Assembly: GCA_027484685.1 (NCBI GenBank)
Contig: JAIXSO010000061.1
Coordinates: 1 to 35,881 of the forward strand
Direction of reading: 5' to 3'
Length of the DNA: 35,881 nucleotides
Source of the DNA: Bacteroidota bacterium
Lineage (GTDB): Bacteria; Bacteroidota; Bacteroidia; UKL13-3
Shown: one piece after another, positions 1-35,881 of the stretch
Layout: every line of letters starts with the position of its first letter
Numbering within the stretch: position 1 is the first letter of the stretch
Notes under the pieces: generated by a model
Seen by the model: only the letters and a program-made list of their open reading frames with translations
Database searches by the model: none
Told to the model about the DNA's origin: nothing
Made by a program: the position numbers and the translations under genes

Positions 1-1689
1 ATTGGGTTCTTGTTGTAACAATTGTTTACCTGTTATATCAAAAACCAAAATGCTTTGCATGTTTACAGGGCTTTGTATTTGTACCAAGCCGTTAGTTGGA
101 TTAGGGAAAATACCAATAGTAGTAGTATTTTTTGCTAAATTGTTAACACCCACAGTTTGTATATTTATATAACTGCTGCGCAATAATGAATCTGAGCTAA
201 ATGGATTGGTAACCTTTAGCTGAATGCTATAATTAGCCGTTGCGTTAAACTTAATAATGGGGTTAGCACTGGTATCTGAAGTACCGCTTTGGTAAGTAAA
301 AGTATTGGGTGTAATGCTCCATTTATAAGCATTTGGAAAACCAGTGCTGTATTGGGTAAAGTTAAATACTGTATTTTGGTTACCACTGGTTGCATTTACC
401 CGCCACAAAGCTTTCGGTGGGGTGGGGTGAACAGCACCATCTAAACTTAATAGGTAAATAGCTCCTTTGTCTGTGCCTCCATCGTCTGTGCCGAATGCTC
501 CAACTAACAAATCATTTTTAAAATCTCCATCAAAATCAAAACCACCTGAAAGGCCAGAACCAAAGTTATCTCCGTCTTTTAAAACTCCTGAAAAGTTTGT
601 AGCATTATTGTCAATTCGTTTAATTGATTTTACTGTTCCATTTTGATTTAAAAATAAAATTCTTACACGACCTGTTTGAAGTCCATTCAAAGTATCTCTA
701 GTTGATGAAACTGCAATATCATTGTTTCCATCTCCATCTATATCTCCCATATTAGCCATTGAATATCCTAATAACTCAGTTGATGTAATGGGGTCTGTAT
801 ATCCTCCAGAATCAATTCCAATTTTCTGATATGATATAACCTTTGATGAACTATCTAAGAACAAAACCCAATATGCTATAGGTAAATAAGACATTGCCAT
901 TAAATCATTGTTTCCGTCCTTATTTAAATCTCCTAATGGGCAAAGCCATTGTCCAAATGCCCCTGAAACAATACCCTTAAAATTACCAGATAAACTACTT
1001 ATTTTATTTGTTCTTTTTACGTTTCCTAAACTATTAAAATAAACTATGTATATGATACCATTATATTCAGCTCCATTTTCTTTACCTGTAGAACTAATTG
1101 CTACTTCATTTATCCCGTCTTTATCAGAATCCCCAATAACAGAAATTGATCTTCCAAAATAATCATTTGTAGCAAGCGAAAAATTATTAGAACCTAAGTA
1201 GGTATATTTCTTTACAGTTCCATTGCTATTTAAGAATAGCAAATAACATTCACCCCTACCATTACCACCTCCAGAAAAATTACTAACTATTAAATCATTA
1301 ACACCATCCTTATCTATATCCCCCAATAATTCTGCATCAAGTCCAAACGATTGCATTGAGTTCGAAAATGTTCCAGTAAAGCCTCCAATATTGGGGGCAA
1401 TTCTTGTCGTTGATTTTACTGTAAAATCCTTGTTTAGAAATGTTACCAGAAGGTTGCCTTCAAGAGTTAGTTTATTATAAAATCGACTTATAACATCAGA
1501 TACTCCATCATTATCAATGTCCCCAGTTACCAACACCATATTACCTAGTTGGTTGTAATCAGGGTTTTGAATTTCTGTTAAGTTCCCTTTAGAGGCACTA
1601 ATTATTTTATGGTTAATTATGTTCCCTGGTTGGGCAACTAAAATTCCAACGTATATAAATTGGTTCAATAAAAAGATTATAGTTTTCAT
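1..1689 (-). CDS. Secreted FG-GAP repeat protein with T9SS sorting domain (C-terminus cut by window edge)
   Basis: The frame is open from the ATG at 1689 to base 1 (563 codons, no stop), so the last part of the C-terminus lies outside the window. Residues 1-20 are a hydrophobic signal peptide ending near VAQ. Six calcium-loop repeats follow at about residues 56, 123, 186, 253, 315 and 384 (for example GDIDNDGVSDV, GDIDGDGNNDI). Their 60-70 residue period is that of FG-GAP/VCBS beta-propeller blades. A PKD-like beta-sandwich occupies about 425-515, and from about 527 a type A T9SS sorting domain begins with IFPNPTNG. The family role is a cell-surface or released adhesive propeller; the ligand is unknown. 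The ATG lies two bases after the stop of the 619-aa gene upstream, so the two are almost certainly co-transcribed and perhaps translationally coupled. Confidence 0.85.
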   Translation of the reverse strand, partial: MKTIIFLLNQFIYVGILVAQPGNIINHKIISASKGNLTEIQNPDYNQLGNMVLVTGDIDNDGVSDVISRFYNKLTLEGNLLVTFLNKDFTVKSTTRIAPNIGGFTGTFSNSMQSFGLDAELLGDIDKDGVNDLIVSNFSGGGNGRGECYLLFLNSNGTVKKYTYLGSNNFSLATNDYFGRSISVIGDSDKDGINEVAISSTGKENGAEYNGIIYIVYFNSLGNVKRTNKISSLSGNFKGIVSGAFGQWLCPLGDLNKDGNNDLMAMSYLPIAYWVLFLDSSSKVISYQKIGIDSGGYTDPITSTELLGYSMANMGDIDGDGNNDIAVSSTRDTLNGLQTGRVRILFLNQNGTVKSIKRIDNNATNFSGVLKDGDNFGSGLSGGFDFDGDFKNDLLVGAFGTDDGGTDKGAIYLLSLDGAVHPTPPKALWRVNATSGNQNTVFNFTQYSTGFPNAYKWSITPNTFTYQSGTSDTSANPIIKFNATANYSIQLKVTNPFSSDSLLRSSYINIQTVGVNNLAKNTTTIGIFPNPTNGLVQIQSPVNMQSILVFDITGKQLLQQEPN

Positions 1690-1691
1690 AA

Positions 1692-3551
1692 TTATATTAA
1701 CATATCGTTTGAATGAATAAATACCCGTGATGGCTTTTGAAATAAAACATAACCCATGTCGGCTGAATTTGAACCAAATACAATTCCATCATCATTTCCT
1801 ATTGGAACTATACCTGTTTGGTTAGTGTTTATAAATAAAGAGTTTCCTAAATCAGCCCAAATCAAATCATCCCAAGTTTGAAAAAGTTTTCCCGCCTCCC
1901 TTTCTTCATCAGCCCCAAACACAATTTCCCCAGCACGTTCTTCAAAGCAAACAAACCAACCAGGGTTAGTTGAATTTGGGGTGTTACTACCTTTGGCTTC
2001 AGTGGCACTAACTTCAAAACCCACAAAGTATAAATCAGGGTTTATTTGGCTGAAAAATAATGGTTTTTTTGTATTGGCATCATCAGGCACACGTTCTTGC
2101 TTATTAGCTACAGTTTGCCATTTAGCTTTTTGCATATAAATATTGGTGTTGGGGTATTTTTTTAATAATTCACCCCTTATAGCCAATACTACCATGTTAC
2201 TTGGGCTTAATGGTGTATTAGCTGCACTTTTTCTGCTAGAATTTGCGCCCAAGTTGTTAATGGTACTGCCCGTTTTCCAAGTATGGATTTTATTTATATC
2301 CATGTTTTTTTCATCGCTGTCAATAAAATTGGTAGCACCTACATTTTTAGTTCCCCAAAAGTGGCGTAAGGGCGTTCCTCGTTGGTCGGTTGGGTACTCT
2401 CGCCAAAGTAGTTCGCGGTTCATTTCGTAGTTAGCACCTGTTAAATAGGCTTCTACTATTTTTTGGTTCATGTTAAGCATATAAACACCATTTTGCTCTA
2501 AATTGCCTATTCCAGGCATTAAAAAATCAGGGCTAATTTCAGCCATAGCTTCGGCCATACTAACAGGAATTATAGGTGCAGCCATTATTACCTCCAAATT
2601 AGGCAAAGTAGTTAAGGTAGCATTATCTTTATAATAAGTAAACAAGTTATTGGCTAAGTTTAAAAAGGTAGTATCAGGGTTTAACTTTACCTTTACTGTA
2701 TCTACAAACGAACTCCAATCAAGTATAGGTTTGGGTGCAGCAGGGGTTGGTATATGTTGTATATTGGTGTACAGGTTAGTAATAGCCTGCTTAAACTGTA
2801 CAGCTTGGTTGGTATTGTTTATATTGCTCGATACGTTATAGTAATTTCCTGGTTTAACAAGTTTAAAGTTACTAAGTGGTGGCAAACTTTGAACAGTGGT
2901 TACTGTCATGGCATTTTGAAAACTTTGTGGTGCATAACTTACCGCTGCTGGTTTTACATAAGGTGCAGCTATTACCACCGAACTGTTATTAAATCCTTGC
3001 ATTAAACTACTGCTACTGGTAGGTGTAACAGTAGCTGCGTTTATTCTTTTCATTACAGGCCCGTTTGGTCGTGCCATTTTTAAAAACACAGGATTAATGG
3101 TGTTATTAGGTAAATTACTGTTTTTAATTTGTGCTTTTAAGGTAGTACCTGATTTAATTAAAGGTAATACCGATGCAGTAAATCCAACTGGATTATTATT
3201 TCCTGTACTTGTAGCTGTGGCAATATTTTTATTGTAAATGGCTTTTACGGTTAAAAGAGCAGCTTGCAGTTGTTTAATTTGCTTATTTGCTTCTAAAACA
3301 CCACTAATTTGCTGCCAAGCTATATCCATAAACTTTTCTTGATTACGCTTAACTACATTACTTCCAAGCCCTGCCATAGAGCGATAAGTTGGATCTAAAT
3401 TTACTTTACTTAACCAATTGGTGTTAGATACAGGAATAGTATCTACCTTCATATGGTATTGTCCATACAGCGGTGGTCCTAAAATAGGGTCACCATCACT
3501 AGTAATGGTCGATTTAACAGTTTCATCTACCAACTTTTTTAGCTCACTCAT
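1692..3551 (-). CDS. Uncharacterised 619-aa protein, no signal peptide
   Basis: I cannot assign a function. The protein begins without a signal peptide or membrane segment, so it is probably cytoplasmic. A conserved-looking N-terminal block (about residues 25-95) runs from GPPLYGQYH through NLDPTYRSMAGLG and AWQQISGVLEANKQ. The middle is rich in Asn, Thr and Pro. The C-terminal third contains RGELLKKYPNT, NPDLYFVGFEV, GWFVCFEE and TWDDLIWADLG. From memory, the combination of LDPxxRxxAGLG, AWxQxxxVLxAN and RGxLLxxYPN recurs in long hypothetical proteins of cyanobacteria and actinobacteria; I could not check this. It is followed two bases later by the secreted FG-GAP protein, so the two may work together. 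The start at 3551 is the first Met after an A/T-rich leader; TGAAAGTA at 3593-3600 (TACTTTCA on the coding strand) could be its -7 element. Confidence 0.75.
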   Translation of the reverse strand: MSELKKLVDETVKSTITSDGDPILGPPLYGQYHMKVDTIPVSNTNWLSKVNLDPTYRSMAGLGSNVVKRNQEKFMDIAWQQISGVLEANKQIKQLQAALLTVKAIYNKNIATATSTGNNNPVGFTASVLPLIKSGTTLKAQIKNSNLPNNTINPVFLKMARPNGPVMKRINAATVTPTSSSSLMQGFNNSSVVIAAPYVKPAAVSYAPQSFQNAMTVTTVQSLPPLSNFKLVKPGNYYNVSSNINNTNQAVQFKQAITNLYTNIQHIPTPAAPKPILDWSSFVDTVKVKLNPDTTFLNLANNLFTYYKDNATLTTLPNLEVIMAAPIIPVSMAEAMAEISPDFLMPGIGNLEQNGVYMLNMNQKIVEAYLTGANYEMNRELLWREYPTDQRGTPLRHFWGTKNVGATNFIDSDEKNMDINKIHTWKTGSTINNLGANSSRKSAANTPLSPSNMVVLAIRGELLKKYPNTNIYMQKAKWQTVANKQERVPDDANTKKPLFFSQINPDLYFVGFEVSATEAKGSNTPNSTNPGWFVCFEERAGEIVFGADEEREAGKLFQTWDDLIWADLGNSLFINTNQTGIVPIGNDDGIVFGSNSADMGYVLFQKPSRVFIHSNDMLI

Positions 3552-3621
3552 ATATTTGTCTTTTAGCCGATGTTGTCATCCTGCCCAACGTTTGAAAGTA
3601 GCAAAACAATTTTGTACATAA

Positions 3622-3816
3622 TTACAGCTTGCCTTTTTTGTTTAGTTGCGCTTTTACTTCTTCCCAAGCTACGGTTGGCTCCTCTGCGCGCGATTCAGCT
3701 ATAATTACATCAAATAAATCCTCTATTTGCTCATCATGCTCAATCAAAGTTTTCATTTCAATAACAACTGCTTTTTTACGGTTTTTATCATCGGTTATAT
3801 AGCTTACACCTTTCAT
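3622..3816 (-). CDS. Small antitoxin-like protein, no toxin partner seen
   Basis: A 64-aa acidic protein. The N-terminus (YITDDKNRKKAVVIEMKTL) resembles the beta-strand start of Phd/RelB-type antitoxins, where 'D..G.KKAVVI' precedes a helix. The C-terminal half is an acidic, probably helical tail that ends in a Lys-rich stretch (LNKKGKL). No toxin-like ORF follows before the 619-aa gene, and none precedes it, so it would be an orphan or a solitary regulator. A good Bacteroidota -7 box (TATATTTG) lies 22 bases upstream of the ATG. Assignment to antitoxins rests on general sequence character only. Confidence 0.5.
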   Translation of the reverse strand: MKGVSYITDDKNRKKAVVIEMKTLIEHDEQIEDLFDVIIAESRAEEPTVAWEEVKAQLNKKGKL

Positions 3817-3838
3817 GTCTTTAATAATTATTGTTTTA

Positions 3839-3846
3839 CAAATATA
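3839..3846 (-). promoter_or_regulatory. -7 element for the 64-aa ORF
   Basis: Read on the minus strand this is TATATTTG, a perfect match to the Bacteroidota -7 consensus TAnnTTTG. It lies 22 bases before the ATG at 3816. No clear TTG -33 element is present at the expected distance. Confidence 0.45.
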
Positions 3847-3906
3847 AAAAATTGAAACGCATAACCTCTAAATTAATTTATCTATAACTAAAACATTTGC
3901 TCATCT

Positions 3907-3980
3907 GTTCGACCCCATCGGGGTCGTGTGTTTATAGTAACAAATTAGGCTATAAATATGCGACCCCGAAGGGGTCGAAC
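3907..3980. repeat. Paired REP-like hairpins (CGACCCC-nnn-GGGGTCG)
   Basis: Two perfect 7-bp hairpins with 3-base loops: CGACCCC/ATC/GGGGTCG at 3910-3926 and CGACCCC/GAA/GGGGTCG at 3961-3977, 34 bases apart. The outer flanks GTTCGACCCC (3908-3917 region) and GGGGTCGAAC (3971-3980) also form a longer inverted repeat, the geometry of a REPIN. They are G+C-rich islands in A+T-rich DNA. No coding potential is credible here. Confidence 0.75.
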
Positions 3981-3999
3981 AACAGTTTATATGCCGCAG

Positions 4000-4119
4000 A
4001 GACGCAATTAATCGCGTCTTTACCAAACCCACAAAAATATCATTGAAATAACCAATAACCATCTTTAGTGACTTGCCATGCAAAGACTTTTTTATTGGAG
4101 ACGTAATATGTTAGGTCTT
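4000..4119. repeat. AGACGC and GAGACGTAA hairpins
   Basis: Two further palindromes sit beside the REP-like pair. AGACGC (4000-4005) pairs with GCGTCT (4014-4019) across 8 bases. GAGACGTAA (4098-4106) pairs with TTAGGTCTT (4111-4119) across a 4-base loop with one mismatch and one wobble. Both look like decayed members of the GAGACG...CGTCTC intergenic palindromes that I recall from other genomes. The whole 3817-4130 interval between the 64-aa ORF and the GNAT gene holds no credible gene. Confidence 0.5.
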
Positions 4120-4131
4120 TACAATTATATT

Positions 4132-4169
4132 GAACAAAAAAATAGCAGGCCGTTAATGGTCTGCTATTT
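4132..4169 (-). terminator. Rho-independent terminator after the double-GNAT gene
   Basis: A 12-bp stem (4140-4151 with 4158-4169, one G-T wobble) with a 6-base loop is followed on the minus strand by a run of seven T. It overlaps the stop codon of the gene it terminates. Confidence 0.8.
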
Positions 4170-5280
4170 TAATTTTATACGTTCTATGAACTTTAGTGGT
4201 TTTGGCACCTAGTTTTTCAAATAATCCGTGCATTTTCGGGTTAAAATCCCCTATCCATCCTAGTTCTGAAGTGTTAATTTTATGATGCTTTTGCATGGCA
4301 TCATATAGGCTTATAATCATGCCACTTTCAATTCCCTTTTCTTGGTAAGCCGGAATTACACCAAATACCTCACCCCTAATCCTATTAACCTGTCCAAAGT
4401 TTTTGTACCAAATAAACTTAAGCATTCCTAACCAATTAAGCTTACCATTTACTTGTTTAAATATTTGGTTTACATCAAGTACACTCACATAAAAACCAAT
4501 TGGTTTTCCATTGGCATAAGCAAACCAAATGGCATCTTCCATAATAATAGGCTTCAGTTGTTTAAGTTCAGCCATTATTCTTTCGTTGGTCATTGGGAAA
4601 AAATCTGGTCTATGTGCCCAAGCTTGGTTGTATATTTCAGTAAAATCAGCAGCATACTTTTTTACTTTACTCATTTTAAAGTGCTCAAAAGAATATTCAG
4701 GATTTTTCATAACCCTTTCCGATAACTTTTTGAAGCGCTCAAAATCAAAATCTTTATAAGTAATTTCGCTGGTAGTTTGTTCGGTATGTTGTTCAAAACC
4801 AGCTGCTAAAAAATGGCTTTCGTAATAAGGCCAATTAAAGTTTTCTTTATAGGAAGGGTTTTTAAAACCACTCACCATTAAGCCCCAAAAAGCATTTTTT
4901 TCACCAAAATTAATTGGCCCTAAAACAGTGTCAACATGGTGTTTTTTTAACCAATCAAAAGCTGTAGTAAAAAGCAGTTTAGATGCATTTGAATTATCAA
5001 TACATTCATAAAAACCAATTCCTCCCACATGTTCTTCGGGTTTAAAATGGTTTTTATCAAAAAAAGCAGCTATTCGTCCAATGTTTTTGCCATCAGCATC
5101 TTGCAAAATCCATTGTTTAGCATCACCATTTTTGTAATAAATGTTTTCTTCTCTATCAAATACCTTAACAATGTCTTTGTCAAGCGGGCATATCCAATCA
5201 TTATTTCCTTTATAAATGGCGCGGTGAACATTTATAAATTCAATTAAATCATGGTGGTTATTAACTTCTTTTATTTTCAA
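4153..5280 (-). CDS. GNAT-fold N-acetyltransferase-like protein (YghO-type)
   Basis: A 375-aa cytosolic protein built like the YghO-type GNAT proteins common in Bacteroidota, with two acetyltransferase-like halves. The N-terminal half contains LGPINFGEKNAFWGLMVSGF (about 121-140), the pattern typical of this family. The C-terminal half contains the acetyl-CoA-binding region EVFGVIPAYQEKGIESGMI (about 305-323), where GNAT motif A (Q/R-x-x-G-x-G/A) is degenerate: Q-E-K-G-I-E-S. Substrate is unknown. It is the last gene before a strong terminator and follows the toxin-antitoxin pair with a 47-base gap that holds CAATT-rich palindromic sequence (5300-5335). The start at 5280 gives the usual length for the family. 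Confidence 0.75.
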   Translation of the reverse strand: MKIKEVNNHHDLIEFINVHRAIYKGNNDWICPLDKDIVKVFDREENIYYKNGDAKQWILQDADGKNIGRIAAFFDKNHFKPEEHVGGIGFYECIDNSNASKLLFTTAFDWLKKHHVDTVLGPINFGEKNAFWGLMVSGFKNPSYKENFNWPYYESHFLAAGFEQHTEQTTSEITYKDFDFERFKKLSERVMKNPEYSFEHFKMSKVKKYAADFTEIYNQAWAHRPDFFPMTNERIMAELKQLKPIIMEDAIWFAYANGKPIGFYVSVLDVNQIFKQVNGKLNWLGMLKFIWYKNFGQVNRIRGEVFGVIPAYQEKGIESGMIISLYDAMQKHHKINTSELGWIGDFNPKMHGLFEKLGAKTTKVHRTYKIKIADH

Positions 5281-5327
5281 TTTTTAAATAATTTAAAATG
5301 AATGATTGTTAAACAATTGATGAATTG

Positions 5328-5618
5328 TTAATTGATTAAGTTTTTTCCGTGAATAATTCTAATAACTCTAAGTTTAGCACTTTCAACCTTGTAAATAAAT
5401 ACATAACTATTTTCAAAAACTGCGCACCTGAAATTTGCTTTTAAAAACGCTGAATATCTGCATAATGGATATTTGTTATGATACAAGGCTAAAGACAATG
5501 TAAACTCTTCCATTCTACTGACATAATTTAGCGCTGTTTCTGGGTATCCTTTTTCACTAATATAGTTTAAAATGTCAATTAAATCCTTCTCAGCTTTTCT
5601 CGAAATTTCAATTTTCAC
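5328..5618 (-). CDS. ParE/RelE-family toxin
   Basis: A 96-aa basic protein with the ParE/RelE fold signature: an N-terminal strand and helix (MKIEISRKAEKDLIDILNYI), a second helix, then strands with KYPLCRYSAF, FRCAVFENSYVFIYKV and the C-terminal RVIRIIHGKNLIN. ParE-type proteins inhibit gyrase and RelE types cut mRNA on the ribosome; sequence alone does not decide which applies, but the RRxxLxxYRxxxF-like middle and the hydrophobic 'YVFIYKVE' strand suit ParE/RelE in general. Its start overlaps the stop of the preceding gene by four bases, the normal antitoxin-first arrangement. Confidence 0.8.
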   Translation of the reverse strand: MKIEISRKAEKDLIDILNYISEKGYPETALNYVSRMEEFTLSLALYHNKYPLCRYSAFLKANFRCAVFENSYVFIYKVESAKLRVIRIIHGKNLIN

Positions 5619-5845
5619 TTGCTAAACTTTAATTTCAAGTTGTTAAAAACTTCTTTTGCACTTAAATATTCATCATCTTCGGCCTCAGCAACAATATTAA
5701 TGTAATCTTGTTCTTCTAAAACGTTACCTGGTATTGAAAACATAGTTTCTTTCTCAACTTTCTTTACGCCATTCAAACTTTCAATAGCATGCAATAGTTC
5801 GTCTAAGTCTGCATTTTCATCTAAGGTTACTATAATACTTTTCAT
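5615..5845 (-). CDS. Antitoxin of the ParE/RelE-type pair
   Basis: A 76-aa acidic protein encoded directly before the toxin, overlapping it by four bases. The N-terminal 35 residues alternate strand and helix (IIVTLDENADLDELLHAIESL). The middle is acidic (VAEAEDDEYL) and the end, SAKEVFNNLKLKFSK, resembles the toxin-wrapping tail of such antitoxins. It begins 18 bases after the kdnB stop, so it may be read from the kdn transcript as well as from its own promoter. Confidence 0.7.
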   Translation of the reverse strand: MKSIIVTLDENADLDELLHAIESLNGVKKVEKETMFSIPGNVLEEQDYINIVAEAEDDEYLSAKEVFNNLKLKFSK

Positions 5846-5863
5846 AATCAGAAATATTGCTTT

Positions 5864-6943
5864 TTACATTCTTCTAAATAAAGCTTCTATGGTTTCAATA
5901 GTTACTTTTTCTTTCCAATCAGTTCCAATAGCATGGTTCCACATGTGCGGCAAGTTATAGGCTACGTGAGCCATAGCTGTTATTTCTGCATCGCTCCAGT
6001 TTTTACTCAAACCTTGAGGTAAAGTAATGTTATGTTTAGCTAACATGGTATTAAATTCAGCTACACCTTCTGGGTAATAATCGCCCAAATGTTGGAATGC
6101 TAAACAATTGGCATAACAATGTTTTTCGCCAAATATTTTACTTAAACCATAACTCAATGCATGGCAAACACCTACTTCACTATAAGTTAAACTTAAGCCG
6201 CCCATTAAAGAGGCCACCATTAATTTATCATCGTTTTCGGCACTCTGACCAGCATTTTCGCCTAAATAAATATCGCGGCAAAGCTTTAAACTTTCTTCGC
6301 CATAAGCCATACTATAAGCGTTGTTCAAGATACCATCACGGCTTTCAATACAATGAATAAAAGTATCCATTCCAGTATAAAACCACTTATCAACTGGCAC
6401 TGTCGCGGTAAGCTCAGAGTCTAGTATTACTTGGTCAAAGATGGTCCATTCGCATTTTAAACCTAGCTTTTTTTCAGGGCCGGTTAATACTGCTGTCATG
6501 GAACATTCAGCACCTGTTCCTGAAATAGTAGGAACGCCAACATGGTAAACTCCAGGTTTTTTTATCAAGTTTAATCCTTGGTAATTTTGTGATGGTCCTT
6601 CATTGCAAAGCATTAATGAAAGTGCTTTGGCAATATCCATAATACTTCCACCACCAATTCCAATTACGCCACTTGGCAAACCTTTACCTGCTAATATTTC
6701 ATCGCGTAATTGATCAATTTGTTCGGTTGTTGGTTCGTGTGGGTCAACATCAATAAAGTAAACAGTATCTTCAGGTTGATTTTGAAGCTTGTTAGCTAAA
6801 TCTTTTCCATTGAAATAATTATCTACTATGTAAACAAAATATTTATTGTTTTCGCTGCGTTTTGGAGCAATAATTTCGGCTAATTGCGCAAAACTACCGC
6901 GTCCAAAAACAGTTTTTTCTATGCTTTTAAAATTTTTATGCAT
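5864..6943 (-). CDS. kdnB: 3-deoxy-alpha-D-manno-octulosonate 8-oxidase (KdnB)
   Basis: A 359-aa iron-dependent (group III) alcohol dehydrogenase. It oxidises the C8 alcohol of Kdo to the aldehyde, the first step to 8-amino-Kdo (Kdo8N) for lipopolysaccharide. The NAD-binding GGGS lies at 97-100 and the HVGVPTISGTGAE signature at 134-146. The expected metal ligands are present: D193 and H197 (GMDTFIH), H261 (CHALSYG) and H275 (EKHCYANC). The opening KNFKSIEKTVFGRGSFAQL and the closing EALFRRM match the Shewanella KdnB as I remember it, which separates it from other Fe-ADHs. The partner transaminase KdnA is encoded upstream, separated by a 345-base interval with an inverted-repeat unit. A toxin-antitoxin pair follows. 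Confidence 0.9.
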   Translation of the reverse strand: MHKNFKSIEKTVFGRGSFAQLAEIIAPKRSENNKYFVYIVDNYFNGKDLANKLQNQPEDTVYFIDVDPHEPTTEQIDQLRDEILAGKGLPSGVIGIGGGSIMDIAKALSLMLCNEGPSQNYQGLNLIKKPGVYHVGVPTISGTGAECSMTAVLTGPEKKLGLKCEWTIFDQVILDSELTATVPVDKWFYTGMDTFIHCIESRDGILNNAYSMAYGEESLKLCRDIYLGENAGQSAENDDKLMVASLMGGLSLTYSEVGVCHALSYGLSKIFGEKHCYANCLAFQHLGDYYPEGVAEFNTMLAKHNITLPQGLSKNWSDAEITAMAHVAYNLPHMWNHAIGTDWKEKVTIETIEALFRRM

Positions 6944-6952
6944 GTTTTATGT

Positions 6953-7284
6953 TAGCCACAGATTTCACTGATGGCACTGATTTTCTGTTGTTTTTTAAAA
7001 ATATATTTTTTAGCTACTTACACAAATTAAATCTCAGACTTAGATGAAACAATTATAATCTAAGGCTAGCTTTTTAGCCATTCGTTAAACTCCTCAATAA
7101 CTTGTTCTTGGCTATAAATCTTTCCTTCCGATAAATCATTTAAACTTTCTTCCAATAAGAGTTTTTGCTCTTCAAAAAGCTTGTATTTTTCATTTAGTTC
7201 TATTTCCAATTTCATTTTATTTACCACAAAGTACACAAACTAATTCTTCAAAATAATCAGTGAAATCTGTGTAATCTGTGGCTA
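6953..7284. repeat. Inverted-repeat-flanked unit between kdnA and kdnB
   Basis: The left arm (6953-6984) reads TAGCCACAGATTTCACTGAT...; the reverse complement of the right arm (7251-7284) reads TAGCCACAGATTACACAGAT.... Over the first 29 positions 25 agree. Inside are a 49-aa ORF and a related fragment, ACCACAAAGTACACAAAC (7222-7239). The unit fills nearly the whole gap: kdnB starts 10 bases to the left and kdnA stops 5 bases to the right. It could be a MITE-like insertion or two independently placed copies of a common intergenic repeat. Confidence 0.6.
7066..7215 (-). CDS. 49-aa antitoxin-like ORF
   Basis: A short ORF (ATG at 7215, TAG at 7066) encoding an acidic, helical peptide that starts MKLEIELNEKYKLFEEQK and ends with SEGKIYSQEQVIEEFNEWL. 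The ending fits the 'G-x-I-x-S-x-E-x-V-x-x-x-F-x-x-W' tail of small type II antitoxins. No toxin ORF follows it; the rest of the interval up to kdnB is non-coding. Lying between two inverted repeats, it may be a carried antitoxin remnant. Codon use is ordinary for the region. It could also be a chance ORF. Confidence 0.45.
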   Translation of the reverse strand: MKLEIELNEKYKLFEEQKLLLEESLNDLSEGKIYSQEQVIEEFNEWLKS

Positions 7285-7288
7285 GTTG

Positions 7289-8494
7289 TTATGCTGTTTG
7301 TCCTAAAGCTGCTTTAATGGAAGTAGTCATTTTTGCAACTAATGCAGTTAATTCTTCTTCAGTCCAAGTGGCTTTAATTCCAAATGAAATTAATCTTCCA
7401 ACGGTTTCTTGGGTTTTTGGCAAGTCAAGATTTTTGTAATCTTGGGGAGCTCCAAGCAGTTGTACGTTGGTTTTAGCTGCAACGCGACCTTCTTTAATAT
7501 GATCCCATTGGTTGATAAAATGGTACATATTGGTAAACCAATAATTAAAACCTGCTACACCATTTTTGTTAAATTCATCAACTGTAGCCATTGCAGCAGC
7601 AGTATTAGGCAGTAACATATTTAAAAAAGTAGCTGAATCGCCATTAGGATCAGGAATGGTAGCAAAGCTAACACCAGGAATTTTACCTAACTCAGCCATC
7701 ATAAACTTTTTATGTTTATTATTTACTTCTCTAATCATGGGTACTCTGCGGGTTTGAGCCAAACCAACAGCAGCATGTAATTCAGAAATTCTATAATTAA
7801 ATCCTAATACAGGGTGGTTTTCCATTCCGCGGTTATTTCCTTGGTGGTCATGTCCGTGGTCAGCAAAATTATCAGCTAGTTTATAAGCAGTTTCATCGTT
7901 TGTAACAAAAACTCCACCTTCGCCTGCTGTAGCAATTTTGAAGAAATCGAAACTGTAGCAGCCTGTTTTTCCGAATAAACCAGTAGAAGTTCCTTTGTAA
8001 CTTGCAGCCATTGCTTGTCCAGCATCTTCTATCAACACCAAATTATGTTCTTTAATTACTTGCATAATTTCGTCCATTTGCGCCATTTGTCCGCACATGT
8101 GAACCAACATTACGGCTTTAGTTTTTGGTGTAATTGCTTTTCTAATGCCTTCAGCACTTAAACATAAAGTTTCGTCAATTTCAGCAAAAACAGGTAACGC
8201 ACCTGCAAAAATTACTGCTTCAACAGAAGCAATGTAAGTGAAAGGAGGAACAATTACTTCATCACCAGCACCAATACCTGCTGCTGCCAAAGCACAACTT
8301 ACAGCAGTACTTCCACTACTTACTGCATGAGCATATTTAGCTCCAACTAATTTTGCTACTTCTGCTTCAAATTCACGTGCTTTCCAAATATTATTGCGTT
8401 GCGCATCGTGGTTATATCTAAATAAAATACCTGTTTCTAAAACATCGTTTATTTCTTTGCGCTCATCTGCGCCAAAATATTCATTACCTGCCAT
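7289..8494 (-). CDS. kdnA: 8-amino-3,8-dideoxy-manno-octulosonate transaminase (KdnA)
   Basis: A 401-aa PLP enzyme of the DegT/DnrJ/EryC1/StrS family. It aminates the KdnB product to give Kdo8N, which replaces Kdo in LPS and in the studied organism (Shewanella) lowers sensitivity to cationic antimicrobials. The PLP lysine is K186 in SFDFFKIATAGEGG; D157 and Q160 (EDAGQ) contact the cofactor. LVHMCGQMAQMDEI, FSDHGHDH-like FADHGHDH and DPNGDSA strongly match KdnA rather than other sugar transaminases. I chose the ATG at 8494 (MAGNEYFG...): it aligns with family N-termini. The open frame to 8698 adds 68 Phe/Leu-rich residues with no family match, and a perfect -7 box lies inside that stretch. 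kdnB follows. Confidence 0.9.
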   Translation of the reverse strand: MAGNEYFGADERKEINDVLETGILFRYNHDAQRNNIWKAREFEAEVAKLVGAKYAHAVSSGSTAVSCALAAAGIGAGDEVIVPPFTYIASVEAVIFAGALPVFAEIDETLCLSAEGIRKAITPKTKAVMLVHMCGQMAQMDEIMQVIKEHNLVLIEDAGQAMAASYKGTSTGLFGKTGCYSFDFFKIATAGEGGVFVTNDETAYKLADNFADHGHDHQGNNRGMENHPVLGFNYRISELHAAVGLAQTRRVPMIREVNNKHKKFMMAELGKIPGVSFATIPDPNGDSATFLNMLLPNTAAAMATVDEFNKNGVAGFNYWFTNMYHFINQWDHIKEGRVAAKTNVQLLGAPQDYKNLDLPKTQETVGRLISFGIKATWTEEELTALVAKMTTSIKAALGQTA

Positions 8495-8535
8495 TATTAT
8501 TAAATATGTTTGATTGTTTAAATTAATTGATTGTA

Positions 8536-8543
8536 CAAATATA
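8536..8543 (-). promoter_or_regulatory. -7 element of kdnA
   Basis: TATATTTG on the minus strand, a perfect TAnnTTTG match, 41 bases before the chosen kdnA ATG. The -33 position holds only a T-rich stretch. It lies inside the longer open frame and supports the shorter start. Confidence 0.55.
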
Positions 8544-8725
8544 ATTTTTGTAGTGATTAAATAAAATGAGTTTTTAGCATAAAAAAAGCTACTATTTTTA
8601 GTCAAAAAAAAAAAAGAAAGACTGAACCGCATAGAACGTAGAAGCATACAGAATAAACTATGTTTAGTAATGAAGCCATTAAGTAAAAGTAAATACAATT
8701 AATTCAGTATTTAGTTAACAAAACA

Positions 8726-8757
8726 AAAGAGGCTGTTCTTTTTGAAACAGCCTCTTT
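8726..8757. terminator. Terminator between the LOG gene and kdnA
   Basis: A perfect 12-bp stem (AAAGAGGCTGTT at 8726-8737, AACAGCCTCTTT at 8746-8757) with an 8-base loop. T-rich tracts flank it on both strands. It ends the LOG/YqeY operon on the minus strand, just before the kdnA region. Confidence 0.85.
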
Positions 8758-8764
8758 GAGTTTT

Positions 8765-9475
8765 TTAGAAATTTGGTTTGATTGATTTTTCAGCAAAATA
8801 ATCTAAAATATAATTCACTGCATCATCAGCAGTATCAACTAACTTAAACATTTCTAAATCTTTCAAATGAATATTACCTTCTCTCTCTCCCATCACTGTT
8901 TTCATCCAATCAATTAATCCACCCCAAAAATCGCTGCCTACCAATACAATTGGAAATTGAGCCACTTTTTGAGTTTGAATCAATGTTAATGCTTCAAATA
9001 GTTCGTCCATGGTACCAAAACCACCTGGCATAGCCACAAAACCTTGTGCATATTTCATAAACATTACCTTGCGCACAAAAAAGTAATCAAAGTTTATTAT
9101 TTTATCTTTATCAATGTATTTGTTGTTGAATTGTTCAAATGGCAACTCAATGTTTAAACCAACCGATTTTCCGCCAGCTTCAAAAGCACCTTTGTTACCA
9201 GCTTCCATAATGCCAGGACCGCCACCTGTTATTACACCAAATCCAGCATCTACTAATTTTTTAGCAATTTCCTCGGCTAATAAGTAGTATTTGTTATCAT
9301 TTTTTGTTCTTGCCGATCCAAAAATAGATACGCAAGGGCCAATTTTACTCATTTTTTCAAAGCCTTCTACAAATTCGGCCATGATTTTAAAAGTAGCCCA
9401 ACTATCGGTGGTTTTTATAACAGGCCACTCCTTTTTTTCAAAGGCTTTGGCTATTCTTTTTTCGTTTTCTGTCAT
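8765..9475 (-). CDS. LOG-family protein (TIGR00730-like nucleotide phosphoribohydrolase)
   Basis: A 236-aa cytosolic protein with a Rossmann fold. GSARTKNDNKYY (53-64), VITGGGPGIMEAGNKGA (81-97) and the signature PGGFGTMDE (150-158) are all intact. LOG enzymes release a base and ribose 5-phosphate from nucleoside monophosphates such as cytokinin nucleotides or AMP; the physiological substrate in most bacteria is unclear. The length fits bacterial LOGs, with a short N-terminal extension. It follows the YqeY gene with a 16-base gap and is closed by the terminator at 8726-8757. Confidence 0.88.
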   Translation of the reverse strand: MTENEKRIAKAFEKKEWPVIKTTDSWATFKIMAEFVEGFEKMSKIGPCVSIFGSARTKNDNKYYLLAEEIAKKLVDAGFGVITGGGPGIMEAGNKGAFEAGGKSVGLNIELPFEQFNNKYIDKDKIINFDYFFVRKVMFMKYAQGFVAMPGGFGTMDELFEALTLIQTQKVAQFPIVLVGSDFWGGLIDWMKTVMGEREGNIHLKDLEMFKLVDTADDAVNYILDYFAEKSIKPNF

Positions 9476-9491
9476 TATTTATATAAATTTT

Positions 9492-9947
9492 TTAGTTAAA
9501 TATTTCTTTTAAAATTGCTTGTATGGTTTTTCCATCAGCTTTACCTGCAAGGGTTTTCATAGCTACTGGCATTACTTTACCTACTTCTGCAGCACTGGTT
9601 GCGCCTACCTCGGCTACTATTTTTTGTAATACTTCTTTTATTTCCGCTTCGCTCATTTGTTTTGGTAAATAGCGCTCCAAAACAGCTATTTCTTCTTTTT
9701 CTTTTTCAGCCAATTCAGATCTGCCGTTTTGTAGATAAATATCTAAACTTTCCTTACGTTGTTTGGTTAATTTCTGAAAAGTTTTGATGGCTACTTCATC
9801 TGTTAACTTACCATCTTGGCTTGCGCCTTTTTCGCTTGCAGCTATTAATAATGCGCTTTTTACAGCACGCAATGCACGTAAACTTACTTCATCTTTTGCC
9901 TTCATGGCAGTAATTATATCGGCATTTACTTGTTCTTGTAAACTCAT
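9492..9947 (-). CDS. GatB/YqeY domain protein
   Basis: A 151-aa, Lys- and Glu-rich helical protein. From SLQEQVNADIITAMKAKDEV through RAVKSALL, FQKLTKQRKESLDIYLQNGR and ERYLPKQMSEAEI it follows the YqeY family, which is the free-standing form of the tRNA-binding tail of GatB. Its function is not well established; a role with tRNA-dependent amidation is inferred from the homology. The start at 9947 (MSLQEQ) fits the family; the in-frame Met eight codons upstream (9971) falls on the probable -7 element. It is the first gene of a two-gene operon with the LOG gene. The true GatB is encoded at 30366-31823. Confidence 0.85.
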   Translation of the reverse strand: MSLQEQVNADIITAMKAKDEVSLRALRAVKSALLIAASEKGASQDGKLTDEVAIKTFQKLTKQRKESLDIYLQNGRSELAEKEKEEIAVLERYLPKQMSEAEIKEVLQKIVAEVGATSAAEVGKVMPVAMKTLAGKADGKTIQAILKEIFN

Positions 9948-9970
9948 GTTTTTTAATTTTAAATAAAGCA

Positions 9971-10001
9971 CGAAAGTAATTGATATTTATATATACTGCA
10001 A
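9971..10001 (-). promoter_or_regulatory. Promoter of the YqeY-LOG operon
   Basis: On the minus strand a TTG (9999-10001) is followed after 20 bases by TACTTTCG (9971-9978), one mismatch from TAnnTTTG. It lies 23 bases before the chosen ATG. Confidence 0.55.
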
Positions 10002-10049
10002 TAGCTTAAAAATTTATAGGATTATTTTTATATGAACGTATTTAAACAA

Positions 10050-10092
10050 AAAAACCAATGCGTGCTTGTTAATTTAAGCGGCATTGGTTTTT
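10050..10092 (-). terminator. Terminator after the DUF4249 gene
   Basis: A perfect 12-bp stem (AAAAACCAATGC at 10050-10061, GCATTGGTTTTT at 10081-10092) with a 19-base loop, located 15 bases after the stop of the receptor operon's last gene. Confidence 0.8.
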
Positions 10093-10107
10093 ACTATTGA
10101 TTTGGTT

Positions 10108-10983
10108 TTATTGTTTGTAAATATCTAAAATCCGTACATCGGGTTCGCTTAACTGAAAATAACCATAACCATTTTTTACATTGGTTGGAAAATTTATAAC
10201 CTCGCCACGCAATTGATTAAACAATGTTCCTGCGCGTTTTTGAGCTACCAAAAAATCAAAATACCCTTTGCTAATATTTGAAATACTTATGGCAAAAGTA
10301 TCACTTGGATGATTGCTAGTTACTGGCTTTTCTATTCGGTATTTTCCATTTTTAAAATCGGAATCGGTAAGTAAATCAAAGCTGATGTTTTGCTCTAGCA
10401 TTCGCTTAGCAATTAACTCTGGTGTAGGCTGTTGCGATATATCGTCTTTTTTATTTTTTATAAAATAATTGACCACATAAAAGTTTTGTTCGTCCATATT
10501 ATCGGTTAACGAATAATATACTTTTACCTCGTTACTATTTTTAAGTTTATACACAAAAACTGAATCAAAATTGGTTTTTACTAGCTTTTTGGCTTCGGCC
10601 ATTAATGCCAATTTCCCATCAATTATTACTTCTAGTTGGTAATTGGTTAAATCATTTATAATTGCAGTTTCTGTTCCGTAAATACCTTTTTCAATTTCAA
10701 CTAATTGTATGCTATAATTATCGGATTTTAATAATACCTGAGCATTGCCAACCAATAAACTGGTATCGAAGTTAAAACCATTGCTATCAATACCGCTATT
10801 TTTTACTTGAAGTGCTTCAAATGTTTTTGAAATACTAACACCTAAAAGCGAACTATTAACTAACTGTGAACTTACGGCTAACTTTTGCGGATTTTGAGCT
10901 ACAATTAAATCAATTGGCTCAGGTTTACACGATTGTATTTTTAATAAAATTGCACAGCTTAAAAATATGAATAAATATTTCAT
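10108..10983 (-). CDS. DUF4249-type outer-membrane lipoprotein
   Basis: A 291-aa exported protein. The signal peptide ends in IQSC, making C19 the likely lipidated residue. The C-terminal part (FDFLVAQKRAGTLFNQLRG, then INFPTNVKNGYGYF) follows the DUF4249 pattern, in which a 'P.N..NG.G.F' motif is close to the end. DUF4249 lipoproteins are paired with TonB-dependent receptors, as here, where the receptor gene lies 13 bases upstream; by analogy to SusD they may cap the receptor and capture substrate. The cargo is unknown. This copy is more divergent than the second DUF4249 protein at 18927-19751. Confidence 0.75.
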   Translation of the reverse strand: MKYLFIFLSCAILLKIQSCKPEPIDLIVAQNPQKLAVSSQLVNSSLLGVSISKTFEALQVKNSGIDSNGFNFDTSLLVGNAQVLLKSDNYSIQLVEIEKGIYGTETAIINDLTNYQLEVIIDGKLALMAEAKKLVKTNFDSVFVYKLKNSNEVKVYYSLTDNMDEQNFYVVNYFIKNKKDDISQQPTPELIAKRMLEQNISFDLLTDSDFKNGKYRIEKPVTSNHPSDTFAISISNISKGYFDFLVAQKRAGTLFNQLRGEVINFPTNVKNGYGYFQLSEPDVRILDIYKQ

Positions 10984-10996
10984 AATTGATTATTGG

Positions 10997-13264
10997 TTAA
11001 AATTTAATATTGTACGCAAGTGATGGAATAAAGCCAAATAAGCCAATTTGTTTGTAGTTTAAATTACCTGCTCCATTGGGTTCTATTTTGGTTCTAAAAG
11101 CTTGTGTTTGGTTATAAATATTGTATCCACCAATATGCCATTCGGCTTGGTATTTTTTACTTGGTTTTGATTTGATAACCAAATTCACATCCAATCTGTG
11201 TGAAGGTGCTAAAACCAAAGAGTTTCTTTCGCCATAAATGGGCATGGTTAACACATCATTATAAGAACCACTTGGCATTAAAAACTGACCCACTATTGGC
11301 GTAATTCTAGAACCACTAGCCCAAACATAATTGGCCGAAAATGCAAACTTGGAATTGATTTGATAATTACCAACTACTGAAAAATCATGCCTTCTATCGT
11401 AGCGGGTAAAAAACTCATTGCCATTATTCAACTCGTTAAATTGGCGACTGCTCCACGATAAAGTATAAGCTATCCAGCCAGTAAATTTGCCTTCTTTTTT
11501 ATTAATAAAAAACTCTAAACCATAAGCTTTTCCTTTGCCTTGTATCAAGTCTTCTTCCACTTTATTATTCAGTAAAATTTGAGTTCCTTCTTTGTATTCC
11601 ACTAAATTTTGCATCCATTTATAATAACTTTCTATTTGTATGGAAATGCCTTTTGTTGCTAATTCTTTTTCGTAACTCATCGAAATTTGATGTGCTGTTT
11701 GAGGCTTTACTTTTTCGGTTACTGGATACCATAAATCGGTTGGCATTAAAGCCGATGACGAACTCACAAAATTAACATGTTGGCTCATTTTATTATAAGC
11801 AAATTTTATAACCGATGTGTTGTTTAAACTGTATTTAAAAGCCAAACGTGGCTCTGGTATTGCATACAGATAATTATTGTTAAATGAATTTGACAAACGT
11901 ATGCCGTAATTTAAAGTAATTTTTTTAGACAACACATAATCATGCAAAGCATAAAAATTAAGTTGGTTATTATTGAAAAATTGCGCAGCATCGGCCTTTA
12001 AAGTTTCGTTTACACTTCCTTTAAAAGTTGATTGATTTGGATTCACCAATAACCTTGTGGCATCAAAGCCAAACTTAAGGGTATGTTTATTTGAAATGGT
12101 ATTTACCCAATCTGCTTTAAAGGTAAAATCGTGCAATGTGGAGTTAAGTGTGAAGTAGGTATTTTGCAAATTTGAATTTACATTGTAGCCGTAATACGAA
12201 TTACTTAACATTATATTGGATTGCCATTTATTGCTGGCTCTTATCCATTTTATAGAGTGAACACTATTGCCTGATTGCGTTCCAAAATCAATACTTAAAC
12301 CGCTTTTATTTTTATTAGCAGTTTCCATAATGCTTAGCACATCATTGCCATAATAACTGCTAAAAACCAATTTATTTTTATTGTTTATTTTATAGTTAAC
12401 TTTAGTATTTATATCGTAAAAATAATAAGGTAAGTTGTTTCCAACTATTGCAAAAAGTTTGTCTAAATAAGTTCTTCTTGCTGCAATTAATATTCCTAAT
12501 TTATCTTTTATAATTGGGCCTTCGGCTTTAACCCTTGCCGAAATTAAACCAACGCCTGCTTCTGTATTCCAATTGGCCAAATTGCCTTCTTTCATTTTTA
12601 CATCCAATACCGATGATAACCTACCGCCATACATGGCCGGAAATGCACCTTTATACAATTTTGCATCTTGCAAAGCATCGTTATTAAATACAGAGAAAAA
12701 ACCTAATATATGCGAAGGATTATAAACAGGAGCACCATCAATTAACACCAAGTTTTGATCGGCAGTTCCACCTCTTACAAAAATGCCCGCAGCGCCATCT
12801 CCACCACGTTTTACACCAGGCATTAACTGCATCGCTCTTACCACATCGCGCTCACCACCTATGGTCGGAATATTGTTTAATTGCTTAGCCGAAATAGCCA
12901 ATACAGAACTTTGCGTGGTATTTAAATTATTATTTGTTTTGGCTGCATTGATACTTACTTCCTTTAATTGATTATTGGTTTCGGTTAGGTAAATGGCCAC
13001 AAAGTTGGTATCGTTAACTGTAATCAATTGGTTTTTAAAGCCAAGTTGTTTTATTGAAATTTTATCGTTTATGTTGGCTTCAATTGTAAAAGTTCCTTTA
13101 GCGGTGCTAAAAACTTGCTTTTTATTTGTTTTGTTTATAATGCTTACGCCTTCTAATGCTTGATTATTTTTGGTGTTTTTTATAATGCCATTTAGCATAA
13201 AAGTTTTAGCATGTAATGGCAAACACAAACTACAAATAATCAATAGGTATATGATCTTTTTCAC
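10997..13264 (-). CDS. TonB-dependent receptor (DUF4249-associated)
   Basis: A 755-aa outer-membrane transporter. Residues 1-19 are a signal peptide (ending LHAK). A carboxypeptidase-regulatory-like beta domain (about 23-95; GIIKNTKNNQALEGVSI) is followed by the plug (about 125-230; QLMPGVKRGGDGAAGIFVRGG, LVLIDGAPVYNPSHILGFF, GAFPAMYGGRLSSVLDV) and a beta-barrel ending in LAYNIKF with a terminal Phe. There is no STN domain, so this receptor is not expected to signal to FecR by itself. It sits between a secreted T9SS cargo gene and its DUF4249 partner. A hairpin lies in the 55-base leader. Confidence 0.9.
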   Translation of the reverse strand: MKKIIYLLIICSLCLPLHAKTFMLNGIIKNTKNNQALEGVSIINKTNKKQVFSTAKGTFTIEANINDKISIKQLGFKNQLITVNDTNFVAIYLTETNNQLKEVSINAAKTNNNLNTTQSSVLAISAKQLNNIPTIGGERDVVRAMQLMPGVKRGGDGAAGIFVRGGTADQNLVLIDGAPVYNPSHILGFFSVFNNDALQDAKLYKGAFPAMYGGRLSSVLDVKMKEGNLANWNTEAGVGLISARVKAEGPIIKDKLGILIAARRTYLDKLFAIVGNNLPYYFYDINTKVNYKINNKNKLVFSSYYGNDVLSIMETANKNKSGLSIDFGTQSGNSVHSIKWIRASNKWQSNIMLSNSYYGYNVNSNLQNTYFTLNSTLHDFTFKADWVNTISNKHTLKFGFDATRLLVNPNQSTFKGSVNETLKADAAQFFNNNQLNFYALHDYVLSKKITLNYGIRLSNSFNNNYLYAIPEPRLAFKYSLNNTSVIKFAYNKMSQHVNFVSSSSALMPTDLWYPVTEKVKPQTAHQISMSYEKELATKGISIQIESYYKWMQNLVEYKEGTQILLNNKVEEDLIQGKGKAYGLEFFINKKEGKFTGWIAYTLSWSSRQFNELNNGNEFFTRYDRRHDFSVVGNYQINSKFAFSANYVWASGSRITPIVGQFLMPSGSYNDVLTMPIYGERNSLVLAPSHRLDVNLVIKSKPSKKYQAEWHIGGYNIYNQTQAFRTKIEPNGAGNLNYKQIGLFGFIPSLAYNIKF

Positions 13265-13282
13265 TGTATAAAATTTAAAAGT

Positions 13283-13312
13283 AAGGAGTAATTAACCTTG
13301 CAATTACTCCTT
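13283..13312 (-). terminator. Hairpin between the T9SS cargo gene and the receptor gene
   Basis: A perfect 11-bp stem (AAGGAGTAATT at 13283-13293, AATTACTCCTT at 13302-13312) with an 8-base loop. On the minus strand it is followed by a broken T tract (ACTTTTAAATTTTA). As no promoter is evident for the receptor behind it, it may act as a partial terminator that sets the ratio of cargo to receptor mRNA. Confidence 0.6.
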
Positions 13313-13319
13313 TACATTT

Positions 13320-14207
13320 TTATTGATTAACTACTATTTTATGATTTACTACACCTTGCTCTGTGATTATTTGAGTTAAATAAATTCCATTGTTTATACC
13401 TGTTAAATCAATGTAATTGTTGGTTTTTGATATTTCGTTTTGCGTTATTATTTTACCGTTTAAATCCATTAAGGTAACAGATGCGCTTTGATTGTTTAAA
13501 TTAAAAAACAACTTGTCTTGTGCAGGATTTGGGTAAACAGAAATTGCTAAATCGTTATTTTTAACTTTTGATACTGAAACAGGTGCATCGGTAAACGATA
13601 AGTCATCCAAAATTAACTTGGTACCTTCAATTACTTGATATGAATTACCCGCATAAATAAAAATACTTGCGCTATCAGGAACGGTTGTTTCGTCTATGTA
13701 TTGAATTTCGGCAGAAAGTTTGGTGTAATCATTTTTTACTTCAACACCTTTAAAACTGCCGCTTCCTAAATACTCGCCATTTTTTGAAACAACAATTTCA
13801 ATATTGAAAGAGTCGTTATTAATAGGAAAATACTTGTAAAATGCTTCTAAACTTTTTGGTTTAGCATTTAGTTTAAATTTTAAATTATACTCTTGGGTTA
13901 AAAAATTAACATTGCCCGAAATCAAACTTCCGCCTTGTTTTTCCTGACTAGTATCAGGCGCGTTGGTAATTTCAACTGCATAAGTTCCACTGTGCGCATC
14001 AGTTGTTTTCTTTACTGGTAATTGATTGGGATTGGTAAATGCAAAATAAAAATTGTTACTCATCCAGTTTCTCGGGTCTTCAAATTGAACCAAACCAAAA
14101 TTACGTGTTTGCCATTGCTCGAACGAAGGATTAGGTATTTGAGCTTTTACTTTAATTGCAGATAATAAAATAATTCCGCCTAAGAATAATTGTTTAATTG
14201 TTTTCAT
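13320..14207 (-). CDS. Secreted protein with T9SS sorting domain (carbohydrate-binding-like fold)
   Basis: A 295-aa exported protein. Signal peptide 1-22 (ending VKAQ). IPNPSFEQWQ..., ...DPRNWMSNNF and DAHSGTYAVEI resemble the jelly-roll modules of Bacteroidota surface proteins that begin 'N.SFE.W' and contain 'HSG.YA'. From about 222 (SVYPNPAQDKLFF) to the end (HKIVVNQ) runs a type A T9SS sorting domain, so the protein is moved across the outer membrane and anchored or released. It heads the operon with the receptor and DUF4249 lipoprotein, and its promoter carries the ATAGGGGT/AATTGTTTTA element. The ligand is unknown. Confidence 0.8.
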   Translation of the reverse strand: MKTIKQLFLGGIILLSAIKVKAQIPNPSFEQWQTRNFGLVQFEDPRNWMSNNFYFAFTNPNQLPVKKTTDAHSGTYAVEITNAPDTSQEKQGGSLISGNVNFLTQEYNLKFKLNAKPKSLEAFYKYFPINNDSFNIEIVVSKNGEYLGSGSFKGVEVKNDYTKLSAEIQYIDETTVPDSASIFIYAGNSYQVIEGTKLILDDLSFTDAPVSVSKVKNNDLAISVYPNPAQDKLFFNLNNQSASVTLMDLNGKIITQNEISKTNNYIDLTGINNGIYLTQIITEQGVVNHKIVVNQ

Positions 14208-14238
14208 TGTTTGTAGTTTATTTATTGGTTTATACTAC

Positions 14239-14268
14239 TAAAACAATTTCATTAGGGGCTACCCCTAT
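14239..14268 (-). promoter_or_regulatory. Two-part promoter element A (T9SS cargo/receptor operon)
   Basis: On the minus strand: ATAGGGGT (14268-14261), exactly 12 bases, AATTGTTTTA (14248-14239), then 31 bases to the ATG. The same two boxes at the same spacing precede the divergent lipoprotein gene and the fecR gene. Similarity to element B continues past the second box (STARTAYAA, then CAATAAA). The first box is also half of a TAGGGG-CTA-CCCCTA palindrome in this copy. Confidence 0.65.
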
Positions 14269-14353
14269 TCTGATTTTATTTTATTTTTAAACAAAAAACA
14301 AATAGTTGATTTTTAAATATTTAGAAACTAATAAATAATTTTTTTTGAAAAAT

Positions 14354-14383
14354 ATAGGGGTTATACATTTATCAATTGTTTTA
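14354..14383 (+). promoter_or_regulatory. Two-part promoter element B (lipoprotein gene)
   Basis: ATAGGGGT (14354-14361), 12 bases, AATTGTTTTA (14374-14383), then 28 bases to the ATG at 14412. All 18 box positions are identical to element A. It does not fit the housekeeping TTG-N19-TAnnTTTG form, which suggests an ECF sigma factor. Confidence 0.65.
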
Positions 14384-14411
14384 CTAATACAATCAATAAA
14401 AATAATAAAAT

Positions 14412-14870
14412 ATGAAAAAAACATTTATTGCTGTAACAGCATTATTCGCAATTACGTTTGCATGTAAAAAGGAAAGCCAAACAAATACTGCAACTACTAG
14501 TGAAACTTTATTTCAAAAAAATCAAAGATTGATTACTGCCTCTAATTGGAGGGCTGATTCAATTGTTTTAATTAACAATGGAATTGTAGTAAAAAATGCA
14601 ACTGATTCATGTATGGCCGATGATGTTCATACCTTTGCAGGAACCGGATTTTATTTTGTAAAAAAAGGAAACATTTCATGCTTTGAAAACGAACCTGCAG
14701 TTGATACCTTGAAATGGGAACAAACCACTAATGGAGATTCTTTAAAAATTAAAGGAATTGATTTGCCTTATATTATGAATTATAAATTGAAATCGGTTAC
14801 TGATTCAAGGTTTGAAATTTCAAATAAAGACGGATTTACTGAAGAAATAATTATTTATAAAAAGAAATAA
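14412..14870 (+). CDS. Small lipoprotein, lipocalin-like
   Basis: A 152-aa exported protein with a lipobox ending FAC (C18). After a short linker, FQKNQRLITASNWRADSIVLINNG and the following beta-rich sequence with WEQTTNGDSLKIKG and YKLKSVTDSRFEIS follow the pattern of lipocalin-like lipoproteins of Bacteroidota, where 'L....W......' opens a small barrel. C68 (DSCMADD) and C88 (ISCFENE) could form a disulphide. It is the only plus-strand gene in this block and starts from the same type of promoter element as the divergent T9SS/receptor operon, so the two are probably induced together. Its own terminator follows. Confidence 0.75.
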   Translation: MKKTFIAVTALFAITFACKKESQTNTATTSETLFQKNQRLITASNWRADSIVLINNGIVVKNATDSCMADDVHTFAGTGFYFVKKGNISCFENEPAVDTLKWEQTTNGDSLKIKGIDLPYIMNYKLKSVTDSRFEISNKDGFTEEIIIYKKK

Positions 14871-14895
14871 TTATAAAAAGGTAAAATTTAAAATG

Positions 14896-14963
14896 AGGTT
14901 GTGTTTTAATTTACTCATCAAAAAGCTTTTAAGTGATGGTTTATTAAGACACAACCTTTTTTT
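14896..14963 (+). terminator. Terminator of the lipoprotein gene
   Basis: A 15-bp stem with one G-T wobble (14896-14910 with 14943-14957), a 32-base loop that contains a smaller CATC/GATG hairpin, then seven T on the plus strand. The gene on the opposite strand ends 17 bases further on. Confidence 0.8.
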
Positions 14964-14973
14964 ATTAATACTG

Positions 14974-16002
14974 TTACACTCTTGTGTAATGAAGTTGAAC
15001 AAGCCCTTTTTCAAAATGTTTGGAAGAAACCAAATTCAATTTTTGCTCTGGACGATAATCTTTGAAAAGTTTAATTCCATTTCCAAGTAAAATGGGTATT
15101 ACAGAAATAATAAATTCATCAATTAGATCATTGTTTAAAAGTTCATTTACTATTTCAGCTCCACCATCACAAAATATATTTTTACCAGGCTTATATTTAA
15201 GTTTTTCAATGAGTAATTTTATATTACCGGTGTAAAATTTTACCGAGCCTAAGTTCGGTCTTGGGGTTCTAGTAATAATGTATGTATCCTTATCTGTATG
15301 CGGAAAATCAAAACCCATTGATATTACCTTTTCATAAGTCTTACGCCCAACAATAACAGCATCCACTGTTTTTACAAATTCTTCGTAACCATAATCTTGT
15401 CCTTCTTGTTCTACTATCGAAAGAAAACTTAAGTCGTCATTAGGTTTTGCAATGTAGCCATCCAAACTCATGGCTATATAAAGAACTAACTTTCTTTTGT
15501 TTAATTGTAATTGCCAATTGAATAAAGCTTCTGATTCTCCCGTTTGTATAAAGTTATTATTTTGAAGTACTTTAAATGATGCGAAATTTTTTTTGTCTGT
15601 GGAAGCTTTAATACACTTAACCAAAGGTTGTGTTTTGGCCCAATCAATAATTCCCCCAACAATTTCAGTCATAAATCCTTTTCCCTGAAATTCATCATAA
15701 GTTCCATAACCAATTTCAATTTCACCATCTGCATTGGGTTCACCTAAAATACATAAATCCCCTATCATTTTGTTTTCGGCTTTCGAAATTGCTGTCCAAA
15801 TAGTTGAATACAAATAATTCTTTGTCTTATTTGATACATTAGGAAGTATTGTATTTTCTAACGCTTCTTTTAACTCCGCAGAAATTGTTCTTGATGTTTC
15901 ATTCAAATTCAGTTCTTCTTCCAGTGAGTTGTCGCATTTGGCGTATTTTACCAGCTGCTCGTAAGTTAAAGGTATTAATATAAGTCTTGAAGTTTCTATC
16001 AT
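14974..16002 (-). CDS. GNAT acetyltransferase - dihydrofolate-reductase-like fusion
   Basis: A 342-aa cytosolic fusion. Residues 1-165 are a RimJ/RimL-type GNAT domain (ETSRLILIPLT at the start; IGYGTYDEFQGKGFMTEIVG with the acetyl-CoA loop at 97-116; N-terminus-like 'ASFKVLQNNNF'). Residues 168-342 are a YyaP/RibD-C-type dihydrofolate-reductase-like domain (KRKLVLYIAMSLDGYIAKPN, VGRKTYE, FCDGGAEIVNELL, PILLGNGIKLF). At the join (about 166-171) there is no Met or alternative start where a free DHFR-like protein would begin, so the fusion is genuine in this sequence. Reactions and substrates are unknown. Genes on both sides are unrelated, and it may have arrived separately. Confidence 0.85.
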   Translation of the reverse strand: MIETSRLILIPLTYEQLVKYAKCDNSLEEELNLNETSRTISAELKEALENTILPNVSNKTKNYLYSTIWTAISKAENKMIGDLCILGEPNADGEIEIGYGTYDEFQGKGFMTEIVGGIIDWAKTQPLVKCIKASTDKKNFASFKVLQNNNFIQTGESEALFNWQLQLNKRKLVLYIAMSLDGYIAKPNDDLSFLSIVEQEGQDYGYEEFVKTVDAVIVGRKTYEKVISMGFDFPHTDKDTYIITRTPRPNLGSVKFYTGNIKLLIEKLKYKPGKNIFCDGGAEIVNELLNNDLIDEFIISVIPILLGNGIKLFKDYRPEQKLNLVSSKHFEKGLVQLHYTRV

Positions 16003-16113
16003 TTTTATTGTTCGGTATAAATTTTACTTTTTTGTGAGCTTAACAACTAATTTTATAAAGTCGAGTTAATGGAATAATTAAACTTTGCTGTTAAAAAAAT
16101 TAAGTGAATTCAT

Positions 16114-17322
16114 TTAATAAATTGTTATTTTTTCAACTACATGATTGCCTTTAATCAAATAAAGATTTAAGTAATAAATCCCTGGTGTTAAATCCTTTTC
16201 AATATTGAATTTAGTTTTGTTTATTTCTTCTGAATAGATATTTTGACCAAAGCTATTGGTAATAGTATAACTACCTATTATAAATTCACTTATTACATCA
16301 ATTGCTTTTCCGTTTGATGGGTTAGGATAAATTTGTATGGTATGGCTAAGTTTTTTCAGTTCTTTATTATTTAAAACAAGATTTTTTTGATAAAGCCCTG
16401 TTTCTGTAGCTAAAAACAGCTTTCCTTTATGTTCTAGTATATCATAAGTATATAAATTTGGAACATATTCTTCATCAATAGCCCAGCTTTCTCCAATTAA
16501 AGCAAGTCTATTTCTTTTTTGAATCCATGAACCCTTTTCCAAATTATTGGTTACTAAATAATCATTAGTTAATCCTGAATAAATGATTCTATCAACTCCA
16601 AGGCGAGTGCCAGTATTATCTTTGGCCCAACTTATTCCAGCATTTATTGTTTTAAATACGTTATTACCATTTACAACTGTTAAAGTGTCTGAACTATTAA
16701 TCAAATCAGTAATTTGAAAACCTGGTGAAAGCGAACCTAAATAATACCCCTCTTCCCATTTATTGGCAGTAAAGTTATATTTATGAAAAACTCCATTTCC
16801 ACCAGAAGCAATAAAAAGGTAATTATTAGCACTTGCAATTTTATTTACACTTCCAGCAACATTGAGGGGCAGCGAATTATTGAACGGAATCCAAGTATTC
16901 AACAGGGAGTCGAAAATATAAACACCGTTTCCTAATGTTGCTGCATAAACTTTATTCCCCTTGCTTGCAAAACCGGTTATTGGCAAAGTGTTACTGATGG
17001 TATTTTTAAACGAAAGCCCATTATCGTTTGACTGAAAAATTCCATTACTTACAGTTCCAATAAATATTTTGTTATCAATAAATTCTATGGATTGAATTTC
17101 TATTGGATTATTACTAACAGTAATACTTGTAAAAGTAGAACCTCCATCAAGGCTTTTGTAAATAATATTATTCAGTGTGGCTGCATAAATTGCGTCTTGA
17201 TTGTTTTTTAGCGCAATAATATCTTTATTTGGAATTGAGTTAACCAATGTCCATTGCGCAAAAGAAATTTTTATACTTAGCCACAAAACAACTGAAATAG
17301 ATGATTTGAAAAGGTATTTCAT
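16114..17322 (-). CDS. Secreted beta-propeller-like protein with T9SS sorting domain
   Basis: A 402-aa exported protein. Signal peptide 1-22 (ending SFAQ). The body consists of repeated short strands of the BNR/YCF48 type: IYAATLNNIIYKSLDGGSTF, IFIGTVSNGIFQSNDNGLSF, VYAATLGNGVYIFDS, LFIASGGNGVFHKY, VFKTINAGISW, LFLATETGLYQKN. This is a propeller with Asp-box-like blades. From about 333 (IYPNPSNGKAID) to the end is a type A T9SS sorting domain. It starts eight bases after the FecI stop, so a sigma factor and a surface protein share a message. Ligand or enzyme activity is unknown; no catalytic sialidase residues are evident. Confidence 0.8.
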   Translation of the reverse strand: MKYLFKSSISVVLWLSIKISFAQWTLVNSIPNKDIIALKNNQDAIYAATLNNIIYKSLDGGSTFTSITVSNNPIEIQSIEFIDNKIFIGTVSNGIFQSNDNGLSFKNTISNTLPITGFASKGNKVYAATLGNGVYIFDSLLNTWIPFNNSLPLNVAGSVNKIASANNYLFIASGGNGVFHKYNFTANKWEEGYYLGSLSPGFQITDLINSSDTLTVVNGNNVFKTINAGISWAKDNTGTRLGVDRIIYSGLTNDYLVTNNLEKGSWIQKRNRLALIGESWAIDEEYVPNLYTYDILEHKGKLFLATETGLYQKNLVLNNKELKKLSHTIQIYPNPSNGKAIDVISEFIIGSYTITNSFGQNIYSEEINKTKFNIEKDLTPGIYYLNLYLIKGNHVVEKITIY

Positions 17323-17330
17323 AAAATGAA

Positions 17331-17927
17331 CTATTTAACCCACATTTTATAAAACAATACCACCAAATTTAAATAAGGTAAAACACTTTTGCGCAACAAA
17401 GCCAATGCTTTTCCCATTTGGTTTTCAACTGTTTTAACCGATACATTCATGGTTTCGGCTATTTCTTTATAACTTAAATTTTCAAACCTACTTAGCTGAA
17501 AAGTTAACTTACATTTTTCGGGCAAAAGTTCAATGGCTTCGTTTATTTTTCCATTTAAATCCTTGGCATTTAAATTAGCTTCTACATGGTTGGTCATGTA
17601 GTTTTCGTAATTTTCAGGCTCATCGTCTAACCAATTTTTGCGTTCATTTACTTTTAAGATATTAAAACATTGATTACGAACAGCCATAAATAAGTAGGCT
17701 TTAAAGGAGGTAATATTTTCTAAATCTTGGCGTTTATCCCAAATTTTTATAAACACATCTTGGGTTATATCTTCAGCCTGTTCGGTATTTTTTAAAATAT
17801 TGCGGGCAAACTTAACCAACGATGAATAATAGGTTTTAAATAAGGTTTCAAGTGCCTTTTTATCTCCTTGCTTCATTTGCTGAAGCAATAAATTGTCTAA
17901 ATTTATTTGATGTAAAGTAGCTTCCAT
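17331..17927 (-). CDS. FecI-like ECF sigma-70 factor
   Basis: A 198-aa sigma factor of the Bacteroidota FecI type. Region 2 lies at about 30-95 (YYSSLVKFARNILKNTEQAE, DITQDVFIKIW, AYLFMAVRNQCFNIL). Region 4 lies at about 128-180 (LPEKCKLTFQLSRFENLSYK, EIAETMNVSVKTVENQMGKA). It would direct RNA polymerase to promoters of surface-transport genes once its anti-sigma FecR receives a receptor signal. fecR ends two bases upstream, the reverse of the common sigma-then-FecR order. The two-part element found at three starts in this block is the obvious candidate target. The C-terminus (LNLVVLFYKMWVK) is a hydrophobic tail often seen in these proteins. Confidence 0.9.
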   Translation of the reverse strand: MEATLHQINLDNLLLQQMKQGDKKALETLFKTYYSSLVKFARNILKNTEQAEDITQDVFIKIWDKRQDLENITSFKAYLFMAVRNQCFNILKVNERKNWLDDEPENYENYMTNHVEANLNAKDLNGKINEAIELLPEKCKLTFQLSRFENLSYKEIAETMNVSVKTVENQMGKALALLRKSVLPYLNLVVLFYKMWVK

Positions 17928-17929
17928 AC

Positions 17930-18895
17930 TTAGTTACAGCCCTTTCCCGATAATGCAATATCGTTGTTATTTTTACTGTAAGAAATTGAAAGTATTTTAC
18001 TTAAATCGTCTAAAACTTGGGTAAGATTGGCGTTGGTAAACTCACAAGTAACATGGCAATTATTTAATAATGGATTATCTACCGAAATGCTTACACCATA
18101 ATAATGTTCAATAGATTTAATGGCTTCGGTCAAAGGCACATCGTTAAAAATTAACTTATTTTCTTTCCAAGTTATTTCGTTTATATCAAATTGCGATAGT
18201 TTATTATTTAATCCAGTTGAGTCAATTAAAGCTGCTTCGTTTGCTATAACAATTTGCGCTAAATTAGTTTTGGTTGATTTAAAAGAAACTTTGCCCGTAG
18301 CAACTGAAAGCTTTACTGTTTGTGTTGTATCAAAAGCTATTAAGTTAAATGAGGTACCTAAAACTTGTGTAACTGCATTTTTACTGGTAATAATAAAAGG
18401 CTTTTCAGGATTTTTTACTACTTCAAAAAACGCTTCTCCGTTTAAAATTACATTGCGCTCTTTATCTTGATTATTGCTAAAACTAATAACTGAATTTTTA
18501 TTTAACCAAGCTATACTGCCATCGGGTAAAACTACTTTTTGTTTTTCGTTATTGGCGGTAATGGTAGTAAAATCAGCATTTAACACATAAACTTTAAATA
18601 ATACCAAGCCAATAGTAAATACCAGCGCTACCGAAGCAGCAATTTTCATTAAAGTATTTAATTTAAAAACAGGCGCTTGGTTTTTTAGCTGAGGTTCTAC
18701 TTTGTTCCAAGCTGCATGTACATCTATTTCAGCATCACTTTCATTGGCATTTTGCCAAATGGTTTCAAATTGCTTAGCATACAATTCGTTTTCAGCACTG
18801 CTATTTCGCCAATTTACAAGTGTTTCTTTATCAGCCTCAGTAGCTTCATTTGCAAGTACTTTGGTTATTAGTTCAATTATTTTTATATCTTCCAT
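17930..18895 (-). CDS. FecR-like anti-sigma factor (with DUF4974)
   Basis: A 321-aa inner-membrane protein. The N-terminal cytosolic part (1-80; LITKVLANEATEADKETLVN, WRNSS, FETIWQNA) is the sigma-binding domain. One membrane segment lies at about 83-103. The periplasmic FecR domain spans about 110-215 (VVLPDGSIAWLNKNSVISF, LNGEAFFEVVKNPEKPFII, LGTSFNLIAF), and the C-terminal DUF4974 (about 245-315; LIFNDVPLTEAIKSIEHYYG, CHVTCEFTNANLTQVLDDLS) resembles an STN fold and likely contacts the receptor. The start follows the DUF4249 stop by 31 bases, and element C lies in that gap only five bases from the ATG, so a transcript from it would be nearly leaderless. Confidence 0.9.
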   Translation of the reverse strand: MEDIKIIELITKVLANEATEADKETLVNWRNSSAENELYAKQFETIWQNANESDAEIDVHAAWNKVEPQLKNQAPVFKLNTLMKIAASVALVFTIGLVLFKVYVLNADFTTITANNEKQKVVLPDGSIAWLNKNSVISFSNNQDKERNVILNGEAFFEVVKNPEKPFIITSKNAVTQVLGTSFNLIAFDTTQTVKLSVATGKVSFKSTKTNLAQIVIANEAALIDSTGLNNKLSQFDINEITWKENKLIFNDVPLTEAIKSIEHYYGVSISVDNPLLNNCHVTCEFTNANLTQVLDDLSKILSISYSKNNNDIALSGKGCN

Positions 18896-18900
18896 AAGGC

Positions 18901-18930
18901 TATAACAATTTAAAATAAATAAACCCCTAT
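18901..18930 (-). promoter_or_regulatory. Two-part promoter element C (fecR-fecI-cargo)
   Basis: On the minus strand: ATAGGGGT (18930-18923), 12 bases, AATTGTTATA (18910-18901). This is 17 of the 18 box positions of elements A and B at identical spacing. It overlaps the stop codon of the DUF4249 gene and ends five bases before the fecR ATG. That short distance weakens it as a start for fecR unless the message is nearly leaderless, as also seems the case for the GbsR gene at 35226. Confidence 0.5.
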
Positions 18931-19751
18931 TGCAGGTTAAAAATTTTAGGTTCCGATAAACTATAAGCCGCTATTATTCCAATTTTATTACTCATATTGC
19001 TGTATACAATAGTTGGCTCACTTATAGGTAAAATATTAGAAAAATTAAAAATACTGGTTGCGTTGCTGTATTTAGCATACTCATCATTGCAGTTTACACC
19101 ATAACATTCTATTCTTACTGGGTAAACAAATTCGTTTGGTTTAAAGGCATATAATTTTTTAGTAATACTTTCGTTTTGTTTTAAAAATGGAATTTTACTA
19201 CTGATTGTTTCAGTTAAAAATACTTTTGAAGAATCGTTAAAAAACACTTGTGCCACAAATTTAGCATTGATTGGATTTGCCGATTTATTGGTACATTTAA
19301 TAGCTGCATTGTAATAGTAAAAATCGGTTAGCGAACTATCGAATTTTATATCAAAATCAAAGCTTGGTTTTTCAGGAATTTTAGTAAAACCGGTAATTGT
19401 CTCACTTTCGCTAGAAGCTTGAAAATAATAAGTTTCACCAGCTTTTATGGTATTAGGTTGATACTCGGCATTAAAGTTAAAAGTAAAGTCGTTAAAAGCC
19501 AATTCGTAAATATTCCCGTTAATATTTATTTGCGCTTTGGCATTGGTTGCGTACAGGGGTTCCATGGTATTTGGTTCGCCAAATACTGGCTTGGTATAAC
19601 TTAAATTGGCTGTAAAAACACTATCGCCTTCACCTAAAAAAACTTCGGCCACTAACTTTTTTTTATAAGGCACATCTACAATTATGGCTTCTTCTCGTTC
19701 GCAACTTGCCAACATCAAAGCGGCAAATAATAATATAAATAGTTGTTTCAT
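18927..19751 (-). CDS. DUF4249 outer-membrane lipoprotein
   Basis: A 274-aa exported lipoprotein with a good lipobox (LASC, C17). KKLVAEVFLGEGDSVFTANLS near the start and EPTIVYSNMSNKIGIIAAYS near the end are the characteristic opening and closing motifs of DUF4249. IKAGETYYFQASSESETITG matches the central 'G.tY.l.v....g..vsa.t.iP' region. It is encoded eight bases after the STN-bearing receptor and presumably forms its SusD-like extracellular partner; the substrate is unknown. The coding sequence runs into promoter element C. Confidence 0.82.
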   Translation of the reverse strand: MKQLFILLFAALMLASCEREEAIIVDVPYKKKLVAEVFLGEGDSVFTANLSYTKPVFGEPNTMEPLYATNAKAQININGNIYELAFNDFTFNFNAEYQPNTIKAGETYYFQASSESETITGFTKIPEKPSFDFDIKFDSSLTDFYYYNAAIKCTNKSANPINAKFVAQVFFNDSSKVFLTETISSKIPFLKQNESITKKLYAFKPNEFVYPVRIECYGVNCNDEYAKYSNATSIFNFSNILPISEPTIVYSNMSNKIGIIAAYSLSEPKIFNLQ

Positions 19752-19759
19752 TGCTCTGT

Positions 19760-22309
19760 TTAAAATTTAATTGACCAACTTAATGATGGAATTATTGGAA
19801 ATAAACTAACCTGTTTAACATATCTTTTTGCATTTGCACCTCCATTTTCGTCTGAGGTAATTTGGTAGTAAAATGGATTAGCTCTATTGTAAGCGTTATA
19901 AAGACTTAGTTCAAAATTGCTCACAATTTTATTTTGAATTACATGCGTGTATTGCATTGATAAATCTAACCTATGGTAAGCACGCATTCGGTAATTGTTT
20001 TTATCCTCGTAATCATAAATACTTAAACCAGGAACACTGCCTTGTTTGGGTGTATGGTTAGCTGCAATATATTCGCCAACTGGTAAGGAAATAGGATAGC
20101 CAGTTCCATAAACCCAATTGGCCGAAAATGTAAAATGCTTTTTGGTTTTATAAATTAAATTGATGCCTAAATCGTGTGTTCTGTCATAATTAGCTAAAAA
20201 CTCCTTTCCCCGGTTGATACCTTCAAACTGCATGGTGGTTTTTGATAAAGTATAACTTATTTGTCCAGAAAAATGTGCTCCTGTTTTTTTTATCATTACC
20301 TCGCCCCCAAACGATTTACAACTGCCTTGTGTTAATAAATCATTGGCATTGGTAACCTGAACATCGGTTGAAAACAAAGGCAGCATTTGAAAAAATGAAG
20401 CACCTTCTTTTAGCGAAGTTATATTATCAATGGTTTTATAATAACCTTCAACTGCTACCGAAATTTGACTTCCTTTTATTCTATTTTTAAAAACTCCTGC
20501 CGAAATAATATTGGCACGTTGAGGTTTTAAATTGGCATTGCTTACTGTCCAAATATCGCTCGGAAAACCCAAAGCATTTAACGAAGTAATTAAATGAACA
20601 TATTGATTCATGAGTGAATAACTGCTATTGATTGTCCAGTTATTTTTTAAATTATAAATAATATTTACCCTTGGTTCAGCCCTAAAATAAGTAGCATTAT
20701 TGTTAAAATAACTCAATCTCAATCCGCTTATAACCTTAAGGTTGTTAAACAAATTATTTTGTATTTCAGCGTACGAAAAACCTTCAGTAGCCAAGCTTGC
20801 CACACCAATATTTTGTGTTATTCCTGATTTGTAATTTTGCAACGAAACATAAGGCTTTATTTGATGTAAAATATAACCCGCCCCAAACTTTAATTGGTGT
20901 TTAGCCGAAAACAAATAATCAAAATCGGTTTTAAAATGGTAATCGGTAATGGACGAATTTAACTTAGAAGTAGTTGAATCCATTGAGTTTCCTGTAAACC
21001 CAAATCCAATTTCTGTTTTATAATTACTCAACGAAAACGAAGTGTTTGAAAATAATTTACTGGTAAATTGTTGGTTCCACCTGGCCGAAAAAGTGCTATT
21101 TCCCCAATTAATTACTTCATCTTTATTTTGCGAAAAGTTAAATTTATCGTAACCCAAATAACTGCTTAAATACAACTTACTGCGATTACCAATATTTACC
21201 GAAATTTTTCCATGCAAATCGTAAAAATAATAAGCCAATCCTTCTTCTTCATTTTGAGCTACCAGTTTTGATAATTGATTGATATACGACCTCCTAGCCG
21301 AAACCACAAACGATGATTTATTTTTTAAAATAGGCCCTTCTAACAAAATTTTAGAGGCAATTATTCCTGTTGAAACTTCTCCTCCAAAATGCTCTTTGTT
21401 TCCATCTTTTAAACTCATGTTAAGCACCGATGATAACCTACCACCATACTTTGACGAAAAGCCGCCTTTTATTAATTCTGCGCTGCGCAATTCATTTCCC
21501 GACACCATTGACGATAAACCTAAAAAATGATAAGCATTGTAAATCACTGCATCATCCATTAAAACTAAGTTTTGGTCAGGCCCCCCTCCTCTTACATACA
21601 TATAGCTATTTCCTTCCGCCCCTTTTTGCACGCCAGACATTTGCATTAAGTATTTTACCACATCTTTTTCGCCTAAAATCATGGGTACATTGCTAATTTC
21701 TTTAAGCGGAATATCTACAAGGCTTAGCGTTTTGTTATTGCTGCTTACTGCACTTTTTATCACAATTTCGCCTAACTCGTTATTCGATTTTAAAAACAAG
21801 TCCAATTGGGTGTTTTTATTCAAATAAAAACTTTTGGTTTGAGATTTATAACCCAAATACGAAAACGAAATGGCGTGAGTATCTGCAGGTAAGGTAATGG
21901 AATAAAATCCATAACCATTAGAAGTGGTGGTAATATTAGCCGATTCAATATTTATAATTACGCCTATAAGCAATTCGCTGCTTCCATGCTCGCGCAAATA
22001 GCCACTGATGGTATAATTGGTTTGTTGTTTTTTATATAGCAATATGGAGTTGCCATTAACTTTGTAAGCCACAGGCAAAGTTTTAAATAACTCGTAAAGT
22101 ACCTTTTCAATAGGCTGGTTTTGAACATGAATACTAACTTTTTTGTTCACCTTAACTATATCAGTACTGTAGGCAAATTTTAAGTTATAATTACTTTCAA
22201 GCTCCTTAATAATTTTTCCAATTGGCTTATTTTCAGCATGAATGGTAACTTGCTGAGCCAGAATTAATTTACTGCAAAAAATGAAAATAAACAGACTAAA
22301 GTATTTCAT
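19760..22309 (-). CDS. TonB-dependent receptor with STN signalling domain (FecA-like)
   Basis: An 849-aa outer-membrane receptor. Signal peptide 1-18 (ILAQ). The STN domain spans about 20-90 (HAENKPIGKIIKELESNYNL, FAYSTDIV, VSIHVQNQPIEKVLYELF) and is the part that relays substrate binding to FecR. A carboxypeptidase-regulatory-like domain follows (about 96-175), then the plug (QMSGVQKGAEGNSYMYVRGG, LVLMDDAVIYNAYHFLGL, GGFSSKYGGRLSSVL) and a barrel that ends in SLSWSIKF with a terminal Phe. With the DUF4249 lipoprotein, FecR and FecI downstream it forms a complete trans-envelope signalling and uptake operon. Upstream at 22321-22330 is AATTGTTTTA (minus strand) without its ATAGGGGT partner. Confidence 0.92.
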   Translation of the reverse strand: MKYFSLFIFIFCSKLILAQQVTIHAENKPIGKIIKELESNYNLKFAYSTDIVKVNKKVSIHVQNQPIEKVLYELFKTLPVAYKVNGNSILLYKKQQTNYTISGYLREHGSSELLIGVIINIESANITTTSNGYGFYSITLPADTHAISFSYLGYKSQTKSFYLNKNTQLDLFLKSNNELGEIVIKSAVSSNNKTLSLVDIPLKEISNVPMILGEKDVVKYLMQMSGVQKGAEGNSYMYVRGGGPDQNLVLMDDAVIYNAYHFLGLSSMVSGNELRSAELIKGGFSSKYGGRLSSVLNMSLKDGNKEHFGGEVSTGIIASKILLEGPILKNKSSFVVSARRSYINQLSKLVAQNEEEGLAYYFYDLHGKISVNIGNRSKLYLSSYLGYDKFNFSQNKDEVINWGNSTFSARWNQQFTSKLFSNTSFSLSNYKTEIGFGFTGNSMDSTTSKLNSSITDYHFKTDFDYLFSAKHQLKFGAGYILHQIKPYVSLQNYKSGITQNIGVASLATEGFSYAEIQNNLFNNLKVISGLRLSYFNNNATYFRAEPRVNIIYNLKNNWTINSSYSLMNQYVHLITSLNALGFPSDIWTVSNANLKPQRANIISAGVFKNRIKGSQISVAVEGYYKTIDNITSLKEGASFFQMLPLFSTDVQVTNANDLLTQGSCKSFGGEVMIKKTGAHFSGQISYTLSKTTMQFEGINRGKEFLANYDRTHDLGINLIYKTKKHFTFSANWVYGTGYPISLPVGEYIAANHTPKQGSVPGLSIYDYEDKNNYRMRAYHRLDLSMQYTHVIQNKIVSNFELSLYNAYNRANPFYYQITSDENGGANAKRYVKQVSLFPIIPSLSWSIKF

Positions 22310-22451
22310 GCAGCAGCAAATAAAACAATTTTTTCAGTTAATATTTGTAGATAACATCAAATAAACTGCGTTGATTTTGTGATTTTGCTAGGTTATAAGG
22401 GTTGGGTAATTTACTATTAGCCAATAGTTTTAACTAATTATACTATAGCTA

Positions 22452-23345
22452 TTATTTTACATTATCAATTAAGCTGCTAAATTTTTTAACAATTAATTTC
22501 GATTCTTCCTCAATACTATCAGAGTTATTATAAAATTGTATTTTATCATATTGAGTCAAAAGTTCTTTTAACTTTTTGCTTTTATTAATAAAATAGATCT
22601 CCTTCATTATGTTTCTTGTTAAATATGAACTTGTACTTTCATTAAGTTTTTGCAAAAGAAAAGCTGTTATTTCAATTGAATATGTTCTGCCTATTATGGA
22701 GGCAATTTGAAAATAATCAAGAACCAAATAAGGGTTATTATTTTGAAAAAAAGAACTTCTAAAAATTGTATCACTATTATAAAATATTCTAAGTAAAACT
22801 TGTTTTTGTTCCGGTGTTAAATCGTTTTTATATTCGAACAAGTCGTTACATAAATATGAAAATTCTGTACTTAAGCTAATTCCACTAATAAGCCATTCAA
22901 TAATTTGGAGTTTATTTTTTTTCTGCTTTTCAATTTTTAAATATCTACCTACCTGTTCGAGATACAGAACTTTTGTTTTATTATCAAGGCTAATGACACC
23001 AAAGTGACTTTTTAATGAATATATCGAGTCTGATTTGTTTAAAAATAGCAATACATTTTGGCTTAGAGTCAAATATTCACATGGTGGCGAATACAGTCCT
23101 TTTGAACAGAAATAAACCTCTATTGTCGACTTTTTAATTTCTCCTTTAACAATTGTGTCAATCTTAATAGTAGCCTTGGAGTTATGGTAATGACCTTTTA
23201 TTGTTTCAGTTTTTATTACTAAACCAACAATAATGTTTTCGCTTTCACTAATAAGTTTTCTTAAAGGTGTTGCATGAGCATTATTTAATAAAATGAATAG
23301 GCATGCTATAAAAAACTGTTTATATTCGTTACATTTTTTTAACAT
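22452..23345 (-). CDS. Exported protein of unknown function
   Basis: A 297-aa protein that I do not recognise. The first 25 residues include a hydrophobic segment (FFIACLFILLNNAHA) consistent with a signal peptide, with a long, charged n-region. Residues 30-130 form a beta-rich domain (ENIIVGLVIKTETIKGHYHN, KATIKIDTIVKGEIKKSTIE, VYFCSKGL...PPCEYLTLSQNVLLFLN) with two Cys that may pair. This resembles the small exported modules beginning 'S...IV.G.V' that measure metal- or stress-linked export, but I cannot name a family. The second half is helical. It stands apart, about 100 bases from its neighbours, with no evident promoter. Confidence 0.6.
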   Translation of the reverse strand: MLKKCNEYKQFFIACLFILLNNAHATPLRKLISESENIIVGLVIKTETIKGHYHNSKATIKIDTIVKGEIKKSTIEVYFCSKGLYSPPCEYLTLSQNVLLFLNKSDSIYSLKSHFGVISLDNKTKVLYLEQVGRYLKIEKQKKNKLQIIEWLISGISLSTEFSYLCNDLFEYKNDLTPEQKQVLLRIFYNSDTIFRSSFFQNNNPYLVLDYFQIASIIGRTYSIEITAFLLQKLNESTSSYLTRNIMKEIYFINKSKKLKELLTQYDKIQFYNNSDSIEEESKLIVKKFSSLIDNVK

Positions 23346-23448
23346 TATAGTCTTGATAAATTGAGGATTAGCAATTTTTTATATTTCATCTCAAATATAG
23401 CTTAGGATTATATATTTCTCAAATAGAAATAAATCCCATGTTTGAAAT

Positions 23449-24066
23449 CTAAGTTTTCAGAAAAACTTCCTTTATCATTTCCATGGTCATGGTAATGTTA
23501 TCAACTTTATAGCTATTTGCAATTGTTTTATCAAAGAAAAAGCCAATTCTATTACCTAAGTAGCCTGTTGGGTAAAAAGTTGAACTCCCAATATCTCCAT
23601 CCATTGCAGTAATACAAAAAGAAAAGGAAGAGCAAAACAACTGTACTATTTGAATATTTTCCTGATATGTTTTACCAATATTGAAACCTAGAAATTTTTT
23701 GTTCTTTATTTGTCTTTTGTAGAATTTTACTCTAGTAATCTTTTTATTTAAAATACTTGCCCAACCAAATAAATTAGGCACAGTATTAGGCACTTCATTC
23801 ATACTACTAAATGATGTTTTCCCAATTTCGATACCTGATTTGATAGGCTCTGAGTTTAAGATGGCGTGCGTGTTGGTTAAATACCATTTTTGTCCATTTG
23901 ATAAATATAACTCCCATTCAGGCGAATGCAGTACAAATAAATCAGTATTTACATTTGACCAATCTCCACTAAAGTTGTAATAAAATTTTGTTTCCAAATA
24001 TTTAATATCAACTATCGTTTGTCCAAGTAAACTTGTAAACGTTTCAATGATTTGACTGTCGTTCAT
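23449..24066 (-). CDS. Cytosolic protein of unknown function
   Basis: A 205-aa protein without signal peptide or membrane segments that I do not recognise. It is beta-rich and aromatic (YLETKFYYNFSGDWSN, SPEWELYLSNGQKWYLTN, CSSFSFCITAMDGDIGSS, LGNRIGFFFDK). The layout of short strands and loops recalls the immunity-like or SMI1-type proteins scattered in accessory DNA, but no diagnostic motif is visible. It follows the lipoprotein gene by 52 bases on the same strand. Confidence 0.6.
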   Translation of the reverse strand: MNDSQIIETFTSLLGQTIVDIKYLETKFYYNFSGDWSNVNTDLFVLHSPEWELYLSNGQKWYLTNTHAILNSEPIKSGIEIGKTSFSSMNEVPNTVPNLFGWASILNKKITRVKFYKRQIKNKKFLGFNIGKTYQENIQIVQLFCSSFSFCITAMDGDIGSSTFYPTGYLGNRIGFFFDKTIANSYKVDNITMTMEMIKEVFLKT

Positions 24067-24118
24067 ATTGGAGGTGGAATGTTTTAGAATAATTGCATTT
24101 AAACTATTATCAGGTTTT

Positions 24119-25111
24119 CTAATTTTTCAGTTTATCAACAAAGCCAAAATGTTCTACTAATTTTTTACCATCAGGCATTTCTTCAAATGCTCTATAGAAA
24201 ACATACTTCTTATCCTTATCAATTCCTAAAAATATTTGTCCAACTTCCTTTTTTACTTTTTCATTTTCAATTTTTAAAACGGTTGTATCCTTCATATCAA
24301 TATTTGTTAAATAACTAACCATTGGAAAGAAGCCTTCATTAATCATTTCAGGTTGAATTCTAAATATTTTAGGCCTGGTTTTTATATTATTTAGAGTCAA
24401 CGGGAAAGTGAATTTTAAATACGCTTCTTTCATTGCCTTTTCGTAAAACTCGTTAATTTCTTTTTCTTTTTCGTACTGAAAAAATTTATCAGCAGGCTTT
24501 AAAACTTGTTTAGCTAAACCAATATAATTTACAGCATCAATTAAATGCGATTTGTTATAACTTTCTTTTGCCAATTTAAAATAGTCAGGTCCAGTTTTGT
24601 TAAACAAACTATATTGTCCGATTTGAAGTATATTTAGTTTCCATTGGTTATCGTAATTACCGTAAATTGCGGTAATTAGCAGTTCGTTATCAAGTCCATT
24701 TGGCAATAAAAGAGAAAGATACATTTCCTTATTCAAAGGCACATAGCTTATCAAATAATCATTATCACCAGATTTTACTGATGGCAAGGTGGTTCCAATT
24801 CCTGTTGTGGAGTGTCGCACATTGTATTCATCAAGAATTCTGTACCCATCTGCTTTTAAAGAAGAGCTAACTTTATTTATTAATTTATCTAAATCAGCAA
24901 CACCACTTTCAATCAATTTATCAGACATCAAAGCCTTTACACCTGCTGCATCATTATTTAAAAGTGCTTTAAACAACTTGTCGTTTATTTCTTTAATTTG
25001 TTCTTGTTTTTCTTTGTCAATATTGTCGTTTACCCAAATACCAGATGCTCCAAAATTGCAACCTTGAAGGATTATTAAAGTAAATATAAAGAGTAGCGTG
25101 TTTTTTGTCAT
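24119..25111 (-). CDS. Lipoprotein of unknown function
   Basis: A 330-aa exported lipoprotein with a clear lipobox (LQGC, C18). Residues 35-75 (INDKLFKALLNNDAAGVKAL and following) resemble the opening helix of NTF2-like domains. The rest is a mixture of helices (YFKLAKESYNKSHLIDAVNY) and strands (IFLGIDKDKKYVFYRAFEEM). Function is unknown. It lies 14 bases after the AAC(3)-I-like gene and probably belongs to the same transcript as that gene and the DUF5946 gene. Confidence 0.65.
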   Translation of the reverse strand: MTKNTLLFIFTLIILQGCNFGASGIWVNDNIDKEKQEQIKEINDKLFKALLNNDAAGVKALMSDKLIESGVADLDKLINKVSSSLKADGYRILDEYNVRHSTTGIGTTLPSVKSGDNDYLISYVPLNKEMYLSLLLPNGLDNELLITAIYGNYDNQWKLNILQIGQYSLFNKTGPDYFKLAKESYNKSHLIDAVNYIGLAKQVLKPADKFFQYEKEKEINEFYEKAMKEAYLKFTFPLTLNNIKTRPKIFRIQPEMINEGFFPMVSYLTNIDMKDTTVLKIENEKVKKEVGQIFLGIDKDKKYVFYRAFEEMPDGKKLVEHFGFVDKLKN

Positions 25112-25125
25112 TTGTGTTGTTAATA

Positions 25126-25575
25126 CTAATTTGAAAGGTCATAAGTAAAATGTATTGCATTCATTTCAGAACTAAATTTTGTCTTTCTATAAAACTCAAC
25201 AGCGTCAATGTCGTCACTTTCTGCTTCTACATAGGCATCTTCAAAGTCATTCTGTTTACAGAAATTGCAAACTTCAGCTATTAGTGCTTTGCCTAAACCC
25301 TGTCCCTGAAAGCCAGGGCTAACCCCCACATCATAAATATATGCAATGGGTTTTGTGCCGTAGTATCTATGTAATACATAAATTGTCAGTCCGCCTACAA
25401 CCTTACTATTTAAAATTACGACAAACACCAAAAAGTCAGGGTTAGAGAGCAATTTTCCTAATTGTTCATCATCGGCAATAGGTTCATCATTTTCAAAAAC
25501 CTCCTTGAAAATTTCAATTAAGGATTTGAAGTCTGTTAAACTATTAGAATTGAGTTTTTTTATTTCCATTTCCAT
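25126..25575 (-). CDS. AAC(3)-I-like GNAT acetyltransferase
   Basis: A 149-aa GNAT protein. The acetyl-CoA motif is VSPGFQGQGLGKAL (85-98). Several stretches run parallel to aminoglycoside 3-N-acetyltransferases of the AAC(3)-I group as I remember them: 'LF..F.D' (IFKEVFEND), 'YL..LL....F' (QLGKLLSNPDF), VVGGLTIYVL, IAYIYDVGV, and the acidic 'QADYGDDPA.ALY' region (AESDDIDAVEFYRK) before the final strand. Acidic residues there bind the drug in AAC(3)-I. This suggests, but does not prove, aminoglycoside or other amine acetylation. It sits in accessory DNA, 13 bases after the DUF5946 gene. Confidence 0.75.
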   Translation of the reverse strand: MEMEIKKLNSNSLTDFKSLIEIFKEVFENDEPIADDEQLGKLLSNPDFLVFVVILNSKVVGGLTIYVLHRYYGTKPIAYIYDVGVSPGFQGQGLGKALIAEVCNFCKQNDFEDAYVEAESDDIDAVEFYRKTKFSSEMNAIHFTYDLSN

Positions 25576-25588
25576 CTCTGTTCTTTAT

Positions 25589-26152
25589 TTAGCTTTTAGC
25601 GGTTCGTGGTGTCTTTCCATTGTAATTGTTATCTAAAAAACCATCTGCAATTTGAGAAACTATTGAATGGCTTAAACTCCAAGAATGATATACTTCGTAC
25701 ACCCATTTTTTTATTAGTTCAACACATTCGTTTGCTGTTGTCGCTTTAATCAAGTCTTTTGCTGTTATTTTTCCCCTGTCTAACGGTTTCGGGATAGTAA
25801 GAAACTCATTCGGTCTGTTTAGTTTGTATGCGTTCAAGTAGTCACTTAGCATTGGTGATTTTTTATAGTCCCAAGTTTGTTTTTTGTCAAGAATTAAGTT
25901 CAGTCTTGTTAAATGAAAATGATTGCTCCACCGTCCGTGAATTTCTGGGTGTTGTAAAGCATGAGCATCCACGCTTAAAAATCTTGAAATATGATGTTCC
26001 GAATTATTAAAGTCCAAAAGCTGAAGTCCATTGTTATAATTGTCCATACAGTCAAAGATGCCCTTTTGATAGTCTGCACCACAAAACTGACACTTTCCTT
26101 TGTCGAGAAGTGTTACACCATTTTTATTTGCTTGGTCTATAAAGTCTTGCAT
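25589..26152 (-). CDS. DUF5946 family protein
   Basis: A 187-aa cytosolic protein. The N-terminus has a zinc-ribbon-like C21-x2-C24-G with a further C35, and the signature VDAHALQHPEIHGRWSNHF (61-79) is the 'VD.Y..QHP' core of DUF5946. Function is unknown. It is the first gene of an apparent three-gene transcript (with the acetyltransferase and lipoprotein) and begins about 30 bases after the GACGACT part of an attC-like repeat. DUF5946 genes are often found in accessory regions, in keeping with the surroundings. Confidence 0.75.
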   Translation of the reverse strand: MQDFIDQANKNGVTLLDKGKCQFCGADYQKGIFDCMDNYNNGLQLLDFNNSEHHISRFLSVDAHALQHPEIHGRWSNHFHLTRLNLILDKKQTWDYKKSPMLSDYLNAYKLNRPNEFLTIPKPLDRGKITAKDLIKATTANECVELIKKWVYEVYHSWSLSHSIVSQIADGFLDNNYNGKTPRTAKS

Positions 26153-26183
26153 TATTTATATGTCCTTAATTGTAATTTATGTG

Positions 26184-26338
26184 AGTCGTCCTACAATGAC
26201 AGCATAAAGTTTTGCAGCTACCCGAAGGGCGGGAGTTTTACCACAAAACTTGATTTGAAAAACTAATGTTTGATTAACCACAAAACTGTCTTTGGAATAC
26301 GAAACCCCGCCTTTTGGGTAGGTGCTGTTATGTGCTGC
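26184..26338 (-). repeat. attC-like imperfect inverted repeat (cassette boundary candidate)
   Basis: Arms GCAGCTACCCGAAGGGCGGG (26214-26233) and CCCGCCTTTTGGGTAGGTGC (26306-26325) pair at 17 of 20 positions, with outer ends GTTATGTGC (26327-26335) and AGCATAAAG (26201-26209) and an inner direct repeat ACCACAAAACT (26240, 26277). On the minus strand it begins 11 bases after the esterase stop with GCACATAAC and ends with CTTTATGC...GTAGGACGACT (to 26184) before the DUF5946 gene. Size and symmetry recall integron attC sites, but GCACATAAC is not a strict RYYYAAC box. Confidence 0.45.
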
Positions 26339-26346
26339 CCTTCTTC

Positions 26347-27498
26347 TCATTGTTTCACTAATTTAATTGTCCTATTGTCAATTCTCAGGAAATAAAGACC
26401 ATTTGATAAGTATGAAAAATTTTGCTGCTCAATATTTATTCCTGACCAAATAACTTGACCAAAATAATTAATTAGTGTGAAAAATTCTTTTCCAGTCGTG
26501 TTTGTCAGGTTGATTTTGTCTGAAAATGGATTCGGAAATGCTTTGATGGCTTCTTTAGTTTCGTTTAAGTCGTTAATTCCAGTTGTCAAGCAGCCTAATG
26601 TATAATTCTGAAAAAAAGACCAAAGTAAATCAGTCGCACTAATTTGAGTTGAAACAGGATTGTTGTTCGGATTTCCGCCTGGCCAACTATGACTACCGTC
26701 AGTGGTGGCATAATGATGAATTTCTACATTACATGAACAGTTATGTATTTTAATGAAGTCGTAATTCGTTCCATTGCCATTTATAATTGTGTCTCTTGAT
26801 TGGCAATTGTTTTTCTGTGACCATATATTCATTGTACTGTCCTGTGATGGGAAAAATATAGTTGTCAAAGGAGGAGCACCACCCATACCACCATTGTAAA
26901 ATACAATCGGGTCAACTTTTGAATGAAAATTAATTATAGGTATTTTGTTTGTTGGATTACAAGGAAAATACATTTGAGAGCATGCATTGGGTGCAATAGC
27001 CGCAAAACGATGGCTTAATTCGCAAGCTAATCTATAGCAGAGCATACCGCCATTTGAAGAACCTGTTGCGTAAACTCGGGTCGTGTCAATTGGATAATTT
27101 GAGAACAAAGTATCTAATAAATTATCGATGAAGCCAACATCATCAACACTTTGATTCATTGCAGGCGGACAACAATTACCAGCATTCCACGAACGATTTT
27201 GATTAAAAACCCGGCCTTCTGGATAAACTACAATAAAACCAGAACTGTCAGCCTTTTCAGAAAGTTTACTCTGATATGCAAACACTGTCCAACCCTGCGA
27301 GCTTGTCGCTGCCTGTTGGCCGCCATGGAAACCTAATATTAATGGATAATTTGTGTTTGAATTATAGCCGAGTGGTAAATGAATGTTATACTTTCTCCAA
27401 ACATTGTCAACGTATATGCTGTCGTAAACATCTGTTTGTCCGAAGCAACAAGTCAGCATAATAAAGTTCAAACAGAATAGTAAAAATAATTTTTTCAT
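26347..27498 (-). CDS. Secreted PHB-depolymerase/feruloyl-esterase-like enzyme with T9SS sorting domain
   Basis: A 383-aa exported alpha/beta hydrolase of the Esterase_phd (LpqC) group. Signal peptide 1-20 (CCFGQ). The oxyanion region is LILGFHGGQQ; the nucleophile elbow is ATGSSNGGML (serine in G-S-S-N-G); the acid is probably the Asp in HSKVDPIVF; the histidine is in DGSHSWPGG. Eight or more Cys (for example NAGNCCPP) suggest disulphides. From about 319 (AFPNPFSDKINL) to the end is a T9SS type A sorting domain. The family hydrolyses ester bonds in polymers or feruloylated glycans. The gene stands alone between two attC-like sites. Confidence 0.85.
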   Translation of the reverse strand: MKKLFLLFCLNFIMLTCCFGQTDVYDSIYVDNVWRKYNIHLPLGYNSNTNYPLILGFHGGQQAATSSQGWTVFAYQSKLSEKADSSGFIVVYPEGRVFNQNRSWNAGNCCPPAMNQSVDDVGFIDNLLDTLFSNYPIDTTRVYATGSSNGGMLCYRLACELSHRFAAIAPNACSQMYFPCNPTNKIPIINFHSKVDPIVFYNGGMGGAPPLTTIFFPSQDSTMNIWSQKNNCQSRDTIINGNGTNYDFIKIHNCSCNVEIHHYATTDGSHSWPGGNPNNNPVSTQISATDLLWSFFQNYTLGCLTTGINDLNETKEAIKAFPNPFSDKINLTNTTGKEFFTLINYFGQVIWSGINIEQQNFSYLSNGLYFLRIDNRTIKLVKQ

Positions 27499-27543
27499 TT
27501 TGCAAAAGTTTAGTGTAAGACTGTCAAAATTGTCAAAGGTTTA

Positions 27544-27598
27544 ACAAGTCGTCTTATAGGGTTGCACATAACTTGTATATAACCCTGATTTTATCAGG
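27544..27598 (-). repeat. Second attC-like site, upstream of the esterase gene
   Basis: Contains AGGGTT (27558-27563) pairing with AACCCT (27581-27586), ACAAGT (27544-27549) with ACTTGT (27571-27576), and a hairpin CCTGAT-TTT-ATCAGG (27584-27598). On the minus strand it reads GTTATGTGC (27572-27564), then TATAAGACGACTTGT, close to the end of the first site (TTTATGC...TGTAGGACGACTC). The same boundary thus occurs in the same orientation before the esterase and before DUF5946. Confidence 0.4.
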
Positions 27599-27727
27599 TA
27601 TATCTACCCAATTTGGAGAGATAACCCTAATAGTAGTCAGGCTTTATTTCCCACAAACATATTTATTACCATCATATTTCCAATATAAATTTAATGGTTT
27701 TTAAACTAGTTTATTACTTTTATACCA

Positions 27728-28021
27728 TTTAATGAAAACTCACCCACCAAACACAATTCATTACACACCTAACGGTTTGCATTACCCACCAAATGCTTTG
27801 CAGCACTCACACATGACAATGCATTACTTCTACCTGACAATGTAGCATGTTTACACTCCTTTGCAAGATCATTAAAACGCTTCGCATTGCATTTACAGCG
27901 TTATGCAAGGCTTTTAAAACGATTTCCATTACATGCAAATCGTTTTGCAGCACTTTCCAAACGTTTTGCAGAGGTTGCCAAATGGTTTGCAACACTTTTA
28001 CTTCGATATGCAAGGTTTTTT
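27728..28021. repeat. Fourteen-unit degenerate 21-bp tandem array
   Basis: Fourteen contiguous 21-base units without indels, starting at 27728, 27749, 27770, 27791, 27812, 27833, 27854, 27875, 27896, 27917, 27938, 27959, 27980 and 28001. A typical unit begins AAACGTTTTGCA and continues with a purine/pyrimidine-mixed CACTTTCC-like part; TTTGCA or TGCA recurs at the same phase. Units 2-4 and 10-12 are most alike. Because 21 is a multiple of three, both strands have stop-free frames that would encode heptad-repeat peptides (62-68 aa), which I regard as by-products. Confidence 0.8.
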
Positions 28022-28219
28022 TACTTATGGATTGAGGAAGATGGCGTAAGCTCGTTACTCCAGCTTAACAGTTTCTTTTCCGCTTAGGCGGAATCTTACT
28101 GATACTTGCTATTGTTTGCTTACCCATCCATTTTACAACCCTTGAAAATGCGATATAGTCCAACATCGTCTAAACTCTATTGATTTAGACTTATTTAAAT
28201 AAATAAAATTTGAATTTTC

Positions 28220-28266
28220 TCGACTACGCTCGAAATGACTTTAATTTCGGTCAGTTCGAGCGTAGT
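28220..28266. repeat. GACTACGCTCGAA palindromic repeat
   Basis: GACTACGCTCGAAATGAC (28220-28237) and GTCAGTTCGAGCGTAGTC (28249-28266) form an 18-bp stem with one mismatch and an 11-base loop. A shorter CTCG/CGAG flank extends it. This is a REP-like intergenic palindrome type that I recall from other Bacteroidota. Confidence 0.7.
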
Positions 28267-28373
28267 CTGATAGCTATCGGACGAGAACCAAGGCACTAAA
28301 ATACTTGAAAGGGCGTCATAGTTTAAAACATAGAGTGTAGCCCTATAAAAAAATGAAGCTTAATACATATGCA

Positions 28374-28519
28374 GTTGTTGGTCAGGAGACACAACAACGG
28401 GCAAAGTAATTTCGCTAATGGAAAGGTATTTCTTATCCTAAGGAGATTCCTTCGGCATGACAACGAGATAATTGATAATGGACAATTGATAATGGGCAAT
28501 TAAATCACGCTTTGCGTGA
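28374..28519. repeat. Cluster of short repeats
   Basis: GTTGTTG (28374-28380) pairs with CAACAAC (28392-28398) around GTCAGGAGACA. AATTGATAATGGAC and AATTGATAATGGGC are adjacent 14-base direct repeats (28470-28497). TCACGC-TTT-GCGTGA (28505-28519) is a perfect 6-bp hairpin. None lies in a gene. Confidence 0.55.
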
Positions 28520-28605
28520 AAGCAATTAAGCAATAAACAATTTAACAATCCAACAATTAACAATCCCTAAATCTCCAAATCAATAAATCCCCAAATAAAA
28601 CAAAA

Positions 28606-28639
28606 AAAAGGCCCCAACAATTACTTGCTGCGGCCTTTT
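28606..28639 (-). terminator. Terminator after the cyclophilin gene
   Basis: AAAAGGCC (28606-28613) pairs with GGCCTTTT (28632-28639); inner CAACAA can pair further. On the minus strand a run of eight T follows. It lies 20 bases past the stop. Confidence 0.8.
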
Positions 28640-28659
28640 GTTGTAGGTTTAGTTAATAA

Positions 28660-29097
28660 TTACTCTTCAGTAACTATTACTTTATTCATTACATCACCTT
28701 GACGAATAGCATCAATTACTTCCACACCTTCTACTACTTTACCAAAACAAGTGTGGTTTCTGTCTAAATGAGCTGTGTTTTCGCGGCTATGGCATACAAA
28801 AAACTGTGAACCACCAGTATTTCTACCAGCATGTGCCATTGAAAGCACACCTCTATCGTGGTATTGGTTTCCACCAGTTAACTCACATTCAATTTTGTAA
28901 CCAGGTCCACCTGCACCAGTTCCTGTAGGGTCGCCACCTTGAATAACAAAATTAGGAATTACTCTATGGAAAGTTACTCCATCATAATATCCTTCTTTAG
29001 CTAATTTAATAAAATTGGCTACTGTGTTTGGAGCATCTTGCTCGTAAAATTCAATTTTCATTACACCTTTATCGGTGTGTATTTCTGCTTTTTTCAT
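28660..29097 (-). CDS. Peptidyl-prolyl cis-trans isomerase, cyclophilin type
   Basis: A 145-aa cytosolic cyclophilin, the compact bacterial PpiB form. It speeds cis/trans isomerisation of Xaa-Pro bonds during folding. The active site is complete: [19 protein letters not shown] (43-61, with the catalytic Arg at 45 and Gln at 53), GGSQFFVC (95-102) and [12 protein letters not shown] (110-121). His replaces the Trp of the cyclosporin-binding site, as in most bacterial members. There is no signal peptide. It is transcribed alone, with its own terminator; the 142-base gap before it holds short TATCAACT-type repeats but no gene. Confidence 0.93.
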
Positions 29098-29239
29098 TTT
29101 TTAATAGTTGAATGTTGTTTGTTGTCGGTTGACAGATATTTTAATATTTAATTCTTATGGATTTGGATTTTTGGAGGTTAATTGTACAATTATAGAATAG
29201 CTTCTCTCTATCAACTATCAACTGACAACTATCAACCAA

Positions 29240-30361
29240 CTAGTATCCAAATATCTCTTTCAATTTAGCTTCTAAAGCCTCACCACGTAATTTAGTAGCT
29301 ATAATTTTTCCTTCTTTGTCAATTAATACCGTGTGAGGAATCGATTCAAAGTTATAGGTTTTTAAAAGTGGTGTATTCCATTGCAATAAATCACTTACAT
29401 GGTACCAAGTTAATTTATCGGCATTAATGGCATTCATCCATTTTTCGCGGTTATTATCTAAACTAACACCAAGTATTTCAAAACCTTTATCATGGTATTT
29501 ATTGTAAATACTTACCACTTTTGGGTTTTCTTTTCTGCATGGTGCGCACCAACTAGCCCAAAAATCAATCATTACAATTTTACCATGTAAACTACTTAAT
29601 GCAAACTCTTTACCATAAGGGTCATTTAGTTTAATTTCAGGAGCTACACTTCCAATTGCTGTTGCAGCCATTCCTTGCACCCTGCTGTGCAATACAGCAG
29701 CATATTTTGAATTTTGAAATTTAGGGTATAATTTTTTGTCTATTTCGTTTAAAAAAGTAAAATCCGCCTCAGGCATCATAAAATTAGCAGCAAAATAAGG
29801 TACAATACTATTCATTTTGTCAATTGCAGCTTTCAATTGCACTTCATTACTACGTGTAACACTATCAAATTGTGCTCTAATTTTAACCTGTTCAGAAGCA
29901 GGAGGCATATTATTACCATACATAGTTGTGTATTTTTCTTCCAATTTTCTTAAATCTTCAGAACTGCGGGCATTTATATCCATTAACACTTTTAACTCGC
30001 TGTTGTCTTTTGAGTTTTTAACGGTGTAATTATCTACTTTATCAGCATCTACATTTATTTCAAAATTACTGTTACTATCTACTACCACTATGATATCGCC
30101 TTTTGGCAAACGGATAACACAAAATGTTTTTTCTTTAACTGTTCCGTTTAGCTCAAAAGTACCATCTTCTAAAATTACCGAAGTATCTAATGGCAATAAA
30201 CCAGTATTGGTAATTTCTTGAATATTGATGCTTCCCTTGGCGTTTTTAATTACACCAGTAACAGCAAAACCAGTTTTTCCCGGCTTACCTTTGTTAATAG
30301 AATTGCCGCAGGCTACAAAACTGCTTATGAGTAATACAAAAAATATATTTCTTAAATTCAT
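29240..30361 (-). CDS. TlpA-like thiol-disulfide oxidoreductase lipoprotein with DUF4369 domain
   Basis: A 373-aa envelope lipoprotein. Lipobox FVAC (C18). The N-terminal 35-110 (FAVTGVIKNAKGSINIQEIT, LEDGTFELNGTV) is the beta domain DUF4369. A helical linker rich in charged residues follows (about 115-225). The C-terminal thioredoxin domain has the redox motif WCAPC (C272, C275) and the cis-Pro in ESIPHTVLIDKEG. Such proteins reduce or oxidise disulphides outside the inner membrane; the partner is unknown. It begins four bases after the gatB stop, so the two share a message although their functions differ. Confidence 0.9.
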   Translation of the reverse strand: MNLRNIFFVLLISSFVACGNSINKGKPGKTGFAVTGVIKNAKGSINIQEITNTGLLPLDTSVILEDGTFELNGTVKEKTFCVIRLPKGDIIVVVDSNSNFEINVDADKVDNYTVKNSKDNSELKVLMDINARSSEDLRKLEEKYTTMYGNNMPPASEQVKIRAQFDSVTRSNEVQLKAAIDKMNSIVPYFAANFMMPEADFTFLNEIDKKLYPKFQNSKYAAVLHSRVQGMAATAIGSVAPEIKLNDPYGKEFALSSLHGKIVMIDFWASWCAPCRKENPKVVSIYNKYHDKGFEILGVSLDNNREKWMNAINADKLTWYHVSDLLQWNTPLLKTYNFESIPHTVLIDKEGKIIATKLRGEALEAKLKEIFGY

Positions 30362-30365
30362 CTTC

Positions 30366-31823
30366 TTATTGTTTATCTAAAGTTTCTTTAACTAATTTAC
30401 TTGCTATTTTAGGATCGGCTTTACCTTTGCTTAGTTTCATTACATCGCCCATAAACATGCCAACTAAGCTTTGTTTACCCGCTTTGTATTCAGCTACCTT
30501 TGCCGGGTTTGCAGCTATGGCTTCATCAATCCATTTTTGCAATTCATCGGTATTACTTTCTTGAATTAAATTTAATTGCTGTGCAATGTTTTCAGCGCTT
30601 TCAGCAGGTTTTTCAATCATAGCAGCAAACACTTTTTGCGCAGCACTGCTACTTACTTTTCCACCATCAATTAAAGCAATAATTTCAGCAATTTGTTTTG
30701 GTTGTAACTTAAAATCAGTAATATGTAAAGCTTGCTCATTTAAGTATGCCTTAACCGAGGTCATCATCCAATTAGCCGCTGCTTTTATGTTTTTGGTAAA
30801 TGCTAAAATTTGCTCAAAGTAATTGGCTATTTCTTTGCTTTCAATCAATACATTGGCATCATACTCGTTCAGGCCAAACTCAGTTGTGTATTTATGAAAC
30901 AATGCCTTTGGCAATGCAGGCATTTGTTGTTTTACATCGTCAATAAAAGCTTGTGTAACGCGCAAAGGTGGTAAATCTGGCTCAGGAAAATAGCGGTAAT
31001 CGGCTGCCCCTTCTTTACTACGTAACGTAAAAGTAGTTCCTTTTTGAGCATCAAATGAGCGAGTTTCCATAACAATGGTTTTGCCTGCTTCAATGGCCTC
31101 AATTTGGCGTTTTACCTCGTAATCAATGGCTTTTTGCACATTTCTAAATGAGTTCATGTTTTTAACCTCTACCTTAGTTCCAAACACTTTACTACCTTTT
31201 AGCATTACCGAAATATTGGCATCGCAACGCAGACTTCCTTCTTCCATGTTTCCATCGCAAATGTCTAAGTATTTTACCAATTGCTTAATTTCAGTTAAGT
31301 ATTGGTAAGCTTCTTCCCCATTTTTCATATCGGGTTCCGATACAATTTCAATTAATGGAACACCCGCACGGTTTAAGTCAATTAAAGTGTTATACACATC
31401 TTGGTCGTGCATACTTTTTCCTGCATCTTCCTCCATGTGAATACGCGTAATTCCAATACGTTTTGGCTCTTTATCCTTAAGCTTTATTTCAATAAAACCA
31501 TTGGTGCAAATGGGGGTTTTATCTTGTGTAATTTGATAACCTTTAGGCAAATCGGCATAAAAGTAATTTTTACGGGCGTAATGCTGCCATTCGGCAATGG
31601 TGCAATTACAAGCCAAGCCCATTTTTACAGCATATTTTACTACTTCTAAATTATGCTTTGGCAATGTACCCGGATGCCCTAAACTAATAGGACTAACTTG
31701 TGTATTTGGATTTGCGCCATATTCATATTCATCGGCACAATAAGCCTTACTTTTGGTAAGCATTTGGGTGTGTACCTCTAACCCTATAACGGTTTCGTAT
31801 TTATCGTAAATTGATTCGCTCAT
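30366..31823 (-). CDS. gatB: Aspartyl/glutamyl-tRNA amidotransferase subunit B
   Basis: A 485-aa cytosolic protein, full length for GatB. With GatA and GatC (not in this window) it converts Glu-tRNA(Gln) to Gln-tRNA(Gln) or Asp-tRNA(Asn) to Asn-tRNA(Asn); GatB activates the misacylated residue with ATP. The N-terminal kinase-like domain shows YETVIGLEVHTQMLTKSKAY, LGHPGTLPKHN, YFYADLPKGYQIT, GSLRCDANISV and KVEVKNMNSFRN. YRYFPEPDLPP is the family signature. The C-terminal YqeY-like tail begins about residue 335. The TlpA-like gene follows after four bases. A second, free-standing YqeY protein is at 9492-9947. Confidence 0.95.
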   Translation of the reverse strand: MSESIYDKYETVIGLEVHTQMLTKSKAYCADEYEYGANPNTQVSPISLGHPGTLPKHNLEVVKYAVKMGLACNCTIAEWQHYARKNYFYADLPKGYQITQDKTPICTNGFIEIKLKDKEPKRIGITRIHMEEDAGKSMHDQDVYNTLIDLNRAGVPLIEIVSEPDMKNGEEAYQYLTEIKQLVKYLDICDGNMEEGSLRCDANISVMLKGSKVFGTKVEVKNMNSFRNVQKAIDYEVKRQIEAIEAGKTIVMETRSFDAQKGTTFTLRSKEGAADYRYFPEPDLPPLRVTQAFIDDVKQQMPALPKALFHKYTTEFGLNEYDANVLIESKEIANYFEQILAFTKNIKAAANWMMTSVKAYLNEQALHITDFKLQPKQIAEIIALIDGGKVSSSAAQKVFAAMIEKPAESAENIAQQLNLIQESNTDELQKWIDEAIAANPAKVAEYKAGKQSLVGMFMGDVMKLSKGKADPKIASKLVKETLDKQ

Positions 31824-31958
31824 TTTTCGTGGCGCAAAATAAGCTATTTATTTGATTAGAAATGGAGAATTTTTATAACAATTTTATTCGTTAAAATACC
31901 CTTATTCATGTTATTAATTGAAATGCTAATCATTAATAATATGCTATTTTACAATAAG

Positions 31959-32867
31959 TTAAATCAAATCGCTTATCGCTAATTCTATGTCCTTATATTT
32001 AAACTCAAAACTTTCATTTATTAGTTTTTCAGGATAAACCCACCTACTTTTTAACAATAACTCAGTTTCGGTATTTATTAACCACGCCCCTATTTCTAAA
32101 AGCCATTTAGGTTGGTTTATACCTATTGGCATTTTTAGTTTTTCTCTTACTTTTTGCATAAAATAAGCATTGGTAACTGCGTTTGGAGAAGCTAAATTAT
32201 AAGTTCCTGCGCAGTTATTGTTATTTATAAAATACGCTATTGCGCTGCAAAAATCATCTATATGAATCCAACTGAACATTTGTTTTCCGCTACCCGCCTT
32301 GCCTCCAAGTCCAAATTTAGCCAAGTTCTTAAATGGTACCATCACGCTTTTATCCTTTTGTAAAACAATGGCAATTCGTAAATTAATTTGTCTTACTTCA
32401 TTAAAAGAGAAACTATAAAACAATTGTTCCCATTTTTGACAAACATCTACGCTAAAACCTTCGCCAATAATTCCGTTTGCTTCTGTATTTGGCTTTTCAT
32501 ATTCATTTCTGTAAATAGTTCCAGAAGCCGCGTTCATCCACACTTTGGGTTTTTGTTTACATTGTTTTATGGCTTCGCCTAAAATGGAAGTACTATCTAA
32601 TCTTGAAGCATAAATTTCGGCTTTGTTGGCTTCGTTGTACCTACAATCTACCGATTTTCCTGTAAGGTTAATCAATGCTTCGGCACCTTCTAATTCAGCC
32701 GTCCAACTGCCTAAATTCTTAGCATCCCAATTTATAAATGTGATACTATTTTTTATTTTAGAATTACCTCGCGTTAATACAATTACATGGAATTTATCTT
32801 TAAAATAATCAGCCAATTCTTGTCCAATAAATCCACTTCCACCTGCTATAATAATTTTCTTTTTCAT
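31959..32867 (-). CDS. TIGR01777-family epimerase-like protein
   Basis: A 302-aa extended SDR protein with a nucleotide-binding GGSGFIG near the N-terminus (KKKIIIAGGSGFIGQELADY). ALINLTGKSVDCRYNEANK, PKVWMNAASGTIY and the VMVPFKNLAKFGLGGKAGSG and FSWIHIDDFCSAI stretches are the TIGR01777/YfcH hallmarks. Function is unknown. I chose the ATG at 32867, one base after the stop of the gene upstream; an open frame to 32927 adds 20 residues that overlap that gene and do not match the family. It is the last gene of the GbsR-headed cluster. Confidence 0.88.
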   Translation of the reverse strand: MKKKIIIAGGSGFIGQELADYFKDKFHVIVLTRGNSKIKNSITFINWDAKNLGSWTAELEGAEALINLTGKSVDCRYNEANKAEIYASRLDSTSILGEAIKQCKQKPKVWMNAASGTIYRNEYEKPNTEANGIIGEGFSVDVCQKWEQLFYSFSFNEVRQINLRIAIVLQKDKSVMVPFKNLAKFGLGGKAGSGKQMFSWIHIDDFCSAIAYFINNNNCAGTYNLASPNAVTNAYFMQKVREKLKMPIGINQPKWLLEIGAWLINTETELLLKSRWVYPEKLINESFEFKYKDIELAISDLI

Positions 32868-32868
32868 A

Positions 32869-33705
32869 CTAAAATAATTTAAAAACCAACGGATAAATGG
32901 CCAATCTAAATACAAACCAACTTGCACATAACCAAGCAGATATTTGATACAATTTTACTCTCTTTAAATGCTCTAAAAACATAAACATATAAACCATTCC
33001 ATAACTTACAGGAGCAAGAAGTGATATACTAAATCCTAATTCTTGAATGACTAATAAACCAATTCCTAAGGCTCCTAAAAGCAATGCACCAAACAAAGAA
33101 ACAGCAGCAATTTGTCCCGCATAATCGTAAAAGTTTTTCTGTTTTAAACCATAAAACACCAAAGCTTGAATAGGAAATTGCGATGCGTATAACACAAAAT
33201 CGGGAAAGTTCATTTGATGGTTTAAAAACGAAAGTAAAAAAGTATGGAAAAACCAAGTTACCGTAACATGAACCACTAAGCCACAAAATACTATAAAAGC
33301 CAATCTGTATGTTAAGTTTTTTTCAGGATTACAGCCACTGTTTTGTGGACTTTTTCCAGGCGCAATCATTTTTCTGTTGTACGAAATAAAATTGTACAAC
33401 CTATTTAAAAACCAATAAACCAAAGGTTGTTTTCCAATTTTAGCCATTTTAGGAAAACTAAAACCAATTACTTTTAAAAGACTATCAATGCCATAAGTAA
33501 TTTCATTATTGGTGCTATCAACTAAAGCTATTTTATTGCAAGCTAGGTTTTTATCAATTTGCGCATTGCCTTCAAAATCAAAGTTAGCAAAGGCTGTTCG
33601 GCCATTTTTATCTAACATGCCTTGTTTTATAAATTGGCTTGTGTAAGCATTACAAAGCGGACATTCAGCATCGTAAATTAAAGTATGATTGGTTAAAGTT
33701 TTCAT
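32869..33705 (-). CDS. DCC-family (DUF393) thiol oxidoreductase fused to a membrane domain
   Basis: A 278-aa protein. The N-terminal 1-120 is a DCC1-like thioredoxin-fold domain (LIYDAECPLCNAYTSQFI with C15 and C18; SLLKVIGF; NRLYNFISYNRK). From about 130 to the end are about five hydrophobic segments (LAFIVFCGLVVHVTVTWFF, SLFGALLLGALGIGLLVIQE and others), so it is an inner-membrane protein. DCC proteins are presumed redox enzymes of unknown partner. It ends one base before the TIGR01777 gene and belongs to the GbsR-headed cluster with the two small membrane proteins. Confidence 0.85.
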   Translation of the reverse strand: MKTLTNHTLIYDAECPLCNAYTSQFIKQGMLDKNGRTAFANFDFEGNAQIDKNLACNKIALVDSTNNEITYGIDSLLKVIGFSFPKMAKIGKQPLVYWFLNRLYNFISYNRKMIAPGKSPQNSGCNPEKNLTYRLAFIVFCGLVVHVTVTWFFHTFLLSFLNHQMNFPDFVLYASQFPIQALVFYGLKQKNFYDYAGQIAAVSLFGALLLGALGIGLLVIQELGFSISLLAPVSYGMVYMFMFLEHLKRVKLYQISAWLCASWFVFRLAIYPLVFKLF

Positions 33706-33742
33706 GGTATTAGCTCAGTATTATTTCATATTTTCTGTTTTT

Positions 33743-33858
33743 CAACTCCTTAAGAGTTGTATTGTTAGTTAATTTTTTTTTACAACCGAGTGAAGCTCGG
33801 TGTTATTTATTTTTCAACTCCTTCAGAGTTGTTTATTTCATTAACTCTTAAGGTGTTG
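33743..33858. repeat. CAACTC...GAGTTG palindrome cluster
   Basis: CAACTC-CTTAA-GAGTTG (33743-33759) and CAACTC-CTTCA-GAGTTG (33815-33831) are near-identical hairpins. Between them is ACCGAG-TGAAG-CTCGGT (33785-33801), and a decayed third copy, AACTCTTAAGGTGTTG, follows (33843-33858). They occupy the gap between the second small membrane protein gene and the DCC gene. Confidence 0.65.
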
Positions 33859-33872
33859 AATTACTCAAAAAC

Positions 33873-34244
33873 TTAGTTTCCAAGTGCTTGATTTTCTTTT
33901 GATTTACGTTTGCCTCTAAAAAATAAATATAAGTTGAAGAATAGCATCAAACCAAGGTAAATAGAAAATCCACCTACTTTTAAGCTCAATACTTCTAATA
34001 AAGTTTGTCCGTTAAAAACCTCATAATTGGTTTTAAGCATCAGCATGGCAAAGCCAATATTTAATAAATAAAATCCAACTCTAAATAAATGATTGGTTGA
34101 TTCTGCTATTTCTACCCTGCCTCTAAATATATCAAGCATAAAAATTTTACCACTGTTAAAAAGGGTTTTGGCCACATAATAAGTTAAAAATAAGGTAACA
34201 GGTAAGTAAACGGAGTAAGCTGCAATTAAAAAATTGTTGTTCAT
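33873..34244 (-). CDS. Small integral membrane protein (paralogue 2)
   Basis: A 123-aa protein with three predicted membrane segments (about 5-27, 55-73, 90-110) and a basic end (RGKRKSKENQ). It is a paralogue of the upstream neighbour: both share YLPxT, a middle VExAxxxN motif, YLLNxGxA and a C-terminal FNxYxF. I do not recognise a named family. Such pairs occur with the GbsR/DCC/TIGR01777 genes here, which suggests a common envelope function. The gap to the paralogue is 21 bases. Confidence 0.7.
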   Translation of the reverse strand: MNNNFLIAAYSVYLPVTLFLTYYVAKTLFNSGKIFMLDIFRGRVEIAESTNHLFRVGFYLLNIGFAMLMLKTNYEVFNGQTLLEVLSLKVGGFSIYLGLMLFFNLYLFFRGKRKSKENQALGN

Positions 34245-34265
34245 AATAATTGTTGTTTTAAAGTG

Positions 34266-34634
34266 TTAATGATTGTTTGAATATAATTTTTGAATTTGTT
34301 TGTTAAAGTGCGAAAAGGTGTACATATTAAAATAATGCATCAGTGCTAAACCAATTATGAGCATTCCAATGCGTTTGCTTAACTCCTCAATTAATTGAGT
34401 AATAGAATTTATTTCAGAAAAAATATGGATGGAAACTGCTGCATATCCTAAATTGAGCAGGTAATAACCTAACAATAAAAATTTGTTTAAAATGCTTGCT
34501 AGCTCTACGTTTGAGTTAAATGCGTCATTTAAAAATACAATCCCTTTTTTATATAAAATCCAACCCACAATTACTGTAATGTAAAATGTAATTGGGAGGT
34601 AAATTAGGTAACTTATAAAATTATAATTATTCAT
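34266..34634 (-). CDS. Small integral membrane protein (paralogue 1)
   Basis: A 122-aa protein with three hydrophobic segments (about 8-28, 52-72, 86-108) and the same shared motifs as the next gene (YLPITFYIT, VELASILN, YLLNLGYA, FNMYTF). Function is unknown; tandem duplication is clear. Its upstream region contains a terminator for the GbsR gene and an AAACTTTCAAT site identical to half of the putative GbsR operator, so it probably has its own regulated start. Confidence 0.7.
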   Translation of the reverse strand: MNNYNFISYLIYLPITFYITVIVGWILYKKGIVFLNDAFNSNVELASILNKFLLLGYYLLNLGYAAVSIHIFSEINSITQLIEELSKRIGMLIIGLALMHYFNMYTFSHFNKQIQKLYSNNH

Positions 34635-34647
34635 AAAGTTTCTGTAT

Positions 34648-34669
34648 TTTCAATTTTTATTGAAAGTTT
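34648..34669 (-). promoter_or_regulatory. Second GbsR-type operator
   Basis: TTTCAAT-TTTT-ATTGAAA (34648-34665) is a perfect inverted repeat, and on the minus strand AAACTTTCAAT (34669-34659) is identical over 11 bases to the operator in front of the GbsR gene. It lies upstream of the first small membrane protein gene. Confidence 0.45.
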
Positions 34670-34675
34670 GTTTTC

Positions 34676-34700
34676 TAAAAAAACTCCATTTTCAGGAGTT
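34676..34700 (-). terminator. Terminator or attenuator after the GbsR gene
   Basis: AACTCC (34682-34687) pairs with GGAGTT (34695-34700) across a 7-base loop, followed on the minus strand by seven T. It separates the regulator from the membrane protein genes. Confidence 0.65.
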
Positions 34701-34719
34701 GGGAATTTTATTTATACTA

Positions 34720-35226
34720 TTATTTTATCATTTTTAATATGGTTCCAAAAAACCAGTTTTCATCTGCTTTTAGCATCATATCAACCGATTTATCCATTTT
34801 GCCTACAAAATTACTTAGGTTATTTACTGTTTCGGTAAATGCTTTTAATTCTTTGTCACTTTGGTCGCCCTCTACTTCTTTTAGTCCATTAAGCACTTTT
34901 AAAACAGGCTCTATTTCTCTGCGTTTGCGCTCTCTGGCTATAATTCTTGCAATTTCCCAAATATCTTTTTCAGCCACAAAATATTCCTTTCTATCACCTG
35001 GAACCAATTCTTTACTTATTAAAGTCCAATTCATCAATTCGCGTAAATTCATATTGGCATTTCCGCGCGAAACATTTAATTGTTCCATAATATCCTCGGT
35101 ACACAATGCGTTTGGGCTGATTAATAACAAGGCATGAACTTGTGCCATGGTTCTATTTATCCCCCACTCACTTCCTAAAGTTCCCCAAGTTTGAATAAAT
35201 TGTTTTTTGGCTTCTGTTAAATTCAT
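34720..35226 (-). CDS. GbsR/MarR-family transcriptional regulator
   Basis: A 168-aa winged-helix regulator of the GbsR branch. The N-terminus (FIQTWGTLGSEWGINRTMAQ, VHALLLISPNALCTEDIMEQ) and the recognition region (LNVSRGNANMNLRELMNWTL) are the family signature, and KELVPGDRKEYFVAEKDIWE forms the wing. The C-terminus is a helical dimerisation part. GbsR proteins bind small ligands such as choline in Bacillus and repress envelope or osmolyte genes; the ligand here is unknown. The start at 35226 matches the family. Its promoter overlaps a 9-bp inverted repeat, so autorepression is likely, and the transcript would have a very short leader. Confidence 0.88.
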   Translation of the reverse strand: MNLTEAKKQFIQTWGTLGSEWGINRTMAQVHALLLISPNALCTEDIMEQLNVSRGNANMNLRELMNWTLISKELVPGDRKEYFVAEKDIWEIARIIARERKRREIEPVLKVLNGLKEVEGDQSDKELKAFTETVNNLSNFVGKMDKSVDMMLKADENWFFGTILKMIK

Positions 35227-35230
35227 AGTA

Positions 35231-35276
35231 CAAATGTAATTGAATATTTTAAACTTTCAATCATTTCTGAAAGTTT
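35231..35276 (-). promoter_or_regulatory. GbsR promoter with overlapping operator
   Basis: On the minus strand TTG (35260-35258), 19 bases, TACATTTG (35238-35231): a perfect Bacteroidota promoter, only four bases before the ATG. The inverted repeat AAACTTTCA (35251-35259) / TGAAAGTTT (35268-35276), 8-base spacer, covers the -33 TTG. This is the geometry of autorepression. Confidence 0.7.
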
Positions 35277-35381
35277 ATTTCACAAATTGACAAATATCAA
35301 AGTTTGGGGCATTGTTTATCCTAGCTAATTTATAAATAAAAAAGATGCAAAACACGCGTGTAAATAGTTGTAAATTTTATT

Positions 35382-35389
35382 TACTTTTG
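35382..35389 (+). promoter_or_regulatory. -7 element of the 86-aa ORF
   Basis: TACTTTTG, a perfect TAnnTTTG, 15 bases before the ATG at 35405. No TTG at the right distance upstream. Confidence 0.5.
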
Positions 35390-35404
35390 AATAAAGACTA
35401 GGAA

Positions 35405-35665
35405 ATGAATACATTACAATTAAAGCAAATGTTAGTTCAAAAAATTGAACTGATACAAGATGATTCGTATTTGTTAGCAATAAATACATTAATTGATTCA
35501 AGTATGAATGCTAACAAGGTTTTTATTTTAAATGATGAACAAAAAATCAAATTACTTGAAAGTAAAAAACAGTTAGCTAACAATGAAGTAACTGAAATAG
35601 AAGATGCTTTTAATGAAATTGATTTATGGCTAGAAAAAAATAATACTAACCTTAGTTCGGGATAA
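35405..35665 (+). CDS. Small antitoxin-like protein
   Basis: An 86-aa helical, acidic protein. The layout (MNTLQLKQMLVQKIELIQDD, a middle FILNDEQKIKLLESKKQLAN, then an acidic end NEVTEIEDAFNEIDLWLEKN) matches the small antitoxins of Bacteroidota, in which 'L.....I....D..LL......' is followed by a 'Q...GE...AF..I..WL.' tail. No toxin gene follows before the insertion-sequence gene at 35767, so the partner is either absent or was displaced by that element. A good -7 box lies just upstream. It could also be an unrelated helical protein. Confidence 0.55.
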   Translation: MNTLQLKQMLVQKIELIQDDSYLLAINTLIDSSMNANKVFILNDEQKIKLLESKKQLANNEVTEIEDAFNEIDLWLEKNNTNLSSG

Positions 35666-35766
35666 GAATATGTTGATATTTTTGTTTATAAAAATCTGTA
35701 AATCAATTAAATAGTAGCATTGAAATTGTTAAATTTGTAGTGCAAACAATAAACAAAACAAAAACA

Positions 35767-35881
35767 ATGCTACGGGATAAAATTACTGAAATTTTTGTAA
35801 AAGTGGATGATTTCTGCAATAATTTTGAATTAGAGTACAAAAAACTTGAGTTGCCATCATCAGATGACGTAAGGACAAGGA
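35767..35881 (+). CDS. IS982-family transposase, N-terminus (cut by window edge)
   Basis: The frame from ATG 35767 is open to the window end (38 codons). It reads MLRDKITEIFVKVDDFCNNF, followed by a stretch with YKKLELPSS and DDVRTR. This is the characteristic start of IS982-family transposases, which carry a DDE catalytic domain further on. The left end of the element must lie in 35666-35766; I could not identify its terminal repeat there. The target-site duplication cannot be judged without the other end. Confidence 0.75.
   Translation, partial: MLRDKITEIFVKVDDFCNNFELEYKKLELPSSDDVRTR

Follow-up and report, generated by a model that had tools for sequence, protein, structure and literature searches.

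An element of two boxes, present three times in a stretch of 35,881 nucleotides from a Bacteroidota bacterium (the window in what follows, meaning the whole stretch analysed), is very probably an autoregulated promoter of the FecI type, which would be read by RNA polymerase carrying the FecI sigma factor encoded in the same block. The element has two boxes at a fixed spacing, a GT(C)-type -10 core and a place upstream of gene starts, as an ECF (group IV) promoter should, and it stands upstream of the sigma and anti-sigma genes across species, as autoregulation would require. Both ideas had been put forward in an earlier note on this DNA. The assignment to the neighbouring FecI is now supported by five syntenic relatives, six held-out loci and the way in which element and sigma type occur together, and autoregulation is supported by the comparison of loci described below.

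The element and its genes

The element reads ATAGGGGT-N12-AATTGTTTTA, and a scan of the window found it exact in copies A and B, bearing out the claim that the two are identical with the same 12-base spacing. Copy C, reported to lie before fecR with one changed base, does indeed differ from A and B at a single place, with TTGTTATA replacing TTGTTTTA. The spacers of the copies differ. Copy A precedes an operon of T9SS cargo, TonB receptor and DUF4249 genes, ending 31 bases before the start codon of the cargo gene; copy B ends 28 bases before the divergent lipoprotein gene; and copy C ends 5 bases before the ATG of fecR in fecR-fecI, its -35 box running into the end of the DUF4249 gene upstream (Table 1). 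The further agreement of A and B over about 20 bases holds loosely, as a common gapped AT-rich leader that includes CAATAAA (by eye), and not as a continuous identity.

Table 1. Genes and candidate control elements of the FecI block (window positions).
Feature	Position	Strand	Remarks
DUF4249 protein, third gene behind copy A	10108-10983	minus	
TonB-dependent receptor, second gene behind copy A	10997-13264	minus	
T9SS cargo protein, first gene behind copy A	13320-14207	minus	C-terminal sorting domain
Copy A, promoter candidate	14239-14268	minus	-35 ATAGGGGT 14261-14268; 14-base spacer; -10 TTGTTTTA 14239-14246
Copy B, promoter candidate	14354-14383	plus	-35 ATAGGGGT 14354-14361; 14-base spacer; -10 TTGTTTTA 14376-14383
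Small predicted lipoprotein behind copy B	14412-14870	plus	signal and cysteine in ITFACKK, by eye
T9SS-type cargo protein downstream of fecI	16114-17322	minus	weak C-terminal sorting domain, 19.9 bits (cut-off 27)
FecI-type ECF sigma factor	17331-17927	minus	TIGR02985, 168.9 bits (cut-off 126.4)
FecR anti-sigma/signal transducer	17930-18895	minus	FecR and FecR_C domains
Copy C, promoter candidate	18901-18930	minus	-35 ATAGGGGT 18923-18930; 14-base spacer; -10 TTGTTATA 18901-18908
DUF4249 protein, partner type of TonB-dependent receptors	18927-19751	minus	
STN-bearing TonB-dependent receptor, presumed surface sensor	19760-22309	minus	no FecI-type element upstream
TTTATTTG, housekeeping-like box	22317-22324	minus	one mismatch to housekeeping -7 box TAnnTTTG; 7 bases before STN receptor ATG

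With up to three mismatches allowed, the window holds three matches; 100 shuffles gave 0.23 on average, and a single shuffle equalled the count of three. In the whole genome of 4.5 Mb, ATAGGGGT-N14-TTGTTWTA has three exact matches, all in the FecI block, where base composition predicts 0.0015, and the longer ATAGGGGT-N12-AATTGTTWTA finds the same three sites as its only exact matches. Genome-wide scatter of matches, which the earlier note had set against its own reading, was looked for and not seen among close matches.

The signalling set around these copies is complete: an ECF sigma factor with regions 2 and 4, a FecR (with a membrane segment at about residues 82-102, by eye) and a TonB receptor bearing an STN domain stand together. 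This FecI is the only TIGR02985 member above cut-off in the genome. Orthology with the ferric citrate system of E. coli was considered and rejected, the ferric citrate FecI model NF041727 scoring 59.3 bits (cut-off 260) and NF007296 scoring 47.9 (cut-off 385). The lipoprotein behind copy B, without a Pfam or NCBIfam match at 0.001, was dropped as a conserved target, its matches elsewhere being weak only, in 5/57 other genomes.

Conservation at related loci

Comparison with the window revealed five related loci that retain both the gene order and the element. Counting the window as the sixth, a strong site stands before the cargo gene in 6/6 loci and before fecR in 5/6; at the remaining fecR the -35 box is exact but the -10 poor. 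All five relatives have, before fecR, a -35-like box containing GGGG and a partner resembling a -10, strong in four of them. In the relatives the boxes are retained but the spacer sequences are not; among 17 strong sites the spacer measures 14 bases in 16 and 15 bases in one.

A matrix was built solely from 13 sites of the relatives, with the window copies outside the training set. Also omitted were the L136 fecR site, whose spacer has 15 bases, a weak site ahead of the first cargo gene of L135, and the second sites upstream of the L134 cargo gene and the L135 fecR. On this matrix copies A, B and C score 22.0, 22.0 and 23.1, against a threshold of 14 for the window and for a scan of 85 further loci, and of 13 for the held-out loci. 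The held-out set consisted of all six other new FecR loci found in the order; G063 was not counted because it and L062 are, by their coordinates, the same genome. An upstream site was present at 6/6 of these loci, with eight upstream matches against a control mean of 0.12 and a maximum of one in 50 permuted matrices. The site stands before fecI or fecR in five of the six (fecI at L221, L223, L224 and L225; fecR at L222). Since the consensus was drawn from the same sites, the shuffle counts for the syntenic loci are not independent; the independent tests are the matrix scores of the window copies and the six held-out loci. The scan of 85 further loci gave 15 upstream matches against 1.8 in the control, with an upstream match at only 12 of the 85.

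GGGG and GT are invariant in all 13 training sites, and the GT of the -10 box is equally fixed in the three window sites and in nine held-out sites (nine of ten matches, the one dropped, at L220, scoring 13.0 and not lying near a start). The following base is C in 10/13 training, 0/3 window and 9/9 held-out sites, GTC being the commoner core in the relatives, GTT the core in this genome, and L134 having mixed cores. The boxes first proposed were an AGGGGT -35 and a TTGTTWTA -10, and the -10 is amended in this respect. By eye, no residue in a FecI alignment was seen to track GTT versus GTC.

Copy C calls for separate comment, as its closeness to the ATG, inside an apparent operon and across the end of a DUF4249 gene, might mean that it is not a working promoter and that fecR-fecI is transcribed solely from upstream of the STN receptor. 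This is unlikely, since the boxes before fecR persist in all five syntenic relatives despite changed surroundings, and since loci in which fecI comes first have the site before fecI.

Association with the sigma factor type

The 64 genomes of the order contain 15 FecR loci, and the site was found at 14 of them, G023:C14 being the miss. The strict motif occurs in 10/11 genomes that have FecR and this sigma type and in 7/47 that do not, as against 4/11 and 14/47 for a reversed control pattern. Summed over the 58 genomes, the strict pattern gives 29 matches and the control 26, with the excess confined to the carriers (22 against 6; elsewhere 7 against 20). Fifteen of the 22 carrier matches fall at the FecI locus and seven away from it; as G032 and G035 have none there, the locus itself has a strict match in 8/11 carriers. 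The element precedes the ATG of an unlinked receptor-DUF4249 operon in G032 by 21 bases.

These counts bear on whether the element might be the promoter of some other ECF sigma factor of the genome, with FecI adjoining it by coincidence. There are 15 sigma region-4 matches above cut-off in the genome to choose from, a strict match occurs in seven genomes that lack FecR, and several distant FecI/FecR loci lack the site. Such a coincidence is nevertheless distinctly improbable, as the motif follows the sigma type even though the sigma model finds a match in each of the 58 genomes at E 0.001, as most carrier matches lie at the FecI locus, and as every held-out FecI locus of the order carries the element.

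Outside the order, a clear site was seen at 3/11 FecI/FecR loci (L137, L139 and L045) and a weak one at L227, with none at L138, L226, L228, L229, L230, L231 and L052, two of which have high-scoring TIGR02985 members. The TIGR02985 score was tried as a predictor of the site and abandoned: of three further high-scoring loci, L226 and L228 gave none and L227 a weak one. With only three clear sites in 11, the element does not serve as a code for the TIGR02985 sigma family as a whole, and as many distant members have no site, the claim was narrowed from the family to a branch. In that narrower form it is a tentative and rather doubtful proposal: ATAGGGGT-N14-TTGTCwTA may be the code of one large FecI-type sigma branch in Bacteroidota, with the sensor receptor here on the housekeeping sigma, the fecR mRNA leaderless and FecI-driven, and the -10 cores of all copies in this genome having drifted together from GTC to GTT.

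The element could also be a transcription-factor operator or a regulatory RNA signal and not a promoter, a reading to which a small dyad in copy A, AGGGGTAGCCCCT, lends some colour. This is very improbable: the dyad is missing from copies B and C and was not seen by eye at the relatives' sites, the conserved form is asymmetric, its two boxes being separated by about 14 bases and lying at a distance from the starts that suits a promoter, and GT(C/T) at -10 resembles the CGT box reported for Flavobacterium psychrophilum ECF promoters (PMC9723704). A recent duplication, or coincidence in DNA rich in A and T, might be thought of for A and B, divergent neighbours with similar leaders, but can be dismissed with near certainty, as the exact copies far exceed expectation, the window spacers differ, the relatives keep invariant GGGG and GT in boxes whose spacers have changed, and conservation at syntenic and held-out loci refutes it.

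The STN receptor gene and the wider genome

Half of the element had also been noted before the STN receptor. That sequence is present at 22321-22330, with CTACAAAT at the -35 position, but it does not hold up as a regulon member. Its score on the relatives' matrix is -3.2, the STN gene has no site in 5/6 loci, and the sequence overlaps a housekeeping-like box; it was rejected as a fourth site and, judged by these comparisons, is a chance occurrence. An exact TAnnTTTG lies in a like position at L133 and L062, and at L135 if an in-frame ATG is the start. The same motif was not found in the 100 bases that precede fecR, the cargo gene behind copy A or the lipoprotein gene, in agreement with the earlier remark that the element is unlike the housekeeping form, nor within 100 bases upstream of 17/17 non-STN genes tested in the relatives. 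It is present upstream of the window's second cargo gene.

A loose pattern gave 139 matches in this genome against 137 in the control, which is no excess, and loose matching in five genomes gave fewer matches than the control in all five. The five nearest other matches in the genome (two mismatches; L004, L005, L006, L188 and L193) each fall within an open reading frame longer than 80 codons, and two one-mismatch matches to a shorter pattern (L012 and L013) also lie within reading frames. L010 and L014, each with one mismatch, are in no reading frame of at least 80 codons; they score 10.0 and 11.8, have no start of at least 50 codons within 250 bases downstream, and were likewise set aside.

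Proposed mechanism and known systems

The STN-type TonB receptor would probably be made by the housekeeping sigma factor and, judging by its domains, may sense a ligand outside the cell and signal through FecR. FecI, once freed, would bind the elements and start transcription at three places: at fecR-fecI from inside the receptor operon, which would amount to positive feedback, at the T9SS cargo-receptor-DUF4249 operon, and at the lipoprotein gene. Because copy C ends where it does, the fecR mRNA is predicted to be leaderless, and probably is. This position, which leaves fecR without room for a leader, was counted against the promoter reading.

In the E. coli FecI/FecR/FecA system, too, an ECF sigma factor, a transducer of the FecR type and a receptor carrying a signalling domain form a single block, and the sigma factor reads the targets (PMC9249621). 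In contrast to E. coli, the sensor gene here is without a FecI-type site in 5/6 loci, fecR precedes fecI, and fecRI has a FecI-type site of its own, whereas in E. coli fecIR is transcribed without autoregulation (PMC9249621). The SM6 promoters of F. psychrophilum, behind which one ECF/anti-sigma pair stands, are also Bacteroidota ECF promoters in which CGT is the conserved -10 core; their genes differ in including T9SS machinery, and the part of the paper available gives no AGGGGT -35 box (PMC9723704). In Bacteroides thetaiotaomicron, the non-canonical -30/-10 promoter PM2 is similarly attributed to ECF sigma factors, as a proposed SigW-1/SigH-1 target, and a TGTT near -10 before two SigW-1 targets, in a motif that its authors found not significant, comes near the window's TTGTT; those factors belong to groups ECF251 and ECF114 with other target genes, again with no AGGGGT box in the text available (PMC12596196, PMC7366714). 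Among the literature matches listed, part of them judged by title, an AGGGGT-type promoter of Bacteroidota FecI factors was not found, and as that listing is partial a published logo may exist.

ECF sigma factors are numerous in Bacteroidota, B. thetaiotaomicron having 50, and promoters are reported for few (PMC12596196, in the part available). The fixed form of the element, its out-of-sample sites in the order and its tie to the sigma type suggest that regulons of such systems can be proposed from sequence, and the element makes their self-regulation directly testable, the E. coli model system being one without it. If the branch-wide code were true, the regulons of these uncharacterised sigma factors could be read from sequence. 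A TonB-dependent receptor adjoining a DUF4249 protein, as in BT2172-BT2173, occurs twice in this block, the difference being that the pair is here predicted to be tied to a FecI promoter (PMC11003636).

The element and its copies in the window genome

The two-box element of the FecI block, which by its conserved parts consists of ATAGGGGT, a 14-base spacer and TTGTTWTA, is well supported as a conserved ECF promoter, very likely dependent on FecI and self-regulating. Literature searches found no published promoters for this sigma type, and the value of the element lies in a fixed, predictive promoter consensus for it. The three copies described in the earlier note were all found where it had placed them, and the check for scattered matches that it had proposed found ATAGGGGT-N12-AATTGTTWTA only three times in the 4,525,610-base genome, each time within the FecI block, with 0.0015 copies per genome expected from base composition. 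The five next nearest sequences in the whole genome, with two mismatches, each fall within an open reading frame. Looser patterns are no commoner in the genome than their reversed control (139 matches vs 137), and two one-mismatch matches to a shorter pattern, outside the longer reading frames, reach scores of only 10.0 and 11.8. The detectable regulon of this genome is therefore the FecI block, and weaker sites may exist elsewhere.

Features of the FecI block and of related loci (window coordinates unless a locus is named)
Feature	Position	Strand	Remarks
Element copy A	14239-14268	-	before cargo/receptor/DUF4249 operon
Element copy B	14354-14383	+	before lipoprotein
Element copy C	18901-18930	-	before fecR-fecI
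STN-bearing TonB receptor	19760-22309	-	presumed sensor
DUF4249 protein	18927-19751	-	
FecR	17930-18895	-	
FecI-type ECF sigma factor	17331-17927	-	TIGR02985, 168.9 bits, cut-off 126.4
T9SS-type cargo	16114-17322	-	
GNAT-RibD gene	14974-16002	-	between the two halves of the block
Lipoprotein	14412-14870	+	behind copy B
T9SS cargo	13320-14207	-	behind copy A
TonB receptor	10997-13264	-	behind copy A
DUF4249 protein	10108-10983	-	behind copy A
Unlinked TonB receptor-DUF4249 operon	L198 2293-5548 (G032:C9)		
Perfect element region of G005	L199 456-656 (G005:C3, about 99955-100155)		
TAGGGGTTAATCAAAAAGCCGGT + hairpin	near 9003-9016; 9731 in L053		L053, L054, L056-L060, L064, L067, L068

Within the block, a GNAT acetyltransferase domain and a RibD C-terminal domain are joined in a single reading frame, and the N-terminal part of the STN receptor (residues 26-90) matches both STN and FecR_C of Pfam, pointing to a common fold of the receptor and FecR ends.

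Syntenic relatives

A FecR search of 58 related genomes (G numbers), together with a FecI search of named genomes, provided five fetched loci (L numbers) with the same gene order: G005 (L133), G019 (L134), G032 (L135), G023 (L136) and JAUXUD010000023.1 (L062). The number of cargo genes varies between one and two, L134 contains an unmatched gene, in L136 the gene that occupies the position of the first DUF4249 protein does not match that of the window at 1e-4, and no match to the lipoprotein or the GNAT-RibD protein was found at the five loci. When the upstream regions of 28 genes of the window and these loci were scanned, with 100 shuffles each, no more than 5 of the 100 shuffles reached or exceeded the score of the best site in 17 regions, a figure that alone proves little because the consensus was drawn from the same sites. 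These sites precede the cargo gene adjoining the receptor at all six loci, fecR at five, the second receptor at three, the STN receptor at one, one of three other cargo genes and the only lipoprotein gene; the sixth fecR, that of L062, has an exact ATAGGGGT and a poor -10 box. The spacer is 14 bases in 16 of the 17 and 15 before fecR of L136. Of the 13 training sites taken from the five relatives, 10 carry GTC as the -10 core and 3 carry GTT. The core is GTT in every window copy and GTC in the three training sites of the same-genus G005, so that the window cores appear to have changed jointly relative to G005.

Independent matrix tests

A matrix of the 13 training sites, with the window sites left out, scores the window copies at 22.0, 22.0 and 23.1. 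An FecR-alignment search of 64 genomes of the order gave 15 loci, six of them previously unused and held out, and each of the six has at least one site upstream of fecI, fecR or a cargo gene. Eight upstream matches at a score of at least 13 were found there; 50 column-permuted matrices gave 0.12 on average and never more than 1. Two more matches fell outside the upstream class, and one of these precedes an ATG by 20 bases. In total, a site is present at 14 of the order's 15 FecR loci, and L140 (G023:C14) is the exception. A wider set of 85 other loci (79 via the FecI search, 6 via the FecR search) has 15 upstream matches, spread over 12 loci, vs 1.8 expected, and 15 non-upstream matches vs 19.3 expected. 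At some Chitinophaga loci the spacing is the same and the second box is CCGTTATA.

Over 90 loci, training loci included, TAGGGGT occurs at 111/Mb between genes and 25/Mb within them, eight scrambled boxes giving 13-52 per Mb between genes, and the intergenic excess is partly due to a hairpin common to close Chitinophaga relatives. In Chitinophaga and related loci, TAGGGGTTAATCAAAAAGCCGGT followed by a GCCGG hairpin lies 60-125 bases before a promoter-like site and is probably the terminator of the preceding gene.

Link to the sigma type

FecR (PF04773) is present in 11 of the 58 genomes, and TIGR02985 exceeds its cut-off in the identical 11. The strict motif occurs in 10 of these carriers vs 7 of the 47 others (Fisher p 3.6e-6), and its reversed control in 4 and 14, respectively. 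Carriers have 22 strict matches vs 6 for the control and non-carriers 7 vs 20, so that the excess is confined to carriers and the sum over all 58 (29 vs 26) shows practically none. Fifteen of the 22 sit at a FecI locus, and 8 of the 11 carriers have a match at the FecI locus itself. In the window genome, 15 sigma region-4 matches exceed the cut-off, with only one TIGR02985 over its cut-off and one FecR.

Outside the order, a clear site was seen at 3 of 11 inspected FecI/FecR loci (L137, L139 and L045); the element therefore marks FecI/FecR loci within the order and some beyond it, rather than the TIGR02985 family as a whole. No site was found at the FecI/FecR genes of L138, L226, L228, L229, L230, L231 and L052, and two site-less loci outside the order have TIGR02985 members with high scores, 193.6 and 163.1 bits. 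In L227 (1-57, G057:C22), a weak, shifted copy that is truncated at the end of the contig precedes an ATG by 4 bases, again a near-leaderless layout. This ATG comes directly after a second FecI with a high score.

The presumed sensor gene and the predicted leaderless fecR mRNA

The half element proposed as a fourth site before the STN receptor scores -3.2 with the relatives' matrix and was rejected; located there is a housekeeping-like box, TTTATTTG, 7 bases before the ATG, which differs at one position from the housekeeping box TAnnTTTG (given in passages of PMC7366714 and PMC6847099). Exact TAnnTTTG precedes the STN receptor ATG by 7 bases in L133 and 5 in L062 and, by eye, a likely in-frame ATG by 6 bases in L135. 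L134 has a FecI-type site in place of the housekeeping box, L136 has neither upstream of its STN receptor, and no exact TAnnTTTG was seen by eye near the ATG in the held-out L220. The sensor may thus often be made by the housekeeping sigma factor, with the regulator and outputs driven by FecI.

Transcription from ECF promoters typically starts about 6 bases past the -10 box. In the window, L133 and L062, the distance from the end of this box to the fecR ATG is 5 or 6 bases; in L134 it is 5 bases to the second in-frame ATG, and protein alignment places the FecR start near that ATG. Since a start some 6 bases past the box would fall at or next to the ATG, the window fecR mRNA is predicted to begin at or beside it and hence to be leaderless. 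The layout is not common to every relative, the distance being 20 bases in L135, 24 in L136 and 16 in the held-out L222. Leaderless mRNAs make up 5.5 percent of mapped mRNAs in F. psychrophilum, according to a passage of PMC9723704.

Probable targets beyond the block

On a separate contig of G032, a one-mismatch element precedes the ATG of another TonB receptor gene by 21 bases; a gene for DUF4249 follows, and this unlinked operon is a likely target in trans, the clearest one seen. A perfect element in G005 has no gene close behind it and lies between reductase-like and release-factor-like genes (named by eye from translations), with a terminator-like hairpin and T run, also seen by eye, about 140 bases on; it could possibly specify a FecI-dependent small RNA.
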